Shown: positions 1 to 64,000 of the stretch, piece after piece | How the letters are laid out: the number at the start of each line of letters is the position of its first letter | Position numbering within the stretch: the stretch's first letter is position 1 | Source of the DNA: Blastocatellia bacterium | GTDB taxonomy: Bacteria; Acidobacteriota; Blastocatellia; Pyrinomonadales; Pyrinomonadaceae | Length of the DNA stretch: 64,000 nucleotides | Direction of reading: 5' to 3' | NCBI GenBank assembly: GCA_003168335.1 | Contig: PMSM01000010.1 | Span: 272,001 to 336,000 of the forward strand | Made by a program: the position numbers and the translations under genes | The notes under the pieces: generated by a model | Databases searched by the model: none | Told to the model about the DNA's origin: nothing | The model's input: only the letters and a program-made list of their open reading frames with translations

Positions 1-5
1 ACGCA

Positions 6-1166
6 CTACGCCGCCGCTGCCACCACCTTCTCCGCCGCGTCTTTCATTCCCGTAGCCACCGTAAAGCCCAATCCTGATTCACGGATTACGCGCTGGCCTT
101 CTTCGACGTTAGTTCCTTCCAGACGAACTACGACTGGAACCTTCACCCCAAGATTCTTCGCGGCACCCACCACGCCACGAGCAACCATGTCGCAGCGAAC
201 GATGCCGCCGAAAATATTGACCAGCACCGCGCGCACGTTTGGATCCGCGAGCAGGATGCGGAACCCAGCTTCGACCCGCTCCTGGGAAGCGCCGCCGCCC
301 ACGTCGAGAAAGTTTGCCGGCTCGCCGCCCGCGAGTTTGATGATATCCATCGTGGCCATCGCCAGGCCCGCACCGTTGACCATGCAGGCAATGTTTCCAT
401 CCAGCTTGATATAGTTGAGATCGAACTTCGACGCTTCGATCTCCAGCGGTTCCTCTTCATTCAGGTCCCGCAGCTCGAGAAAGTCCGAATGACGAAACAA
501 GGCGTTATCATCAAAGTTCACCTTCGCATCCAAAGCGATCAGACGATTGTCTTTGGTCAGCAGAAAAGGATTGATCTCCATCAAAGACGCGTCCATCGAT
601 TCATAGGCAGTGTAGAGCGATAGCATGAACTTTGTGGCTGTTGAAATTAATTCGCTCGACAAGCCCAGGGCAAACGCCAGCTTGCGCGCCTGGAAAGGAC
701 GGAACCCCACGGCCGGATCGATCGTCTCTTTGAAAATCTTTTCCGGGGTCTTCGCCGCTACTTCCTCGATGTCCATCCCCCCGGCGGCCGAAGCCATGAA
801 GACCGGGCGGCCGCTCGCACGATCCAGAACGATGCCGAGATAGAACTCCTTGTCGATCGGCAATCCTTCCTCGATCAAAAGCACGCGCACTTCCCTGCCC
901 TCGGGCCCGGTCTGATGGGTAATCAGTTTCATGCCCAGCATCTGCTTTGCGATCTCGCGCGCTTCGTCAGCGTTCTTTGCCAACCTCACGCCGCCGCCCT
1001 TGCCACGCCCGCCGGCATGAATCTGCGCCTTGACCACGACCGGCTCGCAGGCCAGGTCTTTCGCGGCCTGGTACGCTTCATCTGCCGAGTGCGCGACGAT
1101 GCCGCGCGGCACCGGCACACCAAACTTTTTTATTAACTCTTTGGCCTGATACTCGTGTATCTTCAT
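6..1166 (-). CDS. sucC: Succinyl-CoA ligase (ADP-forming) beta subunit
   Basis: SucC pairs with SucD to interconvert succinyl-CoA and succinate with formation of ATP or GTP in the TCA cycle. The protein opens with the typical [20 protein letters not shown] and has an N-terminal ATP-grasp domain ([13 protein letters not shown], near residue 60) and a C-terminal CoA-ligase domain with [11 protein letters not shown] and FLDVGGGAS followed by [10 protein letters not shown], which forms the nucleotide-site and power helix. The length of about 386 aa is normal. I start it at the ATG at 1166, because the upstream ATG at 1184 adds six non-conserved residues. The gene ends at the window edge with its own TAG. 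sucD would be expected just outside, below position 1. Identification is secure. Confidence 0.96.
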
Positions 1167-1866
1167 GCTCAATTCCCGATTCAAATGACGTTGAGAAAAA
1201 CGCGATGAGTGTACTCAGAGCTTAACCGCGCCGCAAGCGAGCACCTTGCAAAGTAGACAATAATGGGTCTGGTTCGACTTGAAATTGACCGGCGTTCTTT
1301 TCTCAAGGCGGCGGCGCCCCCTTGCCCTCGGGTTCCGCGCTATCGCTCGCGGCCAGATTCCGATCGAACGTGGACGGTTCACTACTATATTTGCCAGGCG
1401 CTGGATTAACGCAACGATTCTGTCAGGCGATGTCAAAGGCCCTGTAATAAAGAACTTGCCTTTTGGAATCTTGCGGTCTATGATGCCGCCACGTCGCGAA
1501 CAAGGGTCCTGAGTTAGTTTGATCCGGTCAGCCTCAATCGACTGATTGATCGCGACTTAACCTTCCACGAGATTTGTTTGGTGCTTCACTTCCTCAGATC
1601 GTCGTGGCTACGTTGGGACTTCACCAACACGCTAAGTGTGGACATCGTAAAGAATTCGATTCGGTATGAGAAACGCAAGAAAATGTCGGCAAAGCTGTCT
1701 CCTGACGCTTTATCCGGGGAGTTATCATCCCGTAAGTCGTGAAGACTGAAGCTCGGTATGGTCCATAAGGGCTAAGCACTCTCACCGCTTCCCATTTGCT
1801 GCGATGCCTCTCACTCTCAAACTAAACCAATACTAGAGCAGCGATCGCGCTGTAAAGGAGGCAGAT
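1167..1866. other. Gene-free stretch between sucC and the kelch gene
   Basis: About 690 bases lie between two divergently transcribed genes. I see only short ORFs without recognisable sequence (for example 1279-1512) and no tRNA or repeat of the families found elsewhere in the window. The last bases hold a very strong ribosome binding site, AAAGGAGG at 1854-1861, for the next gene. Confidence 0.5.
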
Positions 1867-3540
1867 ATGTCAGGAACTTGGCAACCATTGGCTCACCAAC
1901 CAACCTTCAATGCCAGCACAATGCTTCTACTCAATGACGGAAGCGTAATGTGTCAGGAGTCAGGCGGCTTGAATTGGTCACGATTGACGCCCGATCAGTT
2001 TGGCAGCTACGTCAACGGAACGTGGGCGGCACTCGCGCCCATGCATTTCACTCGGCTCTATTATGCTTCGGCGGTTCTGAACGACGGGCGAGTCTTTGTC
2101 GCCGGCGGTGAATACAGCAACGCCGGCAGCGAAACGAAAACAGCTGAGATTTACAATCCCGGGACTGACACCTGGACCACGATCAGCGCCCCGCCGGGAT
2201 GGACCGTGATCGGTGATGCGCCGTGTTGCGTCTTGCCGGACGGCAGAGTCCTGCTGGGTTCGATCGGCGATCTGCGCACCGCTATTTACGATCCGACCAC
2301 TAACACCTGGACTGCCAGCGCTAATAAGAACGACCGCAGTTCGGAAGAGACCTGGACCTTAATGCCCGATCAGACCATATTGACGGCTCAATGCGCCAAC
2401 CATCCACATGCCGAGAAGTTTGTGATCCCCGCAAATGCCTGGGTCACCGCCGGCACCGTGCCGGTGGACTTAGTCGAAGCCTCTTCGATCGAGATCGGTC
2501 CAGCGTTGTTGCTACCCGACGGACGTGTCTTTGCGGTCGGCGCAACCTCTCACACTGCTCTCTACACCATGCCGCCAATTGCCAATCAAACCGGCTCGTG
2601 GGCCATCGGGCCTAATTTTCCTGCGGGGCCAGGCGGAACTACCCTGGGAGCCAAGGACGCGCCCGGATGTTTGCTGCCAAACGGCAACGTGTTGTGCATA
2701 GCCGGGCCTGTTGACGGCGTGAGTGGTCACTATCTTTCGCCAACTTACTTTTACGAATTCAACGGATCGTCGTTAATCAAGGTAACTGATCCGCCGAATG
2801 CCGGCAGCGTGCCTTTCGTCGGTCGCATGATGCTTGTGCCGACCGGGCAAGTTCTATTCGCGGCGGGTTCGGCTGCGATACATGTGTACACCCCGTCGGG
2901 CGGACCCGACAGTGCCTGGAAGCCGCACATCACTAGTTTTCCGGCTACGATTCGCCCCTTCAACACTTACACCTTGCATGGCCGCCAACTCAACGGCTTA
3001 TCGCAGGCGGTTTCATACGGAGACGACGCTTCGGGAGCAACCAACTATCCGATCGTCCGGCTCCGTCATCTGGCCACGGGCAGAGTTCGTTTCTGCCGCA
3101 CTTTTGACCACAGCACAATGGGTGTTGCTACCGGCACCATCATTGAATCTACAAACTTTGCGGTGCCCTGGGGCACGGATACGGGCCCGACGGAACTCTG
3201 CGTGGTCGCGAATGGGATCGTTTCAGACTGTGTGACCGTCAACGTCGCGCCGTTCATTTGGCACTGGCCCTTTGATGAAGTCATGGTCAATGTCCTGATC
3301 GGCAGTCTCGCTGACGGCCCACTCTGGGTACTCGGTCCGCACGGACCAGTGCCCGTTGATCCCTGGGGACCCAAGGTAATAAAAGAGGCGACGGCTGCTC
3401 GCGACAAGATCGTCGAGGGGATCAAGAGCCTACAGGCTTTGGGTCAGGGCGTTCTCCAGCAACGATTCCAGCAGAACGCCACCGTAATACCGGCACAGGA
3501 TCCGGAATTAACCGGCGGTGAGGAAGAAGAGAAGAAATAG
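1867..3540 (+). CDS. Kelch-repeat / galactose-oxidase-like protein
   Basis: A 557-aa protein with at least five kelch blades in its N-terminal two thirds. The recurring pattern is LNDGRVFVAGGEYS, LPDGRVLLGS, LPDGRVFAVGA, LPNGNVLCIAG. It is followed by a galactose-oxidase-like early-set (Ig-like) domain, ending in the typical TFDHSTMGVATG stretch near residue 420. Galactose-oxidase relatives use a copper radical site to oxidise alcohols, but I cannot confirm all copper ligands here, so catalysis is unproven. There is no signal peptide even though such proteins are usually exported. The start is fixed by an excellent SD (AAAGGAGG, 5 nt before the ATG). The charged tail (GGEEEEKK) is unusual. 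The fold is confident and the activity is not. Confidence 0.8.
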   Translation: MSGTWQPLAHQPTFNASTMLLLNDGSVMCQESGGLNWSRLTPDQFGSYVNGTWAALAPMHFTRLYYASAVLNDGRVFVAGGEYSNAGSETKTAEIYNPGTDTWTTISAPPGWTVIGDAPCCVLPDGRVLLGSIGDLRTAIYDPTTNTWTASANKNDRSSEETWTLMPDQTILTAQCANHPHAEKFVIPANAWVTAGTVPVDLVEASSIEIGPALLLPDGRVFAVGATSHTALYTMPPIANQTGSWAIGPNFPAGPGGTTLGAKDAPGCLLPNGNVLCIAGPVDGVSGHYLSPTYFYEFNGSSLIKVTDPPNAGSVPFVGRMMLVPTGQVLFAAGSAAIHVYTPSGGPDSAWKPHITSFPATIRPFNTYTLHGRQLNGLSQAVSYGDDASGATNYPIVRLRHLATGRVRFCRTFDHSTMGVATGTIIESTNFAVPWGTDTGPTELCVVANGIVSDCVTVNVAPFIWHWPFDEVMVNVLIGSLADGPLWVLGPHGPVPVDPWGPKVIKEATAARDKIVEGIKSLQALGQGVLQQRFQQNATVIPAQDPELTGGEEEEKK

Positions 3541-3864
3541 AGATTCGCGAAGCCGGCAAAGCCGTGAAACTAACCGGCGCACAGAGCCAGTTGTTTCCCG
3601 AGCTTTGAAACCAGATTCGTACGGGGCGTGCGAAGTCCATTGCTTTCGACTTCCGCGCTCCGTATGAACCGGCCTCAACCTGCCCAGCAGAGATCCCCCT
3701 GCCCCAAGAGCCATCTGCGCCGCGACGATCCGTGCCTCTCACGAGAAACCTGGCTGACTCAATCAAAAGGTCGATGTATCATGCCAGCAGTGCTACCCTT
3801 GTCAATTCAACGAAGCGGCGCGGCAATACAAGAATCACGGGACCGCAAACGACCAGATAAATCC

Positions 3865-5304
3865 ATGCGCAAATTTGGAATCCTTCTCTTGATCGTCTCG
3901 ATCTTTGCGCCGTCCGCCAACCTGCGGGCCGCCGGGAGCCGGCCTCAACTCGCCCACGAAGTGCGCTCCGAATTTCTGCACGCCTGGAACGGCTACAAGA
4001 AATACGCCTGGGGCCATGACGATCTGAAGCCGCTCACTAAGACCTATCATGATTGGTACTCTGAATCGTTGTTGATGACGCCGGTCGATGCGCTCGACAC
4101 GATGATTCTGATGGGCTTGAAAGATGAAGCGAAGAGCACGCGCGAATACATCGTAAAGAATCTATCCTTCAACAAAGACATTTCCGTTCAGAACTTCGAG
4201 ATCACGATTCGCCTGCTCGGCGGTTTGCTTTCCAGTTACCAACTTACCGGCGACGCGCGATTGTTGAATCTCGCCGAAGATTTGGGAGATCGTCTGCTGC
4301 CGGTCTTCGATTCACCGACTGGTTTGCCGTATCGCTACGTCAATCTCAAGACCGGCAAGGTGCGCGGCAACGTAACCAATCCAGCGGAGGCGGGGACTTT
4401 GCTGATTGAGTTTGGCACGCTTAGCAAACTTACACACAAGCCGGTCTTCTACGACAAAGCCAAACGGGCGCTGGTGGAAATCTACAACCGCCGCTCGCCA
4501 ATCGGTCTGGTGGGGACGTGGATCAATGTCGAGACGGGCCAATGGACCGACACCGACAGTCACATCAGCGGCGCGATCGATAGTTATTACGAGTATCTTC
4601 TGAAATGCGCGATCTTATTTGACGACCAGGATTGCCGAAGAATGTGGACGGACAGCATCGCTGTGATTAACCAGTATCTCCGTGATGAAACGAAAGGCAG
4701 AATGAAGCCTGAGATCTGGTACGGCCACGCGGATATGAACACGGGCAAGCGTACCGCGACGACCTACGGAGCGCTGGATGCTTTCTTTCCGGCCGTGTTA
4801 GCGCTCTCAGGTGATCTCAATCGCGCCAGCCTGCTGCAAGAGTCTTCGTACAAGATGTGGATGAAGCATGGCATCGAGCCGGAAGAGATCGACTATCAAA
4901 CAATGGAAGTCACCGCGCCCGGCTATCCCTTACGACCTGAGATTGTCGAGTCGACGTATTATCTCTATCACTACGCAACAGCTGGTGACCGTTTTAGGGA
5001 ACGAGGCCCCTCGACGCTGGGACCGCGGACGTCTCGTCCGCAATCTTCAAAGAAGCTCGACCCGGATCACTATCAGCAAATGGGCCAGATGATGTTCCGT
5101 GATTTCGTCAAGCACTGCCGCACCGACGAAGGCTATGCGGCGCTGAAGAACGTCGTGACAAAAGAAAAAGCCGACTCAATGCAAAGCTTTCTCTTTGCCG
5201 AGACGTTCAAGTATTTCTATCTCTTGTTTGCTCCGCCAAAAACCCTCGACTTTGACAAGGTCATCTTCAATACGGAGGCACACCCGATTAAGAGGACGTG
5301 GTGA
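3865..5304 (+). CDS. Exported glycoside hydrolase family 47 (class I alpha-mannosidase-like)
   Basis: A 479-aa protein with an N-terminal signal peptide (MRKFGILLLIVSIFAPSANL). I choose the ATG at 3865 because the upstream extension is not protein-like. Family landmarks of class I alpha-1,2-mannosidases are present in order: FEITIRLLGG (E112, likely acid), SGAIDSYYEYLLK (D239), YPLRPEIVES (E359, likely base), and the C-terminal ETFKYFYLLFA that carries the calcium-binding Thr. GH47 enzymes are mostly eukaryotic N-glycan trimmers, and bacterial members are uncommon. Residues about 376-398 form an extra low-complexity loop encoded by a mobile palindromic repeat (5016-5041) between TAGD and the helix that restarts at DPDHYQQMG. 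The active residues are intact, so the enzyme may still fold. Substrate unknown. Confidence 0.88.
   Translation: MRKFGILLLIVSIFAPSANLRAAGSRPQLAHEVRSEFLHAWNGYKKYAWGHDDLKPLTKTYHDWYSESLLMTPVDALDTMILMGLKDEAKSTREYIVKNLSFNKDISVQNFEITIRLLGGLLSSYQLTGDARLLNLAEDLGDRLLPVFDSPTGLPYRYVNLKTGKVRGNVTNPAEAGTLLIEFGTLSKLTHKPVFYDKAKRALVEIYNRRSPIGLVGTWINVETGQWTDTDSHISGAIDSYYEYLLKCAILFDDQDCRRMWTDSIAVINQYLRDETKGRMKPEIWYGHADMNTGKRTATTYGALDAFFPAVLALSGDLNRASLLQESSYKMWMKHGIEPEEIDYQTMEVTAPGYPLRPEIVESTYYLYHYATAGDRFRERGPSTLGPRTSRPQSSKKLDPDHYQQMGQMMFRDFVKHCRTDEGYAALKNVVTKEKADSMQSFLFAETFKYFYLLFAPPKTLDFDKVIFNTEAHPIKRTW
5016..5041. repeat. Palindromic repeat inserted in the GH47 gene
   Basis: This stretch contains GCGGACGTCTCGTCCGC and matches 52401-52426 over about 26 bases with two differences. 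It is read in frame as TLGPRTSRPQ inside the mannosidase gene. Confidence 0.75.
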
Positions 5305-5598
5305 CCAGGTAGCTCGCGCCGGGCCGCCACCCGATGCGGTGGGCCCCGGGCTTATCGTTTGGGTCCACTATTTTTCGTTAACAGTTCTGCGCTCCCAAGC
5401 GTCTCTTCCTCAGACAAGGCTTTCGCTCGTCGTTTGAATTCGATAGGATTCGCTGAAACCAACGCCTCAGGCGCTGCGTAGATCAGCCGGAAAGAAAAGC
5501 ACTCTCCCCTCGAAAAGAAGTAGGCAGTAAGCAGGAGGCAGGAAGAAGTCAACCCTGTCCTCCTTGTGATTGCCGCACTTCGATCATGGAGAGAGCTT

Positions 5599-6684
5599 AT
5601 GAAACGTCGCCACCCGAACCTGCTGTTTTTTCTCTTACTGTCCTTCACAGTTCTGCTTTCGCTCGTCTTCTTTTTCCTGTCGCTGCAGGTCATGTCCCAG
5701 ACCCGCGAAAGACGTGTAAGCGCGAACACATCCACCCAAACAAATCCCGACAATCCGGGCCAGATGCCCGCGCTCCCGGGTGAAGAAATCGTCAAGGTTG
5801 ACGTCGACCTGGTCACCGTAGATGCCCTGGTGCTGCAGAAGAAAACCGCGCGCGTCGTGGGTGGGTTGAAGAAAGAAGATTTCGTGCTCTTAGAGGACGG
5901 GGCCAAACAAGAGATCACGCACTTTAGCCAGGACAGTCTGCCGCTTTCCGTTCTGCTGCTAATCGATAGGGGTGGCTGTCTCGATCCATTTAACGCACAG
6001 GTGCATCGCGCGGCGAGTGACGCCGTCGCGCGTCTGAAGCCTGCGGACGAGGTGGCGGTGATGACTTATCACGACACGACGCGGTTGCTGCAGGGCTTCA
6101 CGCGCGATCGCTCTTTGATCGAAGACGCGCTCAATCGTATTCCGATGCATGATGAAATGGCCGACCACTGTCTGAATACACTCTTCTTTGACGCCGCCGA
6201 TTACATGATCAGAGCCAGCAATCCAGTCGGTCGCCGCGTGGTAATTGCCATTACCGGAGTGACGCGCAACTTTGACTGCCCCAACAGTCCGTCAGGCAAG
6301 AGTGCGGCCCAGGCGATTTATGAATCAGGCAGCGTCGTGTGCGGCATCATTCCAAAAACCGCCGACCAGGGCCTCGAAAACGGCATCATGATTTGGGCCA
6401 CCCGCGTAGGAAAGTTGCAAGGCGCTGCTTATCTGGACATTGAAACTCTGGCGAATGAAACCGGCGGCGAATTGCTCGCGGACAAACCGGAGAATCTCAA
6501 CACGACCTTTCAGACGCTGATGGACCACCTGCGCAGCCGGTACAACCTGGCGTTTGTCTCTTCAAATAAAAAGCGCGACGGCACCACCCGCAAATTGAAG
6601 ATCGACGTGGCGCCGCCGCTCCAGAAATCGCAGGGACCATTAGTCGTCAAAGCACGCCGGACTTATGTCGCGCCCAAGCGGTAG
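5599..6684 (+). CDS. VWFA-related acidobacterial-domain secreted protein
   Basis: A 361-aa protein with one N-terminal hydrophobic helix (LLFFLLLSFTVLLSLVFFFL). The following region matches the VWFA-related domain family that is greatly expanded in Acidobacteria: a lead-in VDLVTVDALVL and LKKEDFVLLEDG, then a von Willebrand A core with LLIDRGG, RLKPADEVAVMTYHD and RRVVIAITGV. The metal-ion (MIDAS) motif is degenerate, reading DRGGC where DxSxS is expected, so divalent-metal binding is doubtful. The start is set at the ATG at 5599, preceded by GGAGAGA at 5588-5594; an upstream ATG adds only 11 residues. The protein is likely periplasmic or surface anchored. Its function is unknown; family members are thought to mediate binding or adhesion. 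Confidence 0.85.
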   Translation: MKRRHPNLLFFLLLSFTVLLSLVFFFLSLQVMSQTRERRVSANTSTQTNPDNPGQMPALPGEEIVKVDVDLVTVDALVLQKKTARVVGGLKKEDFVLLEDGAKQEITHFSQDSLPLSVLLLIDRGGCLDPFNAQVHRAASDAVARLKPADEVAVMTYHDTTRLLQGFTRDRSLIEDALNRIPMHDEMADHCLNTLFFDAADYMIRASNPVGRRVVIAITGVTRNFDCPNSPSGKSAAQAIYESGSVVCGIIPKTADQGLENGIMIWATRVGKLQGAAYLDIETLANETGGELLADKPENLNTTFQTLMDHLRSRYNLAFVSSNKKRDGTTRKLKIDVAPPLQKSQGPLVVKARRTYVAPKR

Positions 6685-6761
6685 CGCAGTGCGCAGTAGA
6701 AGAAACGTTGGGGGCGTCTAACAAATGCGGTGATTGTTCATGAAACGATTCGTCCTCCTGT

Positions 6762-6767
6762 TATACT
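6762..6767 (+). promoter_or_regulatory. Possible -10 box (TATACT) before the 6828 gene
   Basis: TATACT lies about 60 bases upstream of the ATG at 6828. I see no good -35 at standard spacing, so this is weak. Confidence 0.2.
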
Positions 6768-6827
6768 CTCTCTCCACGCTCGCCCGCAGCCGCTTTGGAA
6801 TGTCTACAGCCTAGAAAGAGAAAATGA

Positions 6828-7844
6828 ATGCACCGGAAAGTTTCGCGAAAGACGTTGACTGCAATTATCGCTGTATACCTGTCGGCACTGCCGATCGCCG
6901 CACAAAATCTTCGGGTCGATGTGGGCAAGCGTGCGACTAAGATTCCCCAAGCCTGCCAGTCAGTTGTTCCCGCTTCCATCGAAGGCGCGTTTGACGTACC
7001 AGCATTGACGAGGGAAGCAGTCTGCAAGGGCGCCGGCGACATGCTGATTGAATATACCTACGTAATGAATACCCAGCAGCGTGAGAAAAACAAGAAGGGT
7101 GAAACAAAGGAAGAGACGACTACCTACGAAGTTTTCATTCCGACTTTGAAGAGTGGCATGCACACGAGGGGTATCCTGCTGGTGACAAAGCGCAACGGCG
7201 TTTCAGTGCCGCCGGAGGAATTGGAAAAAGAGCGACTCAAGACTGGTGAGCGCCTTGAGAAAGAAGAGGACAAGATCGCGCGCGCTGACGCTCCGGCGCC
7301 GCCGGCAGATTCCGACAGCGCCAAAGGCATGCTTCCGCTCGGCATGTACACTCATAACGCTATCAACCGGGCAGCGTTTGGAGTCCGGCGCGGCGGCGCC
7401 CGGCTTTCGATAGATGATTTTCTGGGAACGTGCGATTTGACGCTGTTAAGGCGAGAGCAGAAAGAGGGGCGCGAAGCTCTGGTTTTTCGCTTCACACCGC
7501 GGCCGGATGTCCAATTCGACATCAACGAAAAATACATGGCCCAACTTACCGGCGAGATTTGGATCGACGCTACCGATCGTATCGTGACGCGGCTCGTGGG
7601 CTGGCCGCGCGGCCCCGCAACTGAGTCTCTCACAGCATCGTCCGCAGAGCCTCCGGCCGTCTATGCCGAAATGATGCGCTTGCGCGAAGGGATTTGGTTA
7701 CCGCGATTGATCCGAATCAACGGTCTGGACTATCCCACGCTGTTTGATCACATACCTTACGATACAAGGTGGACCTACAGTGACTTCATCCACTTCTCGA
7801 CTGAGATCAAGGACTACAAGATGAACACGCCCAGCAAGCCGTAA
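6828..7844 (+). CDS. Secreted protein of unknown function
   Basis: A 338-aa protein with a signal peptide (TLTAIIAVYLSALPIAAQ) and AAAGAG-type upstream sequence at about 6812-6819. I do not recognise the family with certainty. The body has a conserved-looking opening around Cys residues (QACQSVV, EAVCKGAGDM), a strongly charged lysine/glutamate-rich middle (about residues 85-150), and a second half of alternating strands ending in an outer-membrane-lipoprotein-sorting-like pattern (TGEIWIDATDRIVTRLVGWP), as seen in several acidobacterial secreted proteins. A LolA/LolB-like beta fold is a guess. It follows the VWA gene on the same strand after 143 bases. Confidence 0.7.
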   Translation: MHRKVSRKTLTAIIAVYLSALPIAAQNLRVDVGKRATKIPQACQSVVPASIEGAFDVPALTREAVCKGAGDMLIEYTYVMNTQQREKNKKGETKEETTTYEVFIPTLKSGMHTRGILLVTKRNGVSVPPEELEKERLKTGERLEKEEDKIARADAPAPPADSDSAKGMLPLGMYTHNAINRAAFGVRRGGARLSIDDFLGTCDLTLLRREQKEGREALVFRFTPRPDVQFDINEKYMAQLTGEIWIDATDRIVTRLVGWPRGPATESLTASSAEPPAVYAEMMRLREGIWLPRLIRINGLDYPTLFDHIPYDTRWTYSDFIHFSTEIKDYKMNTPSKP

Positions 7845-7860
7845 CGCGGTTTGGTTGTAA

Positions 7861-7879
7861 CGCAAACTGTTAGTTTGCG
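7861..7879. repeat. Palindromic repeat, GCAAACTG type
   Basis: CGCAAACTGTTAGTTTGCG forms an 8-bp hairpin. A second copy with one loop change lies at 43877-43893 within the heat-shock operon. Confidence 0.7.
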
Positions 7880-7910
7880 CATGAACGTAAGACACGACTG
7901 CCGGATTGCC

Positions 7911-7940
7911 TTGCTCCCCAAAATGATTCAGCCTTAATAT
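7911..7940 (+). promoter_or_regulatory. Candidate promoter for a leaderless mRNA (MNT gene)
   Basis: TTGCTC at 7911, an 18-base spacer and TAATAT at 7935-7940, which ends six bases before the ATG at 7947. That places the predicted transcription start on or beside the start codon. No Shine-Dalgarno sequence is visible. Confidence 0.35.
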
Positions 7941-7946
7941 CAACTC

Positions 7947-8240
7947 ATGTCCGCTGTTCTCTTTGACACCAACGCTCTGATCAATGTCTGCCGCGAAAAC
8001 GACGTCGCGAAGCTGGAAGTGTTTGGATCGACCGCTCGTGGCGAAGCCAACGATGACAGTGACATAGATCTGTTGGTTGAGTTTTCAAAGCGTAAGAGCT
8101 TGCTCGCTCTGGTGTCGGTGGAAAGGAAAATGTCGGCAGCGCTTGGTAGAAAGGTGGATCTGCTCACCGAAGGCGCGATCAGCCCTTACCTGCGCGATCA
8201 AATCAAACGAGACCTGCGAGTCATTTATAAAGCGAGATGA
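7947..8240 (+). CDS. MNT-type nucleotidyltransferase, antitoxin-like (MntA family)
   Basis: A 97-aa minimal nucleotidyltransferase. The signature is KLEVFGSTARGEANDDSDID at residues 22-41, with GS plus DSDID giving the GSx10DxD metal and nucleotide site. Proteins of this class inactivate the HEPN toxin HepT by AMPylating its active-site region. The gene overlaps the start of a HepT-like reading frame by 14 bases, the standard MNT/HEPN operon layout. The partner is broken (see next entry). The first residues, VLFDTNALI, resemble the start of PIN domains, but nothing else PIN-like follows, so I treat this as coincidence. No SD is seen; a -10-like box lies six bases upstream. Confidence 0.85.
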   Translation: MSAVLFDTNALINVCRENDVAKLEVFGSTARGEANDDSDIDLLVEFSKRKSLLALVSVERKMSAALGRKVDLLTEGAISPYLRDQIKRDLRVIYKAR

Positions 8241-8558
8241 GTCCGCCTACCTTCGTCACATTCTCGATGCGATAGTCAGAGCCGAAGAGTATGGTCTTGA
8301 TGAAGCAGCCTTCATCCGAAACTCTTTGGTCCAGGATGGAGTAATCCGACAGATCGAGATTATCGGCGAAGCGACAAGACGACTATCGCCCGAACTACGT
8401 AGCCGTTATCGCCACGTGCCTGGGAAGACATCGCCGGGATGCGTGACAAACTCATTCACGATTACTTCGGAGTAGACATTGAGAAGGTTTGGCTCACGGC
8501 TGTTGATGACCTGCCCACGCTGAAGATTGAAGTTCAGAAGATTCTTGCCAAAATGTGA
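8227..8558 (+). pseudogene. HepT-like HEPN toxin (DUF86), frameshifted
   Basis: Conceptual translation gives KRDESAYLRHILDAI through RLSPELRSRYRHVP and then, one frame over, WEDIAGMRDKLIHDYFGVD to the end. RDKLIHDY is the RX4HXY ribonuclease motif of HepT toxins. A single base appears to be missing at about 8419-8421 (HVP to WED), exactly before the catalytic motif, so the intact frame ends in an unrelated tail at 8475. The expected start codon is ATA (8227), where family alignment suggests Met, so initiation may also be lost. The toxin is therefore probably dead while the MNT gene is intact. A sequencing error could produce the same frameshift, but it would not explain the ATA. Confidence 0.75.
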
Positions 8559-9136
8559 GAGCGATTGTGAATCAACCTCAGCGTAAGGCGCAGGTGCTCG
8601 CCAAAACATTTCTGCTACTCTGCTTTGCTTCTCTGACGCCCGGCGTTCGCAGCCAGCTCAAGCAGCCACCGCCTTTGGACCGAGAAAGTTTGATCGCCAC
8701 GGCTCGCGAGATTATGAAGACCGCTCGCTATTGCGCGTTGATTACCCTGGACTCGGCCGGCCGGCCCCATGCCCGAACGATGGATCCGTTCCCGCCCGAT
8801 GAGCAGATGATCGTTTGGCTCGGCACCAATCCAAGAAGCCGCAAAGTCGCTGAGATTCGGCGCAATCATCGCGTCACTCTTTATTATTTTGATCGCGAGG
8901 GTCAGGCCTACGTGACGATTTCCGGACGCGCCCGAATCGTTTCGGACTCGAAAGAAAAAACCAAACATTGGAAAGATGAGTGGAAGGGCTTTTATCCTGA
9001 TCGCGAGCGGGGCTATTCACTCATTGCCGTGATTCCGGAAAAGCTGGAGGTTATTAGCAACAAGAAGGGTATCATTGGCAACTCGGTTACCTGGACGCCG
9101 CCGGCTATCGCGTTCAAGAATCGCCGGCTGAAATGA
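8555..9136 (+). CDS. Exported pyridoxamine-5'-phosphate-oxidase-like (FMN split-barrel) protein
   Basis: A 193-aa protein matching the PPOX/general stress protein 26-like split barrel: REIMKTARYCALITLDSAGRP, then MDPFPPDEQMIVWLGTNP, SRKVAEIRRNHRVTLYYFD and YVTISGRARIV. Relatives bind FMN, F420 or haem and reduce varied substrates. This copy has an N-terminal signal-like segment (AKTFLLLCFASLTPGVRS), which suggests export, an unusual place for this fold. It starts with GTG at 8555, overlapping the stop of the HepT frame, or GTG at 8567. Substrate and cofactor cannot be told from sequence. Confidence 0.8.
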   Translation: MRAIVNQPQRKAQVLAKTFLLLCFASLTPGVRSQLKQPPPLDRESLIATAREIMKTARYCALITLDSAGRPHARTMDPFPPDEQMIVWLGTNPRSRKVAEIRRNHRVTLYYFDREGQAYVTISGRARIVSDSKEKTKHWKDEWKGFYPDRERGYSLIAVIPEKLEVISNKKGIIGNSVTWTPPAIAFKNRRLK

Positions 9137-9262
9137 TTTTGGTGCGCGGTCAGTTTGCGTTCAGAGTTCAACCTTTAGGTTGCTGTTACGGGGCGCAGGC
9201 TAAAGCTTGAACTCTTAACTGACCCACTTCCTGATTTTGAATGGTTAGCCCTGCGTGCACTG

Positions 9263-9862
9263 ATGATGGTCTCTGCGGTTGATAGTCGAATAAAGCTGAT
9301 CGCCATTCTCCAATTGGCCTACTCCGGTGAGTTGGCGGCGGCGTATGCCTATCGCGGTCACTGGCATTCCGTCCGTAACCCGGACCAGAGGACTGCGATT
9401 CAAAACATCGAGAATGATGAGTGGCAGCACCGCAAACTGTTGGCTGACCTGCTCACGAGCCTGGCAGCCGGCCCGCTCCACCGCCGCGAGACGCGCGCGG
9501 TGATTATAGGTCGGACGCTGCAGTTCCTGTGTCACGTAACCGGCTGGTTGGCGCCGATGTACGGAGCCGGGCGACTGGAGAGTCACAATGTTTGCGAGTA
9601 CGAGACGGCCGCGCGGCATGCGCGCGACTGTGGCCGCAAAGACATGGTTGATTGTCTGTTGGACATGGCGGAAGTCGAGTGGGAGCATGAGTCCTACTTT
9701 CGCTCGCGCGTCCAGGAACATTTTGTGGGTCGTCGCCTCCCGCTGTGGCCGCAGCCCCCGGCGAAGGAAATGATTCGAGTCTCGTTTGAGCGCGAACTAA
9801 TGTCGCTTTCGCATCAGAATGGTTCGCCATATGTCGGGGCGCAGGCTGTAATTGAAAGCTGA
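9263..9862 (+). CDS. Ferritin-like di-iron protein, Coq7/rubrerythrin type
   Basis: A 199-aa helical protein with paired carboxylate/histidine motifs in the order expected for a di-iron four-helix bundle: SGELAAAYAYRGHW, IENDEWQHRKLL, ESHNVCEYETAA, AEVEWEHESYF. A hydrophobic stretch in the middle (LQFLCHVTGWLAPMYGAG) resembles the membrane-associating hairpin of demethoxyubiquinone hydroxylases. It could be an oxidase, hydroxylase or iron/peroxide-handling protein. It stands alone, with 127 bases before it and 147 after. No clear SD is seen before the double ATG at 9263. Confidence 0.72.
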   Translation: MMVSAVDSRIKLIAILQLAYSGELAAAYAYRGHWHSVRNPDQRTAIQNIENDEWQHRKLLADLLTSLAAGPLHRRETRAVIIGRTLQFLCHVTGWLAPMYGAGRLESHNVCEYETAARHARDCGRKDMVDCLLDMAEVEWEHESYFRSRVQEHFVGRRLPLWPQPPAKEMIRVSFERELMSLSHQNGSPYVGAQAVIES

Positions 9863-10009
9863 AAGAGCGCCCTGACCTTGGTAGCGCGCGGGCCGTTGTC
9901 GGCGCGATCATAGATTGACTCCCGGTCGGAATTCCCGTAAAAAGCACATCGCGTCACCAAACCTCCCGTTTGTAATTATCAGTTAACTTTTTTCATGAGG
10001 AGATGAAAC

Positions 10010-10618
10010 ATGCCCCAGACCCAATCCCTTGAAAGATCTTTCGCTCGCCGAATCATTTTCACGCTCTGCCTGGTTGCGCTTGCGCTTTTCGTTGGTGCTT
10101 GCGGCAAGGGCGCGGGCGGAAACAGTTTGCACGTGAAATCAGCCGCCACTGGTGAGAAGGACGTGCCGGTGAAGTCTGCTTATGCCTATGCCGTAACCAA
10201 GTCGTTCACGGACACAAGCAACACAATAACGACGGCGGCGGCCTACAATTTTGATGCCGCGAACTACGATCTGGACGCGACGAACTTTGCTATGACGCTG
10301 GACAAGCCGCTTACCTCCGACGATCAGATACGCGTGATGTTCAGCCTGATCGGCGGACAAGGCACCGACGGCAAGGCTCCATTGAAAGTCGGCACCTATT
10401 CAGCCAAGGCGGACAAATTCTTGAAGGTTGAAACTGTGGGCATCGTCTCGCGCAAGGGAGGTGCCGACAGCAAGGTTTGGCTCGACCGCAGTACTCTGGC
10501 GGGCGAGGTGAAGGTCACTTCAGCTTCCGCGGACGAGATTTCGGGCGACATCGATGTAAGCACTGGCGACACCTCGATCAAAGGCTCGTTCACCGTAAAG
10601 ATTTTGAAGCGGAAATGA
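10010..10618 (+). CDS. Predicted lipoprotein of unknown function
   Basis: A 202-aa protein with a type II signal peptide: arginines, then FTLCLVALALFVGAC with the lipobox Cys at about residue 31. A good SD (GAGGAG, 9996-10001) precedes the ATG. The mature part is rich in Thr, Ala, Ser and Asp and has a beta-strand pattern, ending in GDTSIKGSFTVKILKRK. This resembles small calycin-like or adhesin-like lipoproteins, but I do not recognise the family. It is likely tethered to the outer or inner membrane. It is monocistronic as far as can be seen. Confidence 0.75.
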   Translation: MPQTQSLERSFARRIIFTLCLVALALFVGACGKGAGGNSLHVKSAATGEKDVPVKSAYAYAVTKSFTDTSNTITTAAAYNFDAANYDLDATNFAMTLDKPLTSDDQIRVMFSLIGGQGTDGKAPLKVGTYSAKADKFLKVETVGIVSRKGGADSKVWLDRSTLAGEVKVTSASADEISGDIDVSTGDTSIKGSFTVKILKRK

Positions 10619-10760
10619 CAACCAGCCGATTTTGCGTCGCGTAGTTTGAAAAGTGGCGCGGGCGCCGGCCGGTGGAATCACGCGCACAAGATGCGCGTGC
10701 ACAATCAAACTAAGCCCCTCTCCGATTGAGACGCAGTGGGTCTGGCTTGGCCAAGTCGTG

Positions 10761-10766
10761 TATAAT
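10761..10766 (+). promoter_or_regulatory. TATAAT -10 box before hemolysin III gene
   Basis: A perfect TATAAT ends nine bases before the ATG at 10776. No SD is present, so the transcript would have almost no leader. No convincing -35 at 16-18 bases. Confidence 0.3.
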
Positions 10767-10775
10767 TCATCACGC

Positions 10776-11429
10776 ATGACAGAAGCGCAGCTAAAATCCG
10801 AACGCCGGCCGACTCACGGCGAAGAAATCGCCAACAGCATCAGCCACGGAATCGGTTTGGTGTTAGCAGTCATTGCCACGCCGATTCTGGTGATTGCCGC
10901 CGTGCGTTATGGCAGCGCGTGGAACATGATCGGGGTCAGCGTGTTTGCGGCCTCAATGGTGACGCTTTATTTCTCCTCAACTCTCTATCACGCGCTGACC
11001 CATGGTGGCGCCAAGCGCGTCTTTCGGATGTTGGATCACAGCGCGATCTTTCTGCTGATCGCCGGAACCTACACGCCCTTTACACTCGGCGTGTTGCGCG
11101 GACCATGGGGCTGGACGCTCTTTGGACTCGTCTGGTCTCTGGCCATTATCGGTCTGATCACGAAGGCGGTTTTCGGCCACCGATTCCCCTGGTTGTCGGT
11201 CGTTCTCTATTTGACGATGGGATGGCTGATCGTAATCGCGGCGCCTCAGGTACTGCATCGTGTTCCGCTGGCGGGCCTGGCCTGGATAATCGCGGGAGGT
11301 ATCGCCTACACGGGAGGCGTCGGGTTTTATGCCGCGCATCGCGTCCGTTACGCCCACTTTGCCTGGCACCTGTTTGTCATCGTCGGGACCGTCTGTCACT
11401 TCTTCGCCGTGCTCTGGTATTCGGCGTGA
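10776..11429 (+). CDS. Hemolysin III family (PAQR-type) membrane protein
   Basis: A 217-aa, seven-helix integral membrane protein of the hemolysin III/PAQR superfamily. Diagnostic residues are EEIANSISHGIG near the N-terminus, LYFSSTLYHALTHGG, RMLDHSAIFLLIAGTYTPF, and the C-terminal histidines in RYAHFAWHLFVIVGTVCHFF. The conserved Ser, Asp and three His build a zinc site in eukaryotic PAQR receptors, which act as ceramidases; bacterial function is unsettled, perhaps membrane lipid homeostasis. I take the ATG at 10776 (MTEAQLKSERRPTHGEE); the upstream in-frame extension is not conserved in style. Confidence 0.9.
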   Translation: MTEAQLKSERRPTHGEEIANSISHGIGLVLAVIATPILVIAAVRYGSAWNMIGVSVFAASMVTLYFSSTLYHALTHGGAKRVFRMLDHSAIFLLIAGTYTPFTLGVLRGPWGWTLFGLVWSLAIIGLITKAVFGHRFPWLSVVLYLTMGWLIVIAAPQVLHRVPLAGLAWIIAGGIAYTGGVGFYAAHRVRYAHFAWHLFVIVGTVCHFFAVLWYSA

Positions 11430-11455
11430 ACCAAAGTGGCGTCCTGCCACCCAAA

Positions 11456-11524
11456 CGATCCACCAAACAACACGCAGCGTAAATAAGTTCTTGTTAGTGA
11501 GGTTTCGTGTGTTTTCGTGGATCG
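11456..11524. repeat. 69-bp inverted-repeat element (CGATCCAC...GTGGATCG)
   Basis: Ends are CGATCCACCAAA and TTTCGTGGATCG. A second copy of about the same length with the same ends lies at 19505-19571, and both share the inner text TTTCGTGTnnTTTCGTGG. Confidence 0.6.
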
Positions 11525-11593
11525 CTCTTGCTAAGTTGACAGAAAACGCTAAATGCAGATAAGGACACTACCGAATTGCTCCGTAGTCTTAAT

Positions 11594-11621
11594 TTGGAAT
11601 CCATCACTTGTCCTGTAGAAT
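11594..11621 (+). promoter_or_regulatory. Candidate promoter of the small lipoprotein ORF
   Basis: TTGGAA at 11594-11599, a 16-base spacer and TAGAAT at 11616-11621, seven bases before the ATG at 11629. Again close to a leaderless arrangement. Confidence 0.35.
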
Positions 11622-11628
11622 CTTTGCA

Positions 11629-11781
11629 ATGATGCGCCCACGCTCAATCAGAATCATTGCCATTGGTCTCGTTCTCATCGCTGGCTGTGCCGCCCTTCTG
11701 GGTTGGGACTTAGTTTACGAGCGCCATATAACTGACACTTTCTTAGAGCAGCCACAGCCATCCGACAACCTAACCGACTGA
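11629..11781 (+). CDS. Small predicted lipoprotein (50 aa)
   Basis: A short frame encoding MMRPRSIRIIAIGLVLIAGC and then about 30 mostly polar residues ending in DNLTD. Two arginines, a hydrophobic core and LIAGC give a plausible type II signal peptide with the lipobox Cys at residue 20. A second view is a single-pass membrane peptide, since AALLGW continues the hydrophobic run. A reasonable promoter (TTGGAA/TAGAAT) sits right in front. I do not recognise a family. It is either a real small secreted protein or chance; the coincidence of promoter and lipobox favours the former. Confidence 0.4.
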   Translation: MMRPRSIRIIAIGLVLIAGCAALLGWDLVYERHITDTFLEQPQPSDNLTD

Positions 11782-11865
11782 CTTACTCGCCTCCCTTTAC
11801 ATGTCCATGAATCAATCGCCCTCTGGCGACGAATCGTCTTCAGTGGTATCATTCGCGTTCAATCT

Positions 11866-11894
11866 GAGCCCTCCCTTACGGTCGGGCTACTGCC
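11866..11894. repeat. AGCCCTCCC...GGGCTACTGCC palindromic repeat
   Basis: One of three dispersed copies; the others are 28825-28850 (inverted) and 41349-41378. The core is CCCTCCCTTACGGTCGGG. Confidence 0.65.
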
Positions 11895-12053
11895 ATAAGC
11901 GTCATGTTCAATCGCCGCAATTTATATTTCCGCCCCCTCGATAACCGCGCTGACCTCTTCGCGGACTAGCGACCGTTCATCAAAATCGCTTCGCTTGTTT
12001 TGGCACTATTCGTAAGTGTCGCGCCCGAGTGTTTCAAACGACGAGGAGGGACG

Positions 12054-13406
12054 ATGTCAACCGCTATTGCACCAAAGAGACCTGAAATCAAAACCGCACT
12101 GCCCGGACCAAATGGCCGCGCGATCGTCGAGGCTGACGCTCAGTTCGTCAATCCTTCATATCCGCGGCCGCCATTCAAACTTGTAGCCGAACGCGCCGCC
12201 GGCGTCTGGGTCGAAGACGTTGATGGCAACATCTTTCTCGACTGCAATGCCGGCGTCGCGGTCTGCTCCACCGGACACTGCCATCCCGAAGTCGTGCGCG
12301 CGATCCAGGAACAAGCCGCACAACTGATTCACATGTGCGGGACGGATTATTACTACCGGCAGATGCCGGAGTTTGCCCGGAAGCTCGACGAGATCGTGCC
12401 GGTGCGGCGCCCTACGCGCACTCATTTTGCCAACAGCGGCACCGAAGCGGTTGAGACCGCTTTGAAGCTTGCCATGCACGCCACGGGTCGCGAGAAATTC
12501 ATCGCCTTCTTTGGCAGCTTTCACGGACGCACCCTGGGGTCGCTGGCGCTTACTTCATCGAAAATTGCGCAGCGAATCGGATTCAAGCGCCAGGTGCTCG
12601 ATGTGGTTCACGTGCCGTATCCGAATGAATATCGCAATCCGTTCAGTGCTGAAGACTGCGGGAACGGCGGAGCAGCACAGGGAGCACTTAACTGGATTGA
12701 GAATCGTTTGTTCAAGACAACTACGCCGCCGCAAGAAGTCGCCGCGATAGTGGTCGAGGCAGTCCAGGGCGAAGGTGGTTACGTGCCGGCGCCCGCAGGG
12801 TTCCTCAAGGGGCTGCGTCGCATCTGTGACGAGCACGGGATCCTGTTGATTGTTGACGAAGTTCAAAGTGGCATGGGTCGCACCGGAAAAATGTTCGCCT
12901 GCGAGCATTACGGAGTTCTGGCTGACATTGTGTGCATCGCGAAGGGCGTCGCGTCAGGCTTGCCGATTGGCGCGTGTGTCGCACCCGCCGACTTGATGGA
13001 CTGGAAACCCGGCGCACATGCTTCGACGTTCGGAGGCAATCCCGTGGCGATTGCTGCGGCGCTAAAGACGATTGAACTGCTTGAGCGCGAACTGGTCGCG
13101 AACAGCGCCGAGGTCGGTGCTTATCTTAAACGCGGCCTCGAGAAGTTAATGGGCAAGTACGAATGTATCGGTGACGTGCGCGGCATGGGCATGATGCTCG
13201 GTGTCGAGTTCGTAAAGGATCGAACGACGAGGACGCCCGACCCGGAGCTGCGTGATCGGGTCGAAACGGCGACCTTTGAGCGCGGAGTTATTTTGTTGGG
13301 CTGCGGCTATAATACGATCCGCTGGTCCCCGCCGCTGATCCTAACGCGTGAGAATGTCGACGTCGCGTTGGAGATCTTTGACGAGGCGATCGCGGCGTCG
13401 ATCTGA
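12054..13406 (+). CDS. Class III pyridoxal-phosphate aminotransferase / amino-acid racemase family
   Basis: A 450-aa fold-type I PLP enzyme. Landmarks are DGNIFLDCNAGVAVCSTGHC, FANSGTEAVETALKLA, VEAVQGEGGY, LLIVDEVQSGMGRTG with the PLP-contacting Asp, and CIAKGVASGLPIG with the Schiff-base Lys. The insert PYPNEYRNPFSAEDC plus an NRLFK segment resembles archaeal broad-specificity amino-acid racemases and GABA/acetylornithine aminotransferase relatives rather than classical ArgD. Candidate roles are GABA or lysine transamination, or racemisation of aliphatic amino acids. The ATG at 12054 has a strong SD (AGGAGGG). It stands alone, with a palindromic repeat filling the gap to the next gene. Confidence 0.88.
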   Translation: MSTAIAPKRPEIKTALPGPNGRAIVEADAQFVNPSYPRPPFKLVAERAAGVWVEDVDGNIFLDCNAGVAVCSTGHCHPEVVRAIQEQAAQLIHMCGTDYYYRQMPEFARKLDEIVPVRRPTRTHFANSGTEAVETALKLAMHATGREKFIAFFGSFHGRTLGSLALTSSKIAQRIGFKRQVLDVVHVPYPNEYRNPFSAEDCGNGGAAQGALNWIENRLFKTTTPPQEVAAIVVEAVQGEGGYVPAPAGFLKGLRRICDEHGILLIVDEVQSGMGRTGKMFACEHYGVLADIVCIAKGVASGLPIGACVAPADLMDWKPGAHASTFGGNPVAIAAALKTIELLERELVANSAEVGAYLKRGLEKLMGKYECIGDVRGMGMMLGVEFVKDRTTRTPDPELRDRVETATFERGVILLGCGYNTIRWSPPLILTRENVDVALEIFDEAIAASI

Positions 13407-13419
13407 CCTGTGCGGTTAT

Positions 13420-13536
13420 GGAGCGCGGTGGCAAGCGAAGCGCGACACCGCTTTGGATGTCCGACAAACTTCAGTTTGTCGTTAACTAGAAACCTCTGTG
13501 CAACCGGGAGCGACAAACTAAAGTTTGTCGGACATA
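13420..13536. repeat. Composite REPIN-like element, GACAAACT type
   Basis: The element carries GACAAACTTCAGTTTGTC at 13463-13480 and, inverted, GACAAACTAAAGTTTGTC at 13512-13529. A 43-base flank (13420-13462) matches the reverse complement of 62082-62124 with only two differences. It nearly fills the gap between the two genes. Confidence 0.85.
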
Positions 13537-13543
13537 AGATAAA

Positions 13544-14008
13544 ATGTTCGAAGGTACCGTAGTCTCAATCAACATCGCTTCGGAAGCTGAAGCACCGATG
13601 GAATCAGTCAGCGAAGCGCGCGCAGTTCCCGGCCGTGGCCTCGAAGGCGATCGCTATTTCGATCACAAGGGAACATTCTCAAAGCCACAACCCGATCGCG
13701 AGCTGACCTTGATCGAAGCTGAAGCCATTGAACAAATGAAGCACGAACTCGATGTCGATTACGGACTCAGCGACAGTCGACGCAATGTTGTCACTCGCGG
13801 CGTGCCCCTGAATCATCTCGTGGGCAAAGAGTTTTGGATTGGCGAGGTGAAAGCCTGCGGCTTGAGGTTGTGCGAACCATGCTCACATCTGCAAAAGCTA
13901 TCTCACGAAAAAGTCCTCCCGGGACTGGTTCATCGCGGCGGTCTGCGCGCGCAGATTCTGAGTGAAGGAATGATCCGCGTCGGTCAGACAGTGAGGGAAT
14001 CAGAATGA
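13544..14008 (+). CDS. MOSC domain protein
   Basis: A 154-aa single-domain MOSC (molybdenum cofactor sulfurase C-terminal) protein. Typical features are PGRGLEGDRYFDHKGTFS, ELTLIEAEAIEQM, SRRNVVTRGVPLNHLVGKEF and LRLCEPCSHLQKL with the conserved Cys of the family, then HRGGLRAQILSEG. MOSC proteins are thought to carry sulfur to metal cofactors or to bind molybdenum-derived substrates. No molybdenum genes are nearby. The ATG at 13544 lies only a few bases after the REPIN-like repeat. No SD is seen. Confidence 0.88.
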   Translation: MFEGTVVSINIASEAEAPMESVSEARAVPGRGLEGDRYFDHKGTFSKPQPDRELTLIEAEAIEQMKHELDVDYGLSDSRRNVVTRGVPLNHLVGKEFWIGEVKACGLRLCEPCSHLQKLSHEKVLPGLVHRGGLRAQILSEGMIRVGQTVRESE

Positions 14009-14017
14009 CTTCGATCC

Positions 14018-14084
14018 GTTTAGAGGCGGGCTACCGCCCGCCCGTATCGTCAAGTCATTGGCGGGCAGTAGCCCGCCTCTAAAC
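14018..14084. repeat. Nested hairpin, GCGGGCTAC type
   Basis: Outer arms GTTTAGAGGCGGGCTA (14018-14033) and TAGCCCGCCTCTAAAC (14069-14084) are perfect inverse complements. Each half also contains its own small palindrome (GCGGGCTACCGCCCGC and GCGGGCAGTAGCCCGC). It lies between convergent genes and could also act as a bidirectional terminator. Confidence 0.8.
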
Positions 14085-14094
14085 AGACTTCAGC

Positions 14095-15057
14095 CTATGG
14101 CTTTGTAGCTGGTGCACGTAACTCAGCTTCGATAGTTCCCTGTCCTGAGTAACCATCCACAATTAAGCTCGGCCGCGACATTAGACTCAGCGTAAGCTTC
14201 CGGCCCTCTTCGCTGAAGGTTGCAGTCCCGGCGAGTCCGCTATTAGGTGAATCAACCAGCGAGTCAGCACTCATCCGATTTATCTGTATCTTGTTTTCGC
14301 CGTCGATCACGCCGGTGGCGTATTCCATCAGGAGGCGCCTTTTCCTTGTTTCCGAACCGACAATCCGAAAGCTGAACGACGCGAGATTCCCTTCGCGCAT
14401 CACGGCCATCGGACCTTGCAGTCCAAATCCTTCTGATGTACCGGCAATGCCGCCTGACATCCTGAACCTTCCACTCGTGACCCGATAAGACGTCATCGCT
14501 TGCCGCCATGTCTCATCTACGAAAAGATTCAGCCGCACAGCCGCGTTTGAGACACCCTGAAGCGCCACCATCTTGAACGGCGAGGTAATCATCTGCGGCA
14601 CCATCACGCCCTTTCCCGGTTTCTTCTCAAGAACGTTTATGTCGACCGGGCTGGGAGTAATCTCTACGCTAAAGCCACCCGTGTTGCGCTCGCCCAGAAA
14701 GGCAGCCAGCACGGCGTTCTCTTTAAAGAAGTCAGCATCAAGCTTGGGCAGATTCTCATCGAGCTTCCTCAAAGCGGCGTAGGTCTCGACGTCTCGCACG
14801 ACTGCGACAAACGGCTTAGTGATTTTCGAGTGGAAACCTTCGGCCAGCACTTTGATTCCGTCGGGCTGATAGGTTTGGTGAACACTGGACGTGTTTACCA
14901 TTGCGCGATCGGCTTTGTTCGGTGTGTGCAACGTCCGCGCGGCTGACGATTCGGAAATAGTCAGACCCTGCAGAAACGGGGCAGCCAGCAACGTCAAAGC
15001 CAATAGCGGATAAAACCGGCGAAGTCTCGCGGACTTGTTCTTAATGTTTGGTTTCAT
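14095..15057 (-). CDS. Secreted protein with PrcB-like domain
   Basis: A 320-aa protein with a signal peptide (RRFYPLLALTLLAAPFLQG). I start at the ATG at 15057, which has GGGAG a few bases upstream. Residues about 75-165 resemble the PrcB C-terminal domain first described in the protease complex subunit of Treponema: AVVRDVETYAALRK, ENAVLAAFLGERNTGGFSVEIT. The second half is a separate beta-rich region (FRMSGGIAGTSEGFGLQGP) without clear relatives. It lies downstream of tsaD with a gap of 74 bases and may be cotranscribed. The role is unknown; PrcB-like domains are found with secreted proteases or as stand-alone lipoproteins. Confidence 0.72.
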   Translation of the reverse strand: MKPNIKNKSARLRRFYPLLALTLLAAPFLQGLTISESSAARTLHTPNKADRAMVNTSSVHQTYQPDGIKVLAEGFHSKITKPFVAVVRDVETYAALRKLDENLPKLDADFFKENAVLAAFLGERNTGGFSVEITPSPVDINVLEKKPGKGVMVPQMITSPFKMVALQGVSNAAVRLNLFVDETWRQAMTSYRVTSGRFRMSGGIAGTSEGFGLQGPMAVMREGNLASFSFRIVGSETRKRRLLMEYATGVIDGENKIQINRMSADSLVDSPNSGLAGTATFSEEGRKLTLSLMSRPSLIVDGYSGQGTIEAELRAPATKP

Positions 15058-15131
15058 GAGCACTCCCGGCCACATTTTGTTTCGATTCCTGGAACGCTGA
15101 GGCCCCCGCGAACTTGCACAATGAAAATCAA

Positions 15132-16205
15132 TCACAGCCGGTACCGCACGTGCTTTCGCAACTCGTCGTCCTCAACCTCGATGTTCTGAAGGCGCAGCAT
15201 CACATCGGCATTTAAGTCCCAACCCGAGCGCTCTCCTGCCTGTAACTTCACCGTGCCCGCCGCGGCAATCATCGCGGCGTTGTCCGTCGAGAGATGCGGC
15301 GAAGGAAAATAAACCGGCAGGCCCAACTTGGCGGCAGCCACGCGCGCGGCTTCGCGCAAAGCTCCGTTGCATGCCACTCCGCCGGCGACAATCAGCGTCT
15401 TCGGCCGGTATTCCTGCGCGACGCGTTCCATCGTCGTCACCAGCGAACGCACGACGGTGCTTTGAAAACTGGCGGCAAGATCCTTGATGCCCTGTGAAGG
15501 CTCTTCGCCATCGGGCACCGGTTGCAGTCCGGACTCGCGCACGTATTTCGTCACTGCGGTCTTCAACCCGCTGAAGCTGAAGTCAGGACGGTTGTCGCCC
15601 ATTCGTGGCAGCGCAAACTTTACCGCCTTTGGATTCCCTTCTCTGGCGAGCTTTTCGATGATCGGTCCGCCCGGATAACCCAGCCCGAGCATCTTGGCGA
15701 CTTTGTCGAAGGCTTCGCCGGCCGCGTCGTCTCGCGTGCGACTGACGACTTTGTATTTGCCGGGGCTCGGCACAAAGAAAAGATTTGTGTGCCCGCCAGA
15801 AACGATCAGCGCCAGCGCGGGATACTCGACCGGCGGGTTCTCAAAGCAGACTGAATAGATGTGCCCTTCGATATGATTGACGCCGACCAAAGGCTTGTCG
15901 AGCGCGAACGCCATGGCCTTCGCATACGAAACGCCGACGAGCAACGAACCGATCAGGCCGGGGCCAACAGTCACTGCGATGCCATCAATTTGGTCCTTCG
16001 TGATGCCGGTGCTGGTGAATGCTTCTTCGATGATGGGGACAATCTTATCGAGGTGTTCACGCGAAGCCAGTTCCGGCACCACCCCGCCAAAGCGTGTGTG
16101 CGTGGCGATCTGTGAAGCGATCACGGATGAAACAATCTCGCGGCCATCGCGCACGATCGCCGCGGCAGTTTCATCACAGGAAGTTTCGATTCCAAGGACC
16201 AGCAT
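15132..16205 (-). CDS. tsaD: tRNA N6-adenosine threonylcarbamoyltransferase
   Basis: TsaD transfers the threonylcarbamoyl group to A37 of ANN-decoding tRNAs, working with TsaB, TsaC and TsaE. The protein is 357 aa, a normal length. It begins [18 protein letters not shown] and has the ASKHA ATPase fold with the metal-binding HIEGH (H111 and H115), [23 protein letters not shown] and [13 protein letters not shown]. The TsaE gene is about 4 kb upstream on the same strand. The region just before the ATG is a tandem repeat (16208-16267), so promoter and SD are obscure. Confidence 0.97.
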
Positions 16206-16207
16206 TG

Positions 16208-16267
16208 TCGGTTGTTAGTTATCAGTTATCAGTTGTCGGTTATCAGTTGTCGGTTATCAGTTGTCAA
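16208..16267. repeat. Tandem repeat before tsaD, about 14-bp unit
   Basis: Degenerate tandem copies built on GTTATCAGTTGTCG, about four units, ending three bases before the tsaD start codon as read on the minus strand. Copy-number change here could alter tsaD expression. Confidence 0.8.
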
Positions 16268-16325
16268 CGATAACGTTCCACATTTCTCTGTGCAACCTCT
16301 ATCGTTGTCAGAGCCTGCGGTTTAA

Positions 16326-16472
16326 GTTCCGTTAGGAACAGAATGTTTATAGACCCCGCCGCATTTTGAAATTCCGAGCCCATTTATGGGCGAAAGAACA
16401 TTTCGCTCCTAAAGGAGCTCGCGAGATTCTTTGAGACTTCGATAGCTATAAACATTTCGCCGCTACGCGGCT
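16326..16472. repeat. REPIN-like element with ACATTTCGC hairpins
   Basis: Left end: hairpin GTTCCGTTAGGAAC, then GAATGTTTATAG. Middle: AACATTTCGCTCC-TAAA-GGAGC (16397-16418). Right end: CTATAAACATTTCGC followed by hairpin CGCTACGCG. The terminal halves are inverse complements. The right end overlaps the stop codon and last two codons of rsmD. Confidence 0.8.
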
Positions 16473-17035
16473 GTTCGTCCATAAAAACTTAATGCCGAAT
16501 CGCCCTGCTTAAGCGAGCGGTAACGATGTAAAGAACCAAACTCGTCTTTCAATTCCTGCTTCTTATGATGCTCGACAACAACGATTGCATCAGCCGCCAA
16601 CAAATCGCCGAGATTATCGCCGAGCCGTTCCAACACGACTTCATAATCCGCTGCATACGGCGGATCGAAGAAAATGATGTCGAACGCGCCTTGCTTGCTC
16701 CCGACTTTCTCGCGCCGCTGCAAGAATACCGAGGCCTCGCTGCACACCACTTCGCTTTCCTCCTCATCAATACCGAACTCATCCAGGTTCGCTGCAATCA
16801 ACCCGCACATCCTCCGCGATTGATCCACACACGTGGCGTGCACCGCACCGCGGGACAGCGCTTCGATTCCGACCGCGCCCGATCCAGCGCAGAGATCCAG
16901 GAACCGCGCCCCCTCAATTCGCGGCGCGAGAATATTGAACAGCGTCTCGCGCAAGCGATCCGAAGTCGGCCGCGTTTGCAGCGATGGCGGACTCTTCAGC
17001 TTCCGTCCGCGATATTTGCCGGAGATAATTCGCAT
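16463..17035 (-). CDS. rsmD: 16S rRNA (guanine966-N2)-methyltransferase
   Basis: RsmD methylates G966 of 16S rRNA during 30S assembly. The protein is 190 aa with the usual start MRIISGKYRGRKLKSP, the QTRPTSDRLRETLFNIL segment, the SAM-binding LDLCAGSGAVGIEALSRGA and the catalytic FFDPPYA (DPPY). The final codons and TAG lie in the repeat palindrome (GCCGCGTAG), so the C-terminus TAA was set by a repeat element. recG precedes it by about 100 bases on the same strand. Confidence 0.95.
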   Translation of the reverse strand: MRIISGKYRGRKLKSPPSLQTRPTSDRLRETLFNILAPRIEGARFLDLCAGSGAVGIEALSRGAVHATCVDQSRRMCGLIAANLDEFGIDEEESEVVCSEASVFLQRREKVGSKQGAFDIIFFDPPYAADYEVVLERLGDNLGDLLAADAIVVVEHHKKQELKDEFGSLHRYRSLKQGDSALSFYGRTAA

Positions 17036-17137
17036 CGGATATCAAGATCGATCCGTAGCTTGCGCAGACAAAAAGACGCCGACCCACAGTCGGATGCACG
17101 TGTTCGGATTCTCATCAGCGTAATCTGTGGACAGGGT

Positions 17138-19378
<2,241 letters not shown>

Positions 19379-19386
19379 GGGAAACG

Positions 19387-19392
19387 ATCATA
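19387..19392 (-). promoter_or_regulatory. Possible -10 (TATGAT) of recG
   Basis: Read on the minus strand, TATGAT ends eight bases before the recG ATG and there is no SD. A near-leaderless mRNA is possible. Confidence 0.25.
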
Positions 19393-19504
19393 GCACAGGA
19401 AAATCTTTGTGCGTTCTCCGCATGCTCGGCGTGTTTGGTAAGTCTCGCCCTATAGAAATTCACAATAGAGACACGGAGGGACCGAGTCGCAAGTCAGGCA
19501 AAGG

Positions 19505-19571
19505 CGATCCACGAAATCACTCAAAGCCTCACGAACCGGATTCGCGTTGTTTCGTGTAGTTTCGTGGATCG
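19505..19571. repeat. 67-bp inverted-repeat element, second copy
   Basis: Ends CGATCCACGAAA and TTTCGTGGATCG. It is paired with the copy at 11456-11524. Confidence 0.6.
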
Positions 19572-19751
19572 TCCCTGGCTAATGAAACTTCGCCAAGAAA
19601 CAAGAAGTTTCTCTGCGCAGCCTTTGCGTCTCTGCGGCGAGCTTTTTGCCGCCAGGCTTCACCGCCGACGCAGAGAACGCAGAGTTAACACAGAAGGTAA
19701 ATAATCCAGGATCCTATTGAACGCCATAACGAAAGCTGCCCTAATTGAAAA

Positions 19752-19773
19752 GGGGCACGGCGGACCGTGCCCC
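19752..19773 (-). terminator. Probable terminator after bacilliredoxin gene
   Basis: Stem GGGGCACGG / CCGTGCCCC with a four-base loop, followed on the minus strand by TTTTC, about 50 bases beyond the stop at 19825. The T-run is short. Confidence 0.5.
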
Positions 19774-19824
19774 AAACGCATTCTTGTTCTTTGAACTTAG
19801 TAGTCAACGAGCGCGGAAAACTTT

Positions 19825-20265
19825 CTAATTACTCGCTGCCACGGTCGCCGTGCAATGCTTTTCGAAAGCCTGCCTGAGTTCAAAAGCAATCTGTTCCGGT
19901 CCTTTGCCTTCGATCTGATGGCGCTCCATCATGTAGACAAGTTGACCATCTTTCAAGAGTCCGATTGAAGGTGACGACGGAAGGTAACCGGTAAAGTAGC
20001 TGCGCGCTCTTTCGGTCGCTTCGATGTCGCCGCCGGCGAACACCGTCGCGACTTTGTCAGGACGGATATCGTGCTGCAGGGCCATGGCAACGCCCGGGCG
20101 CGCTTTACCCGCGGCACAGCCGCAGATTGAATTGACCACTACCATGACTGTACCTTGTGAATTCCTAATTGTTTCGTCGACTGCTTCGGGTGTTCTTAAT
20201 TCCTCAACGCCAAGACGGGTTAACTCTTCGCGCATCGGTCGAATCACTTCTTCTGGATATGGCAT
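19825..20265 (-). CDS. BrxA/BrxB-type bacilliredoxin
   Basis: A 146-aa protein of the YphP/YqiW family, opening MPYPEEVIRPMREELTRLG and carrying the family's CGC active site in VVVNSICGCAAGKARPG (about residues 45-61). In Bacillus these proteins remove bacillithiol from S-bacillithiolated proteins; in Acidobacteria the thiol may differ. The rest of the thioredoxin-like fold follows (VATVFAGGD, SPSIGLLKDGQLVYMMERH). SD AAGGAG precedes the ATG by about eight bases. A hairpin terminator follows. Confidence 0.92.
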   Translation of the reverse strand: MPYPEEVIRPMREELTRLGVEELRTPEAVDETIRNSQGTVMVVVNSICGCAAGKARPGVAMALQHDIRPDKVATVFAGGDIEATERARSYFTGYLPSSPSIGLLKDGQLVYMMERHQIEGKGPEQIAFELRQAFEKHCTATVAASN

Positions 20266-20328
20266 TTCTTGATTTCTCCTTCGGACTTTCTATTCAAGTT
20301 GTTTGAGTGGCGATTGTAACACGATCGT

Positions 20329-20793
20329 TCAATGGCCTGCGGCCGAGATCGAGATCTTCCGCGGTTCGTCCCCATCGCCAGAGATTCCCACGCGCCAAAC
20401 ACTGGCAGGCAAAGGATAACTGCCCAGGCGCTCTCCCCACTCGATGATTACGACCGCAGTCTCATCCGTCAAAATCTCATCGAGATCGACCGCATGTGCC
20501 GCCGACGCGCCTTCGTCCAGACGATAAAGATCGATGTGATAGGTCAAAAGGCGTCCCTGGTGAGGATTAACCAGGGTGAACGACGGGCTGGTGACGTCTT
20601 CTTCGTCCAGGCCCAGTGCGTGCGCGATACCTTTCACCAGCACGGTCTTGCCCGCGCCCAGTGGGCCGTTAAGCAAAATAATCTCACCACCTGAAAGCTG
20701 CTCACCGATACGAACGCCAAGATCGAAAGTCTCGCGCTCGTGGAAAGAGATCCATTCGCCGGTGGTAATTGATTGTGGCGTCGCCGTAGTCAT
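20329..20793 (-). CDS. tsaE: tRNA threonylcarbamoyladenosine biosynthesis ATPase
   Basis: TsaE is the P-loop ATPase that drives the TsaB-TsaD complex in t6A synthesis. The protein is 154 aa. It shows Walker A LLNGPLGAGKTVLVKGIAHAL, the DVTSPSFTLVNPH switch region, HIDLYRL and the C-terminal VVIIEWGERLG. I start at the ATG at 20793 (MTTATPQSI), since the long upstream extension has no protein character. It lies 47 bases after nnrDE, so the two probably share a transcript. Confidence 0.95.
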   Translation of the reverse strand: MTTATPQSITTGEWISFHERETFDLGVRIGEQLSGGEIILLNGPLGAGKTVLVKGIAHALGLDEEDVTSPSFTLVNPHQGRLLTYHIDLYRLDEGASAAHAVDLDEILTDETAVVIIEWGERLGSYPLPASVWRVGISGDGDEPRKISISAAGH

Positions 20794-20839
20794 GTCAACA
20801 CAATGCGGCACAAGTGCCGCAGCTAAACAGTAGCCGATC

Positions 20840-22489
20840 TCAGGGTATCTCGCCTTCGGGATCCAGAGCGCAGATCGCGGTGCTGAGATGTTCGCGAATG
20901 TCGGAAGCGACCATCGTTCGCATCCCGATTTCTTCCGCCGCCAGGTCTCCCGCCAGACCGCTAACATAGAGCGCGGCGACTACTGTTTCCAAGGCGTTCG
21001 CGTCAGCCTTCAGAGTCCCGTAGGCTTGCGCCAAAAAACCTGCGATTACTCCGGTCAACGTGTCGCCGGCGCCGGCCGTCCCCAGACCCGCGTTGCCGGT
21101 CGAGTTAACGAAGACCCGGCCGTCGGGCGCGGCAATCAGCGACCGCGTGCCCTTTAAGACAACGATCACTTCATGGGCGGCAGAGAACTCGCGCGCGGCT
21201 GTAACCCGATCATCGAGCGCCGACTTATCATTCGTCCCCATCAGCCGTAGCATCTCGCCGGGATGGGGCGTTAGGACCACGGGTAGATCATGCGAGCCGC
21301 GCAAAGCCGCCGGCCAGGGCGCCAGGCAATTCAATCCGTCCGCATCGACTACAACCGGCGTCGTTCGCTGCTCGACCACGGCCCGCACAAAATCGCGGGT
21401 GCGCTCGTCATCTGATGCCAATCCCGGACCGATGGCAATTACGTTTGCGCGTTCGGCGAGTCTCAAAACATGATCGAGCGCCGCGACACTGACGGCGCCG
21501 CGATCGGTTTCCGCCAAAGCCGCGGTCATTACTTCCGGCATAACCTGCTCCGCCACCAACGGCTGGGCAGAGACTGGAGTCGCTACGGTCACGAGGCCGG
21601 CGCCCGAGCGCATGGCTGCGTTTCCGCAAAGCGCCGCCGCCCCGGTGAATCCGCGCGAACCGGCAATCACCAGGGCGTGACCGTGCGTAGTCTTGTAAGA
21701 ATCGGGAGTGTACCTCGTCTGCATCAACCAACGGCGTGCGTCGGCTTCGTCGGTCACAAACAGATTAGGCTGCGCTTCCTGAATCAATTCCTGCGGCGAA
21801 CCAATGTCCGCGACAATTAATTCTCCGTTGTAGTTAGCGGCCGGCGGCAGGACGTTCGCGGGTTTTGGCGCGGTCATCGTAACAGTGACATCGGCGAACA
21901 CGGCATCGCCGATTGGCTGCGCAGAATCGGAATTCAAACCGGAAGGAATGTCGATCGAAATAATCGCCGGCTGGTTCGGCTCATCGTCTGTGCGCGATTT
22001 GCGAAGCTGAAGCAGATACCTAACGGCGTCTTGATGAACTCCAGCGAGCGGCCGGGTGAGGCCAGTGCCGAACAGGGCGTCAACGACTACCGCGTATGGC
22101 CCGGCCAATTCGTTCTTTCGCAGACTCTTCCATTGGTCGACTGACCCGCATTCGAAAAATCTTATTGACAACTCGCCGGCCAGACTCTGCACCTTCTCAA
22201 AATTTGTTCGCCCGTCACCCTTTGTTTCATCGACGCTCGCAAACAAGACGACGTCGCTTTTTGCCCCAGCCAGGGCGAGCAGTCGAGAGGTCGCCGCGCC
22301 ATCGCCGCCGTTATTCCCCGGTCCGCAGAGCACCAAAATCGTTTTGCCTGCTACGCCGCCGCATGCAGTCACCGCCCTGACAGTTGCGGCAGCCGCGTTT
22401 TCCATCAAGACCAGGGACGGAGTGCCATAGCGCACGGTCGTCATTCGATCGATCTCACGCATCTGCTCAGACGAGATAACGGGTTGCAC
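20840..22489 (-). CDS. nnr: Bifunctional NAD(P)H-hydrate epimerase / ADP-dependent dehydratase
   Basis: This fused enzyme repairs hydrated NADH and NADPH. Residues 1-225 are the YjeF N-terminal epimerase (MREIDRMT, LVLCGPGNNGGDGAATSRLL, ALFGTGLTRPL, SIDIPSGLNSD). Residues about 230-530 are the ribokinase-like dehydratase (YKTTHGHALVIAGSRGFTGA, AIGPGLASDD, LTPHPGEMLRL, VNSTGNAGLGTAGAGDTLTG). It starts with GTG. The 549-aa length fits the fusion. Confidence 0.95.
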   Translation of the reverse strand: MQPVISSEQMREIDRMTTVRYGTPSLVLMENAAAATVRAVTACGGVAGKTILVLCGPGNNGGDGAATSRLLALAGAKSDVVLFASVDETKGDGRTNFEKVQSLAGELSIRFFECGSVDQWKSLRKNELAGPYAVVVDALFGTGLTRPLAGVHQDAVRYLLQLRKSRTDDEPNQPAIISIDIPSGLNSDSAQPIGDAVFADVTVTMTAPKPANVLPPAANYNGELIVADIGSPQELIQEAQPNLFVTDEADARRWLMQTRYTPDSYKTTHGHALVIAGSRGFTGAAALCGNAAMRSGAGLVTVATPVSAQPLVAEQVMPEVMTAALAETDRGAVSVAALDHVLRLAERANVIAIGPGLASDDERTRDFVRAVVEQRTTPVVVDADGLNCLAPWPAALRGSHDLPVVLTPHPGEMLRLMGTNDKSALDDRVTAAREFSAAHEVIVVLKGTRSLIAAPDGRVFVNSTGNAGLGTAGAGDTLTGVIAGFLAQAYGTLKADANALETVVAALYVSGLAGDLAAEEIGMRTMVASDIREHLSTAICALDPEGEIP

Positions 22490-22901
22490 ACCGCGATGAT
22501 AAGGAGAAGGTTAGGGGTGGGTCAATTGAGAGCAGTCAAGCAAACCAGCGGATGCCTTGCGCCCCACAAAACAAGAAAGGCCGCTGAGGGGTTTTCCCCG
22601 CCGCCTGCCGCTGCTCCAGCCTATCCGTCTTTTCGGGATACTCAAGTAAAGAAACAATGCGCAGAGTCCTCCAGAAGTTTCTTGAGGGACCCTGATCTTA
22701 GAGCCTGACCGACCCCTGTCATTCTGACTGACTAAGCTTGCAGACTGACCTCGCTGACTGCTCACTCCGCCCTTTAAATTGCAAAAACAGGCCGACAAAC
22801 GCGGATCGGAGCTCTGGCACGACCATTGTTAAGTGAAGAGCGCCAGCACCAGCGAGTGCTGCGACTGAAGACCAAGTCAAGGCAGTTTCTTGGAGTTTCA
22901 A
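22490..22901. other. Spacer between divergent nnr and subtilase genes
   Basis: About 410 bases that must hold the promoters of two divergent genes. I see no clear sigma-70 pair, no tRNA and none of the window's repeat families. A loose CTGACTGACT-like run occurs near 22728-22760. Confidence 0.4.
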
Positions 22902-25439
22902 ATGAGCAGAGAAAAAAGAGTGCGGACACGGTTAGGTTGGCGGTGGCTCACAGCCCTGGGGCTGGCCCTGTCACTCCTGACCGGCATCGTGGTGAGCGAC
23001 AGCGCTAAAGCCCAAAATATCGCGAAGCCCGCTAACGCTTCGGCCACGAGCGCCCTCAGCAAGTACGCCTGGGACCTTACCGCGGCCGCAGAACGGGGTC
23101 GCTTTGATTCGTTGACCGAGCGGCGCGAGGAAACCAACCGGGCCATTGAAATACTTTCCAGTCCTCATAAGAACAATCCGGTGGTCCTGAGTGATTCGCC
23201 AGCCGTCCGCGATCTCGTGGCCTCAGGCGTGGCGCGGCGGATCGCCAAAGGTGATGTACCGGAAGCCCTGCAGGGCAAGCGCCTGTTTAAATTGAATCTT
23301 GAGGCGTTGTTCCACGATTCGAAAACTGCCGGCGAACTCGTAAATAACATTTCGGCAATTCTCTCTGAAGTTTCGCAATCCGATTCGAAAATCATTCTCC
23401 TCGTCGATCCCCTCCAATCTTTGATGGGTCCATCCGCAGCGTTTGATGGCGCCGCTTCCGCGATGTTGCGCGATGCAATTAAGAACGGCGACGTTCAGTG
23501 CTTCGGCGCCTCAACCGACATCGCGTTCCAGGAAAACGTTGCGAGCGACGAATCATTAGCGCCGCTTTTTGCCGGCGTCCAGATGCAGGAAGTTGCTGAC
23601 GCAAGCCAGCAGACTGAAGATAGTGCCCAGGCGAACGCCACGAAAACAAACGCTGAAAAGTTCGTTGGCGACAAGGTCTCGGCGGATTTGCGTGAGTTGG
23701 TCGATAGCCGCAACGCTCCGGCTCGCGTCAAGGCAATCCTGCAAGTCAACGATACCAACAGCCAGGCTCTCCGGGCCCGGCTGGCAGAGTACGGCGTCAA
23801 CGTTGAGGCGCAGATGCCGCAGTTTGGAACTCTGGCCCTGGATCTCCCCACGAAAGCTATTGAGAAGATCGCCAATAGCAGCAGTACCAACTACCTTTCG
23901 CTCGACCGCCCGATCAATGGTCTCGGTCACGTGGAAGAAACCACGGGCGATGAGGCGATGTTGGCGCAGCCTGGTAACAGCCTTCTTGATGGCAGCGCGA
24001 TCGGCGTCGCGATTCTCGATTCAGGTGTTTCGACCAAACAGAAATCGCTGGCCGGTCGGATCGTTTACAGCCGGGACTTTACCGGCGAAGGCACCACCGA
24101 GGATCCGTACGGTCACGGAACCTTCGTAGCATCGATGGTCGCCGGGAAGCACGGCTCGTACGGCGGGATTGCCACGGGCGCGAACCTCGTAAACTTCCGC
24201 GTACTGAATTCACAAGGCACGGGAACGCTTTCGGCACTGCTGGGCGCGTTGGACGCGGTGATGTCCAACCGCACGACCTACAACATTCGCGTAGTTAATA
24301 TGAGCCTGGGAACGACGGCGGTTGATTCGTACAAGAACGACCCGCTCTGCCGCGCCGTCCGGCGCCTGGTTGATGCGGGTATCGTGGTGGTTGCCGCGGC
24401 CGGAAACGACGGGAAAGATCTTCTGCATCCAAAGCTCTACGGCCGCATTCATTCCCCCGGCAACGAGCCTTCGGCGATCACAGTTGGCGCCTCGAATACG
24501 TTTGGTACGGATGCCCGCCATGATGACGGTGTCACCACCTACAGCTCGCGTGGACCGACCCGCAGTTACTGGAAGGACTTGAAAGGTGTCAAGCATTACG
24601 ACAACCTCCTCAAGCCCGACATGGTCGCTCCAGGTAACAAGATCATTGGCGCTGCCGCACCCGGCAATGCCCTGCTGCAACTAAATCCAGGCCTGCTCGT
24701 TGGCAACGCAACCACCGCGAATGGCAAGGGCAATATGCGGCTGAGCGGTACTTCGGTCTCGGCCCCGATTGTCGCCGGCGCGGTCGCGGTACTGTTGGAA
24801 GCCAACCCCAGCCTCTCGCCAAATCTGGTAAAAATGATTCTCATGTACACAGCGCAGCCGCTGGCGAAGTTCAATACGCTCGAACAGGGCGCTGGTGAAC
24901 TGAACCTGGAAGGCGCCGTGCGTTTGGCGAAACTCGTGCGGACTGATTTGTCTTCATCGACAAGAGTGGGTTCGCCCCTTTTGACTTCCGCGCCCCCGAC
25001 ACCGCAGAGCACAATCGCCGGCCAGACTTTCTCATGGTCTCAGGGCGTGCTGTTCAAATACGACTGGGCGAAAGGCCCGGAACTGGTCACCAGGTACCAG
25101 GGAGTCTACGGCCTTGGCGTGCTGTTAAGCGACGGGGTCTTGCTTAGCGATGGCGTACTTGTCGCCGACACCAAACAGCTCTCTAGTGGTGTGCTGGTAA
25201 GCGACAACATCATGTTGAGCAACGGCATCACCATGGGCGACGGAGTCGTCCTGATGAGCAACGGCGTCCTGCTTGCTGACGGAGTCCTTGTCTCCGATGG
25301 CGTGCTCATCGCTGACGGTGTATTAGTCAGCGACGGCGTGTTAGTCGCAGACGGCGTACTTGTCTCCGATGGAGTTCTGGTCGCGGATTCCTCGCGCGAA
25401 GCCACCGGCGACAACACAATCTGCATGCCGGAAGAATAA
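22902..25439 (+). CDS. Exported S8 subtilisin-like protease with dead ClpB-type AAA+ domain and DGVLVSD repeats
   Basis: An 845-aa protein starting at ATG 22902. Residues 1-38 are a signal peptide (ALGLALSLLTGIVVSDSAKA). Residues about 54-232 align in order with the first AAA+ domain of ClpB/ClpC: YAWDLTAAAERGRFD (Clp: YARDLTELARQGKLD), KNNPVVLSDSPAVRD in place of KNNPVLIGEPGVGKT, GDVPEALQGKRLFKL, GELVNNISAILSE, IILLVDPLQSLMG, DVQCFGASTD. Walker A, the Walker B Glu and the arginine fingers are all lost. Residues about 270-345 resemble a subtilase propeptide. The catalytic triad is intact: D373 (AILDSGV), H405 (GHGTFVASMVAG), S618 (SGTSVSAP), with oxyanion N502. Residues 738-830 are repeats of about 7 residues such as DGVLVSDGVLVADGVLV, likely a beta-solenoid. 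A strong terminator follows. Confidence 0.9.
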   Translation: MSREKRVRTRLGWRWLTALGLALSLLTGIVVSDSAKAQNIAKPANASATSALSKYAWDLTAAAERGRFDSLTERREETNRAIEILSSPHKNNPVVLSDSPAVRDLVASGVARRIAKGDVPEALQGKRLFKLNLEALFHDSKTAGELVNNISAILSEVSQSDSKIILLVDPLQSLMGPSAAFDGAASAMLRDAIKNGDVQCFGASTDIAFQENVASDESLAPLFAGVQMQEVADASQQTEDSAQANATKTNAEKFVGDKVSADLRELVDSRNAPARVKAILQVNDTNSQALRARLAEYGVNVEAQMPQFGTLALDLPTKAIEKIANSSSTNYLSLDRPINGLGHVEETTGDEAMLAQPGNSLLDGSAIGVAILDSGVSTKQKSLAGRIVYSRDFTGEGTTEDPYGHGTFVASMVAGKHGSYGGIATGANLVNFRVLNSQGTGTLSALLGALDAVMSNRTTYNIRVVNMSLGTTAVDSYKNDPLCRAVRRLVDAGIVVVAAAGNDGKDLLHPKLYGRIHSPGNEPSAITVGASNTFGTDARHDDGVTTYSSRGPTRSYWKDLKGVKHYDNLLKPDMVAPGNKIIGAAAPGNALLQLNPGLLVGNATTANGKGNMRLSGTSVSAPIVAGAVAVLLEANPSLSPNLVKMILMYTAQPLAKFNTLEQGAGELNLEGAVRLAKLVRTDLSSSTRVGSPLLTSAPPTPQSTIAGQTFSWSQGVLFKYDWAKGPELVTRYQGVYGLGVLLSDGVLLSDGVLVADTKQLSSGVLVSDNIMLSNGITMGDGVVLMSNGVLLADGVLVSDGVLIADGVLVSDGVLVADGVLVSDGVLVADSSREATGDNTICMPEE

Positions 25440-25465
25440 ACGCTTCCACTCTTACCAAAACTAAG

Positions 25466-25497
25466 AAGGCTTCGCGGCGCCGCGAAGCCTTTTTTTT
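25466..25497 (+). terminator. Strong intrinsic terminator of the subtilase gene
   Basis: A perfect 26-bp palindrome (arms AAGGCTTCGCGGC and its complement) followed by a run of T, 27 bases after the stop codon. Confidence 0.92.
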
Positions 25498-25527
25498 GTG
25501 TCGTGAGGGGCTCAAAGGCCTGTGCCA

Positions 25528-27315
25528 CTACTTCCTGAGCCCGACCATTCTCCGCACGCGTCCGAGAACAGTGTTCAATTCGGGCACTTTCAGCACCGCA
25601 GTCACCGCAAAGTAAGTGAGACCATAAGGCACCAGGACCAGCGCCGCGATGATCACCGGATGGTGATTGCCAATCGCGAGCTTGATCGCCCACCCCACAC
25701 CGGCGCCAACTGCGGCTGCCAGCCACAGCTTCGCCACATATCCAAGCGGCAACCCGGTGCGCCCGATGCGTTTGTTCAGCGCCCTCCTGAGCAAAGCGAA
25801 TTCGATCCAGCCGGCAACTCCGGCCGAGGCAGTTAATCCCGCTGCGCCCCACTTTGGATCCAGACCGATTAATGGGGGCAACGGGATCGCACATACATAG
25901 CCCAGCCCGATCGTCAGCGCCACTCTTAACGATGCAAATTTAAGCGGAGTGCGCGTGTCATGGAGCGCGTAATAGGTTGATGCGTACAGGCGGCCGAGCG
26001 TCGAAGCAAGCAACCCAATCGTCGACCCGGCCAGAATCCCCCAAACATAAATTGTCGCATCCTGTTTGAATTTACCGGTTTGGTAAAGTGCCGCGGTGAT
26101 GACATCACCCAGCGCCAGCATCGCCATCGCCGACGGCACGATGAAAAACGCGATCCGACTTAGCCCCCCGTCGAGACGTTGGCGCAACTGAGTGGCAATT
26201 TCGTCCGTCGTTCCCACAACGCTCGACATTGCCGGCAATTCGGCGGCGGAGATCGACATCCCGAACAGACTTACCGGCAATGTATACAGACTTTGAGCGT
26301 AGTTCAGCGCGGCAACCGCTTGCGGGCTAATTAGTCCAGCCAACATCGCGTCAATAAAAGCCGAAATCTGTACGACTCCCCGACTGACAAAAACCGGGAA
26401 AAAGTTGCTCAGCACCTGGCGCACGTTAGCGGTCGCCAGACCAAAAACGGGACGCAATCGCTTGATCAGTTTCAGGACGGTCGGCAATTGGACACCGAAC
26501 TGTAAAGCACTGCCGGCGACGGATCCCCAAGCCGCAACTTCTGCCAGATGAAATTCGTCTGTTCGCTTTCCAAACCAGATCAGCGTTGCGATGATCGCGA
26601 CATTCCAGACCACCGGGGCTGTGTAGGAAAGAAAGAAGCGGCGATGACTGTTAAGCACGCCCAGGCACCACGCCGACAAAACGAGGAGGCCGGCGCCGGG
26701 AAAGAGAATCTGCACCAAACGTATGGTCAGTTCACGCGTCGCCTCGTCGAAACTGTGGGCAAACAAACCCACGAAGTAACGAGTCGTCAAAACTCCGATG
26801 AGTACGATGACCGAAGTCGCCAGCGCCAGGAGCGTGAGCACGGCATCGGCAACGCGCGAGGCCTCCTTCTTGTCGCCGCGGGCGAGTAGGTTGGCGTAGA
26901 CGGGGATAAAGGAAGCGGATAACGCCCCTTCCCCAAAAACGTTCTGAAGGAAGTTTGGAATTCTAAACGCCGCAGTGAAGGCGCCGGCTGCGTCCCCGAT
27001 GCCGAGATAATGCGAGAAGACGCGCTGCCGAACTACACCGATGATGCGGCTAATCAGAATTCCGGCGCCGACCATGAACGCGTGCTTGCTCGTGCTTTCG
27101 CGCTCACCGCGTTCGACGCTCGGCGGTCGCGGAAAACGGCCGGTTGCTTCGCCAACTACGGAAGTGGTTTCGCCGGCGATCTCGGACGCGTTCGCACCGA
27201 TGTTAAAGCCTAAGGGGTCTTGAGGAGTATCGGTAGCTGAGGCCTCGGAACTGCTGCCCTGAGAGTCCGAACCTGGGACCTGTGACTTGGGACCTGAGTC
27301 CTGCTCGTCATTCAT
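25528..27315 (-). CDS. murJ: Lipid II flippase MurJ
   Basis: MurJ (MviN) moves lipid II across the inner membrane for peptidoglycan synthesis. The protein is 595 aa with about 13-14 membrane helices. Landmarks are GAGILISRIIGVVRQRVFSH, FRIPNFLQNVFGEGALSASF, FVSRGVVQISAFIDAMLAG and LYTLPVSLFGMSISAAELPA. About 80 extra, polar, Ser/Thr-rich residues precede the first helix and are probably a disordered cytoplasmic tail. It follows the NtrC-type regulator gene by eight bases, which suggests cotranscription. Confidence 0.95.
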   Translation of the reverse strand: MNDEQDSGPKSQVPGSDSQGSSSEASATDTPQDPLGFNIGANASEIAGETTSVVGEATGRFPRPPSVERGERESTSKHAFMVGAGILISRIIGVVRQRVFSHYLGIGDAAGAFTAAFRIPNFLQNVFGEGALSASFIPVYANLLARGDKKEASRVADAVLTLLALATSVIVLIGVLTTRYFVGLFAHSFDEATRELTIRLVQILFPGAGLLVLSAWCLGVLNSHRRFFLSYTAPVVWNVAIIATLIWFGKRTDEFHLAEVAAWGSVAGSALQFGVQLPTVLKLIKRLRPVFGLATANVRQVLSNFFPVFVSRGVVQISAFIDAMLAGLISPQAVAALNYAQSLYTLPVSLFGMSISAAELPAMSSVVGTTDEIATQLRQRLDGGLSRIAFFIVPSAMAMLALGDVITAALYQTGKFKQDATIYVWGILAGSTIGLLASTLGRLYASTYYALHDTRTPLKFASLRVALTIGLGYVCAIPLPPLIGLDPKWGAAGLTASAGVAGWIEFALLRRALNKRIGRTGLPLGYVAKLWLAAAVGAGVGWAIKLAIGNHHPVIIAALVLVPYGLTYFAVTAVLKVPELNTVLGRVRRMVGLRK

Positions 27316-27323
27316 CGTGGCTT

Positions 27324-28688
27324 TTAGAGACGGTAGTCCTTGATCTTGGTCAAGAGCGTTTTGTAACTGACTCCCAGAGTTTCGGCGGCGCGAGTTTTAT
27401 TGCCGTCAGTTTCAGCCAGCGCATCGGCGATCTTCTGTCGCTCAACCAACGCCACGGCCCGTTCGGCCGCTTCGCCCAGCGTTCCGGAAGTATCAAAGCC
27501 AAAACTTTTCGGCGAGCGCACCTCGTCCACGCCGAAGCCCAGATCGCGGGGTTCAAGACTCGTGGCGTCCGCCAGGATGCAAGCGCGTTCGATCGCGTTC
27601 TCGAGTTCGCGCACATTGCCCGGCCAGCGGTGCGCGCGCATGGCCGACACGCTGGCATCGCTGAGCGTAGCATCACGACCTCGCAATTCATTTCCGATTT
27701 GCGCCGCGAAATGCCGCCCGAGTAAAACTACGTCGTCGCCGCGTTCGCGCAACGGCGGAATGTCGATCGGAAAAACCGCGAGGCGAAAAAAGAGATCGCC
27801 GCGGAACTCGCCTTTATTCACCGCGCCGCGCAGGTCCTTGTTCGTGGCCGCAACGACGCGGACGTCAACCGGCACCGGCCCGCGACCACCGATGCGATCG
27901 ACCGACTTCTCTTCAATGGCGCGCAACAGTTTGCCCTGAACGGCCAGCGGCAATTCCCCAATCTCATCAAGGAACACCGTGCCGCCGGAAGCCAATTCAA
28001 ATTTGCCCAGCCGGCGATCACCCGCACCGGTGAAGGCGCCGCGCTCGTGTCCGAACAACTCGTTTTCGATCAGCGTTTCCGGAATGGCCGCGCAGTTGAT
28101 GGCGACGAAAGGTTTGTCGCGCCGATTCGAGAGATGATGAACTGCGCGCGCGAAGAGTTCTTTCCCGGTTCCCGATTCGCCCAGCAGCAACACGGTCGCC
28201 TCAGTCGGCGCGACGCGCTGCGTCTCAGCCACGACCCGCTTGATTGCTTCTGATTCACCGATAATGCGCGGAAAGCCGTAACGCTTCGACCACTCTTCGC
28301 GCAGCAGAATATTTTCTGTGCGCAGCCTTGATTGCTCCAGAGCGCGCCCGACCAGCAACAGCAAATGATTCGAATCCACCGGCTTCTGGAGAAAGTCCTG
28401 GGCGCCGTCTTTCATCGCCTGCACGGCTTCATCAACCGAGCCGTACGCCGTCATCACGATCACGGGCACGTCGCCGTCCGCGGCCCGCGCCGCGCGCAGC
28501 ACGTCCAGTCCCGAACCATTCGGCATGCGCAGATCAGTCAGCACGACTTTGTGAGGAACGCGACCTATTTCATTTATGGCTTCGCGCGCATCGACGGCTT
28601 CGGTAACTGAATAGCCGGCATGCTCCAGCGTTAGCCGCAGCACGCGACGCAGGCTCTCTTTGTCTTCGACAAGAAGGATGTCAGGCAT
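27324..28688 (-). CDS. Sigma-54-dependent response regulator, NtrC type
   Basis: A 454-aa transcription activator. Receiver domain at 1-115 ([14 protein letters not shown], phospho-acceptor Asp in [13 protein letters not shown], Lys in FLQKPVDS), AAA+ domain at about 140-370 with Walker [20 protein letters not shown], the sigma-54 contact loop GAFTGA, and R-finger region [14 protein letters not shown], then a C-terminal Fis-type helix-turn-helix ([20 protein letters not shown]). Its likely partner is the hybrid histidine kinase at 30162-32072. The two are separated by an AT-rich two-gene module. Target genes unknown; murJ follows directly. Confidence 0.93.
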
Positions 28689-29031
28689 GAATCATGAAGA
28701 GTTCAGATTTCAAACTTGAAATTCGAGATCTGAAAGCACTCGCTCATCATTCACTGCGATGCGCGAGAGTGTCAAGCACGAGGGCTGGCAGTTCGCTTGC
28801 AGGATCGGCGCATGCCAACGGGGCGTTAGCCCGACCGTAAGGGAGGGCTCACGGGTTAGCGACGAAACTTTGGAGTGCGCCGACCTGTCGGCGCTTTGTT
28901 CTTCCGCGACTCGGTGATATTCGCTCAAACTTCCGTTAGTTGCTCACGAAAAGGAGAAATCGATCATGCCGTAAGATCGCTAGAATTTTGGAGCTTAGGC
29001 GACCAACACAACTTTACCTCACTACCTGGGT
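28689..29031. other. Spacer with palindromic repeat
   Basis: About 340 bases between the regulator gene and the AT-rich module. It holds a copy of the AGCCCTCCC palindrome (28825-28850, inverted) and a TTTCAGATTTCAAA-like piece at about 28702-28733. No gene is seen. Confidence 0.5.
28825..28850. repeat. AGCCCTCCC palindromic repeat, inverted copy
   Basis: Reads GCCCGACCGTAAGGGAGGGC, the reverse complement of the core at 11866-11894. Confidence 0.65.
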
Positions 29032-29649
29032 TTAGGGTGGGTTAACCTTTAGCCATCCCACTACGAGAATTGAGTAGTCATTAAACTCCAGCTTTCTCGG
29101 ATTTAAACCTTGGTCCTTGCACCGAGCGGGAAGTTGAACGCGAAATTGGGCATAGCGTCTAACCATTTTTTCAGGGCCGGGAAACACTACGTCTTTGTAA
29201 TCGGGGGAGTTGCGAAGCCAATTGCGAATCCGGTGAATTATTTCGTCTATATCATTCTGATGGGCGCGAATATCTTGTCCCGCAATGTCCGAGCAGAAAA
29301 CTTGAAATCGATAATCAACCTTGTCTAAGACCAGCGCTCTCTTTGATCTGTCGCTCCTGTCACCAAACCGCTTGGCACCTAACCAAAGCCCAAGTTCCAG
29401 AGGCATGTTGAAACGGGGTAGGCGGTTCTTGGAGTCCAGGGTCACGCGAGATATGTCATGTATGCCGTACTTACTCTCCGAAATCAACTGATAAATCTTC
29501 TCTACTCGGACGCCCGATGAATCTTCATCTTCCCGTGCACAACGCGCGACGAATCCACAATCATAAATGGCGAAAACGGCTGCCTCAAGCAGCCGCTTGT
29601 ACGTCCTATCAAATGGAACGTTAAGGAAAACAGAATTCTTGTATGCCAC
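29032..29649 (-). CDS. TIR/deoxyribosyltransferase-like putative nucleotide-binding protein
   Basis: A 205-aa protein. The sequence opens NSVFLNVPFDRTYKRLLEAA and has CGFVARCARED, KIYQLISESKYGIHDISR and then RFNMPLELGLWLGAKRFG with E85. This order (strand one, Arg-rich loop, S-x-YGIHDIS, then P-x-ELG) resembles TIR and nucleoside 2-deoxyribosyltransferase folds, where the Glu in an xELG motif cleaves a glycosidic bond of NAD or a nucleoside. The family is common in bacteria but, as far as I know, uncharacterised. The C-terminal half (SDIAGQDIRAH, IRNWLR, FNDYSILVVGWL) is its own conserved region. It starts with GTG. Base composition is clearly more AT-rich than the neighbours. It may act in defence; that is inference. 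Confidence 0.65.
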   Translation of the reverse strand: MAYKNSVFLNVPFDRTYKRLLEAAVFAIYDCGFVARCAREDEDSSGVRVEKIYQLISESKYGIHDISRVTLDSKNRLPRFNMPLELGLWLGAKRFGDRSDRSKRALVLDKVDYRFQVFCSDIAGQDIRAHQNDIDEIIHRIRNWLRNSPDYKDVVFPGPEKMVRRYAQFRVQLPARCKDQGLNPRKLEFNDYSILVVGWLKVNPP

Positions 29650-29668
29650 CGCGCTTTTGATTTTTTAG

Positions 29669-29914
29669 TTATCGCTTACCAACGGCCTTGGTCTTAGATT
29701 TGGACCTGATGCTGTCGCTAACCTTAGTTGCTGTTTTTGACGCCTGAATTCTTTGCGACAACAACGAGCCCACTGGCCTGTCACTTCTTGAGACAATAAA
29801 AGACCCGGCTTTCGCATTTCTACGAACCACTCTGGCAGAATTAATGGAGTCTTTCAGGCTGATGCTACCGCAAACAGGTGGTGTTTTGACGGACCTATAT
29901 TTCATGGAAGGCAT
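29669..29914 (-). CDS. Small basic protein upstream of the TIR-like gene
   Basis: An 81-aa protein rich in Lys, Arg and Ser (MPSMKYRSVKTPPVCGSISL; tail SKSKTKAVGKR). It lies 19 bases before the TIR-like gene on the same strand, with the same AT-rich composition, so the two probably form a unit. Starts at TTG 29941, ATG 29914 or ATG 29905 are possible; I choose 29914. No domain is recognised. Its size, charge and position suggest an accessory or regulator (nucleic-acid or partner binding), without proof. Confidence 0.5.
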   Translation of the reverse strand: MPSMKYRSVKTPPVCGSISLKDSINSARVVRRNAKAGSFIVSRSDRPVGSLLSQRIQASKTATKVSDSIRSKSKTKAVGKR

Positions 29915-30161
29915 TGTGAACAGTGAATTTTGGTTGGTCAAGAACGTTGTTCACTTCGAGGAGACCTGTTGATGCCGGACCTCCGCTCATTTAAGGAAAT
30001 TCTTATCATCGCCTGATCTAATAAACGAACTTAACCGAACTAGAGCGAAACCCTTTGGCAAAGGCCCTGCCAAGCTTGAAGTGTCGTTCAGTCTATCAGG
30101 CCGGTCAAGTAAAGACTTTTATCAAGGCCGCCCCCGATTAGCGGGAGCCTAAGACGAGGGG

Positions 30162-32072
30162 TTAGACCGTCACAGTTTCGCGTGGCTCGGGCTGGCTGGC
30201 CAGAATCGCGTGCGCTCTCGCGAGCACATCGGCGAGCGCGTATGGCTTGCGAATGACTTCATCAATGCGGGCTCGTTTGTAATCTTCTTCGGCGATCATT
30301 TCGGCGTAGCCGGTGGCGATAATCACGGGCATCCCGGGGCGGAACTCTTTGACCCAGCGCGCCACGTGAAGGCCGCTTAATTCCGGCAGGCCGAGATCGC
30401 AAACCATCAGATCGAATTCGCGTTTGTCCAAAAACTTGAGCGCTTCGGCGCCCGTCGTGGCCTCGGTAACGTCGTGGCCCTCGGCGCGGAAAGCGTCATT
30501 CAAAAGCACTCGCACTTTCTCTTCGTCTTCGACCACCAGCACGCGCGCCGACTTTGTTCCGTTGCCTTGCGCCAGGGGAGTAGTCGCAACCGGCGAACTG
30601 GCTTCGTGCAGCGGCAGAATAATTTCGAAGCGAGTTCCCTTGCCCGGCTCGCTAATTACGTTGATATCTCCGCGATGGTTTTCGATGATTCCATGCGAGG
30701 CGGAAAGCCCAAGACCTGTGCCGCGTTCGCCCTTGGTAGTGTAGAACGGCTCGAATATTCGCGCGATGACTTCCGCCGGCATGCCGGCCCCGGTGTCAGA
30801 TATCCAAAAGCGCGCCGTCTTCCCTTCCACTCTCGTGCCCGCTTCGATCGTTCCGCCCTGTGGCATCGCGTCGACCGCGTTGAAGATCAGGTTGAGGGCA
30901 ACTTCGCGCAACTCCGCTGAATCCCCGAGCGTGAATGCCGGTCCGGGAGCGTCAAGACGCACCTCGATACTGCCGGTCCTTTCGGCCGATGCGGCCTGCC
31001 ATTTGGGCCGCGCAATTTCCACACTGGAAGAGACGAGCTCGCTCAAATCCACCGGCACGGGATGCCTCGTCGTTTCGCGTCGAGAAAAGTCGAGCAAGCG
31101 CCGCAAGGTTTGTGAACAGTCGCCCACTGCTTGCGTGATGACTCCGAGACTCTTCTTGTTTCCTTCATCGGCGGTGCTGCGCATCAACAGCAGCTGCGCG
31201 CGTCCCTGAATCACCGTCAGGGAATTGTTAAGGTTGTGTGCCACGCCGGCCGCCAACTCGCCCAAAGCGCGCAGCTTGTCAGATCGAGCGGCGCGGGCCT
31301 GGGCCAGTTTCTTCTCGGTGATGTCGCTCATGAAGACCATCACGCCGGTGATGCTCCCATCACGCCACAAAGGCGAAGTGTGCGCATCCATGCACCGCAC
31401 GCGGCCGTCAGTGCAAATAGTCTGCACTTCGAATTGTTTCTCTTCACCGCCCAACGTGCATTGGACCGCGGCGTTCGCTTCTTCCTCAGACTCGGCCGCG
31501 ACGATCATGCTGAAGTCCTGCCCGAGCAGAACTGAACGGGTGAATCCACCGTCGACTTCGGCGCGCTGGTTCATCCAGGTGAAGCGTCGATCAGTGTCGA
31601 GCGTGTAAATCTCGTCAGGCGCGAGATCGGCCAGGCTCGCGAGAAAGGCGCGGTTCTTACTCCCCTCTTCTTCCGCCTCACGCAGCTCAGAGATGTCCCG
31701 GACGATGACGATGCAACCGGTCGCCGACTCTTGCTGCTGATCCTGGCTTTGAGGGACAACGCGGACCAGCAATGGCCGCTGCGTTTTGTTGCCGGACGGG
31801 AGTTCTACTTCAACTTCGGCGCCGCTCGAGATGGCGCGATCAACCATGCAGCCCGTGCCTTCTCCCCAAAGCATATCGCAGCACCGACGCCCCGCGAGGA
31901 ACGAACGGGCTGCCTGCTCGAGAGATTCTCCGGCGCGGTTGATTTTCTTCAGTCGCTTGTCCGGACCGAAGATATAGACAGCATCCGGTAAGGTATCGAT
32001 GGTCGCCTCCCACATGCGATCGGCGGCCATCAGCGAGTTGCAGAGTTTGATGTGTGCGTCAGCAGAACTCAT
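30162..32072 (-). CDS. Hybrid PAS sensor histidine kinase
   Basis: A 636-aa cytoplasmic-looking kinase with no clear membrane helix. Order: PAS domain (about 20-130; TIDTLPDAVYIFGPDKRLKK, with Cys residues in GRRCCDMLWGEGTGCM), second PAS (about 145-255), dimerisation/phosphoacceptor helix with H in GVAHNLNNSLTVIQGRAQLL, catalytic ATPase with NLIFNAVDAMPQGG and DTGAGMPAEVI plus GTGLGLSASHGI, and a C-terminal receiver (VLVVEDEEKVRVLL, Asp in VCDLGLPELSG, Lys in RKPYAL). I start at ATG 32072. The Cys cluster in the first PAS might hold a redox or metal sensor. Its probable output is the NtrC-type regulator at 27324-28688. Confidence 0.92.
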   Translation of the reverse strand: MSSADAHIKLCNSLMAADRMWEATIDTLPDAVYIFGPDKRLKKINRAGESLEQAARSFLAGRRCCDMLWGEGTGCMVDRAISSGAEVEVELPSGNKTQRPLLVRVVPQSQDQQQESATGCIVIVRDISELREAEEEGSKNRAFLASLADLAPDEIYTLDTDRRFTWMNQRAEVDGGFTRSVLLGQDFSMIVAAESEEEANAAVQCTLGGEEKQFEVQTICTDGRVRCMDAHTSPLWRDGSITGVMVFMSDITEKKLAQARAARSDKLRALGELAAGVAHNLNNSLTVIQGRAQLLLMRSTADEGNKKSLGVITQAVGDCSQTLRRLLDFSRRETTRHPVPVDLSELVSSSVEIARPKWQAASAERTGSIEVRLDAPGPAFTLGDSAELREVALNLIFNAVDAMPQGGTIEAGTRVEGKTARFWISDTGAGMPAEVIARIFEPFYTTKGERGTGLGLSASHGIIENHRGDINVISEPGKGTRFEIILPLHEASSPVATTPLAQGNGTKSARVLVVEDEEKVRVLLNDAFRAEGHDVTEATTGAEALKFLDKREFDLMVCDLGLPELSGLHVARWVKEFRPGMPVIIATGYAEMIAEEDYKRARIDEVIRKPYALADVLARAHAILASQPEPRETVTV

Positions 32073-32345
32073 GTTCAAATGTGCGGCATTTATGGACGTT
32101 TGAGCCTCAATCTTCGCGGTCTACGGCACAGGACCCGCAGTCCTGACTCCCTGCGCGAGGGGCAAGCCTTATGCCAGTGCGGTTGAAATCAGTTTCAGTC
32201 GAAAGCTGGGAAGAATGGATGAATTCGCGGCCCGGTCGGTGACAGAAACCGGCAGACTCGTTCAGCCTGACAGTTCACCATGACACTTTATCTTTTTGAC
32301 TGACAGTTTGTCTGGAGGTAAGCCGCGGCGGATTGCGGGCTACTG

Positions 32346-33728
32346 TTAGTTTCGCGGCTCGTACTCGCCACGAGCTTTGGCTGCTTCAGTGTCGGAATCG
32401 GCCAGACGCATCGACAGCCTGATCGGACGATAGTCGAAAGGAGCCGGACCGCCCAGCGCGTTTTGAATCGCCGCCACGATGCCGTCCTGGTTCTGGCGAA
32501 AGTGACCCACATTGCCATGCTGGTTGAGGATGACGAACAAGACTACGCGCCCACTCTTCGTTTTCATTTGCCCGACCAGCGAACTAGCGCCGCCATCAGT
32601 GCGCACCAGGGTCCCGGTTTTGGCAATCACGCTGCCGCGCTCAGCCGGATCGGTGTATCGCTCTTCCAGGGTGCCGGGATCGATTCCCGCGACCGGCAGG
32701 ATGTCCGAGAGCGAAAGCTTGTTTTTCTGCAGTTCGTCGCGCAGCCCGCGCAGAATCTTCATCATGGCGCGGGGCGTGAAGCGGTTAATACCCAGACCGC
32801 TGGTCGAAGACATAACAATCTCGTCGGGATTGATCCTGAGTTTGTCCACCAGCGTCGCTCGCACCGTTTGGGGTCCGCCAAGCGAATCGCCGATCCGTTC
32901 GGCCATGAAATTATTCGAGTAACAGAGCAGCACCTTGAGAACGTCTACCAGCTTGCTTGATTTGTGTGTGACCAGCGGGATGGCTGCGGCCGGTGCTGGG
33001 CCGACCTGAACCTCGCCGGTTATCACGACGCTCGGAACACTGCGCAGGCTTTCGTTGTCGGCCACCAGAGTGCGCTCGTCAATCCATGCTCGCGTAGCAC
33101 TCGCCGATCGGCGCGCGGCGTCGAAGGTTTCGCGGAATTCTTCTCCCGAATGTTTCGTCGACCAGTCGAAGTTCATCGTGAAGCCCGGCGCCACAATCAG
33201 GTTTCCGGTGACTGTGCGAATTCCCAGATCGTTCAACTCCCGGGCGAGCATTACGGCATGTTCATAATGAAACGAAGGATCGCGTCCGCTGACGATTAAG
33301 TCCCCTTTCAAAGTTCCATTCGTTTTGTCGATCGTTCCGGCCGCCCACACCGAAGTTAGAAAGCGGTGATCTGGTCCAAAGGTCTGCAACGCTACTAGGG
33401 TCGTGGCCAATTTGATCGAAGACGCGGGATTGAATCTCTGGTCGGCTGACTGGGCCGCGAGCGTAGTGCCCTCGACTGTCTCAGCCAGCACGCCTTGCAG
33501 CCCATAGATCGGCGTCAAATAAGCGGGCTGCGTTAATCCATTGTTGCCGGGCAGATTCGGCCCAGTGACGCCGGAAAAGCCCGCCGTCGGCGCGGCGACC
33601 TGTTGGTTTATCTGATTAGAAGTAGACTGCGAAGCAGCACCTGGAGCGGCCTGCTGACCAAGCGCAAACGAGGCTGCCAGCAGAACCAACGTGAAAATCT
33701 TTGCTGACTTAATGAACAAGTGCATCAT
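32346..33728 (-). CDS. D-alanyl-D-alanine carboxypeptidase/endopeptidase, PBP4 (S13) family
   Basis: A 460-aa periplasmic protein with a signal peptide (IFTLVLLAASFALGQQ). The three penicillin-binding motifs are present: SxxK in PASSIKLATTLVAL (S103, K106), SxN in YSNNFMAERIG, and KTG in VIAKTGTLVRTDGG. S13 enzymes trim or cleave peptidoglycan cross-links. Residues about 25-65 are a Gln/Pro/Gly-rich linker. A Walker-like or beta-lactamase role can be excluded by motif spacing. It is monocistronic. Confidence 0.92.
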   Translation of the reverse strand: MMHLFIKSAKIFTLVLLAASFALGQQAAPGAASQSTSNQINQQVAAPTAGFSGVTGPNLPGNNGLTQPAYLTPIYGLQGVLAETVEGTTLAAQSADQRFNPASSIKLATTLVALQTFGPDHRFLTSVWAAGTIDKTNGTLKGDLIVSGRDPSFHYEHAVMLARELNDLGIRTVTGNLIVAPGFTMNFDWSTKHSGEEFRETFDAARRSASATRAWIDERTLVADNESLRSVPSVVITGEVQVGPAPAAAIPLVTHKSSKLVDVLKVLLCYSNNFMAERIGDSLGGPQTVRATLVDKLRINPDEIVMSSTSGLGINRFTPRAMMKILRGLRDELQKNKLSLSDILPVAGIDPGTLEERYTDPAERGSVIAKTGTLVRTDGGASSLVGQMKTKSGRVVLFVILNQHGNVGHFRQNQDGIVAAIQNALGGPAPFDYRPIRLSMRLADSDTEAAKARGEYEPRN

Positions 33729-34004
33729 CTTCGAAGTTCACCCCGGCGCGCCTCTACTCGGCTTTGGCATCATACCACGAAAGCGAGGTCGCTTTGTTCG
33801 GCGACCTGAACTGAGCTTTGATGCCCCGCATTAGGGGCGAGATGCCGGGAAAGCCCTGGCCCGCGGCCAGGATTACTGAGCTGCCGAGCCCCGCTCCAGG
33901 CAGCCCGCGCATCGGCAACACTTCGTTACAAACAGTTCCCGGTCCGCAACTTCGTTGACAGGCAAACAAGCGCGCACCTAGAATTCAATCGTTAAAGAAA
34001 GCTC

Positions 34005-34673
34005 GTGCCACGTGATCAGGAATCGGTAACAATTGAAAGTCTGCGCGGCGCGCATGCGGCGCGGCGTAAAGAGATTCGGGCACGGCTAAGAGAGTTTCGC
34101 CAGGTGTGGCGAACGGCTTCGGACGCGCGGCTGTGGGAAGAGATGGTGTATTGCATCTTCACCGCGGGCGCATCGGCGAAGATGGGGCTACGCGCAGTTG
34201 AGGCAGTAAGACCGTTTTTGGCAAGCGGACAGCAACAGGACATGACGAGCGCGCTGGTGGCCGCCGGCGCGCATCGCTTTCCCAACGCTCGGCCCGGGTA
34301 CGTGGTGGTCACGCGTGATTATTTGCAAAGTTCATGTTCAATGCGCCTGCGTGAATGTCTGGAAACCTTTCGCGATCCTTGCGAGCGCCGCGACTGGTTG
34401 GCGACAGAGCCGCGAATAAAGGGCCTCGGCTATAAAGAAGCGAGCCACTATTTGCGTAACATTGGCTTCAAAGGTTACAGCATACTGGACAAGCATATCG
34501 TGCGGTGCCTGGCTGAACTCGACGTGATCGATTCACCCAGGCCACCGACAAATCGCAAACGCTATCTGGAAACCGAAAGCAAGATGCGGCAATTTGCCGG
34601 CGACGTTGGGATTGATTTTGACGAACTCGATCTCGTGCTGTGGTCGATAAAGACGGGCGAGATTCTGAAGTAG
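34005..34673 (+). CDS. N-glycosylase/DNA lyase, Ogg2-like 8-oxoguanine DNA glycosylase
   Basis: A 222-aa HhH-GPD protein of the type known from archaea (Ogg2). The diagnostic region is PRIKGLGYKEASHYLRNIG and SILDKHIVRCL, which contains the helix-hairpin-helix and the catalytic Lys, with the late Asp in DELDLVLWSIKTGE. The N-terminal helices include EMVYCIFTAGASAKMGLRAVE. It removes 8-oxoguanine and cuts the abasic site. It starts with GTG at 34005. The TPR-retropepsin gene begins eight bases after its stop, so they are probably cotranscribed. Confidence 0.88.
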   Translation: MPRDQESVTIESLRGAHAARRKEIRARLREFRQVWRTASDARLWEEMVYCIFTAGASAKMGLRAVEAVRPFLASGQQQDMTSALVAAGAHRFPNARPGYVVVTRDYLQSSCSMRLRECLETFRDPCERRDWLATEPRIKGLGYKEASHYLRNIGFKGYSILDKHIVRCLAELDVIDSPRPPTNRKRYLETESKMRQFAGDVGIDFDELDLVLWSIKTGEILK

Positions 34674-34680
34674 CCAGCAG

Positions 34681-36321
34681 ATGAAACTCCAATCTTTCAA
34701 GTTGGTTTCGGCGCCCTTGGCGATCGGCTGGTTGGCCGCCGCCGTCGTTTGCCTGGCGACCGTGGTCGTGGCGCATTCGCCGGACAACGAAAAGGCCCGC
34801 AGCCGGGCCCAGAGAGCTTTGCGCGCTGGTGACTTTGAGCGCGCGGAGCAGCTTTACCGCGAGGTCCTCGCCAAAGACGACCAAGACACCGAGGCCCGTC
34901 TGGGACTCAGCCACGCCCTGCTAAAGGAGCGTCGCTTACAGGATTCTTTCGATCACGCTGCGAGAGTGATAGCCGTCGATCCTTTGTCAGCGCGCGCGCA
35001 CGCTTTGCTGGGGTCCGCCATACTTGCTGCAGGAGATTTTCGCCTGTCGGTCGAAGAGTTTCGCACGGCCCTGGCCCTAAACGAGAATGAAGCGATGGCC
35101 ATCGCCGGTCTGGCAATGGTCGATTACTACGAGAATCGAATCGCGAGCTGCATCAACGGATTGCGGCGCGCCACCAGCATCGACTCGGATGAACCCGATT
35201 ATGTCTTTAACCTCGGCCAGGCTGCGGCGCGTTCCGAGCATTACCGGGAAGCAGCCGATGCTTATGAACGATTCCTCGTGATCGCTCCGCGCACGGACGC
35301 CGATCGGCGTGCGCGCATTCGCGGTCTAATCGATTTTCTGCGTTATCTGGGATCGCAGGGCTCGCTTTACGATCTGCAAGGCTCTGACCGGACAGTACTG
35401 GACTTTGAAGCCCCGGACTATCGGCCGATCATCAAGCTTCGGATCAACGGATCGAAAGAGTATATGCGCTTTGTTCTGGATACTGGTTCCGGAATGTCGG
35501 TGTTGTCTGAGGCCACGGCGCGCAAGCTGGGCCTCAAGGCCGTGGCGCGCGGTGGGTTGGCGCGGGCCGTAGGCGGTGGTGGCCGCTTTGAAATAGTCTA
35601 CGGATATCTTAACTCGATCGACATTGGTGAGATCAAGATCACGAATGTCCCGGTTTACGTTCGGCATTTTTTTGATGAACGCGATCCGGTAGACGGATAT
35701 CTGGGAATCGCAGCGTTGGGCCGTCTGCTGATCAAAGTTGATTATGGAACGCGCCGCCTGACATTGGTTCGGCAGCGCGATACTCAACCGGAACGAGTCG
35801 TTGAGGGTCAGGGAAAACCGGTTAAGGCTGAAGCGGTAGAAATTCAACCCGGAATAGATGTGCCCGTGCGCACGACCGCGAGCGGCTTCCTCAGCGGCGA
35901 GATTTTTATCGACGGCATCAGCAAGCCGCTCAACTTCATCATCGACACCGGCGCCAGCGTGACCGTTATGTCTGAAAAATTGGCCGCGCTTGAGGAAGCG
36001 CAGGCTTTCATCAGGCAGGGTCGCATGCGTGTCTTCGGCGCGGCGGGCGTGGCCGAAAACGTGAAAATGGCCTTACTGCCGAAGGTCGCGATCGGAACCT
36101 TTTCTCGTGAGAAGATCGATGCCGCGGTGCTTGATCTGGACCCGGTAAATGAAACAGCCGGTTTTCTGCAAAGTGGAATTCTGGGCGGGAACTTCCTGCG
36201 CTTCTATCGCGTCATTTTCGATTTTGAGAAAGGTGTCGTTCGGCTCGAGTCGCTGGAGAAGAGCGCGCCGCCGGCCGGCAACACCACGCCTGAGGCCGCC
36301 AACGAGCGAACGCAACCTTAG
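34681..36321 (+). CDS. TPR protein with two retropepsin-like aspartyl protease domains
   Basis: A 546-aa protein with a signal or anchor helix (IGWLAAAVVCLATVVVAHS). About five TPR-like repeats follow (residues 38-205; RALRAGDFERAEQLYREVLA, ALLGSAILAAGDFRLSVEEF). Two aspartyl-protease-like domains come next. The first has FVLDTGSGMSVLSEATARKL and the second FIIDTGASVTVMSEKLAALE. Each has the DTG motif with a hydrophobic run before it, and a YLGIAALGRLLIKVDY or GGNFLRFYRVIFDF flap-like end. Two DTG domains in one chain could pair internally like pepsin. It is likely a periplasmic or membrane-bound protease. Confidence 0.88.
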   Translation: MKLQSFKLVSAPLAIGWLAAAVVCLATVVVAHSPDNEKARSRAQRALRAGDFERAEQLYREVLAKDDQDTEARLGLSHALLKERRLQDSFDHAARVIAVDPLSARAHALLGSAILAAGDFRLSVEEFRTALALNENEAMAIAGLAMVDYYENRIASCINGLRRATSIDSDEPDYVFNLGQAAARSEHYREAADAYERFLVIAPRTDADRRARIRGLIDFLRYLGSQGSLYDLQGSDRTVLDFEAPDYRPIIKLRINGSKEYMRFVLDTGSGMSVLSEATARKLGLKAVARGGLARAVGGGGRFEIVYGYLNSIDIGEIKITNVPVYVRHFFDERDPVDGYLGIAALGRLLIKVDYGTRRLTLVRQRDTQPERVVEGQGKPVKAEAVEIQPGIDVPVRTTASGFLSGEIFIDGISKPLNFIIDTGASVTVMSEKLAALEEAQAFIRQGRMRVFGAAGVAENVKMALLPKVAIGTFSREKIDAAVLDLDPVNETAGFLQSGILGGNFLRFYRVIFDFEKGVVRLESLEKSAPPAGNTTPEAANERTQP

Positions 36322-36324
36322 ACT

Positions 36325-36816
36325 ATGAAGCCAAGCACTTATCTGGAGACTTCAGTAGTCGGAGCGTACCTCGACAATGGCGAGCCGTTCCGGCGCGATC
36401 TCACCATCCGCTGGTGGGAGCACGAGCTATCGGAATACCGCGCAGTGATTTCGCCATTGGTGACGCGCGAACTGGAACGCGTTTCTGAGCCGCATCGTTC
36501 AGCATATCTCAAATTGATCGCCGGGCTGGAACAGGTCGAACTCACCGAAGAGGCGGCCATACTCGCCGAAGGTTATGTCTCGCGGGGGATCTTTCATCGC
36601 AAATACATCGCCGATGCATTGCACGTAGCGGTTGCTTCATTCCATAAAATCGATTATCTAGTTACCTGGAACTTTGGACATCTGGCGAACGTTCGGCGAC
36701 AGGCACGCATTCGCTTATTCAATACCGCTGCCGGATTTTTTGTTCCCATGATCGTGACTCCGGAGTTTTTGGTTTCTGAAGGAACTGAGATTTCAGATTT
36801 CAAATCTCAAAAGTGA
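36325..36816 (+). CDS. PIN-domain ribonuclease toxin (VapC-like)
   Basis: A 163-aa PIN protein: MKPSTYLETSVVGAYLD, VISPLVTRELERV and RKYIADALHVAVASFHKIDYLVTWNFGHL. The acidic residues typical of the metal site are present (E8 here in place of the more common Asp; then E in TREL, D in ADALH, and the late region YLVTWN). VapC-like toxins cleave tRNA or rRNA. It starts four bases after the upstream stop. A small partner gene follows. Confidence 0.85.
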   Translation: MKPSTYLETSVVGAYLDNGEPFRRDLTIRWWEHELSEYRAVISPLVTRELERVSEPHRSAYLKLIAGLEQVELTEEAAILAEGYVSRGIFHRKYIADALHVAVASFHKIDYLVTWNFGHLANVRRQARIRLFNTAAGFFVPMIVTPEFLVSEGTEISDFKSQK

Positions 36817-36903
36817 TATCGTAAGATCGGATTTGAAATTTCCTGGCTGAGATCGTAAGTTCTGATTGCGGAGTCGTTGGTCCGTTTCCGATTGGAGTCG
36901 ATA

Positions 36904-37185
36904 GTGAACCGAGTAAAGAAATTAACAATTCCGGACCAACAATCCAAGATCAAGAGTCACGTCATGTATCGCAGGCCTAAGTTCCTGACCGTGCTTCATA
37001 AGATTCGTGAGACGATGTCGCGCGAAGCAGACTATGACGTGGATCTGTTTGCCGAGATGGTGCGTTCGGGCAATCGCCCCGAGCACGGCCCCGAACGAAA
37101 CATCCGCGGCTTCAAGAAACGCGCGCCCAGAAATGACGAAGCCGATAGTGAAACGTCGCTGACAGAGCGCCGCGCGGCACGATAG
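36904..37185 (+). CDS. Small partner protein of the PIN toxin (possible antitoxin)
   Basis: A 93-aa protein starting at GTG 36904 (MNRVKKLTI). Its middle, MYRRPKFLTVLHKIRETMSR, followed by EADYDVDLFAEMVRSGN, resembles small proteins encoded beside PIN genes of this type (a short helix with LxxIRxxM, then an acidic helix). The tail is highly charged. It lies 87 bases after the PIN gene. Calling it an antitoxin rests on position and size. Confidence 0.65.
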   Translation: MNRVKKLTIPDQQSKIKSHVMYRRPKFLTVLHKIRETMSREADYDVDLFAEMVRSGNRPEHGPERNIRGFKKRAPRNDEADSETSLTERRAAR

Positions 37186-37250
37186 AACTGTTCTTTAAAT
37201 CTCAGACTTTGGATTTCACACTTGAGACTTGAAGTCCCGGATTACGTACC

Positions 37251-38039
37251 ATGGACGCCACTTTCGAAACGATCGGTCTGGAAGTGCCCAGCGAGAAGGC
37301 CATTAACTTTCTCGCCGAACGCGCTGAAAACCAGGGCGAGCCAACTCAACTCTTGCGGCGCGGCGCCGTGCTGCACGGTCGTTGCTGGAAGCTGGGTGAG
37401 GGTTTGGAGGTCTGGACGGTACTCTATGAATCGGAAACCGGCGACGTGTTTTATGCGAACTGCCGGCCGGGCTTTCGCGCCCGCTTCATGCAACGCATCG
37501 CGCCCTGGGCGCTGACCGAATACGACGAAGAGGGCGAAGCAGTCATACACGGCTACTGGGACGGCACCGATACCGAGGTGCTTTTTGAGTTGCAGAATCT
37601 GACCGAGGTGGGGGCCTCGGGTTTTCGCGCTCCTGCTTTGCAGGTCGGATTATGTGGGTTGGCTTATCGCGCCCGCGTCTGCTCGCGCGAGATGAACTCG
37701 CGCTGGGTGCCGCTGGAAAAGGCGTCGCCCTCGCGCGCTGCCCACGAAAACGATTGGATCCTGCGCGGACGCGTAATCGCCTTCAAGCCTCTGCGTAATC
37801 CGCTTTCGGGCAGCGAGCTTTACTGGATCTATCTCGATCTCAGCGGGCTGAAACTGGAAGTGCTGGTTAACACGCGCACGCTGAGCGGCGGCGAACTGGC
37901 CGTAGGCGCCACCCTCTCGGCTGAAGTCTGGCTCCAGGGTCACGTCTTTGATGACCAGGCGTTGCGCCTTCGCTATGAAGGTGTCGACCCGGCCGGCACG
38001 CCGGAAAATTTCTGGTCGCGCTTTTCGCGCACTAACTAG
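37251..38039 (+). CDS. Conserved hypothetical protein
   Basis: A 262-aa soluble protein. It is acidic to neutral, without signal or membrane helices, and has an even spread of beta-strand-like segments (VLYESETGDVFYANCRPGFR, LELQNL-like VLFELQNLTEVG, LYWIYLDLSGLKLEVLVNT). The N-terminus MDATFETIGLEVPSEKAI recalls DUF3881-like proteins, but I am not certain. No catalytic motif is seen. The PIN module precedes it and a transglycosylase follows. Confidence 0.7.
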   Translation: MDATFETIGLEVPSEKAINFLAERAENQGEPTQLLRRGAVLHGRCWKLGEGLEVWTVLYESETGDVFYANCRPGFRARFMQRIAPWALTEYDEEGEAVIHGYWDGTDTEVLFELQNLTEVGASGFRAPALQVGLCGLAYRARVCSREMNSRWVPLEKASPSRAAHENDWILRGRVIAFKPLRNPLSGSELYWIYLDLSGLKLEVLVNTRTLSGGELAVGATLSAEVWLQGHVFDDQALRLRYEGVDPAGTPENFWSRFSRTN

Positions 38040-38115
38040 GTCTGATTACCCCAGTTGTTTGGAGATCAACGTCGCTTGATTCCACGTGCTTGATCGTCCC
38101 CGGGTGTTTTACTGA

Positions 38116-38739
38116 ATGAAGCGACTCGTCATCATCATTCTCATCGCGCTGGTTGTTCTGGCGGGCGCGATCTACTTCCTCGATCAGTACTGGATTCATC
38201 GCTATGATTCGCTGATTGCCCGCGAGGCTGCCGCGCATCATATCGATCCCGATCTGGTCTGGAGCATCGTCTATGAAGAGACTTACTTCAGTCCCTGGAA
38301 AAAAGGCCGCGATGGCGAGATCGGACTGATGCAGGTGACGCCGGGCGTGGCGCGCGACTGGGCCGCCGAAAGCGGCGTAGCGCCGATGGAACAACGCACT
38401 TCTATGGACACTGCGACGTTTCTGCGTGACCCCGAACGCAACGTTCAGATCGGTTGCTGGTATCTCGAGAAAGCCGACCAGGATTATCGCAACAGTCCCG
38501 GCCGGGAAGCGCGCATCCTGGCCTTTTATAACGCCGGGCCCAAGCGCGCCGCTGAATGGAGCCGCGTCATGAGCGGCGCGCCTCCCTTGACCGAACAGGA
38601 ATTCATCGCGCGGATCGATATTTCTTCAACGCGCGCTTACGTCACTTCAATTCTCGATCGCTACCATCGGGTTAAGTCGGCGAAGAACGCTGCCCTGGAC
38701 CAGGTCGGGATGATCTCTTCTGAGTTCCGCTTGCGTTAG
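38116..38739 (+). CDS. Membrane-anchored lytic transglycosylase (SLT domain)
   Basis: A 207-aa protein with an N-terminal anchor helix (LVIIILIALVVLAGAIYF). The SLT lysozyme-like domain follows: AREAAAHHIDPDLVWSIVYE, EETYFSPWKKGRDGEIGLMQ with catalytic Glu near residues 54-55, then GLMQVTPGVARDW and ILAFYNAGPKRAAEW (the AxYNxGP motif). Lytic transglycosylases cleave the MurNAc-GlcNAc bond to form anhydro ends. It probably acts at the inner membrane or in the periplasm. Confidence 0.93.
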   Translation: MKRLVIIILIALVVLAGAIYFLDQYWIHRYDSLIAREAAAHHIDPDLVWSIVYEETYFSPWKKGRDGEIGLMQVTPGVARDWAAESGVAPMEQRTSMDTATFLRDPERNVQIGCWYLEKADQDYRNSPGREARILAFYNAGPKRAAEWSRVMSGAPPLTEQEFIARIDISSTRAYVTSILDRYHRVKSAKNAALDQVGMISSEFRLR

Positions 38740-38789
38740 CCCAGGCTTTCACATTTCGCGCCTTCGGCGCCTGGCCTTACTCGCTTCTT

Positions 38790-40145
38790 ATGAGCGTCAT
38801 CTACGCAGCGCGCTGGGTTCTGCCCATCATCTCTCCAAGCATTCAGGACGGAGCGATCGCCGTCGATAATTCCACCATCGTTGCAGTTGGTCCTCGCCCG
38901 GACGTAGTGGCGAGGTTTCCCCACTCTCGCATCACAGATTTTGGCGAGGCCGCGATCCTGCCTGGCTTCGTCAACGCCCATTCACATCTGGAACTCACCG
39001 TCATGCGTGGCTTCCTTGAGCGCGAAGAAAACGACTTCTTCGCGTGGCTGCGAAAGCTCACCGTTGCGCGCCTGGCGATGACGACCGAGGACTTAGTGGT
39101 GTCAGCAACCTGCGGCGCAATTGAGGCGGCACGCGCGGGCGTGACCTGTCTGGGCGACGCCAGCTCTGCGGCAACACAGGCCATCCGGGCGCTGCGCGAG
39201 GTTGGATTGCGCGGTATCGTCTACCAGGAATCTTTTGGTCCCGATCCAAAACTCGCCCGTGAGAATGTCGCGAAATTACGCGAGCAGATCGCCGAGCTAC
39301 GCACGCTTGAGGACGATCTGGTTCGGGTGGGGGTCTCGCCGCATGCGCCCTACACAGTCAGCGGTCGGCAATTGGATTTGATTTCGCGCCTGGCGATAGA
39401 TGAGAAGCTGCCAGTGATGATGCACGCGGCCGAATCGCAAGCGGAGCAGTTGTTCATGCTCGAAGGTCTGGGTCCGTTCGCCGAAGGCTTAAGGGCGCGT
39501 GGTATTGAATGGGAGGCTCCGGGACTCTCAACTATTCAATATCTGGAGGGCCACGGTGTGCTGGAAACTAAGCCTTTGTTTGCCCACTGCATCAACGTCG
39601 ATGACCGTGACCTTGAACTTATTAAGCGAGCCGGCGCGGGCATTGCGCATTGTCCCAAGTCGAACGCCAAGCTTGGCCACGGGCGCGCGCCTTTCTCAAC
39701 CTTTGTATCGCGTGGACTGAACGTGGGGCTGGGGAGTGATTCAGTCGCGAGCAATAACACCTGCGACATCGTGGAGGAAGCACGTTTTGCGGCTCTGCTC
39801 ACGCGCCTCACTTCAGCAGCCGGCCATGATTGCTCCGCCATCACCGCCGAACAAGCCGTCTTTGCCGCCACGCTCGGTGGCGCGCGCGCGATGGGCCGGC
39901 CGATTGGCGCACTCGCGGAAGGAATGCAGGCCGACATCGCGGTCGTAAATCTCAGCGGCGCGCATCAACAACCGGTGCGGGATCCGGCGGCCGCGCTGGT
40001 CTTTTCATCATCAGGCCGAGATGTTCTGCTAACAATGGTGGCGGGAAGAGAGATCTATCGCGATGGTCACGTGAGCGGTCTCGATGAAAGCGAGCTACGA
40101 CGCCGATTAGCCACAATTCGAATCAGACTGGACGGGTCGGTGTAG
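38790..40145 (+). CDS. Amidohydrolase-family deaminase (MtaD/SsnA-like)
   Basis: A 451-aa metal-dependent hydrolase. Landmarks are ILPGFVNAHSHLELTVMRG (HxH metal ligands), GVSPHAPYTVS (His), VMMHAAESQAEQ (His) and GLGSDSVASNNTCD (Asp). It lies in the cluster containing S-adenosylhomocysteine/methylthioadenosine deaminase, guanine deaminase and aminofutalosine deaminase. The substrate cannot be fixed from sequence alone; aminofutalosine deaminase would fit if the organism makes menaquinone by the futalosine route. It stands between the transglycosylase and a secreted helical protein. Confidence 0.85.
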   Translation: MSVIYAARWVLPIISPSIQDGAIAVDNSTIVAVGPRPDVVARFPHSRITDFGEAAILPGFVNAHSHLELTVMRGFLEREENDFFAWLRKLTVARLAMTTEDLVVSATCGAIEAARAGVTCLGDASSAATQAIRALREVGLRGIVYQESFGPDPKLARENVAKLREQIAELRTLEDDLVRVGVSPHAPYTVSGRQLDLISRLAIDEKLPVMMHAAESQAEQLFMLEGLGPFAEGLRARGIEWEAPGLSTIQYLEGHGVLETKPLFAHCINVDDRDLELIKRAGAGIAHCPKSNAKLGHGRAPFSTFVSRGLNVGLGSDSVASNNTCDIVEEARFAALLTRLTSAAGHDCSAITAEQAVFAATLGGARAMGRPIGALAEGMQADIAVVNLSGAHQQPVRDPAAALVFSSSGRDVLLTMVAGREIYRDGHVSGLDESELRRRLATIRIRLDGSV

Positions 40146-40240
40146 ACGACCGAGGGCGCTCGGGTTCTCAACCATAACCTACCTCGCCACCAAAACTGCA
40201 CCCGCTCCCTTTCATCCTTCACCCCCAAGCCGGTTTGTCA

Positions 40241-40246
40241 TATTAT
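40241..40246 (+). promoter_or_regulatory. TATTAT -10 box, possible leaderless start
   Basis: TATTAT ends six bases before the ATG at 40253; no SD is seen. The -35 region at standard spacing is weak. Confidence 0.3.
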
Positions 40247-40252
40247 CTGCCC

Positions 40253-41227
40253 ATGACGAAATCATCGCGACTCGTCGTAATTGCATTTACAACTGTCCTG
40301 CTCTGGTTTGGTCTGGCTGCGAGCATCTCTGCTCAGCGGAATCCCACGATGCCATCACAGCTGAGCGACAACGACAAGGAATCGCTCTACGCCCAATTCT
40401 CCGAATCTCGGAAGAGCATCGATCCCGACCAGCAGAAATTTGCCTATCCGGCTGCCAAAGCCTTTCTCCTGAGATTCGGCGGTGATCACGACATTTACGC
40501 TAAAGAGGTGCAAAGGTTTGTGGACGAATACGAGCGGCAAGTCCACGATTCCGAAGTCTTCAAGGCGTACGGCGCAAAGAACTACGTGAAGGCTTTTGAA
40601 CTTGGCCATCCGCTGTTGAAGAGAACGCCGGAGGACTTTTTTCTTCTCGCCACCCTGACGGAAGCGGGCTATGAAAACGCGTTAGCGGGCAATGCTGGTC
40701 TGAACGCCGAGACGGTCGATTATGCGCGGAAAGCAATTCAGCTGATAGAGGCCGGCAAGGTCACAAGATCGGACCCCTTCAAGAGCATGGAGCTTGCGCG
40801 CGGCTTCCTTAACTCAACCCTGGGATGGTTCCTCAAAGACCAGTCGCCGGTTGAAGCGGCGGGCGCTTTCCTGAAGGCGGCCCAGTCTGATAGCCCTTAT
40901 CGAACCGACCCTTCGATCTACCACCGCATGGGCGTCGCAATTCTCAAAGGCGAGTTCGCTGGACTCTCGGCGGAATACAATGAGAAGTATGGCGCCAAAC
41001 CGCCGTCGGCGGAACAGACGGCCATGCTCGAGCAAATCAAACACCTGGTTGAGCGAACGATTGACGCGTACGCCCGGGCCGTCGCCCTCAGCACCAAGCC
41101 AGAGCAACAAGAGGCCAGGAACAAAATACTGGCGCAGTTGACAGTGCTTTACAAAAACTTTCATAACGACTCGGACGCCGGCCTAAGCGAACTAATCTCC
41201 ACGGTCTTATCAAAACCGTTGCCTTAG
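40253..41227 (+). CDS. Secreted helical (TPR-like) protein of unknown function
   Basis: A 324-aa protein with a signal peptide (VVIAFTTVLLWFGLAASISA). The rest is largely alpha-helical with TPR/SEL1-like spacing (DSEVFKAYGAKNYVKAFELG, FLLATLTEAGYENALAG, VDYARKAIQLIEAGK). I do not recognise a specific family. The start at ATG 40253 fits the signal peptide better than the further-upstream ATG. It could be a periplasmic scaffold; this is inference. Confidence 0.72.
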   Translation: MTKSSRLVVIAFTTVLLWFGLAASISAQRNPTMPSQLSDNDKESLYAQFSESRKSIDPDQQKFAYPAAKAFLLRFGGDHDIYAKEVQRFVDEYERQVHDSEVFKAYGAKNYVKAFELGHPLLKRTPEDFFLLATLTEAGYENALAGNAGLNAETVDYARKAIQLIEAGKVTRSDPFKSMELARGFLNSTLGWFLKDQSPVEAAGAFLKAAQSDSPYRTDPSIYHRMGVAILKGEFAGLSAEYNEKYGAKPPSAEQTAMLEQIKHLVERTIDAYARAVALSTKPEQQEARNKILAQLTVLYKNFHNDSDAGLSELISTVLSKPLP

Positions 41228-41298
41228 CCCGCCTGCCCTATTTCACGCTTCAGCGTGAAGAAGTAAGGGTGTCTAAGACCTGCGTTTGCAAAAAATAT

Positions 41299-41320
41299 GG
41301 GCAGGTTCAAAAACCTGCCC
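41299..41320. repeat. Hairpin GGGCAGGTT...AACCTGCCC
   Basis: Arms of nine bases around a four-base loop, in the spacer between convergent genes. A smaller palindrome CACGCTTCAGCGTG lies at 41244-41257. Either may help stop transcription. Confidence 0.6.
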
Positions 41321-41348
41321 ACACCTTAGGGCTCTATGCGGATTGGTC

Positions 41349-41378
41349 TAAGCCCTCCCTCACGGTCGGGCCACTGCC
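41349..41378. repeat. AGCCCTCCC palindromic repeat, third copy
   Basis: Matches 11866-11894 with two changes (CCCTCCCTCACGGTCGGG). Confidence 0.65.
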
Positions 41379-41396
41379 CCGTCTGCTCACCGCCCA

Positions 41397-41427
41397 CTGC
41401 TTACTGCTTACTGCTTACTGCTTACTT
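41397..41427. repeat. Short tandem repeat of ACTGCTT
   Basis: About four tandem copies of a 7-bp unit in the spacer before the YARHG gene's stop codon. Confidence 0.75.
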
Positions 41428-41466
41428 TTTTTCGGTCCCGGCACGCGGGACCCGGTGTGGGCCTTA

Positions 41467-42636
41467 TCAACCCTCTATCGTGGACATCGCGGTTACCGCT
41501 TTCTTCTCGTAGGCGGCGATGACCACGAGGTTTCCTTTCTCAACCGCGCTTAAGCTGGCGTCAGTGAAATTAGGATTGGCTTTGTACCAGTCAAAGCTGG
41601 CGAAGTACTTTTGCGTCCACTGATCCTTGAAGACCTTTCCGTGTCGCGCGTAAATCTCATCGCGCATCTTGCGCGCGTCTTCCAGAAACAAGCCCTGCAG
41701 CAGCGCGCTCGTGATTGGTTTATTGCTGATTGAATCGTGCAGCTTGTTTTCGTATTTGACGATGGTCTCGATGTTGGTTTTGTCGCTGCCCGAGATTTCT
41801 TCATCCTTGAAATCTTCTTTCGGGTCGTACCATGACTGGCCACCGAAGTATTGCTGGATCCATGTAGTCTTAAAGATGCGGCCGTGGCGCGCATAGATTT
41901 CATTTCGCAGCAGGCGCAGCTCGTGCAGACTCAACCCGCGCAACATCTGATCTGAGATCAACTTGTTCTCGAACAACTCCATGTCGCCGGGAGAAATGGC
42001 TACGTGGCGCTGCTGTCTCTGGATCGTGTCCATTAGCTGCAGGTTCTTGCGCTCGATTGTACTCAGACCCTTCGGGTCGTATTGGTCGGCCGGACGGTAC
42101 CAGTAGCGCTCGTCAAAGTACTGCTGCAACCAGACCGTGCTCTCGAACCGCTTGCCGTGAATCGCTTCGATCTCAGCAGCTAGAACGGTCCACTCGGCGC
42201 TGGTATGCGTGCCGAGTTTTTTCCGCGTCAGGGTGCGGGTGCGATAGAAACGCATGTCGCCCGGCTGGACCGTTTCGTGCTTTTGCGCTTCGGCGTCGCG
42301 GATTACGTCGAGGTTCTTGCGCTCACTGTCGTTCAGCGCGGAATTCTGAAAGTTTGGATCGCCCTTGAACCAGGTCCGCGATCCCAGAAATCGCTTGATG
42401 TCGGGATCCTTAAAGACACGCCCGTGCTTGCCGAAAACAATGCCGCGGACCAGTTTCAAATCATCCAGGGTCAGGGCCGACAAATCCGCCGGGGAAACGC
42501 TGCGGCCGGCAAAGTCGAAAGTCTCCCAGGTCTTTACCGCAGCATACTCGTCCTGCGCGCGGGCGACGGAAAAAGCAGAGCACAGAAGCAATAGAAGCGG
42601 CAGAGATATTCGAAAGAAACTGAAAGGGGATTTCAT
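41467..42636 (-). CDS. Secreted protein with four YARHG domains
   Basis: A 389-aa exported protein (signal LPLLLLLCSAFSVARA). Four consecutive YARHG domains each show a helix, an HG motif and an aromatic end: GKHGRVFKDPDIKRFLGSR, AIHGKRFESTVWLQQYF, YARHGRIFKTTWIQQYF and YARHGKVFKDQWTQKYF, each followed by a W-Y/F and a loop ending in D-x-N-ER(K)N-L. YARHG domains occur in cell-surface and peptidase-associated proteins and have no settled function. Here they are the whole mature protein. It lies just downstream of the heat-shock operon on the same strand, about 100 bases after dnaJ. Confidence 0.92.
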   Translation of the reverse strand: MKSPFSFFRISLPLLLLLCSAFSVARAQDEYAAVKTWETFDFAGRSVSPADLSALTLDDLKLVRGIVFGKHGRVFKDPDIKRFLGSRTWFKGDPNFQNSALNDSERKNLDVIRDAEAQKHETVQPGDMRFYRTRTLTRKKLGTHTSAEWTVLAAEIEAIHGKRFESTVWLQQYFDERYWYRPADQYDPKGLSTIERKNLQLMDTIQRQQRHVAISPGDMELFENKLISDQMLRGLSLHELRLLRNEIYARHGRIFKTTWIQQYFGGQSWYDPKEDFKDEEISGSDKTNIETIVKYENKLHDSISNKPITSALLQGLFLEDARKMRDEIYARHGKVFKDQWTQKYFASFDWYKANPNFTDASLSAVEKGNLVVIAAYEKKAVTAMSTIEG

Positions 42637-42702
42637 AAGATGCCTTTCTTTATCAGTTCAGAGTGTCGACAGTCAGTCGGGTCTTTGTTGGTTGCAAAGA
42701 GC

Positions 42703-42716
42703 CCAACCGAAGTTGG
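42703..42716 (-). terminator. Hairpin downstream of dnaJ
   Basis: Read on the minus strand, CCAACTTCGGTTGG, a stem of five with a UUCG-type tetraloop, followed by GCTCTTTG. It sits 20 bases after the dnaJ stop. There is no long T-run, so it may be weak. Confidence 0.35.
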
Positions 42717-42736
42717 TACTCTAAACGCCAGCGCCA

Positions 42737-43858
42737 TTATCCAAAAATGTCACGGACTTTGTCGACGAGTTTCTTGTCTTCCAAATCCGGAGTTTCGATC
42801 TTCGCCAACTGCTCCAGAAGCTTTCGCTGTTCGCGCGTCAGCATCGTCGGAGTAACCACCGACACAGCCACAAACAGATCGCCGCGACCACGACCGCCCA
42901 GCACCGGCATTCCCTGTCCACGCACGCGAAAAACCGTGCCCGTCTGGGTCCCCGCCGGAACTTTGAGTGATTGCTGACCGTTGAGCGTTTTGACGGTAAT
43001 CTCTGATCCAAGTGCCGCCTGCGCGAAGGTTACGCGCTCCGCTGCGTACAGATTATTTCCCTGACGCTCGAAGTTTTCGTGCTCGGCCACATGTAAGACG
43101 ACGTAGAGATCCCCGGGCGGGCCGCCGTAGGCTCCGGACTCGCCTTCGCGTTGCAGTCTTAGTCTCGATCCGGTTTCAACGCCGGCAGGAATTTTTACTT
43201 CGATTTGCTTCTCGCGTTCGACCCGCGCCGCGCCGCGACAGGTTCCACACGGCGAGTTAATAACCTGGCCCGCACCGCGACACGAGCCACACGTGCGCGA
43301 GACGGAAAAGAAGCCCTGTTGAAAACGCACTTGTCCGGCGCCTTCGCAGGTGCGGCAAACTTCGGGTTGGGTACCTTCCTTCGCGCCCGAGCCTTTGCAA
43401 GTCTCGCAGGTTTCCAGCTTGGGAATTCGCAACTGTGCGGTCATGCCGACGGCGGCTTGCTCCAACGTTATTTCGAGATCGTAGCGCAAGTCCGTGCCGC
43501 GTTGGGCGCTCGAGCGACGAGATCCGGCCCGGCCTCCGCCAAACACATCGCCAAAGCCAAATAGATCGCCTAGGATGTCTTCGATGTTGCCGAAGCCGGG
43601 CGCGCCCCAGGCCGCACTGGCAGCGCTGGAGACTCCCGCATGTCCAAAACGATCGTAGCGCTGCCGTTGTTCTGGATCGGAAAGGACGGCGTACGCTTCA
43701 GCTGCTTCCTTGAACTTTTCTTCGGACTCAGCGTCTCCCTGGTTCTTGTCGGGATGATATTGATGAGCCAGACGCCGGTAAGCGCTCTTCAGATCTGATT
43801 CAGTAGTGGTGCGAGTCACACCCAGAACTTCGTAATAGTCGCGTTTACTAATTGCCAT
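42737..43858 (-). CDS. dnaJ: Chaperone protein DnaJ
   Basis: DnaJ (Hsp40) stimulates DnaK ATPase and delivers clients. 373 aa: J domain with HQYHPDKN, a Gly/Phe-rich region (about 75-110), four CxxCxGxG zinc modules (CETCKGSG, CRTCEGAG, CGSCRGAG, and a variant CGTCRGAA), then the substrate-binding and dimer domains. The fourth module ends in Ala rather than Gly. It is the last gene of the hrcA operon here. Confidence 0.97.
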   Translation of the reverse strand: MAISKRDYYEVLGVTRTTTESDLKSAYRRLAHQYHPDKNQGDAESEEKFKEAAEAYAVLSDPEQRQRYDRFGHAGVSSAASAAWGAPGFGNIEDILGDLFGFGDVFGGGRAGSRRSSAQRGTDLRYDLEITLEQAAVGMTAQLRIPKLETCETCKGSGAKEGTQPEVCRTCEGAGQVRFQQGFFSVSRTCGSCRGAGQVINSPCGTCRGAARVEREKQIEVKIPAGVETGSRLRLQREGESGAYGGPPGDLYVVLHVAEHENFERQGNNLYAAERVTFAQAALGSEITVKTLNGQQSLKVPAGTQTGTVFRVRGQGMPVLGGRGRGDLFVAVSVVTPTMLTREQRKLLEQLAKIETPDLEDKKLVDKVRDIFG

Positions 43859-43876
43859 ATTTCCAAAGTTGCCGCG

Positions 43877-43893
43877 GCAAACTGTCAGTTTGC
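43877..43893. repeat. GCAAACTG palindrome within the heat-shock operon
   Basis: GCAAACTGTCAGTTTGC in the 126-base gap between dnaK and dnaJ, one base different from 7862-7878. Confidence 0.7.
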
Positions 43894-43984
43894 GTTAGAT
43901 CTATTTTCACTATCCAGGCCAAGAGCTTGCGTGATATCGAACAGCGCCAGCTAAACAGCTTGCACTACATCGACCCGATTTCGC

Positions 43985-45814
43985 TCAATTGTCGTTCTTT
44001 TCCGGCTCTTCGGTTTGCTTCAACATCGCGTTGGTAAGTTGCCGAGCGAGCCGGTCGACGGCATCCAGCGCCATCCGAATCGCGCCCACCTCTTCTGCGC
44101 CGATCGCAGCTTCGCCTTCTCTCAAGATGCTCTCTCCGTTTTCCTGGGCCTCCTTTGACAGCAGACCGCCGAATTCCATAAAAGCCCTCTGCGTGTTCTT
44201 AACCAGACTGGTGAGCTTATTATTCAGATCGACTTTGTCGCGCAGCACACGATCGCTTTCGGCCGAGGATTGTGCTTCGTTGATAATCCGATCAATTTCG
44301 TCCTGCGACAGCCCCGAAGTAGGCGTGATGCGCATCTGTTGTTCGCGGCCCGTGGCCTTGTCCGCGGCCGACACTGATACAATTCCGTTGGCGTCGACTT
44401 CGAAGGTCACTTCGATTTGCGGCACGCCGCGCGGTGCCGCCGGAATCCCGACCAACTCAAATTTCCCCAAAGAACGATTGCCGGTTGAAACCTCGCGCTC
44501 GCCCTGAAGAATATGAATCTCCACGGACGATTGGTTATCGACGACGGTGGTGAAAGTAAGGCTGTTGCGTAGCGGTATCGTCGAGTTGCGCTCGATAATC
44601 CTGGTAAACAATCCGCCGCGAGTTTCGAGACCCAGACTCAAAGGCAGCACGTCGAGCAGCACGATATCTTTGACGTCTCCAGTCAGGACGCCGCCCTGAA
44701 TGGCCGCGCCCATCGCGACAACTTCGTCGGGATTGATTTCGGCCGACGCCTTTTTTCCAAAGATACTGGCTACCGCGCGTTCGACTATCGGCGATCGAGT
44801 CTGTCCGCCCACCAGAATCACCTTGTCGATCTCAGCGGCATTCAGCTTGGCATCGACCAGGGCCCTTTCACAGGGTTCGATTGTCTGCTGCACGAGGTCG
44901 TTGACCAGTTCCTCAAATTTCTCGCGCGTAAGAGTCTTGTTGAGATGTTTTGGGCCCGAAGAGTCGGCCGCGATGAACGGTAGGTTGAAGCTGGTCTCAG
45001 TGGCGGAAGACAATTCGCACTTGGCTCGTTCAGCGGCTTCTTTCAGACGCTGCAAGGCGAGCCGATCTTTGCGCAGGTCGATGCCGGTATCCTGATGGAA
45101 CTGGTCGGCCATCCAGTTCATGATGCGCTCGTCGAAATCCTCGCCGCCCAGGTACGTGTTACCGGAAGTGGACAAGACTTCGAATACGCCGTTGTTCATT
45201 TCCAGGATGGAAATATCGAAAGTGCCGCCACCCAGATCGTAAACGGCAATCTTCTCGGCTTCAGTTTTGCCCAGACCGTACGCCAACGCCGCCGCGGTAG
45301 GCTCGTTGATAATTCTCTCTACCTGCAGGCCGGCGATCTTGCCGGCATCCTTGGTCGCTTGCCGCTGCGTATCGTCAAAGTAAGCCGGGACGGTGATGAT
45401 CGCGTCGGCCACGGCCTCGCCAAGAAAATCTTCGGCCGCCGCTTTCAGACGCTGCAACACAATTCCTGAGAGTTCCGGTGGGCTGTATACCCGACCCTGT
45501 ACGCGTATGCGAGCGTCGCCGTTTTGCGAATCGACTATTTCAAACGGCGCAGTCTCGCGCATTCGACCCGCTTCGACCGAGTCGTACTTGCGACCGATCA
45601 GGCGCTTGACCGCGTAGACCGTGTTCGACGCATTGGTAACCGCCTGACGCTTGGCAATCTGTCCGACCAGGCGCTCGCCTTTGTCTGTGAATCCGACCAC
45701 AGTGGGCGTAGTGCGACCGCCCTCTTTATTCGGCACGATCTGCACCGTGCCGCCTTCGAGCACAGCGACGCAGCAGTTCGTGGTTCCTAAATCGATCCCA
45801 ATGATCTTCCCCAT
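43985..45814 (-). CDS. dnaK: Chaperone protein DnaK (Hsp70)
   Basis: 609 aa. Starts [20 protein letters not shown]; has the NBD signatures [34 protein letters not shown] and [13 protein letters not shown], then the linker [14 protein letters not shown] and the beta-sandwich substrate domain. The lid tail ends TEEPEKNDN. It refolds and escorts proteins with GrpE (encoded 20 bases upstream) and DnaJ (downstream). Confidence 0.98.
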
Positions 45815-45834
45815 GGGTTTTTTTAGACGAAGAT

Positions 45835-46524
45835 CTATTCGTCATCTCTGCGGGCCGCAACCTTCACCATTGCCGGTCGAAGCAGACGATCACCAATTCG
45901 GTATCCGCGGGCGAGCTCTTCGGTCACTGTATCGGGTTCGTACTGGTCCGAGGGTTCAGTGACGACAGCCTCGTGTATGTGCGGGTCAAAGCGCTCGCCA
46001 ACAGAGGCAATTGGCTGAATGCCGAGCGACTCGAGCACGTCATTGAGTTGCTTATTGATTAGCTCAACTCCATGCAGAAAATGCCGGAACTCCTTAGACT
46101 CGCTGGACTGAACGGTTTTCTCGGCATCCAGAGCGCGGGCCAGGTTATCAACTACCGGCAGCAACTTAAGCGCGACCTCCCCAACTACCCGGTGGTGAGC
46201 TTCGCCGCGCTCGCGTTCGATTCGTTTGCGATAATTTTCAAAGTCCGCCTGGCGGCGCGCCAAACCTTCCTGTGCCTCGCCCAGCGCAGTCTGCAAACGT
46301 TTCAGTTCCGCGCGCGAAGCAATGAGTTCCGCCAGGTCGGGGCCCCCGAAACCCATGTCGCTGGCTCTGGCATCCGCTACGGCCGGGTCCGGGTCCGCGC
46401 CTGGATCGGAATCCTCAGCGCGCTCTTCAAATTCCGCATCGTCTTCGGACACGCGCGGGTCGTTGTCGTCGAAGAAGCGAATGGGAATGCTATTCGACTG
46501 TTTATGCTTTCGATCTGATGCCAT
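45835..46524 (-). CDS. grpE: Nucleotide exchange factor GrpE
   Basis: 229 aa. After about 70 acidic, disordered residues come the long dimer helix ([20 protein letters not shown], then [14 protein letters not shown]), the four-helix bundle ([18 protein letters not shown]) and the beta-wing ([17 protein letters not shown], then [19 protein letters not shown]). GrpE releases ADP from DnaK and senses temperature. It sits between hrcA and dnaK with gaps of about 50 and 20 bases. Confidence 0.97.
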
Positions 46525-46575
46525 TGAGATCTGAATCTCTATTCCGGGGGTTGCTACCTTGAAACCGTGGTCAGT

Positions 46576-47682
46576 CTAATGAAGAGCCGCTTCATTCAAA
46601 AGGGCGCGTTCGATGAAACGCGCAAGGTAGTTTACCACAGCCATCAGGCGACCGTATTCTATCCTCATCGGCCCCACCACTCCCAGCGTGCCTGAAACGT
46701 CACCGCCAACCCGGTATGAGGTAGTAATCACCGAGCAACGTTTCATCGAGGAAGCAATATTCTCTCTTCCGATTATCACCCTGACCTTGCCGCCCGCCAC
46801 ACTGCCGGCGACACACTCGTTCAGAATTTTTACCAGCCGGGACTTCGCTTCGAAAGTTCGAAACAGCTCGCGCATCCCCTCAGCGCTGGAAAACTCAGGC
46901 TTGGTAAGAATGTTCGAGGCCCCCTCAAGATAAACCCCAGCGGTGGCCTCGTCTTCGCCCTGCAGGCTTCGCTCACACAAAAGCATTGCGTTGCGCAGCA
47001 CCTTGTCAGAGAGCGCCTTCTCTTCCCGCATCAACGCAATAATCTCGTCACGAATCACGAGCAGACTCTTGCCGCCGAACTCAACGTTCAAATAACGCGC
47101 TGTCCGATCAAGTTCGTCCTGGGTGAAATCTTCATCGAGGGTAATCACTTTGTCATGAACGATGTTCGAGGTTGACACCAGCACGACGAGAATACGATTG
47201 TCCGGGAGCCGCATGAAGCGAATGTGCTTCAGCCCATTCTCAGCCAGCGAAGGCCAGACGACGATGCCCACATTTTCTGAAAGCTCGGAAAGCACGCGCG
47301 AAGCTTTCTCCATCAAACGATCGGGGCGAGCCTTGGCTTCATGCCCGAGGTTGATGCTTTCGATCGCTCTCAGATCATTTTTCGACAGCCGCGTCGAGTC
47401 CAGCATGTTATCGACGTAGTATCTGTATCCCTTATCAGTTGGAATCCGCCCCGCCGACGTGTGTGGCTGTTCCAGCAAGCCAAAGTCTTCCAACTCGCAC
47501 ATGACGCTGCGAATCGTGGCCGAGCTCCAGCCCGTAGCATGCGCGAACCTGTCTGAGACGGTGTGAGATCCGATCGCATCGCCGGTAACCAGATGCTCAT
47601 CGATGATCGCCGAGAGTACGGCCTGTCGCCGCGAGTCGGGCGTTGGTCGTCCTGATTTGTTTGAACTCGTAGTGCGACCCAT
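46576..47682 (-). CDS. hrcA: Heat-inducible transcription repressor HrcA
   Basis: 368 aa. N-terminal winged helix with RRQAVLSAIIDEHLVTGDAI and TIRSVMCELEDFGLLEQPHT, then SAGRIPTDKGYRYYVD, and the GAF-like/dimer domain ending VVGPMRIEYGRLMAVVNYLA. HrcA normally represses grpE-dnaK-dnaJ and groESL by binding CIRCE. I find no CIRCE (TTAGCACTC-N9-GAGTGCTAA) in the 340 bases upstream. The gene is the first of a clear hrcA-grpE-dnaK-dnaJ operon. Confidence 0.97.
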   Translation of the reverse strand: MGRTTSSNKSGRPTPDSRRQAVLSAIIDEHLVTGDAIGSHTVSDRFAHATGWSSATIRSVMCELEDFGLLEQPHTSAGRIPTDKGYRYYVDNMLDSTRLSKNDLRAIESINLGHEAKARPDRLMEKASRVLSELSENVGIVVWPSLAENGLKHIRFMRLPDNRILVVLVSTSNIVHDKVITLDEDFTQDELDRTARYLNVEFGGKSLLVIRDEIIALMREEKALSDKVLRNAMLLCERSLQGEDEATAGVYLEGASNILTKPEFSSAEGMRELFRTFEAKSRLVKILNECVAGSVAGGKVRVIIGRENIASSMKRCSVITTSYRVGGDVSGTLGVVGPMRIEYGRLMAVVNYLARFIERALLNEAALH

Positions 47683-48025
47683 TAGCTTGGCCTATGTGTT
47701 TCCCCTGACCTTAAACCGTCCTTAATCGAAGTCCTGCTTGAACGACGGGAAACTTTTCCGGTGACGCGGCCAGTATAGCGAAATAGCCAGAGGTCTCGCA
47801 AACTGTTGTTTTTAAAGCGGTCTTGCAGCCCGCCGTGGCGCTCATCATAAAAGGACAAATAGCCGCTGCGAGCGGTTAATTCGGTGTCAGCGCTAAGGTT
47901 AAGGGCGGTTCCTCTGACCTCCTCTCGAAGGAACCGGATGGTTCAAGCTAAACTCGGCGTTCTGGCAAGGGCTTTGGAGGGATCCATCCGAGCTTGTTTG
48001 ACGCGCCGTTAACCCCACCCATAAG
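47683..48025. other. Spacer between divergent hrcA and SprT-like genes
   Basis: About 340 bases. The only supported signal is a candidate promoter for hrcA (47772-47801). No CIRCE and no riboswitch are seen. A degenerate remnant of the GCAAACTG repeat occurs near 47797-47812. Confidence 0.45.
47772..47801 (-). promoter_or_regulatory. Candidate promoter of the hrcA operon
   Basis: On the minus strand, TTGCGA, an 18-base spacer and TATACT, about 90 bases before the hrcA start codon. It fits a sigma-70 promoter. Confidence 0.4.
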
Positions 48026-48799
48026 ATGGCGTCGGATTCCCGGTTCGCGAAAATGGCGCAATCAGATCTCCATCTTAAAAGGGTCTTCTACGATGCATTC
48101 CGTCGGCTTGATCGTGGCGGCAGGCGCTTTCAACCCGAGGTGACGGCCATCGAGGTGAGGTTCTATCCGTACGCAGGACTACACCACACCATTCGCGTTC
48201 GGGCCGGTCGAGTCTACGTGCGGCTCTCAGATCTTTTCCAGGCGGCGCCACCCGAAGTGATCCGGGCGCTGGCGTTTTTGTTGGTGGCGCGTTTGCTTTC
48301 GCGCAAAGCGCCTCGCGATCAGGAACGCATTTATCGCTCGTATGCTTTTAGTCCTCAACTTTTGCGAGCATCGGACATCGCCCGACGGCAACGCGGTCGC
48401 AAAGTAATCTCGTCAGCCAACGGCCAGGTCTATGATCTGGAAAGGATCTTCGCGCGGCTCAATCGACGTTATTTTGACGGCAAGATCGAAAAGCCGGTAC
48501 TGACCTGGTCGAAACGGCGAGCCCGAAGCATTCTGGGCCATCACGACGCCGCGCATGAAACCATTACGATTAGCAAGATCCTGGATGCCCGCGAATGTCC
48601 CGAGTGGTTCGTCGAGTACATCCTCTTCCACGAAATGCTGCACATCAAACACCCTGCCCGGATAGTAAACGGCAGACGCTATTACCATACGGTCGCTTTT
48701 CGAGCCGAAGAGCAGAGCTTTCCCCGCTACCAACACGCGCAGGAATGGCTGGATCACGTAGTTCGGAAGCGGCAGGAACTGCGGGCGCGGGCGGCTTAG
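48026..48799 (+). CDS. SprT/YgjP-like zinc metallopeptidase
   Basis: A 257-aa protein with the zinc-binding HExxH in EYILFHEMLHIKHP at about residue 200, and a third ligand likely in the following RRYYHTVAF. The region before, VYDLERIFARLNRRYFDGK, is typical of SprT/YgjP-type proteins. The N-terminal 130 residues are basic and not recognised. An alternative start is ATG 48053. Function uncertain; SprT relatives cut DNA-protein cross-links, and YgjP relatives are uncharacterised. Confidence 0.82.
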   Translation: MASDSRFAKMAQSDLHLKRVFYDAFRRLDRGGRRFQPEVTAIEVRFYPYAGLHHTIRVRAGRVYVRLSDLFQAAPPEVIRALAFLLVARLLSRKAPRDQERIYRSYAFSPQLLRASDIARRQRGRKVISSANGQVYDLERIFARLNRRYFDGKIEKPVLTWSKRRARSILGHHDAAHETITISKILDARECPEWFVEYILFHEMLHIKHPARIVNGRRYYHTVAFRAEEQSFPRYQHAQEWLDHVVRKRQELRARAA

Positions 48800-48802
48800 T
48801 GG

Positions 48803-48820
48803 CACAGACTTCAGTCTGTG
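48803..48820. repeat. CACAGACT palindrome
   Basis: CACAGACTTCAGTCTGTG, identical to 49790-49807 and the inverse of 49921-49938. Confidence 0.75.
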
Positions 48821-48836
48821 AACTTCGTGGGTGACT

Positions 48837-48861
48837 ATTAAACATTTGGCTCCTTGGAGCC
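48837..48861. repeat. ACATTT-hairpin repeat, single copy
   Basis: ATTAAACATTTGGCTCC-TT-GGAGCC; same conserved AAACATTT as at 16451 and 59079, with a different paired stem. Confidence 0.65.
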
Positions 48862-49062
48862 TCGGAAATAATGAGCTAGCGCATGTCTCGACAGGTCATA
48901 ACACGCAGAGGCTGACGTTTCGGCTTGATCAGGGTTCCTAACGCCCGTGCCACAAATTATTCTGGAACTCCGCCCCGCTTTCCACGTTAATTCATTCAGG
49001 TAGGTGGGCTCCTCCTGAGAGTGAGCAAGCAGCGCCGAGTGTCATCCTTAGGATGCGTTCAA

Positions 49063-49090
49063 AGCGAGCTTGCTCGCTCTGTTTTGTTTT
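49063..49090 (+). terminator. Possible terminator of the SprT-like gene
   Basis: AGCGAGCTTGCTCGCT hairpin followed by CTGTTTTGTTTT. It is far (about 260 bases) from the stop codon. Confidence 0.35.
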
Positions 49091-49220
49091 CCCGGAACCG
49101 GAATTGGGCTGCTGGACAATGAAGTGTCCCTGCCGCTAGACTACGTCGTTTGCAACCGTGGCGTGGCTCTTATCTATTGCTACACGACTAAAACCAAATA
49201 GAAAGACCTTTAAGGACGTA

Positions 49221-49784
49221 ATGGCACTTCCAGCAACCCAAATCAGACGAGGCATGGTCATTCTTTTCGAGGGCCAGCTCTGCAAAGTAGTCGACTTTCG
49301 GCATCACACGCCCGGCAACCTGCGCGCGATGGTGCAAACCAAGCTCCGCAATATTCGCACTGGCTCTTCTTTCGAGCATCGCTTTCGCTCGGCGGATACG
49401 GTTGACCGGGCGGCGCTCGAACAGCACGAGATGGAATATCTCTATTCTGACGGCTCGCATCATCACTTCATGAACACGGAAAGCTTTGAGCAAGTCGCTC
49501 TGAGTGGCGAGGACCTCGGCGATGCCGCGCAGTGGTTGGCGCCCGGGCTCAAGCTGCAGGCAGAGTTTTACGAGGGCCTGCCCATTGGAATCGAGTTACC
49601 ACCGTCACTTGAACTCACGGTTAAACAAACCGAGCCGACGATGAAAGGCGCGACGGTTTCCAATGTCAATAAGCCGGCGATTCTGGAAAACGGCGTAACC
49701 ATTCAAGTGCCGCCTTTCATCAACGAAGGCGATCGTCTCCGCGTCGATCCCGCCGAAGGGCGTTACATCGAGCGAGCGAAGTGA
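49221..49784 (+). CDS. efp: Elongation factor P
   Basis: 187 aa; EF-P relieves ribosome stalling at polyproline. Start at ATG 49221 with an AAGGA SD. It has the KOW-like N-domain ([20 protein letters not shown]), two OB domains, and the C-terminal [17 protein letters not shown]. The tip loop that is modified in other bacteria reads HHTPGNLRA with Asn33 at the place of the usual Lys34 or Arg32. This suggests no EpmA- or EarP-type modification. Confidence 0.97.
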
Positions 49785-49785
49785 A

Positions 49786-49942
49786 GTGGCACAGACTTCA
49801 GTCTGTGATTGTCAGTACCACCTGCGTTAGCGGGTGGATCAAACACTCACGCGCGGGTCGATCGCTGGATCCACCCGCTTACGCAGGTGGCACTGACTTC
49901 ATCACGCCGGTCGAAACAACCACAGACTGAAGTCTGTGCCAC
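49786..49942. repeat. Nested inverted-repeat element between efp and waaA
   Basis: Outer arms of 22 bases (49786-49807 and 49921-49942) are perfect inverse complements and each contains CACAGACT palindromes. Inner arms (49811-49840 and 49868-49897) are inverse complements with two mismatches and contain the CCACCTGCGTTAGCGGGTGG-type hairpin. The whole spacer can fold into one long stem or into several small ones. Confidence 0.85.
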
Positions 49943-49954
49943 GGCGCGGAAATT

Positions 49955-51316
49955 ATGTACTTGCTCTACAGCCTGCTTTTGACGGTTGGCTTTCTCGCCC
50001 TGCTGCCGTGGTTTGCAATCGACGCGCTGCGCACACGCAAGTACATCACCGGCCTTCACCAACGCCTCGGCAAACTCCCGGCCATCGCTACTCACGATCG
50101 ACCTCTGATCTGGTTACATTGCGTTTCGGTCGGCGAAACAGAGGCCGCGCGCCCTTTGGTTCGGGCTCTGCTCGCCAGATTTCCTTCCTACCGCCTGGTG
50201 GTTTCCACCACGACGGTGACTGGCCAACAAATCGCGCGTGACGCTTTCGGGCGGGACGCGGCAGTGTTCTATTTTCCTATCGACCTGGCCTGGATCGTCC
50301 GCCGAGTCCTGCGCACTCTGCGACCGGCGGCATTACTAATCATGGAAACCGAGCTGTGGCCACACCTGTTGCGCGAGTGCCGCGCGCGCGCTATTCCCGT
50401 GGCGCTGATCAATGGCCGTATCTCGATCACTTCGTTTGGCCGTTACCAGATGATTCGCCCCTTTATTCGTGGCGTACTGGACAATCTATCGATTGCGCTG
50501 ATGCAGTCTGAACAGGATGCGGCGCGCATCCGCGAGTTAGGTATCCCCAACGAGCGAGTTCTAATGCCAGGAAATATGAAGTTTGATAGCGCTGAAAGCG
50601 CGACCGACGACGACGCCACCGCGGACCTCCGCGAGCGTTTCGGGTTCGATGGATCTAATCGCCTAATCGTCGCCGCCAGTACCCATGCTCCGGAAGAACT
50701 CGTCGTCATTGAGGCATTCAAACAGATCAGGAATTCTCAGCCGGCGTACCAGGCGCGCCTGCTAATCGCTCCCCGCCACCCCGAGCGCTTTGGCGAAGTA
50801 GCTTCGCTGCTGGAAAATTCCGGCTTGACCTGGTCACGCCGGTCTAATGCGGCGCGAGTCGAGGATCGAAGTTGCGATGTAGTCTTGCTGGACACAATTG
50901 GCGAGTTGCGGCATGTGTATCCTTTGGCTGACGTCGCATTTGTCGGCGGCAGTATCGCACCGCACGGTGGTCACAATGTTTTGGAGCCCGGTGCTCGAGG
51001 CATCTGCGTTGTGACCGGCGCGCACACGCATAACTTCGCGGCCGTGACGAAAATGATGCTGGACGAAAATGCGATTGTTCAGCTGCCGAAAGTGCCGGCG
51101 TCCGCAGCGGCCGCGGAACTTGCCGGCGCCCTTAACACGCTTCTATCCAACGACGCACAGCGGCGGGACATTGGCCAAAGGGCCCTGATGGTCTGCAATC
51201 GAAACCGGGGCGCAACTGAACGAACCCTTCACGTGATTGCGAACCTGCTTAACACTCCAGAGACCGCCGGTGCGTCGCTTCCCTTCGCGGCGCTCCCGGT
51301 CTCCGCAGCCAAATGA
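49955..51316 (+). CDS. waaA: 3-deoxy-D-manno-octulosonic acid transferase
   Basis: WaaA (KdtA) adds Kdo to lipid A at the inner membrane. 453 aa with an N-terminal anchor helix (LLLTVGFLALLPWFAIDAL). GT30 features: LIWLHCVSVGETEAARPLV, STTTVTGQQIAR, FYFPIDLAWIVRR, METELWPHLLREC, LINGRISITSFGRY and VGGSIAPHGGHNVLEP. lpxK begins ten bases after its stop. Confidence 0.95.
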   Translation: MYLLYSLLLTVGFLALLPWFAIDALRTRKYITGLHQRLGKLPAIATHDRPLIWLHCVSVGETEAARPLVRALLARFPSYRLVVSTTTVTGQQIARDAFGRDAAVFYFPIDLAWIVRRVLRTLRPAALLIMETELWPHLLRECRARAIPVALINGRISITSFGRYQMIRPFIRGVLDNLSIALMQSEQDAARIRELGIPNERVLMPGNMKFDSAESATDDDATADLRERFGFDGSNRLIVAASTHAPEELVVIEAFKQIRNSQPAYQARLLIAPRHPERFGEVASLLENSGLTWSRRSNAARVEDRSCDVVLLDTIGELRHVYPLADVAFVGGSIAPHGGHNVLEPGARGICVVTGAHTHNFAAVTKMMLDENAIVQLPKVPASAAAAELAGALNTLLSNDAQRRDIGQRALMVCNRNRGATERTLHVIANLLNTPETAGASLPFAALPVSAAK

Positions 51317-51326
51317 ATCGCGCCAT

Positions 51327-52382
51327 ATGAATCTGGCAATTTCACTCGCGCTCGGACCGCTGGGCGGCTTATATGGCATAGCGATGAGGGCGCGTCGCGC
51401 GCTCTATCGCTCCGGACAACTGCAGGCGCATGAACTGGGTGTGCCGGTGATTAGTGTCGGTAATCTAACCACGGGCGGTACCGGAAAGACGCCGTTGGTT
51501 GAATGGATTGCCAACGAGTTAGCGCAAATGGAGCGACGAGTTTGCGTCCTCACGCGAGGCTATGGCCGCCGCAGCTCCGGCACTCGCGTCATCGTTTCAG
51601 ATGGAAATGAGATTCTTTCGGACGCGAACCGCTCGGGCGACGAACCATTGTTGCTGGCGGAGCGATTGAAAGGTCTGGCAGCGGTAATCTGCGATGCCGA
51701 TCGCGTGTCGGCAGCGCACTGGGCAGTTGAGAACTTCAAGAGCGATGTATTTGTCCTGGACGATGGTTTTCAGCATCTGCGTGTCGCCCGCGACCTGAAC
51801 ATTCTGACTATCGACGCCACGAATCCGTGGGGCAATGGAAAGCTCTTGCCCGCCGGCATCTTACGCGAGCCGCTCGCTGAACTAACTCGCGCTGAATGCA
51901 TTGTCATAACGCGCGCAGATGATCCGAATTCAACCGCCCAACTGCAGCGCGAGATAGCAGCACGAAGCAAAGATAGCCCCGTTTTTTGCTCGCGAATGAG
52001 ATTGAGTGGCTTGCGGCCAATTCAGAAAGAGGTCCGATCTTTGGTTACGACGGAGGAAATCAAGGCATCACCGGTCGCGGCGTTTTGTGGCGTCGGCAAT
52101 CCGGAATCGTTCTTCTCTCAGCTGCGGCGCGGCCGCTATCAACTGGGTCACACGGAAGTTTTCCGTGACCATCACATTTACACTCAGGGCGATATCGATC
52201 GTGTCGTGCGCGAGTCAGTCACGCGCGGCGCGCAAGTCCTTCTGACCACCGCCAAGGACGAAGTAAAGCTTCGCTCGCTTAAGTTTGAGCTGCCCTGTTA
52301 CGCCGCCGATATTACGATCGAGATCGAGGACCAGCAAAACTTTCGCGCGCTGATTCGGAAGGCAATTCAAGACAAGTCCTGA
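51327..52382 (+). CDS. lpxK: Tetraacyldisaccharide 4'-kinase
   Basis: LpxK phosphorylates lipid A at the 4' position. 351 aa: PVISVGNLTTGGTGKTPLVE (Walker A), the loop DEPLLLAERLKG, FVLDDGFQHLRVARDLNILT and the Kdo-pathway C-terminal region (ITRADDP, LTTAKDEVKL). I start at ATG 51327. With waaA it gives evidence for a lipopolysaccharide outer membrane. Confidence 0.96.
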   Translation: MNLAISLALGPLGGLYGIAMRARRALYRSGQLQAHELGVPVISVGNLTTGGTGKTPLVEWIANELAQMERRVCVLTRGYGRRSSGTRVIVSDGNEILSDANRSGDEPLLLAERLKGLAAVICDADRVSAAHWAVENFKSDVFVLDDGFQHLRVARDLNILTIDATNPWGNGKLLPAGILREPLAELTRAECIVITRADDPNSTAQLQREIAARSKDSPVFCSRMRLSGLRPIQKEVRSLVTTEEIKASPVAAFCGVGNPESFFSQLRRGRYQLGHTEVFRDHHIYTQGDIDRVVRESVTRGAQVLLTTAKDEVKLRSLKFELPCYAADITIEIEDQQNFRALIRKAIQDKS

Positions 52383-52400
52383 CGAATCACTCAAGTTATT

Positions 52401-52500
52401 GCTGGGAGCGCGGACGTCTCGTCAGCACCCAGGGTTCTTAGGAGACTAATATTCGCGCTACGCGCTCAGTGCGGACGCGACGTCCGCGCTCCCGGCAAGA
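52401..52500. repeat. Inverted pair of GCGGACGTC repeats
   Basis: Left arm GAGCGCGGACGTCTCGTC (52406-52423) and right arm GCGACGTCCGCGCTCCCGGC (52478-52497) face each other. The left arm matches the copy inside the GH47 gene at 5016-5041. Confidence 0.75.
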
Positions 52501-52547
52501 GAGTTGACGCAAATCCTCCCCGACACAAAAGAACCCAGCGGACGCGG

Positions 52548-54152
52548 TTAATCAGGTGGCGTAGCAGACGGTTTGGGTGAAGGCCTCAGACTCGGCATAG
52601 CCCCTGGAGGTGGCGGCTGTTCCGCTTTCACTACCGAGGGAGAAGACTTTGGCGTCGGCGATTCGCGCTGATTCGCATTCTGGCTATTACTGCCGGAAGT
52701 ATTGCTGTTGTCATTGGACCCAAAATTTCCCATCACAGTGCTTGACGGCAAGGCCTGGCCCACGTTCGCATTCGCGTTGGCATTGAGTTTTCCAGGACTC
52801 ACGCTGGAGGTGGGCTGGATACCGCGCTCGCTTTCGCCGGTCGGCGTGCCAGTCGCGCGCACGGGTTGGCTGTTAGGATCGGCAGCCAGTCCGGTCTGGC
52901 CCGGTGTCTGACCCTGAGTCTGGTTAGTCGGCGTCTGACTTGTGCCGCGCGTGAGTAGAAACACCACTCCAAAAACTGCGACCAGGACGATTGCCGCGGG
53001 CACCATAATGCGCCACGGGTTAAAGTTCGCCAGCGAAGACTGAGCGCCCTGCTGCCCGGCGGATGGCGGAGGCTCGTGACGTGCCTGGACCACGGTGACT
53101 TCATCACGAGGCTGTACTACTGTCACCTCATCGAGATCGTCCGCAGTTACAGAGACCGGCGCGTTTGCGACTGTGTCAGCGACTGACGGGGTTAGGGAAA
53201 CAGAATCGCCTGCGTCAGCGGCGGCTTGGGTCAGGGCTTCGGATAGATCACCTGCCGTTTGAAAACGATCCACCGGCTGCTTAGCCAGCGCTCGCTCGAT
53301 AAGTTTGTCGACCCTGGCCGGCAGGTCTGGGCGCGCCTCAAGTATCGACGGAGGCGGGTCCTGCACCTGCTTCATCATGATCACGGTCGGTGATTCACCG
53401 GTGAAAGGCACCCGCCCCGCGAGCATTTCATAGACGATTACGCCGAGCGAGTAAACGTCTGATCGAGCATCGATCGGTCCCGTTTGCGAGCATTGCTCGG
53501 GCGACATGTACTGCGGTGTCCCGAGCACGAGATTGGCCGCGGTTATGTCGTTATCACGCACGCCCTCCGGTTGTTGAATTTTGGCGATCCCAAAGTCCAG
53601 CACCTTCGCCCAATCGCCGCCGTTTGTCTGGGAGAGCATGATGTTGTCGCTCTTCAAATCGCGATGCACCACGCCTTCCTTATGTGCGGCATCCAGCGCC
53701 CCCGAAACCTGACGAGTGATTTCGACCGCACGGCTAAGCGGCATTGGGCCCTCGCTCCTGATGATGTCTTTGAGAGTACGGCCGTCGAGATATTCCATGA
53801 CGAGGAAGACGACGCCGTTTTCGGCTTCACCAAAATCAGTGACACTAACGGCGTGCGGATGTGAAATCCGAGAAGCCGCCTTGGCCTCGCGAGAAAAACG
53901 CGCCACCACGTCGTCGTCGCCGGCCAGAGACGGACGCAGGACTTTGATCGCGACAGTCTTGTCCATCATCACGTGTTTGCCGCGATAGACGGCGCCCATG
54001 CCGCCGCGCTTTATCAGTTGTGCGACCAGGTACTTCCCGGCGAGCGTCTGACCCACCAGCGGATCGTCGACACTCTGAAGCACCTCTGCATCAGCGGAGC
54101 ACAGCGTGGTAGTGTCCGAATATTCCTTGCCGCAAACAGGACAAACTTTCAT
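52548..54152 (-). CDS. Membrane Ser/Thr protein kinase (PknB type) with zinc ribbon
   Basis: 534 aa from ATG 54152. An N-terminal zinc ribbon (CPVCGKEYSDTTTLC) comes first. The Hanks-type kinase (about 45-310) has LIKRGGMGAVYRGKH, VAIKVLRP (Lys), HRDLKSDNIMLS, VLDFGIAKI and GTPQYMSPEQC. A membrane helix follows (IMVPAAIVLVAVFGVVFLL), then a low-complexity Ser/Asn/Pro/Thr-rich tail outside the membrane, rather than PASTA domains. The gene ends in Pro-rich sequence. It is a likely signal-transducing kinase. Confidence 0.93.
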   Translation of the reverse strand: MKVCPVCGKEYSDTTTLCSADAEVLQSVDDPLVGQTLAGKYLVAQLIKRGGMGAVYRGKHVMMDKTVAIKVLRPSLAGDDDVVARFSREAKAASRISHPHAVSVTDFGEAENGVVFLVMEYLDGRTLKDIIRSEGPMPLSRAVEITRQVSGALDAAHKEGVVHRDLKSDNIMLSQTNGGDWAKVLDFGIAKIQQPEGVRDNDITAANLVLGTPQYMSPEQCSQTGPIDARSDVYSLGVIVYEMLAGRVPFTGESPTVIMMKQVQDPPPSILEARPDLPARVDKLIERALAKQPVDRFQTAGDLSEALTQAAADAGDSVSLTPSVADTVANAPVSVTADDLDEVTVVQPRDEVTVVQARHEPPPSAGQQGAQSSLANFNPWRIMVPAAIVLVAVFGVVFLLTRGTSQTPTNQTQGQTPGQTGLAADPNSQPVRATGTPTGESERGIQPTSSVSPGKLNANANANVGQALPSSTVMGNFGSNDNSNTSGSNSQNANQRESPTPKSSPSVVKAEQPPPPGAMPSLRPSPKPSATPPD

Positions 54153-54261
54153 TTGATCGTCTTTCGTTCCTTGTTGTGCCAGCGTAACACAACGCTTTTG
54201 CGGCGAGCAAAGACGGAGGGTCAATGTGAATGTGAGGTCGCGCGTAGATCTAAAAAGCAAA

Positions 54262-54291
54262 AGCGAGCGCAGCTCGAAAGGCGCGCTCGCT
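54262..54291 (-). terminator. Terminator after atpE
   Basis: Stem AGCGAGCGC / GCGCTCGCT with a 12-base loop; on the minus strand the stem is followed by TTTTGCTTTTT, about 28 bases after the atpE stop. Confidence 0.65.
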
Positions 54292-54318
54292 CTTGTTTCG
54301 TCAGGTTGTCTGTGATGT

Positions 54319-54654
54319 CTAGCCGGCGATCGGTTTGACGACTGCAAAAACTACGAGCAGCGCAAAGAGCACGAGTGACTCGATCAGCGCCAGACCCAGA
54401 ATCATCATTGTCTGGATCTTCCCGGCTGCGCCCGGATTGCGTGCGGCTCCTTCGCAGGCAGCCGCGCCGATGCGTGACTGGCCAATCGCTCCCCCGAAAA
54501 CCGCGATCGCGAAACCAATGCCGGCTGCGATAGCGACGTAACCCTTGTAGCTGACGGCAGCCTCAGATGTCTGTGCGGCCGGCTGAGCTACGGCCGTCAT
54601 CGCGGCCATCAATACGCCCAGCACGGCAAAGGAAATCATTCTCAGTTTTTTCAT
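54319..54654 (-). CDS. atpE: F0F1 ATP synthase subunit c
   Basis: 111 aa from ATG 54654 (SD AGGAG). An extra signal-like helix (residues 1-25, FAVLGVLMAAMTAVAQ) precedes the two-helix hairpin YKGYVAIAAGIGFAIAVFGG to LGLALIESLVLFALLVVF. The ion-binding Glu is E92, followed by S93, and the N-terminal helix has Q59 in IGQSRIG. Gln plus Glu-Ser is part of the sodium-type signature, although F97 replaces the sodium-type Tyr. The gene follows atpB with a gap of about 290 bases. Confidence 0.95.
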   Translation of the reverse strand: MKKLRMISFAVLGVLMAAMTAVAQPAAQTSEAAVSYKGYVAIAAGIGFAIAVFGGAIGQSRIGAAACEGAARNPGAAGKIQTMMILGLALIESLVLFALLVVFAVVKPIAG

Positions 54655-54946
54655 TTCAGGTCTCCTAATCCGAAGTACCAAACTGATTACAGTAATAGAA
54701 ACTTCAGACCACTTAAGCATTTGGCGCGCACGAACGAAAGCAACACTCGGGTTGTATGATTTCGCCTGAATCCGGTATCCACCGCCCCTCAAACAACGGC
54801 GCTCCTGCGAAACAGACCCTTGGGGTTCACTAACCCTAAACTGGAATCACCGATTGCGCTTGGCCAATACACGCCTTACGTCCTTGCGTCCCAACGTGCG
54901 CCGCTGCGATTTGCGGCGTCGCTCGAAACGCGTAAATAAAGCCCTG

Positions 54947-55873
54947 CTAAGTAAGAATGGGAACCATGAACTCTTCGCTCTCATCTTCGGCGTGACCGTG
55001 CTCAGCGTGACCGTCATGCGGAGGATGTGAAACCTCGCTCAGATATAATTGCGACAAAAGTACAAAAACAAATGTTTGCACGACCGCAACGAACAACCCC
55101 AGTCCCATGAGGATCGGCACGGCGAGGTTCGGGACCGCGAATAAGGTCCATGGGGGCGCCAAGTGCGTAATCGAATCCATGACCTTTTCGTCGGCGAACA
55201 TGTTGCCGAAGAGACGAATTCCCAGCGACATTGGGCGGATGAGATTACTGATTATCTCAATAGGAAAAATGAGAGGCGCTATCCACCAGATCGGTCCTGC
55301 GAAATGTTTCAAGTGGCCGAAGAGGCCATTCTCTTTAATGCCAATGAAATTGTAGTAAACAAACGATGATATTCCGAGTGCGAAGGTCACGCTGGTCGCG
55401 GACGTCGGAGTCATGAACAACGGAAAGAACCCCATTAGATTCGACACCAAAATCAATACAGCGAAGGTCATCACGACAGGAAAGTACTGCAAGCCGTGCG
55501 GACCGACGATGTCTTCAAGCATGCTGCGTACTGCCAGCACCCCAACCTCCAGGGTCTGCTGTCCGTGCCCTGGCTCATCTTCTGAAAGCTTTCCTTTCAA
55601 GATCCAAATCAGAGCCACGCTCAGGATGCAGGCGATGACAAACATCACCGTATACCACGGGATCGCGTTTTCAGGAGTGTAGGGCCCAAACAGCGCTTCT
55701 GGCGTCGTGCCGAACTTCCCCAGGACCTTCGTCCAAACCTTGTGGGTGTAGTTCATTTCAAAGTTATAGGCCCACTCGCCAAAGTATTGGTTGACGAGCC
55801 TCACGATGATTGGCGCTTGCTCAACTTGTTCAGCGGCCTTCCCGGCTGGTTCGGTACTCAGAAGAAACATCAA
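54947..55873 (-). CDS. atpB: F0F1 ATP synthase subunit a
   Basis: 308 aa. Integral membrane subunit forming the ion half-channels. The essential Arg is in SLGIRLFGNMFAD; VMTFAVLILVSNLMGFFP and FVAVVQTFVFVLLSQLYLSE are the conserved helices. The N-terminus is longer than usual and the C-terminus is His-rich (HPPHDGHAEHGHAED). It overlaps the atpI stop by four bases. Confidence 0.96.
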   Translation of the reverse strand: MMFLLSTEPAGKAAEQVEQAPIIVRLVNQYFGEWAYNFEMNYTHKVWTKVLGKFGTTPEALFGPYTPENAIPWYTVMFVIACILSVALIWILKGKLSEDEPGHGQQTLEVGVLAVRSMLEDIVGPHGLQYFPVVMTFAVLILVSNLMGFFPLFMTPTSATSVTFALGISSFVYYNFIGIKENGLFGHLKHFAGPIWWIAPLIFPIEIISNLIRPMSLGIRLFGNMFADEKVMDSITHLAPPWTLFAVPNLAVPILMGLGLFVAVVQTFVFVLLSQLYLSEVSHPPHDGHAEHGHAEDESEEFMVPILT

Positions 55874-56304
55874 AGAGATTCCTCTCGACGAATGATTGCA
55901 AAATAGAACTGTCTAAAAGCTTCGACAAACAGCGCCGGCACGAAAGAACATAATCCGGCAAACATCGCCGGCAGCGATACCAGTCGCAGTTCATAAGCGG
56001 CGAACGCCGCTCCGGCAACCACGAAATAACGAATGATGTAACGCGATACGCCGGCACGCGGGCGCTCGTCTGTGCTCACCCTGAAGACGGCCGCGACCGA
56101 TGTTCGCAGCCAGTGATAGTTCAAAAGCGACAGCCCGCCGCCCAGCATCAACCCGGACGTGACGCGCCATGGCGCCAGCATCGTACCGGCAATAACAGCA
56201 AGCGCCACGCTGGCAATCATCGTGCGAAAGATACGCATTTCGAGCGCGCCGTTATCATCGCCGGCGAGTCCCTGAGCGCTCACACTGTTGACTATCTGAC
56301 TCAT
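55870..56304 (-). CDS. atpI: ATP synthase protein I-like
   Basis: A 144-aa protein with four membrane helices (MIASVALAVIAGTMLAPWRV, VTSGLMLGGGLSLLNYHWL, FVVAGAAFAAYELRL, FAGLCSFVPALFVEAF). The position before atpB and the four-helix topology fit AtpI, an accessory of c-ring assembly. Sequence similarity in this family is weak, so the name rests partly on context. Confidence 0.75.
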   Translation of the reverse strand: MSQIVNSVSAQGLAGDDNGALEMRIFRTMIASVALAVIAGTMLAPWRVTSGLMLGGGLSLLNYHWLRTSVAAVFRVSTDERPRAGVSRYIIRYFVVAGAAFAAYELRLVSLPAMFAGLCSFVPALFVEAFRQFYFAIIRREESL

Positions 56305-56330
56305 GAATTAAGCGGAGGATTTTACATGGC

Positions 56331-56356
56331 GTAGCGCAAGTTGCCAACTTGCGCCA
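56331..56356. repeat. GCAAGTTG palindrome
   Basis: Arms GCGCAAGTTG and CAACTTGCGC around a single base, 26 bases before the atpI start; same family as 59201-59268. Confidence 0.7.
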
Positions 56357-56374
56357 CAGGTTTGAGTGGGCTCC

Positions 56375-57424
56375 CTATCGCAACTGCCTCGGTGGCGGCG
56401 GCTTGGTCGAATCATCAGAGTGGTCCTTAGCGCCCGACTCCGTAAACATCTCCTTGATTGTGCCCACGGCCGAAAGCATGCTCGACGTCTCAACCGGCAT
56501 GAAGATCACTTTGGCGTTGTTGCTCTTGGTCATGTCGCGCAGGCTTTCGATGTAGCGCGTCGTGATCAGATACTGCGCCGGATTGCCGTGATCTTGCATT
56601 GCCTGGGCGACCTGGGTAATCGCCTGAGCCTCTGCTTCGGCCTGTCGCAACCGCGCCTGCGCCAGTCCCTCGGCCTGCAAAATGTTCGACTGTTTCTCGC
56701 CTTCTGAACGAGTCACAGCGGCTTGTTTCTCACCTTCAGCCCTCGTGATTGCAGCCTGACGCTCGCCTTCCGCCTGCAACACCAGCGCCCGGCGATTGCG
56801 CTCGGCAGTCATCTGTTTCTCCATCGTGACGCGCACGTCTTCCGGAGGATCTATGTTCTTTACGTCGACGCGCGTAACCTTTACGCCCCACTTGTCCGTG
56901 GCTTCATCGAGAATCAAACGCAGCTTCCCGTTTATCTGGTCGCGCTGTGAAAGAGTGTGATCCAGGTCCATGTCGCCCATCACGGCGCGCATACCGGTGA
57001 TCGTCAGCTGCACGATACCGCCCACCAGGTCATTCATCTCGTAAACCGCTTTGACGGGATCAGTGATTTGCCAATAAACGACCGAGTCGACGTGAATCGT
57101 TACGTTGTCGCGAGTGATCACCGGCTGCGGTGGCAGGTCGAGGTACTGTTCGCGCAAATCGATCGAGGTGACGCCCCCGCGCGTGTTGGTCCAATAGACG
57201 GCGCGCGCCTTGTCGAGGAACGGCACGAAGATATTCAGGCCGCTGGCGGCGACGCGACTGAATCGCCCCAACCGCTCAACTAACATCACGCTTGCTTGCG
57301 GCACAATCTTAATCGTCTTGGCCCCGATAATCAGCAGCACTATGCCGATGAAGAAGAGAACGAAGATTAGCAGAAAGGCGGCCACTCCCTCAGTCTGCAA
57401 CAGAAACAAGGACCCAAACGACAT
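56375..57424 (-). CDS. SPFH/band 7 protein (paraslipin, QmcA-like)
   Basis: 349 aa from ATG 57424 with an excellent SD (GGAGGT). One N-terminal membrane helix (LIFVLFFIGIVLLIIGAK), then the band 7 domain (VERLGRFSRVAASGLNIFVP, DVKNIDPPEDVRVTMEKQM) and a long Ala/Glu/Arg-rich coiled coil (EGERQAAITRAEGEKQAAVT). Such proteins organise membrane microdomains and control proteases. No NfeD gene is next to it. Confidence 0.93.
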   Translation of the reverse strand: MSFGSLFLLQTEGVAAFLLIFVLFFIGIVLLIIGAKTIKIVPQASVMLVERLGRFSRVAASGLNIFVPFLDKARAVYWTNTRGGVTSIDLREQYLDLPPQPVITRDNVTIHVDSVVYWQITDPVKAVYEMNDLVGGIVQLTITGMRAVMGDMDLDHTLSQRDQINGKLRLILDEATDKWGVKVTRVDVKNIDPPEDVRVTMEKQMTAERNRRALVLQAEGERQAAITRAEGEKQAAVTRSEGEKQSNILQAEGLAQARLRQAEAEAQAITQVAQAMQDHGNPAQYLITTRYIESLRDMTKSNNAKVIFMPVETSSMLSAVGTIKEMFTESGAKDHSDDSTKPPPPRQLR

Positions 57425-57488
57425 AGCGCACCTCCGACGAACCTGACTCGGAACTTGAGGCGCAACTATAACGAAAGCCGCGCGGTTC

Positions 57489-57506
57489 GACAAACTCTAG
57501 CTTGTC
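57489..57506. repeat. GACAAACT palindrome overlapping amidase stop
   Basis: GACAAACTCTAGCTTGTC; the amidase stop codon TAG (57497-57499, minus strand) lies in its middle. Confidence 0.65.
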
Positions 57507-59023
57507 GGACAAAGCTGCCAGCCACCGAGGGCCTCTTCGATAACCGCGGCCGCCGCCAACGCGGTTTGTTCTTCGAAAGGGCGACCGATAATTTGTACAC
57601 CGATTGGCAAACCTTCCGCGGAGCACCCCGCGGGCACGACGACACTCGGTAGTCCGAATACGTTGAACGTCTGTGAGTAACTAAAGGCGCGGAACACGCT
57701 GATCAATTGGCCGTTGACTTCCACTCTCTGTGCGCCATGTTCGAATGCCGGTGTAGATCCGACAGGAGCCAGAATTAAGGGCGTCGTTTTCATCCATCGC
57801 AGAAGATCTTCGCGCCGGCGCTCGCGCTCAAACACAGCAGCCGCGATTTTTTCAGCCCTGGTTATTTTGCCTGCAAGATTGGCTTCATCCTCACGGCCGC
57901 GAAGGAAGGGTGAGACCTGTGGCCCGGCTTCGTCTTCCCTGTCCCGATAAAACTCTCGGAGTTGCTCGGTCACCGCAGCTGAGAACAGATCGATCCAAAG
58001 CGCGGAGCTGCGCGGAATGCCCGGCGGACTTGCTTCACTGATTTCGAGACCGGCGTCGCCCAGAGCTTTCGCCGCGGCGGCGACAGCATTGCGGGTTTGG
58101 TCGGTTACAGGCGCAATTCCATCGTCTGTGTACCACGCGACTCGCAATCCACGCAGCGCGGCCGCCCCCTCGCCCGGCGAAGATGCCCGATCAATGAGAC
58201 CAGAGGGGAGTGGGTCAGCAATCACTTTGAATAGCAGGGCAAGGTCTGCAACTGTCCGAGCCATCGGTCCGATGCAAGCTCCGAGTGACGACAGTCCGGT
58301 AGCGCTCGGAGTGTGACCATCCATCGGCACGCGTCCGGTCGTCGGCTTCAATCCCACGATGCCGCAGAAATGTGCGGGCACGCGAATCGATCCGGAAAGA
58401 TCGCTGCCAATCCCTGCCGGCGAAAGACACGCGGCGATCGCTGCCGCCTCGCCACCGCTCGAACCTCCCGGTGTGCGATCAAGATCCTGCGGATTGTTTG
58501 TGCGACCGAAGACCGGATTATTTGTTTCATACGCGATAGCCATCTCTGGCGTGTTCGTCTTACCAAGGATGATCGCGCCCGCTGCCTTCAGACGGGCCAC
58601 CGTGGTCGCATCACGATCCGGAATGTAATTCTTGCGCAGACGAGACCCACTGGTTGTCCGTAAACCCTCGGTGTCGATCGTGTCTTTCACGGTAAGCGGC
58701 ACGCCGTGCAAAAAACCAACTTCCTTGCCGCTCATCTGGTCTGCTTCTGCGGCACGAGCCTGAGCCGGAATGTCGGGTGCAATCGTCACGATCGCATTGA
58801 GCATCGGGTTGAGGCGCTCGATTCTCCGCAAGTGTGCTGCGACAACTTCAACGGGCGATACCGCGCGCGATTGAATCAAGGCAGCGAGTTCGGTTGCCGA
58901 TTTTGTTGTTAGTTCTTCTGACAGTTCCGATACCTCGATACATTTAGTAGTTAAGCTCCGGAGGAGCGAAATGTTTATAGCACCTGGCAAATCAAAGAGA
59001 ACTCCAGCTCCTGAGGAGCGCAT
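57497..59023 (-). CDS. Amidase-signature-family hydrolase
   Basis: 508 aa if read from ATG 59023. Catalytic Ser-cisSer-Lys: VPLTVKDTIDTEG (Lys), RTPGGSSGGEAAAIA (cis-Ser) and GIGSDLSGSIRVPA (nucleophile Ser). It could hydrolyse aliphatic or aryl amides. A GatA role is unlikely without gatB/gatC and with this C-terminus. Both ends overlap mobile repeats: the first about 25 codons run through a REPIN-like element, and the last codons and stop lie in a GACAAACT palindrome. The true start may be downstream (a CTG at about 58924 preceded by GAGGT), so the N-terminus is uncertain. Confidence 0.85.
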   Translation of the reverse strand: MRSSGAGVLFDLPGAINISLLRSLTTKCIEVSELSEELTTKSATELAALIQSRAVSPVEVVAAHLRRIERLNPMLNAIVTIAPDIPAQARAAEADQMSGKEVGFLHGVPLTVKDTIDTEGLRTTSGSRLRKNYIPDRDATTVARLKAAGAIILGKTNTPEMAIAYETNNPVFGRTNNPQDLDRTPGGSSGGEAAAIAACLSPAGIGSDLSGSIRVPAHFCGIVGLKPTTGRVPMDGHTPSATGLSSLGACIGPMARTVADLALLFKVIADPLPSGLIDRASSPGEGAAALRGLRVAWYTDDGIAPVTDQTRNAVAAAAKALGDAGLEISEASPPGIPRSSALWIDLFSAAVTEQLREFYRDREDEAGPQVSPFLRGREDEANLAGKITRAEKIAAAVFERERRREDLLRWMKTTPLILAPVGSTPAFEHGAQRVEVNGQLISVFRAFSYSQTFNVFGLPSVVVPAGCSAEGLPIGVQIIGRPFEEQTALAAAAVIEEALGGWQLCPTS

Positions 59024-59100
59024 GGTTCCGCCGCTCCTAAAGGAGCTTTGAAGAACGAGTCAGGCCCCGGAACTATAAACATTTCGCGCCTAACGGCGCT
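58955..59100. repeat. REPIN-like element with ACATTTCGC hairpins, second copy
   Basis: Left end GCTCCGGAGGAGC then GAAATGTTTATAG; two inner hairpins GCTCCTGAGGAGC (59007-59019) and CGCTCCTAAAGGAGC (59032-59046); right end CTATAAACATTTCGC followed by GCCTAACGGCGCT. Same design as 16326-16472. Confidence 0.85.
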
Positions 59101-59200
59101 GGGGCATGTGCTCCTATTCCAGAGCTGTCCCAGGGATCTTCCCAGAGCACTTCTTGACACTCTTGCAAGCGCGCAATTAGACTCGCCTTCTCTTAAATAT

Positions 59201-59268
59201 GTAGCGCAAGTTGTTAACTTGCGTAGTCATTTCATACCAACAAGGGCAAGTTAGCAACTTACCCTACA
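59201..59268. repeat. Paired GCAAGTTG palindromes before mdh
   Basis: GCGCAAGTTGTTAACTTGCG at 59204-59223 and an inverted, degenerate partner GGCAAGTTAGCAACTTACC at 59246-59264, flanked by GTAG and CTAC. Confidence 0.75.
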
Positions 59269-59284
59269 ACAAAGGATTGGACTA

Positions 59285-60217
59285 ATGGGATCACGAAAAA
59301 AAATCACCGTAGTCGGCGCGGGTAACGTCGGCGCGACTGCCGCGCACTGGCTGGCGGCGAAAGAACTGGGCGACATAGTGCTGGTTGATATTGTGGAAGG
59401 CGTGCCGCAAGGCAAGGCCCTGGATTTGGCCGAAGCCGCACCGGTCGAAGGCTTTGACGTACGCTTGATCGGAACGAATAGCTACGAAGAGACCGCCGGT
59501 TCTGATATCGCAATTATCACCGCGGGATTGGCGCGCAAGCCGGGAATGAGCCGCGACGATTTGCTGCGCACCAACGCTGACATCGTCGGCAAAGTCGTGG
59601 ACGAGATCGTCAAGCGTTCGCCGGACTCGATTCTGATCATCGTTTCAAACCCGCTCGATGCGATGTGCCAGGTAGCGCTGAGGCGTTCTGGTTTTCCCAA
59701 ACATCGGGTGATCGGAATGGCGGGAGTGCTTGATTCCGCGCGCATGCGTTGCTTTCTCGCGGAAGCTTTGGATGTTTCAGTTGAAAATGTGACCGCGTTC
59801 GTTCTCGGCGGCCACGGCGATACGATGGTGCCGCTGCCTCGTTACTCGACCTGCGCCGGCATTCCGATTACCGAACTGCTGTCAAAAGAACAGATCGACG
59901 CGATCGTGAAGCGGACCGCCGGCGGTGGCGCCGAGATCGTGAATCTGCTGAAGACAGGATCGGCGTATTACGCGCCGTCGGCTGCGGCGGCCGAGATGGC
60001 TGAATCGATTTTAAAAGACAAGAAAAAAATTCTGCCGTGCTGTGCTTATCTGGAAGGAGAGTACGGCATCAATGGTCTCTACGTCGGAGTTCCCTGCAAA
60101 CTCGGCGCGCGTGGGCTCGAACAGGTTATCGAGATTACGTTGACGGCGGAAGAGCGCATCGCTTTGCAAAAGAGCGCGGCGGCGGTGCAGGAACTGATCG
60201 ATATTTTGGGAATCTAG
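59285..60217 (+). CDS. mdh: Malate dehydrogenase (LDH-like type)
   Basis: 310 aa. Rossmann start [19 protein letters not shown] with D in LVDIVEGVP for NAD binding, [15 protein letters not shown] with the substrate arginines, VSNPLDAM, and the catalytic His in [16 protein letters not shown]. It oxidises malate to oxaloacetate in the TCA cycle. SD AAAGGA precedes the ATG. sdhB and sdhA lie nearby on the other strand. Confidence 0.97.
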
Positions 60218-60243
60218 TACGGACTTGGATATCTTTGTGGAAA

Positions 60244-61140
60244 TTACTTTGGGATCAGGAGAGCGGAGAGAGTCGGCCGAGTCATCAGTAAAGTCCTTTG
60301 CTTTCTGAGTTCCATTGTTCTTTGGTAAACTCCAAATGAGAAAACTGAGATCATAATAATGCTCAAGACAACCGCGCCTAGCGAAAGAATCACAGTAAGC
60401 CGGATATAAGACTGTTTTGCTTTGGTCCTTATCAGTTCCGAAAAAATTACCACCGCAAAGAGAATCCAAGGGAACATGGCCCAGGAAAACCAATAAAGGA
60501 ACCCTTGTACAAATGCGCCTTTCAAAACAAAAGCGGGAAACAAGCCAAATACTATTGTGATGGCCGGAGCTAGTACTAAGACAAACGATTTCCAGATAGG
60601 AATCGTTTTCTGCCTGATAGAGCCAATTAGATAAATGATTGGTGTTACCAGCAAAGACAAAACCAACCAGATAAAAAACAGGGATTCGTCCAACGGACCT
60701 CCAAGCAAACGCCAATAAACAAATGAAGGAAGAAAATCGACTCCAATATAAGCCGGAAGCCGGGTAATCATGTATAGCGCGCCAAACAATCCGGCAATCA
60801 ACAGCGGCACCAATCCAACCCACCTGTTCAGCGCGCCTGTGAATAGGTAGCCAGCGAACGCGGCAATTGATAAGAGGAACAAATTTAAGAAAATCTTATC
60901 ATCGAGCCGCCAACTCCCATAAAGGGCGCGCTCGATTGACAATGCAAGTTCGGGGTTAAAGACTTTATAAATCAAACGACTCCCGCACATATAACACGCG
61001 CCCAAGTTGCCGAAAAAGAAAGCTATGATTGAAGAGAAAACGCAGATTGCCACACAACCGCTGGCTAACAGCGGACTCCTGATAACTCTTGAGTCATGAT
61101 TTGAATCCGAATGCTGCGCAGTCAATTGGGAATCACTCAT
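60244..61140 (-). CDS. AT-rich multi-helix membrane protein of unknown function
   Basis: 298 aa with about seven hydrophobic segments (LASGCVAICVFSSIIAFFFG, LFLLSIAAFAGYLFTGAL, WVGLVPLLIAGLFGALYMI, LFFIWLVLSLLVTPIIYLI, FVLVLAPAITIVFGLFPAF and others). No recognised family. Composition is visibly more AT-rich than mdh and sdhB on either side, with more Ile, Phe and Lys, which suggests recent transfer. It ends 26 bases after the mdh stop, convergent with it. Confidence 0.7.
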   Translation of the reverse strand: MSDSQLTAQHSDSNHDSRVIRSPLLASGCVAICVFSSIIAFFFGNLGACYMCGSRLIYKVFNPELALSIERALYGSWRLDDKIFLNLFLLSIAAFAGYLFTGALNRWVGLVPLLIAGLFGALYMITRLPAYIGVDFLPSFVYWRLLGGPLDESLFFIWLVLSLLVTPIIYLIGSIRQKTIPIWKSFVLVLAPAITIVFGLFPAFVLKGAFVQGFLYWFSWAMFPWILFAVVIFSELIRTKAKQSYIRLTVILSLGAVVLSIIMISVFSFGVYQRTMELRKQRTLLMTRPTLSALLIPK

Positions 61141-61220
61141 CTTTCTTTAGATGTTGGGCAAGCGACCTGTCCTCTTCAAAGGAGGGTATTTTCGATGGAA
61201 CACAATTCCTTTGCCAGCGG

Positions 61221-61964
61221 CTAGTGCTTCAGCCAGCCAAGCAAACCGTGAACAACCGTCTCGCGGTTCTCTTCATAGATCGCTTTGGTGAGCGGGATGT
61301 TCATCGGACAGACCTTGACGCAGTTCTGCGCGTTGCCGCAATTGGTGATGCCGTCTGCGCCCATGATTGCTTCCAGGCGCTCGTCGCGCGTCGTCGCGCC
61401 ACTGGGATGCATATTGAAGAGACGAACCTGGGCAATCGCCTGCGGGCCGATGTAGTGATCTTCGTCGTATTGCGGACAAGCTTCCAGACAACAACCACAA
61501 GTCATGCAGCGTGAGTAAGCGTAGCGCTCCTGCACATCTTCCTGATCCATGCGCGGGCCGGGTCCGAGATCGTGGGTTCCATCAAGTTCGATCCAGGCAT
61601 TAACCCGCCTCAGGTGATCGAACATCTGTGAGCGATCGACCATCAAGTCACGCACGTTGGGAAACTTGGACATCGGTTCGAGCTTAATCGGTTGATCAAG
61701 ATTGTCGACCAGCGCCGAGCACGATTGCCGCACGCGCCCGTTGATGACCATCGTGCAGATACCGCAAACTTGCTCGAGACAGTTCATGTCCCAGGACGGC
61801 GGGGTCGTCGTCTGGCCTGATTTCGTGACCGGGTGCTTACGAATCTCCATCAGGCAAGAGATGACGTTGAGGTTCGGACGGTAAGGAATCTCGAACTCTT
61901 CCCAGTGCTGTGGCGCATCGGGCGCGGCCCGGCGTTTGATGTGAATCTCGACTGTGTTAGTCAT
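61221..61964 (-). CDS. sdhB: Succinate dehydrogenase iron-sulfur subunit
   Basis: 247 aa from ATG 61964. Three clusters: [2Fe-2S] ligands in CLEQVCGICTMVINGRV plus the Cys of RQSC, [4Fe-4S] in SRCMTCGCCLEACPQY, and [3Fe-4S] in NCGNAQNCVKVCPMN. It carries electrons from SdhA to quinone through the membrane subunit. It lies after sdhA on the same strand with a REPIN-like repeat (62011-62124) in between. Confidence 0.96.
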   Translation of the reverse strand: MTNTVEIHIKRRAAPDAPQHWEEFEIPYRPNLNVISCLMEIRKHPVTKSGQTTTPPSWDMNCLEQVCGICTMVINGRVRQSCSALVDNLDQPIKLEPMSKFPNVRDLMVDRSQMFDHLRRVNAWIELDGTHDLGPGPRMDQEDVQERYAYSRCMTCGCCLEACPQYDEDHYIGPQAIAQVRLFNMHPSGATTRDERLEAIMGADGITNCGNAQNCVKVCPMNIPLTKAIYEENRETVVHGLLGWLKH

Positions 61965-62010
61965 AAGAATTTTGGACTGCGCCGGCAGAGCGTAGCGGCG
62001 ACGGCGCTTT

Positions 62011-62124
62011 ATGTCCGACAAACTTTAGTTTGTCGCTTCAAGTTGAGAATCTATTGGAGCGTCGACAAACTGAAGTTCGTCGGACATCCAAAGCGGTGTC
62101 GCGCTCCGCTTGCCACCGCACTCC
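62011..62124. repeat. Composite REPIN-like element, second copy
   Basis: GACAAACTTTAGTTTGTC (62017-62034) and inverted GACAAACTGAAGTTCGTC (62064-62081), plus a flank to 62124 matching the reverse complement of 13420-13462 with two differences. It fills the sdhA-sdhB gap. Confidence 0.85.
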
Positions 62125-62128
62125 AAAT

Positions 62129-63925
62129 CTATGCCTTCTTTGTTTCCTTCTTCTCGTGCGAATAGTCGCGCTTGCGCGGCGGAATCAGCGAGACGTCGAC
62201 CGGTTCATAAGAGAACACGGGACCCTCTCCCGAGTATTCCGCAATCGTCGTCTTCAGCCAGTTCGGATCGTCGCGATCGGGAAAGTCCGGCTTGTAATGC
62301 GCGCCCCGCGACTCGTTGCGATTGAGAGCGCCCAGGGTAATCACGCGCGCCAGATCCAACATGTTCTTCAAATGACGCGCATGCGGCAGGGCCATCGTCG
62401 CCCAAAGATTCGAATCGTTAATCGAGATGCGTTCGTAGCGCTGCATCAACTCGCGCAGGTGATCATCTGTTTCCTTCAGCCGGTCGTTATAGCGGATCAC
62501 GGTGACGTTGTCGGTCATGATCCGGCCCATCTCTTCATGCAGTTTGTACTGGTTCTCGTTGCCACTTTGGGTAATCAGCTTGTCGTTGATTTCCTGCTGA
62601 CGTTTCGTTTGCTGTTCGTAAAGCCCGGAGCCGTTGCTGCCGCTGCGTTCGACGCCATTCGCCCAATTGATAGCCGCAGGCGCCGCGATAAAGCCACCAT
62701 AGACACAACTCAACAGTGAATTTGCTCCCAGCCGGTTCGCTCCGTGAATCGAATAATCGCACTCGCCGGCCGCCAGCAACCCGGGGATGTTTGTGTGCTG
62801 ATTGAAATCAACCCACAGCCCGCCCATCGAATAATGCACGCCGGGAAAGATGCGCATCGGCACGTGACGCGGATCGTCGCCGACAAACATTTCGTAGATT
62901 TCCAGGATAGCGCCGAGCTTCTTGTCCAGGGTCTCAGCCGGAATGTGTGTGAGATCGAGATAGACCTGGTTCTCTCCAGACACGCCCATCCCGGAGAGAC
63001 AAACCTGAAAGATTTCGCGGGTGGCGATGTCGCGCGGGACCAGATTGCCGTACGCCGGATACTTCTCTTCCAGAAAATACCAGCGCTCGTTTTCCGGAAT
63101 CGATGAAGAAGACCGTTTGTCGCCCTTGGCCCGCGGGACCCACACGCGGCCACCTTCGCCGCGCGCCGACTCGCTCATCAAACGCAGTTTGTCTTCGCCC
63201 GGGATTGAAGTCGGATGCACCTGAATGAATTCGCCGTTGGCATACTTCGCGCCCTGCTGGTAACAAGCCGCCACGGCGCTGCCGGTGCATACCATCGAGT
63301 TCGTCGACTTGCCATAGATCAAGCCCGGGCCGCCGGTCGCGATAATCACCGCATCGGCAGGGAAAGCTTTCAACTCGAGCGAGCGCAGATTCATCGCTAC
63401 GACGCCGCGACAAACCTGATGGTCGTCGAGGATGAGCGACATCATCTCCCAGCCTTCGTATTTCTTGACGCGATCATCGACTTCATAGCGGCGCACTTGT
63501 TCATCCAGCGCGTACAAGAGCTGTTGACCGGTCGAAGCTCCGGCAAAAGCGGTGCGATGATGCTTGGTGCCGCCGAAGCGCCGAAAATCCAGCAGGCCTT
63601 CTTTGGTTCGTGAAAACGGCACGCCCATCCGATCGAACAGATAGATGATCGCCGGCGCCATTTCGCACATGGCTTTCGCCGGTGGCTGGTTTGCGAGAAA
63701 GTCTCCGCCGTAAACCGTGTCGTCGAAATGTTCCCAGGTCGAGTCGCCTTCGCCCTTGGTGTTGACGGCGCCGTTGATGCCGCCCTGAGCACAGACCGAA
63801 TGAGAACGCTTCACCGGCACGACGGAAAGGAGATCGACCTCGTGACCGGCTTCGGCGATTTTCATCGCCGCCGCCAGACCGGCCAGCCCACCACCAACTA
63901 CTACGATCTTGATTCCACTTGCCAT
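62129..63925 (-). CDS. sdhA: Succinate dehydrogenase flavoprotein subunit
   Basis: 598 aa. FAD-binding IVVVGGGLAGLAAAMKIAEA; covalent-FAD His in KRSHSVCAQGGINGA; substrate region DFRRFGGTKHHRTAFAGAST, IFPGVHYSMGGLWVDF and AAGECDYSIHGANRLGANSL. The C-terminal RNESRGAHYKPDFPDRDD is typical. It oxidises succinate with SdhB; the membrane subunit (sdhC) should lie beyond 64000. Confidence 0.97.
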   Translation of the reverse strand: MASGIKIVVVGGGLAGLAAAMKIAEAGHEVDLLSVVPVKRSHSVCAQGGINGAVNTKGEGDSTWEHFDDTVYGGDFLANQPPAKAMCEMAPAIIYLFDRMGVPFSRTKEGLLDFRRFGGTKHHRTAFAGASTGQQLLYALDEQVRRYEVDDRVKKYEGWEMMSLILDDHQVCRGVVAMNLRSLELKAFPADAVIIATGGPGLIYGKSTNSMVCTGSAVAACYQQGAKYANGEFIQVHPTSIPGEDKLRLMSESARGEGGRVWVPRAKGDKRSSSSIPENERWYFLEEKYPAYGNLVPRDIATREIFQVCLSGMGVSGENQVYLDLTHIPAETLDKKLGAILEIYEMFVGDDPRHVPMRIFPGVHYSMGGLWVDFNQHTNIPGLLAAGECDYSIHGANRLGANSLLSCVYGGFIAAPAAINWANGVERSGSNGSGLYEQQTKRQQEINDKLITQSGNENQYKLHEEMGRIMTDNVTVIRYNDRLKETDDHLRELMQRYERISINDSNLWATMALPHARHLKNMLDLARVITLGALNRNESRGAHYKPDFPDRDDPNWLKTTIAEYSGEGPVFSYEPVDVSLIPPRKRDYSHEKKETKKA

Positions 63926-63946
63926 AAGTTTCTTTAAAGAATGTCC

Positions 63947-63964
63947 GACAAACTTCCGTTTATC
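63947..63964. repeat. Degenerate GACAAACT palindrome before sdhA
   Basis: GACAAACTTCCGTTTATC, a decayed member of the family, about 20 bases upstream of the sdhA start. Confidence 0.55.
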
Positions 63965-64000
63965 GTTGAGTCCCGAAATAAGTTCATCATGCCCAGTAAC

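Follow-up and report, generated by a model that had tools for sequence, protein, structure and literature searches.

What a Clp-like domain does at the head of a subtilisin-like protease is the question raised by a single open reading frame of a Blastocatellia bacterium. The frame (22902-25439, plus strand) starts with ATG at 22902, encodes 845 residues, and lies within the window, i.e., the whole stretch of 64,000 nucleotides of contig PMSM01000010.1 that was analysed. The initial annotation had described a ClpB/ClpC-type AAA+ domain at 23061-23597, devoid of catalytic residues and fused to an exported protease; these coordinates are right and correspond to residues 54-232 of the frame. It remained to be established where the domain comes from, what is left of its active site, whether the protease is intact, and what such a combination may be for.

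The region of residues about 50-232 (23049..23597, plus strand), delimited by profiles, fold, and motif alignment, is homologous to the large AAA+ subdomain of ClpB D1, which confirms the proposed likeness. In profile searches, it matched the NCBIfam ClpB model TIGR03346 with E=6.2e-39 and the ClpA model with E=2.5e-32, and the PDB sequences 2p65 and 1jbk were matched with E=3.3e-31 and E=1.8e-30, respectively. The alignment with the ClpB of the same genome had 37.6% identity over 189 aa and scored 113.1 bits, against 3.6 bits for the best of 500 shuffles; a chance resemblance to ClpB is ruled out by the E-values and this control. Two parts of the earlier description have to be narrowed. The match spans positions 134-335 of the 853 of the ClpB model, that is, only the D1 large subdomain; the lid subdomain, D2, and Clp N-domain are absent, the rest of the window protein consisting of the linker, propeptide, S8 domain, and repeats. 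In addition, ClpB is nearer than ClpC (37.6% versus 30.2% identity). A ClpC origin, considered on account of gene adjacency, was ruled out, since both identity and the domain tree place the domain with ClpB. Among the 53 aligned proteins with this fusion, the ClpA model was matched by 52 and the ClpB model by 51 (E<=0.01).

The AAA+ core, for which a structural check had been suggested, was predicted with confidence. The AlphaFold2 model of the domain, built with the 53 aligned sequences as input, had a pLDDT of 92.5 and a pTM of 0.88 and consisted of strands and helices alternating in the AAA+ style. The top PDB match found by Foldseek was 1jbk, ClpB NBD1 (E 9.9e-15, TM 0.83), and the VIA-align Z score to the D1 domains of ClpB and Hsp104 was about 25 (25.3). 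Pfam gave only a sub-threshold match to NBD_SMAX1 (E=0.001-0.014) and, above its cut-offs, labelled the S8 domain alone, which is how the fusion escapes notice.

The motifs quoted in the initial annotation are all present in the window protein. In Walker A, GEPGVGKT has become SDSPAVRD, which departs from the GxxxxGK[ST] pattern. In Walker B, VDPLQ stands for IDELH; the Asp is kept and the Glu is replaced by Pro, so the hhhhDE criterion is not met. In the arginine-finger motif, APLF stands for ERRF, with the RR pair replaced by PL, and the criterion again fails. The pore-loop Tyr is replaced by Thr. The statement that every catalytic position is replaced thus holds for Walker A, the Walker B Glu, and the Arg fingers, but not for the Walker B Asp and the sensor-1 Thr, which remain.

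The same architecture and motif losses were found in the 53 aligned fusions, which, with the predicted fold, supplies both supports asked for in the initial annotation. The Walker A K[S/T] pair was present in none of them (Lys alone in three), and an aromatic pore-loop residue was likewise never observed. Any Arg-finger Arg was retained in six proteins, the other 47 having no Arg at either finger position. The Walker B Glu was found in 20 fusions and the DE pair in 11, in none of these together with the Walker A K[S/T]; because of these remnants, some role of the Walker B site cannot be excluded. On sequence evidence alone, an active ATPase was rejected, given the motif losses in the fusion alignment. 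As a reference, 26 functional Clp D1 domains of the same class were used, in which 56 columns are near-invariant. The pseudo-domains kept 23% of the cells in the 11 catalytic columns versus 43% in the 45 others (Mann-Whitney, one-sided p=0.023). The assignment of columns as catalytic was the authors' choice, and selective loss of catalytic residues is only moderately supported by these retention values. Among the best-kept columns were L14, L40, A66, L78, and F179 (45-51 of the 53 fusions), many of the best-kept being hydrophobic and, by appearance, fold-determining.

The decay of the active site is graded across the family, and P-loop or Walker B residues were partly retained in the fusions of loci L034, L010, and L037. 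In another fusion (L016:3376-3948), the former Walker A still reads GETGVGKA, and, to judge from these letters, it may represent a transitional stage between a working and a lost motor.

The S8 catalytic domain had been called intact, and this was borne out. It comprises residues 364-656 (23991..24869, plus strand; Pfam PF00082, E=4.2e-41) and scored 141.6 bits with a cut-off of 21.8. Residues D373, H405, and S618 are taken to be the catalytic triad and N502 the oxyanion Asn, following the roles usual in the S8 family. The matching alignment columns (D334, H366, N463, and S579 of A2; adding 39 gives the protein numbering) are invariant in the 53-row fusion alignment.

The full-length model (pLDDT 74.6) contains the Clp-like domain, a low-confidence linker, the propeptide, and the S8 core. 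The linker between the pseudo-AAA+ domain and the propeptide (residues 233-257; 23598..23672, plus strand) is mostly of low confidence, with model residues 191-211 (protein residues 230-250) below pLDDT 50. The subtilisin-type propeptide (residues about 258-345; 23673..23936, plus strand) was delimited by the secondary structure of the model, in which its elements follow in the order beta-alpha-beta-beta-alpha-beta. The best matches of the full-length model were subtilase pro-forms, namely ProN-Tk-SP 3afg (Foldseek E 6.6e-30) and 3whi. Relatives with S8 only have the same propeptide and catalytic domain without the pseudo-AAA+ domain.

At the other end of the protein, residues 1-38 (22902..23015, plus strand) resemble a signal peptide, as read from the sequence, having a basic n-region, a hydrophobic core, and AKAQ before N; cleavage at residue 38 is a guess. 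Export was judged by a hydrophobicity rule, which demands a hydrophobic 12-mer with K/R within the 15 preceding residues, inside the 60 aa before the domain. All 53 fusions passed it, as did two of the 26 functional Clp proteins and 1036 of 5300 shuffled versions of these stretches, i.e., about a fifth. The described placement of the domain, after a signal-like segment and before the propeptide and S8 domain, agrees with this rule in 53/53 fusions and with the model folds.

A C-terminal array of hexapeptide repeats of the DGVLVS/DGVLVA type was recognized from the translation at 25110..25392 (plus strand; limits approximate), with tandem repeats detected at 25263-25384. In profile searches, it had weak, sub-threshold matches to left-handed beta-helix families, and it was not placed by the full-length model, whose pLDDT is under 50 from model residue 700 on. 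Comparable arrays are present in S8-only relatives, and the letters vary by protein: GVLVSD, GMLMSD (L121), and GVLWAD (L132). From the letters alone, the copies look as if they had been homogenised.

The protein is probably best understood as an exported pro-subtilase in which an ATP-dead ClpB-derived domain belongs to the prodomain and serves passively, by binding protein or by restraint. Homology, fold, motif loss, the single clade, purifying selection, the S8 triad, and the signal-like segment were computed in the analysis; the role of the domain is inferred, and the foldase, inhibitor, or client-binding prodomain suggested in the initial annotation is likewise a conjecture. According to the proposed scheme, the large AAA+ subdomain of ClpB D1 would have been captured once, apparently from a ClpB of this lineage, and the copy would have lost its ATP-binding and hydrolysis residues while being retained for its fold. 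Inserted between the signal peptide and an ordinary subtilisin propeptide, it would be part of a fusion protein that reaches its folded zymogen state outside the cytoplasm. There, the pseudo-AAA+ domain may work without ATP, either by recruiting a partner or clients or by restraining the zymogen. Since ATP-binding residues are lacking and the site would contain little ATP, a passive module is the best reading. Subtilases self-cleave after the propeptide. The pseudo-AAA+ domain should therefore leave the catalytic domain on maturation, because it is N-terminal to the propeptide, and would depart together with it when the propeptide is cut; this, too, is inferred. A further version, put forward only tentatively, is that the Pyrinomonadaceae have evolved a counterpart of Clp-type proteases that works outside the cytoplasm without ATP, in which the pseudo-AAA+ domain would passively recognise clients or a partner for the secreted subtilase zymogen.

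It is possible, if doubtful, that the domain merely extends the prodomain as a structural or inhibitory element, assisting folding or occluding the active site in cis, without binding any external partner. Its location immediately before the propeptide and the hydrophobic, seemingly fold-determining character of many best-kept columns would suit such an extension; however, the S8-only relatives manage without the domain, and the model separates it from the propeptide by a low-confidence linker.

Gene neighbourhoods were compared across wide flanks of 19 fusion loci. In six of them (the window, L081-L084, and L087), the surroundings included nnrD/nnrE, tsaE, murJ, and a response regulator, or part of this set. 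In the other 13, the fusion was followed on the same strand by a GNAT-cluster gene, and 12 of these 13 loci also had a GGDEF-EAL-cluster gene. As these genes recur after the fusion, a link between the system and c-di-GMP signalling is possible; the fusion gene of the window has neither GNAT nor GGDEF-EAL neighbours. The family names were checked with Pfam on two members of each cluster. In the GGDEF-EAL proteins checked, the GGDEF motif was intact in 4/4 and the EAL motif was matched in 3/4. In a paralogue group other than that of the window, the genes for the pseudo-Clp subtilase, the GNAT acetyltransferase, and the membrane-bound GGDEF-EAL protein follow one another on one strand (L074:1788-7756, L088:9076-15362, L089, L090, L093, and others).

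In five g1 genomes (L074/L075, L076, L078, L079, and L080), a paralogue is divergent from clpC or lies within about 15 kb of it. This proximity, together with the well-predicted D1 fold, counts in favour of a partnership with a live AAA+ protein, in which the domain would join or cap a Clp ring in trans; a precedent is the pairing of LULL1 with TorsinA in the ER lumen (PMC4999309). Such a partnership is unlikely: the signal-like segment occurs in 53/53 fusions versus 2/26 functional Clps, and 47 of the 53 fusions lack Arg at both finger positions. In most of the five g1 clpC loci, an Omp85/POTRA gene follows (Pfam on L075 only). Divergent Clp-like ATPases of large size, whose P-loop is intact or nearly so, were observed in L097:1312-11209, L194, L198, L200, and L199. 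Several of these have a SGMSYVGQWENRLLAILK-type stretch, and up to three occur in a row; they belong to other Blastocatellia families, and L198 also has an S8 frame.

All 53 aligned fusions come from one family, the Pyrinomonadaceae (f1; Acidobacteriota, Blastocatellia), which is known mostly through environmental genomes. The fusion was found in at least 60 of the 119 Pyrinomonadaceae genomes searched, comprising 52 from the class search (matches running from the Clp domain to the propeptide), seven from other loci, and one from a further search. Among the matches listed for 43 + 278 non-family genomes, none extended from the Clp domain to the propeptide, and the longest one (G408), in a frame as long as a ClpB, reached no further than query position 225 of 316. 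In a domain-profile search of 25 non-family genomes, no Clp-S8 fusion was present among the eight unclear loci inspected, the remaining matches being judged on frame length alone. Within these limits, no fusion was recorded outside the Pyrinomonadaceae. A GTDB scan with S8 patterns yielded three fusions in 80 of 493 loci and, with this coverage, said little on other phyla. One of the three was new (L121); it is labelled only Acidobacteriota and groups with the f1 members. A standalone exported pseudo-Clp protein was sought in 10 genomes and not seen; the other Clp-domain proteins, as far as inspected, were ClpA/B/C/V-like or divergent ATPases, according to the authors' own labels from length and N-terminal motif, and part of the matches were inspected.

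The ML domain tree was built from the 53 pseudo-domains and the ClpA-, ClpB-, ClpC-, and ClpV-like domains of the same genomes, leaving out three divergent Clp-like ATPases (L097). The pseudo-domains formed one clade inside ClpB (UFB 76), joined to the ClpBs of genomes G000, G005, and G034 at UFB 100, with deeper ClpB forks at 51-52. The S8 tree contained 141 sequences, 54 of them fusions, after seven of 148 had been dropped (under 300 model positions); the GTDB loci L117 and L125, being repeats of L047 and L063, were left out. The fusion label required two changes on this tree, a number as low as which was reached in 0/500 shuffles, and one origin is not excluded. Two S8-only sequences of family f2 (L023 and L026) sit inside the fusion clade, so that loss, transfer, or tree error must be assumed. 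Long branches in the trees call for caution. On this sequence evidence, the fusion is a lineage trait, probably with one origin.

The dN/dS ratios were calculated for five close pairs with S8 identity over 80%, one of which was saturated, with no usable dS. The four usable pairs gave 0.11, 0.08, 0.12, and 0.22 for the Clp-like domain, and the S8 domain ranged from 0.05 to 0.12 (five pairs); dN of the Clp-like domain exceeded that of the S8 domain by a factor of 1.5 to 2.6. The ratios are rough because dS exceeded 1 in most pairs. Within this roughness, the computation shows that the pseudo-AAA+ domain is under purifying selection, and the reading frame through it is uninterrupted in the 53 diverged fusions. 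That the domain is a functionless decaying relic, or its resemblance fortuitous, is highly improbable: rapid divergence and varied P-loop residues could be taken for decay, but dN/dS of 0.08-0.22 in four pairs and an unbroken frame in 53 diverged proteins speak against it, and the E-values and shuffle control exclude chance.

No description of an S8-Clp fusion was found in a limited search of the open-access literature, and Table 3 of a 2008 survey of 227 prokaryotic subtilisin-like proteins contains no S8-AAA or S8-Clp architecture (PMC2605481). Both absences are weak evidence, because the literature search covered open-access papers only and the survey predates most of the genomes analysed. 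New here is the combination of a subtilase with a ClpB domain that is ATP-dead and apparently captured; subtilases and ClpB D1 themselves are known. With ClpB/Hsp100 D1 (TIGR03346; PDB 1jbk, 2p65, and 4hse), the domain shares the large-subdomain sequence, the predicted fold, and the nearest clade. In contrast to ClpB, the window protein lacks Walker A, the Walker B Glu, the Arg fingers, and the pore aromatic residue, as well as the lid, D2, M-domain, and Clp N-domain, and has a signal-like segment and a protease. Subtilases with a propeptide (ProN-Tk-SP 3afg, pro-Tk-subtilisin 2e1p, and fervidolysin 1r6v) share with it the propeptide fold, as predicted by the model, the S8 domain, and the triad, to which the window protein adds the pseudo-AAA+ domain before the propeptide and the C-terminal hexapeptide array. 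ATP-dependent proteases (ClpAP, FtsH, and Lon) combine an AAA+ domain and a protease in one machine. Unlike these, the fusion has no ATP motor residues and is a subtilase-type serine zymogen without a caged chamber.

The luminal domains of LAP1 and LULL1 have an AAA+-like fold. According to PMC4999309, they lack Walker A/B and exert their effect by binding another protein, being located in the lumen of the ER or in the nuclear envelope. They differ from the fusion in supplying an active AAA+ partner with an Arg finger and in having no protease. For the plant SMXL/SMAX1 proteins, PMC12184505 describes degenerate ClpB-type ATPase domains, with the D1M region proposed for partner specificity. The window domain is likewise degenerate and ClpB-type, and it has a weak Pfam NBD_SMAX1 match; however, the plant proteins regulate transcription, comprise Clp-N, D1, M, and D2, and have no protease. 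SMXL and, with TorsinA, LULL1 are precedents for degenerate Clp/AAA+-like domains acting through binding, neither being fused to a protease.

To our knowledge, few AAA+ pseudoenzymes have been described, and none is known to be a secreted bacterial protein. In the Pyrinomonadaceae, a domain of a housekeeping disaggregase has seemingly found a new use outside the cytoplasm, in surroundings expected to contain little ATP, and become attached to a protease. Since the active-site remnants differ among the 53 proteins, it could be followed step by step within this family, and tested, how the motor was lost and a passive role acquired.

What the first reader, a model, noticed from the sequence alone, without database searches (positions are those of the whole stretch)
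29032..29941. AT-rich two-gene module with a TIR-like protein, between two-component genes
A small basic protein (81-90 aa) and a 205-aa protein with TIR/deoxyribosyltransferase-like motifs (NVPFD, YGIHDIS, NMPLELG) lie 19 bases apart, in sequence clearly poorer in GC than the flanks. They separate a hybrid histidine kinase from its probable NtrC-type partner, as if the pair had been inserted there. The conserved Glu in the ELG motif is where TIR NADases and nucleotide-binding effectors have their catalytic residue. The pair could be an uncharacterised NAD- or nucleotide-targeting defence or toxin-antitoxin unit.
Basis: partly seen in the sequence, partly recalled or inferred. Interest (0 to 1): 0.7.

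Follow-up and report, generated by a model that had tools for sequence, protein, structure and literature searches.

The report
Inserted TIR-like gene and docking partner
A small two-gene cassette, inserted between a sensor kinase and its regulator, encodes a TIR-fold protein of a widespread but unnamed family together with a short basic partner that accompanies such proteins across many bacterial phyla, probably a self-contained NAD- or nucleotide-cleaving immunity or toxin-antitoxin unit.

Summary
A 205-aa gene (T, 29032-29649, minus strand) and a small basic gene (S, about 29669-29905/29914) sit in a ~1.4 kb AT-rich insert. Two congeners lack the insert and have kinase and regulator 70-175 nt apart. 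T has no match in Pfam, NCBIfam, PADLOC or PHROGs, but its AlphaFold2 model (pLDDT 91) matches TIR domains and deoxyribosyltransferase-fold N-glycosidases, and Glu85 is invariant among 21 aligned relatives. At least 586 relatives exist in species-representative genomes, patchily spread, some on plasmids. A small partner adjoins T in about 96 of 100 loci and in 14 of 14 plasmid and viral loci examined afterwards. Most partners share a ~25-residue motif, which window S carries (best of 923 frames). In Poribacteria the motif protein lies downstream of T and is fused to DUF2188, GIY-YIG-like, large unknown or, once, CD-NTase domains. A tethered S-T model gives the motif high confidence, consistent with docking. 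Best reading: a mobile T effector, likely cleaving NAD+ or a nucleotide, controlled by S through a docking motif. Enzymatic activity, toxicity and phage defence are inferred, not shown. The defence-island link is only partial.

The parts
29032..29649 (-). T: TIR-like protein, 205 aa, of an unnamed family; probable effector
   Evidence: ORF; family; model and fold
29395..29397 (-). codon of Glu85 in the NMPLELG motif, invariant among 21 relatives; predicted catalytic residue (inferred)
   Evidence: sub-threshold Pfam match to CAP12/Pycsar TIR over this stretch in a relative (residues 73-122 on profile 63-112 of 119)
29669..29914 (-). S: small basic partner, 78 aa (ATG 29905) or 81 aa (ATG 29914); the TTG start at 29941 is less likely
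   Evidence: net charge
29825..29905 (-). partner (docking) motif MKYRSVKTPPVCGSISLKDSINSARVV of S
   Evidence: first of 923 window frames with profiles not built from it: E 6e-6 and 1.4e-4; E about 1 with the general profile
28790..30161 (.). approximate extent of the inserted stretch; exact ends not resolved
   Evidence: empty sites in L131 and L132; GC drop; the end beyond T contains a dispersed host repeat
28746..28775 (-). promoter-like site of the regulator gene, kept downstream of the insert and conserved in the empty sites
30162..32078 (-). flanking hybrid histidine kinase (not part of the cassette)
27324..28688 (-). flanking NtrC-type response regulator (not part of the cassette)

Best explanation
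S and T form a mobile two-gene immunity or toxin-antitoxin-like cassette. Shown: T has a TIR/deoxyribosyltransferase fold with an invariant Glu; T is accompanied nearly everywhere by a small, mostly basic partner with a recurring ~25-residue motif; the pair is an insert here. Inferred: T is an N-glycosidase of NAD+ or another nucleotide using Glu85, active when clustered. Inferred: S binds T through the motif and keeps it inactive or positions it, while its variable part (basic tail here; DUF2188, GIY-YIG-like, CD-NTase or large domains elsewhere) senses or recruits the trigger. Inferred: triggering, for example by phage, releases T to deplete the nucleotide and stop the cell. Whether S is mainly an antitoxin or an adaptor/sensor is undecided; I lean to adaptor, because the motif is grafted onto domains of quite different kinds.
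For: Fold: model pLDDT 90.8, pTM 0.89; Foldseek best matches are TIR domains and 2'-deoxyribosyltransferases; VIA Z 11.6 with SPARTA TIR-APAZ, 10.8 with AbTir, 10.7 with SfSTING, 11.5 with DNPH1. Invariant F8 N10 D65 S67 R79 N81 E85 G87 S120 D121 H130. Sub-threshold Pfam CAP12-PCTIR TIR in 3 of 21 members. Partner: small ORF upstream in nearly all loci; a motif profile from half of the loci recovers the other half, and its strong hits elsewhere are ORFs directly downstream of T in Poribacteria; 34 of 42 genome-wide motif hits in 29 genomes adjoin T; 14 of 14 later plasmid and viral loci have the upstream small ORF. Fusions: DncV-like CD-NTase PF21654 3e-10, DUF2188, GIY-YIG. Partner type follows the T tree (13 changes against 40 shuffled). 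Tethered S-T model: motif residues 1-30 at pLDDT 81-96 with the linker under 50. Mobility: empty sites, patchy distribution, plasmids.
Against: No activity data. T lies below Pfam's threshold for any TIR family. Foldseek E-values are modest (best 5e-4). N-glycosidases of the DNPH1/MilB type match as well as TIRs, so the substrate is open. The window's own S scores poorly with the general motif profile (E about 1). Neighbours are mostly housekeeping genes. Eight of 42 motif hits have no T next to them. The tethered model shows confidence only; the contact site could not be seen, and parts of T had lower confidence there than in T alone.
Confidence: 0.6

Rival explanations
1. Plain toxin-antitoxin pair: S is an antitoxin that masks T's active site and represses the operon with its basic part; the unit persists by addiction, and defence is incidental.
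For: Two-gene order with the small gene first in most loci and a median gap of 19 nt to the T match; basic small proteins; HTH-like partners in one clade; plasmid carriage; no other constant gene.
Against: Motif fused to a CD-NTase, a GIY-YIG-like domain and ~400-600-aa proteins, unusual for an antitoxin; gene order reversed in Poribacteria; motif proteins without T beside other genes such as a DprA-like one.
Confidence: 0.3
2. T is not a suicide effector but a housekeeping-type nucleotide N-glycosidase or base-salvage/sanitising enzyme of the DNPH1/MilB/deoxyribosyltransferase kind, with S as a stabilising subunit.
For: DNPH1, MilB and BcmB match the model as well as TIR domains.
Against: Patchy distribution and insertion, plasmid carriage, variable partner domains including a CD-NTase, and N-x-x-x-ELG plus SD-x-x-G motifs that fit CAP12-type TIRs.
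Confidence: 0.12
3. T is a catalytically dead, scaffold-type TIR that assembles with S and passes a signal, for example to the neighbouring two-component system.
For: Lies between kinase and regulator; some TIR domains act only by assembly (established knowledge).
Against: The Glu is invariant across the aligned family; neighbours differ from locus to locus; the regulator keeps its own conserved promoter-like site.
Confidence: 0.08

Closest known systems
CAP12/Pycsar TIR domains (PF10137; e.g. SfSTING TIR)
   Same: TIR fold; ELG Glu and SD-x-x-G stretch; weak Pfam match in 3 of 21 relatives; structural match
   Different: Below Pfam's threshold; no STING/cyclic-nucleotide-binding domain; an extra C-terminal helical part; partnered with S
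DUF4062 / Swarozyc TIR-like NADases (PMC13174449)
   Same: Another TIR-like family outside the standard TIR models with a conserved Glu
   Different: No DUF4062 match for T; Swarozyc is activated by the phage portal, and the parts of that paper I read mention no S-like partner
SPARTA TIR-APAZ
   Same: Highest VIA Z (11.6) for the TIR part
   Different: No APAZ domain or Argonaute partner next to the pair in the window
DNPH1 / MilB / nucleoside 2'-deoxyribosyltransferases
   Same: Same fold class, ELG Glu (fold; motif from established knowledge)
   Different: Sequence identity only 11-18%; those are not known as two-gene mobile units
Sofic-AS1 (PMC12249575)
   Same: Defence effector with a small neighbouring protein that counteracts it
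   Different: Fic AMPylase instead of a TIR fold; AS1 lies downstream and is not described as modular

Membership tests
TIR NADases | TIR fold | tested here: met
   best structural matches are TIR domains, tied with deoxyribosyltransferase-fold enzymes
TIR NADases | conserved catalytic Glu | tested here: met
   Glu85 invariant in 21 of 21; structural superposition of the residue itself could not be inspected
TIR NADases | sequence match above a curated TIR model threshold | tested here: not met
   best PF10137 E 0.014; 15.7 bits against a 24.7 cut-off in one relative
TIR NADases | NAD+ hydrolysis | not testable with these tools
   needs biochemistry
Type II-like toxin-antitoxin module | small gene adjoining and co-inherited with the toxin-like gene | tested here: met
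Type II-like toxin-antitoxin module | neutralisation of T by S | not testable with these tools
   needs expression tests
CBASS | CD-NTase encoded with the effector | tested here: not met
   Window neighbours are a kinase and a regulator; one CD-NTase fusion, in Poribacteria L041 only
Known defence system in PADLOC 2.0 | match to a model | tested here: not met
   best E 0.067 (T) and 0.014 (S), not meaningful
DUF4062 / Swarozyc | DUF4062 domain | tested here: not met
   No such Pfam match in T or 20 relatives

The most novel reading that the evidence does not exclude
A short docking motif couples one TIR-like effector family to interchangeable recognition modules (basic tail, DUF2188, GIY-YIG-like, CD-NTase, large unknown domains), giving a plug-in immune system spread over many phyla that the defence catalogue used here does not contain.
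Probability: 0.35. Interest if true: 0.78.

Novelty: new variant of a known kind. Interest (0 to 1): 0.62.

Why it matters
The T family has at least 586 relatives in species-representative genomes, yet no Pfam, NCBIfam, PADLOC or PHROG model matched it. If it acts as proposed, it adds a widespread TIR-like effector family with a modular partner, suggests a role for some DUF2188 proteins (partners of a TIR-like effector), and offers a compact two-gene unit for asking how TIR enzymes are kept silent and switched on.

Tried and rejected
Sequence searches of T and S against Pfam, PADLOC, NCBIfam and PHROGs, and of T against PDB sequences, gave nothing significant. S alone finds no relatives by plain sequence search in 199 genomes; its kinship shows only through position and motif. 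No T in phage records and only 9 loci in 2.9 million viral contigs, so it is not a typical phage gene. A search for repeats around the insert found nothing convincing as terminal repeats or target duplication; the sequence beyond T holds a dispersed host repeat. PADLOC/Pfam scans of 144 neighbouring ORFs gave scattered defence hits (AriA, AbiLi, pAgo, capH, SLFN/AlbA) but mostly ordinary genes, with no control set. A direct PADLOC look at ten chosen neighbours found only one match. Literature text searches found no paper with the T motifs; DUF2188 papers were unrelated.

Full report
Observation. The two ORFs lie where reported, on the minus strand: S then T, 19 nt apart. GC falls to 47-48% across them against 56-62% in the flanks. 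Upstream is a hybrid histidine kinase, downstream an NtrC-type regulator.

Insertion. Orthologues of the kinase (77-78% identical) in congeners G440 and G435 are followed after about 175 and 70 nt by the orthologous regulator (85-87%), with the regulator's TTGACA-type promoter-like site conserved. In the window the gap is 1473 nt. A third congener, G415, has different sequence after the kinase, so the site may accept inserts repeatedly. Of seven genomes of the genus only two carry T; in G435 the best copy is broken into two frames and lies elsewhere. In the phylum 22 of 396 genomes have T. T occurs on 17 plasmid records of rhizobia and sphingomonads. The exact ends of the insert were not resolved; no convincing target duplication was seen.

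T family. No curated model matches T. Twenty-one relatives align with invariant F8 N10 D65 S67 R79 N81 M82 P83 E85 L86 G87 S120 D121 H130. The AlphaFold2 model is confident (pLDDT 90.8, pTM 0.89). Structural matches are TIR domains and deoxyribosyltransferase-fold N-glycosidases (Foldseek best E 5e-4; VIA Z up to 11.6; viral library best hit annotated as a CAP12/Pycsar TIR). Three relatives touch Pfam's CAP12-PCTIR TIR model below threshold, in the one inspected over the ELG and SD-G stretch. The fold is therefore well supported; the substrate is not fixed by it.

S partner. In the first 27 loci almost every T gene has a small ORF ending within about 60 nt upstream; the same holds in most of the 80 genome loci. 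Three kinds appear: an HTH-like kind with one T clade, DUF2188 proteins, and short basic proteins with a motif of the form R-x-(I/V)-K-x-P-x-K-x-G-(S/T)-(V/I)-(S/T)-x4-I-x2-A-V-x2-V. A profile from odd-numbered loci recovers even-numbered ones, and all its strong hits outside the upstream position are ORFs directly downstream of T in Poribacteria. With a loose 10-bit cut, 66 of 104 loci are recognised by the profile; by hand labels 96 of 100 have a partner. A genome-wide search of 29 genomes found 42 motif hits, 34 within 500 nt of T on the same strand. By my count sixteen of the 42 were used to build the profile, so 18 of 26 others adjoin T; the genomes were chosen because they have T. Fourteen plasmid and viral loci examined afterwards all have a small ORF about 5-26 nt upstream. 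Partner kind is clustered on the T tree (13 changes, 40 in shuffles).

The window's S. With the general profile it is not significant. With a profile of 16 partners chosen as likely kin, it ranks first of 923 frames (E 6e-6, next 0.6). Because that choice was mine, I repeated it with only the four nearest loci on the T tree, and S again ranks first (E 1.4e-4, next 0.2). So S belongs to the partner group, in a divergent branch that agrees with T's place on the tree.

Modularity. In Poribacteria the motif is N-terminal to a DUF2188 domain, a GIY-YIG-like domain, a DARTGRF-type tail, ~400-600-aa unknown proteins, and in L041 a DncV-like CD-NTase (PF21654 3e-10, PF18144 4e-7). Motif proteins without T lie next to a DprA/SLOG-like gene, a ParA-like gene, a HEPN-like gene or a DNA methylase-like gene (my reading of the sequences). 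This looks like an adaptor with interchangeable second domains more than a simple antitoxin.

Docking test. In L046 S and T share a frame, so reading its stop as a residue gives a tethered pair. With 28 aligned rows (16 of them paired) the model gives the motif (residues 1-30) pLDDT 81-96, including an irregular segment, while the linker is under 50. Confident irregular structure in a short basic peptide is what docking would give, but a helix alone can score high and I could not see coordinates. This is support, not proof.

Neighbours. On a Sphingomonas plasmid S-T precedes a restriction endonuclease with an integrase and AbiEii nearby; a Rhizobium copy precedes a RecB-like nuclease. Across 144 neighbouring ORFs there are scattered defence hits, most other neighbours being ordinary, without a control. 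The defence-island argument is therefore weak.

Mechanism. TIR enzymes are activated by oligomerisation (stated in PMC13174449). The most economical reading is that T cleaves NAD+ or a nucleotide with Glu85 and that S, bound through the motif, controls it. Established here: fold, invariant Glu, partner, motif, mobility. Inferred: activity, substrate, sign of control by S, trigger, benefit.

Novelty. No paper in the library contains the T motifs, and the nearest published analogue found, DUF4062/Swarozyc (PMC13174449), is a different TIR-like family. The library lacks most subscription papers, so an earlier description cannot be excluded.

Noticed in passing
window 28790-28915: A dispersed, partly palindromic repeat (GCGCCGACAGGTCGGCGCACTCCAAAG and a second unit) with 57 matches in the genome, just beyond T.
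   Followed up: partly
L136:1-490 (congener G415): A different sequence follows the orthologous kinase at the same site, so this junction may be a repeated insertion site.
   Followed up: no
L041:8646-9920: A CD-NTase carrying the T-partner motif at its N-terminus, directly downstream of a T gene and near a large DNA methylase-like gene.
   Followed up: partly
L143, L147, L155, L169: Motif proteins without T beside DprA/SLOG-like, ParA-like, HEPN-like or methylase-like genes in Poribacteria.
   Followed up: partly
L190, L191 (G435:C182): A T copy in a congener is split between two frames, apparently decayed.
   Followed up: no
window 22890-25439: Subtilisin-like protein with a C-terminal run of near-identical GVLVSDGVLVADG repeats.
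   Followed up: no
L074:8739-9764: A protein whose start resembles DUF4062 TIR-like NADases (YQVFVSSTYADLQQER) lies directly downstream of a T gene.
   Followed up: no
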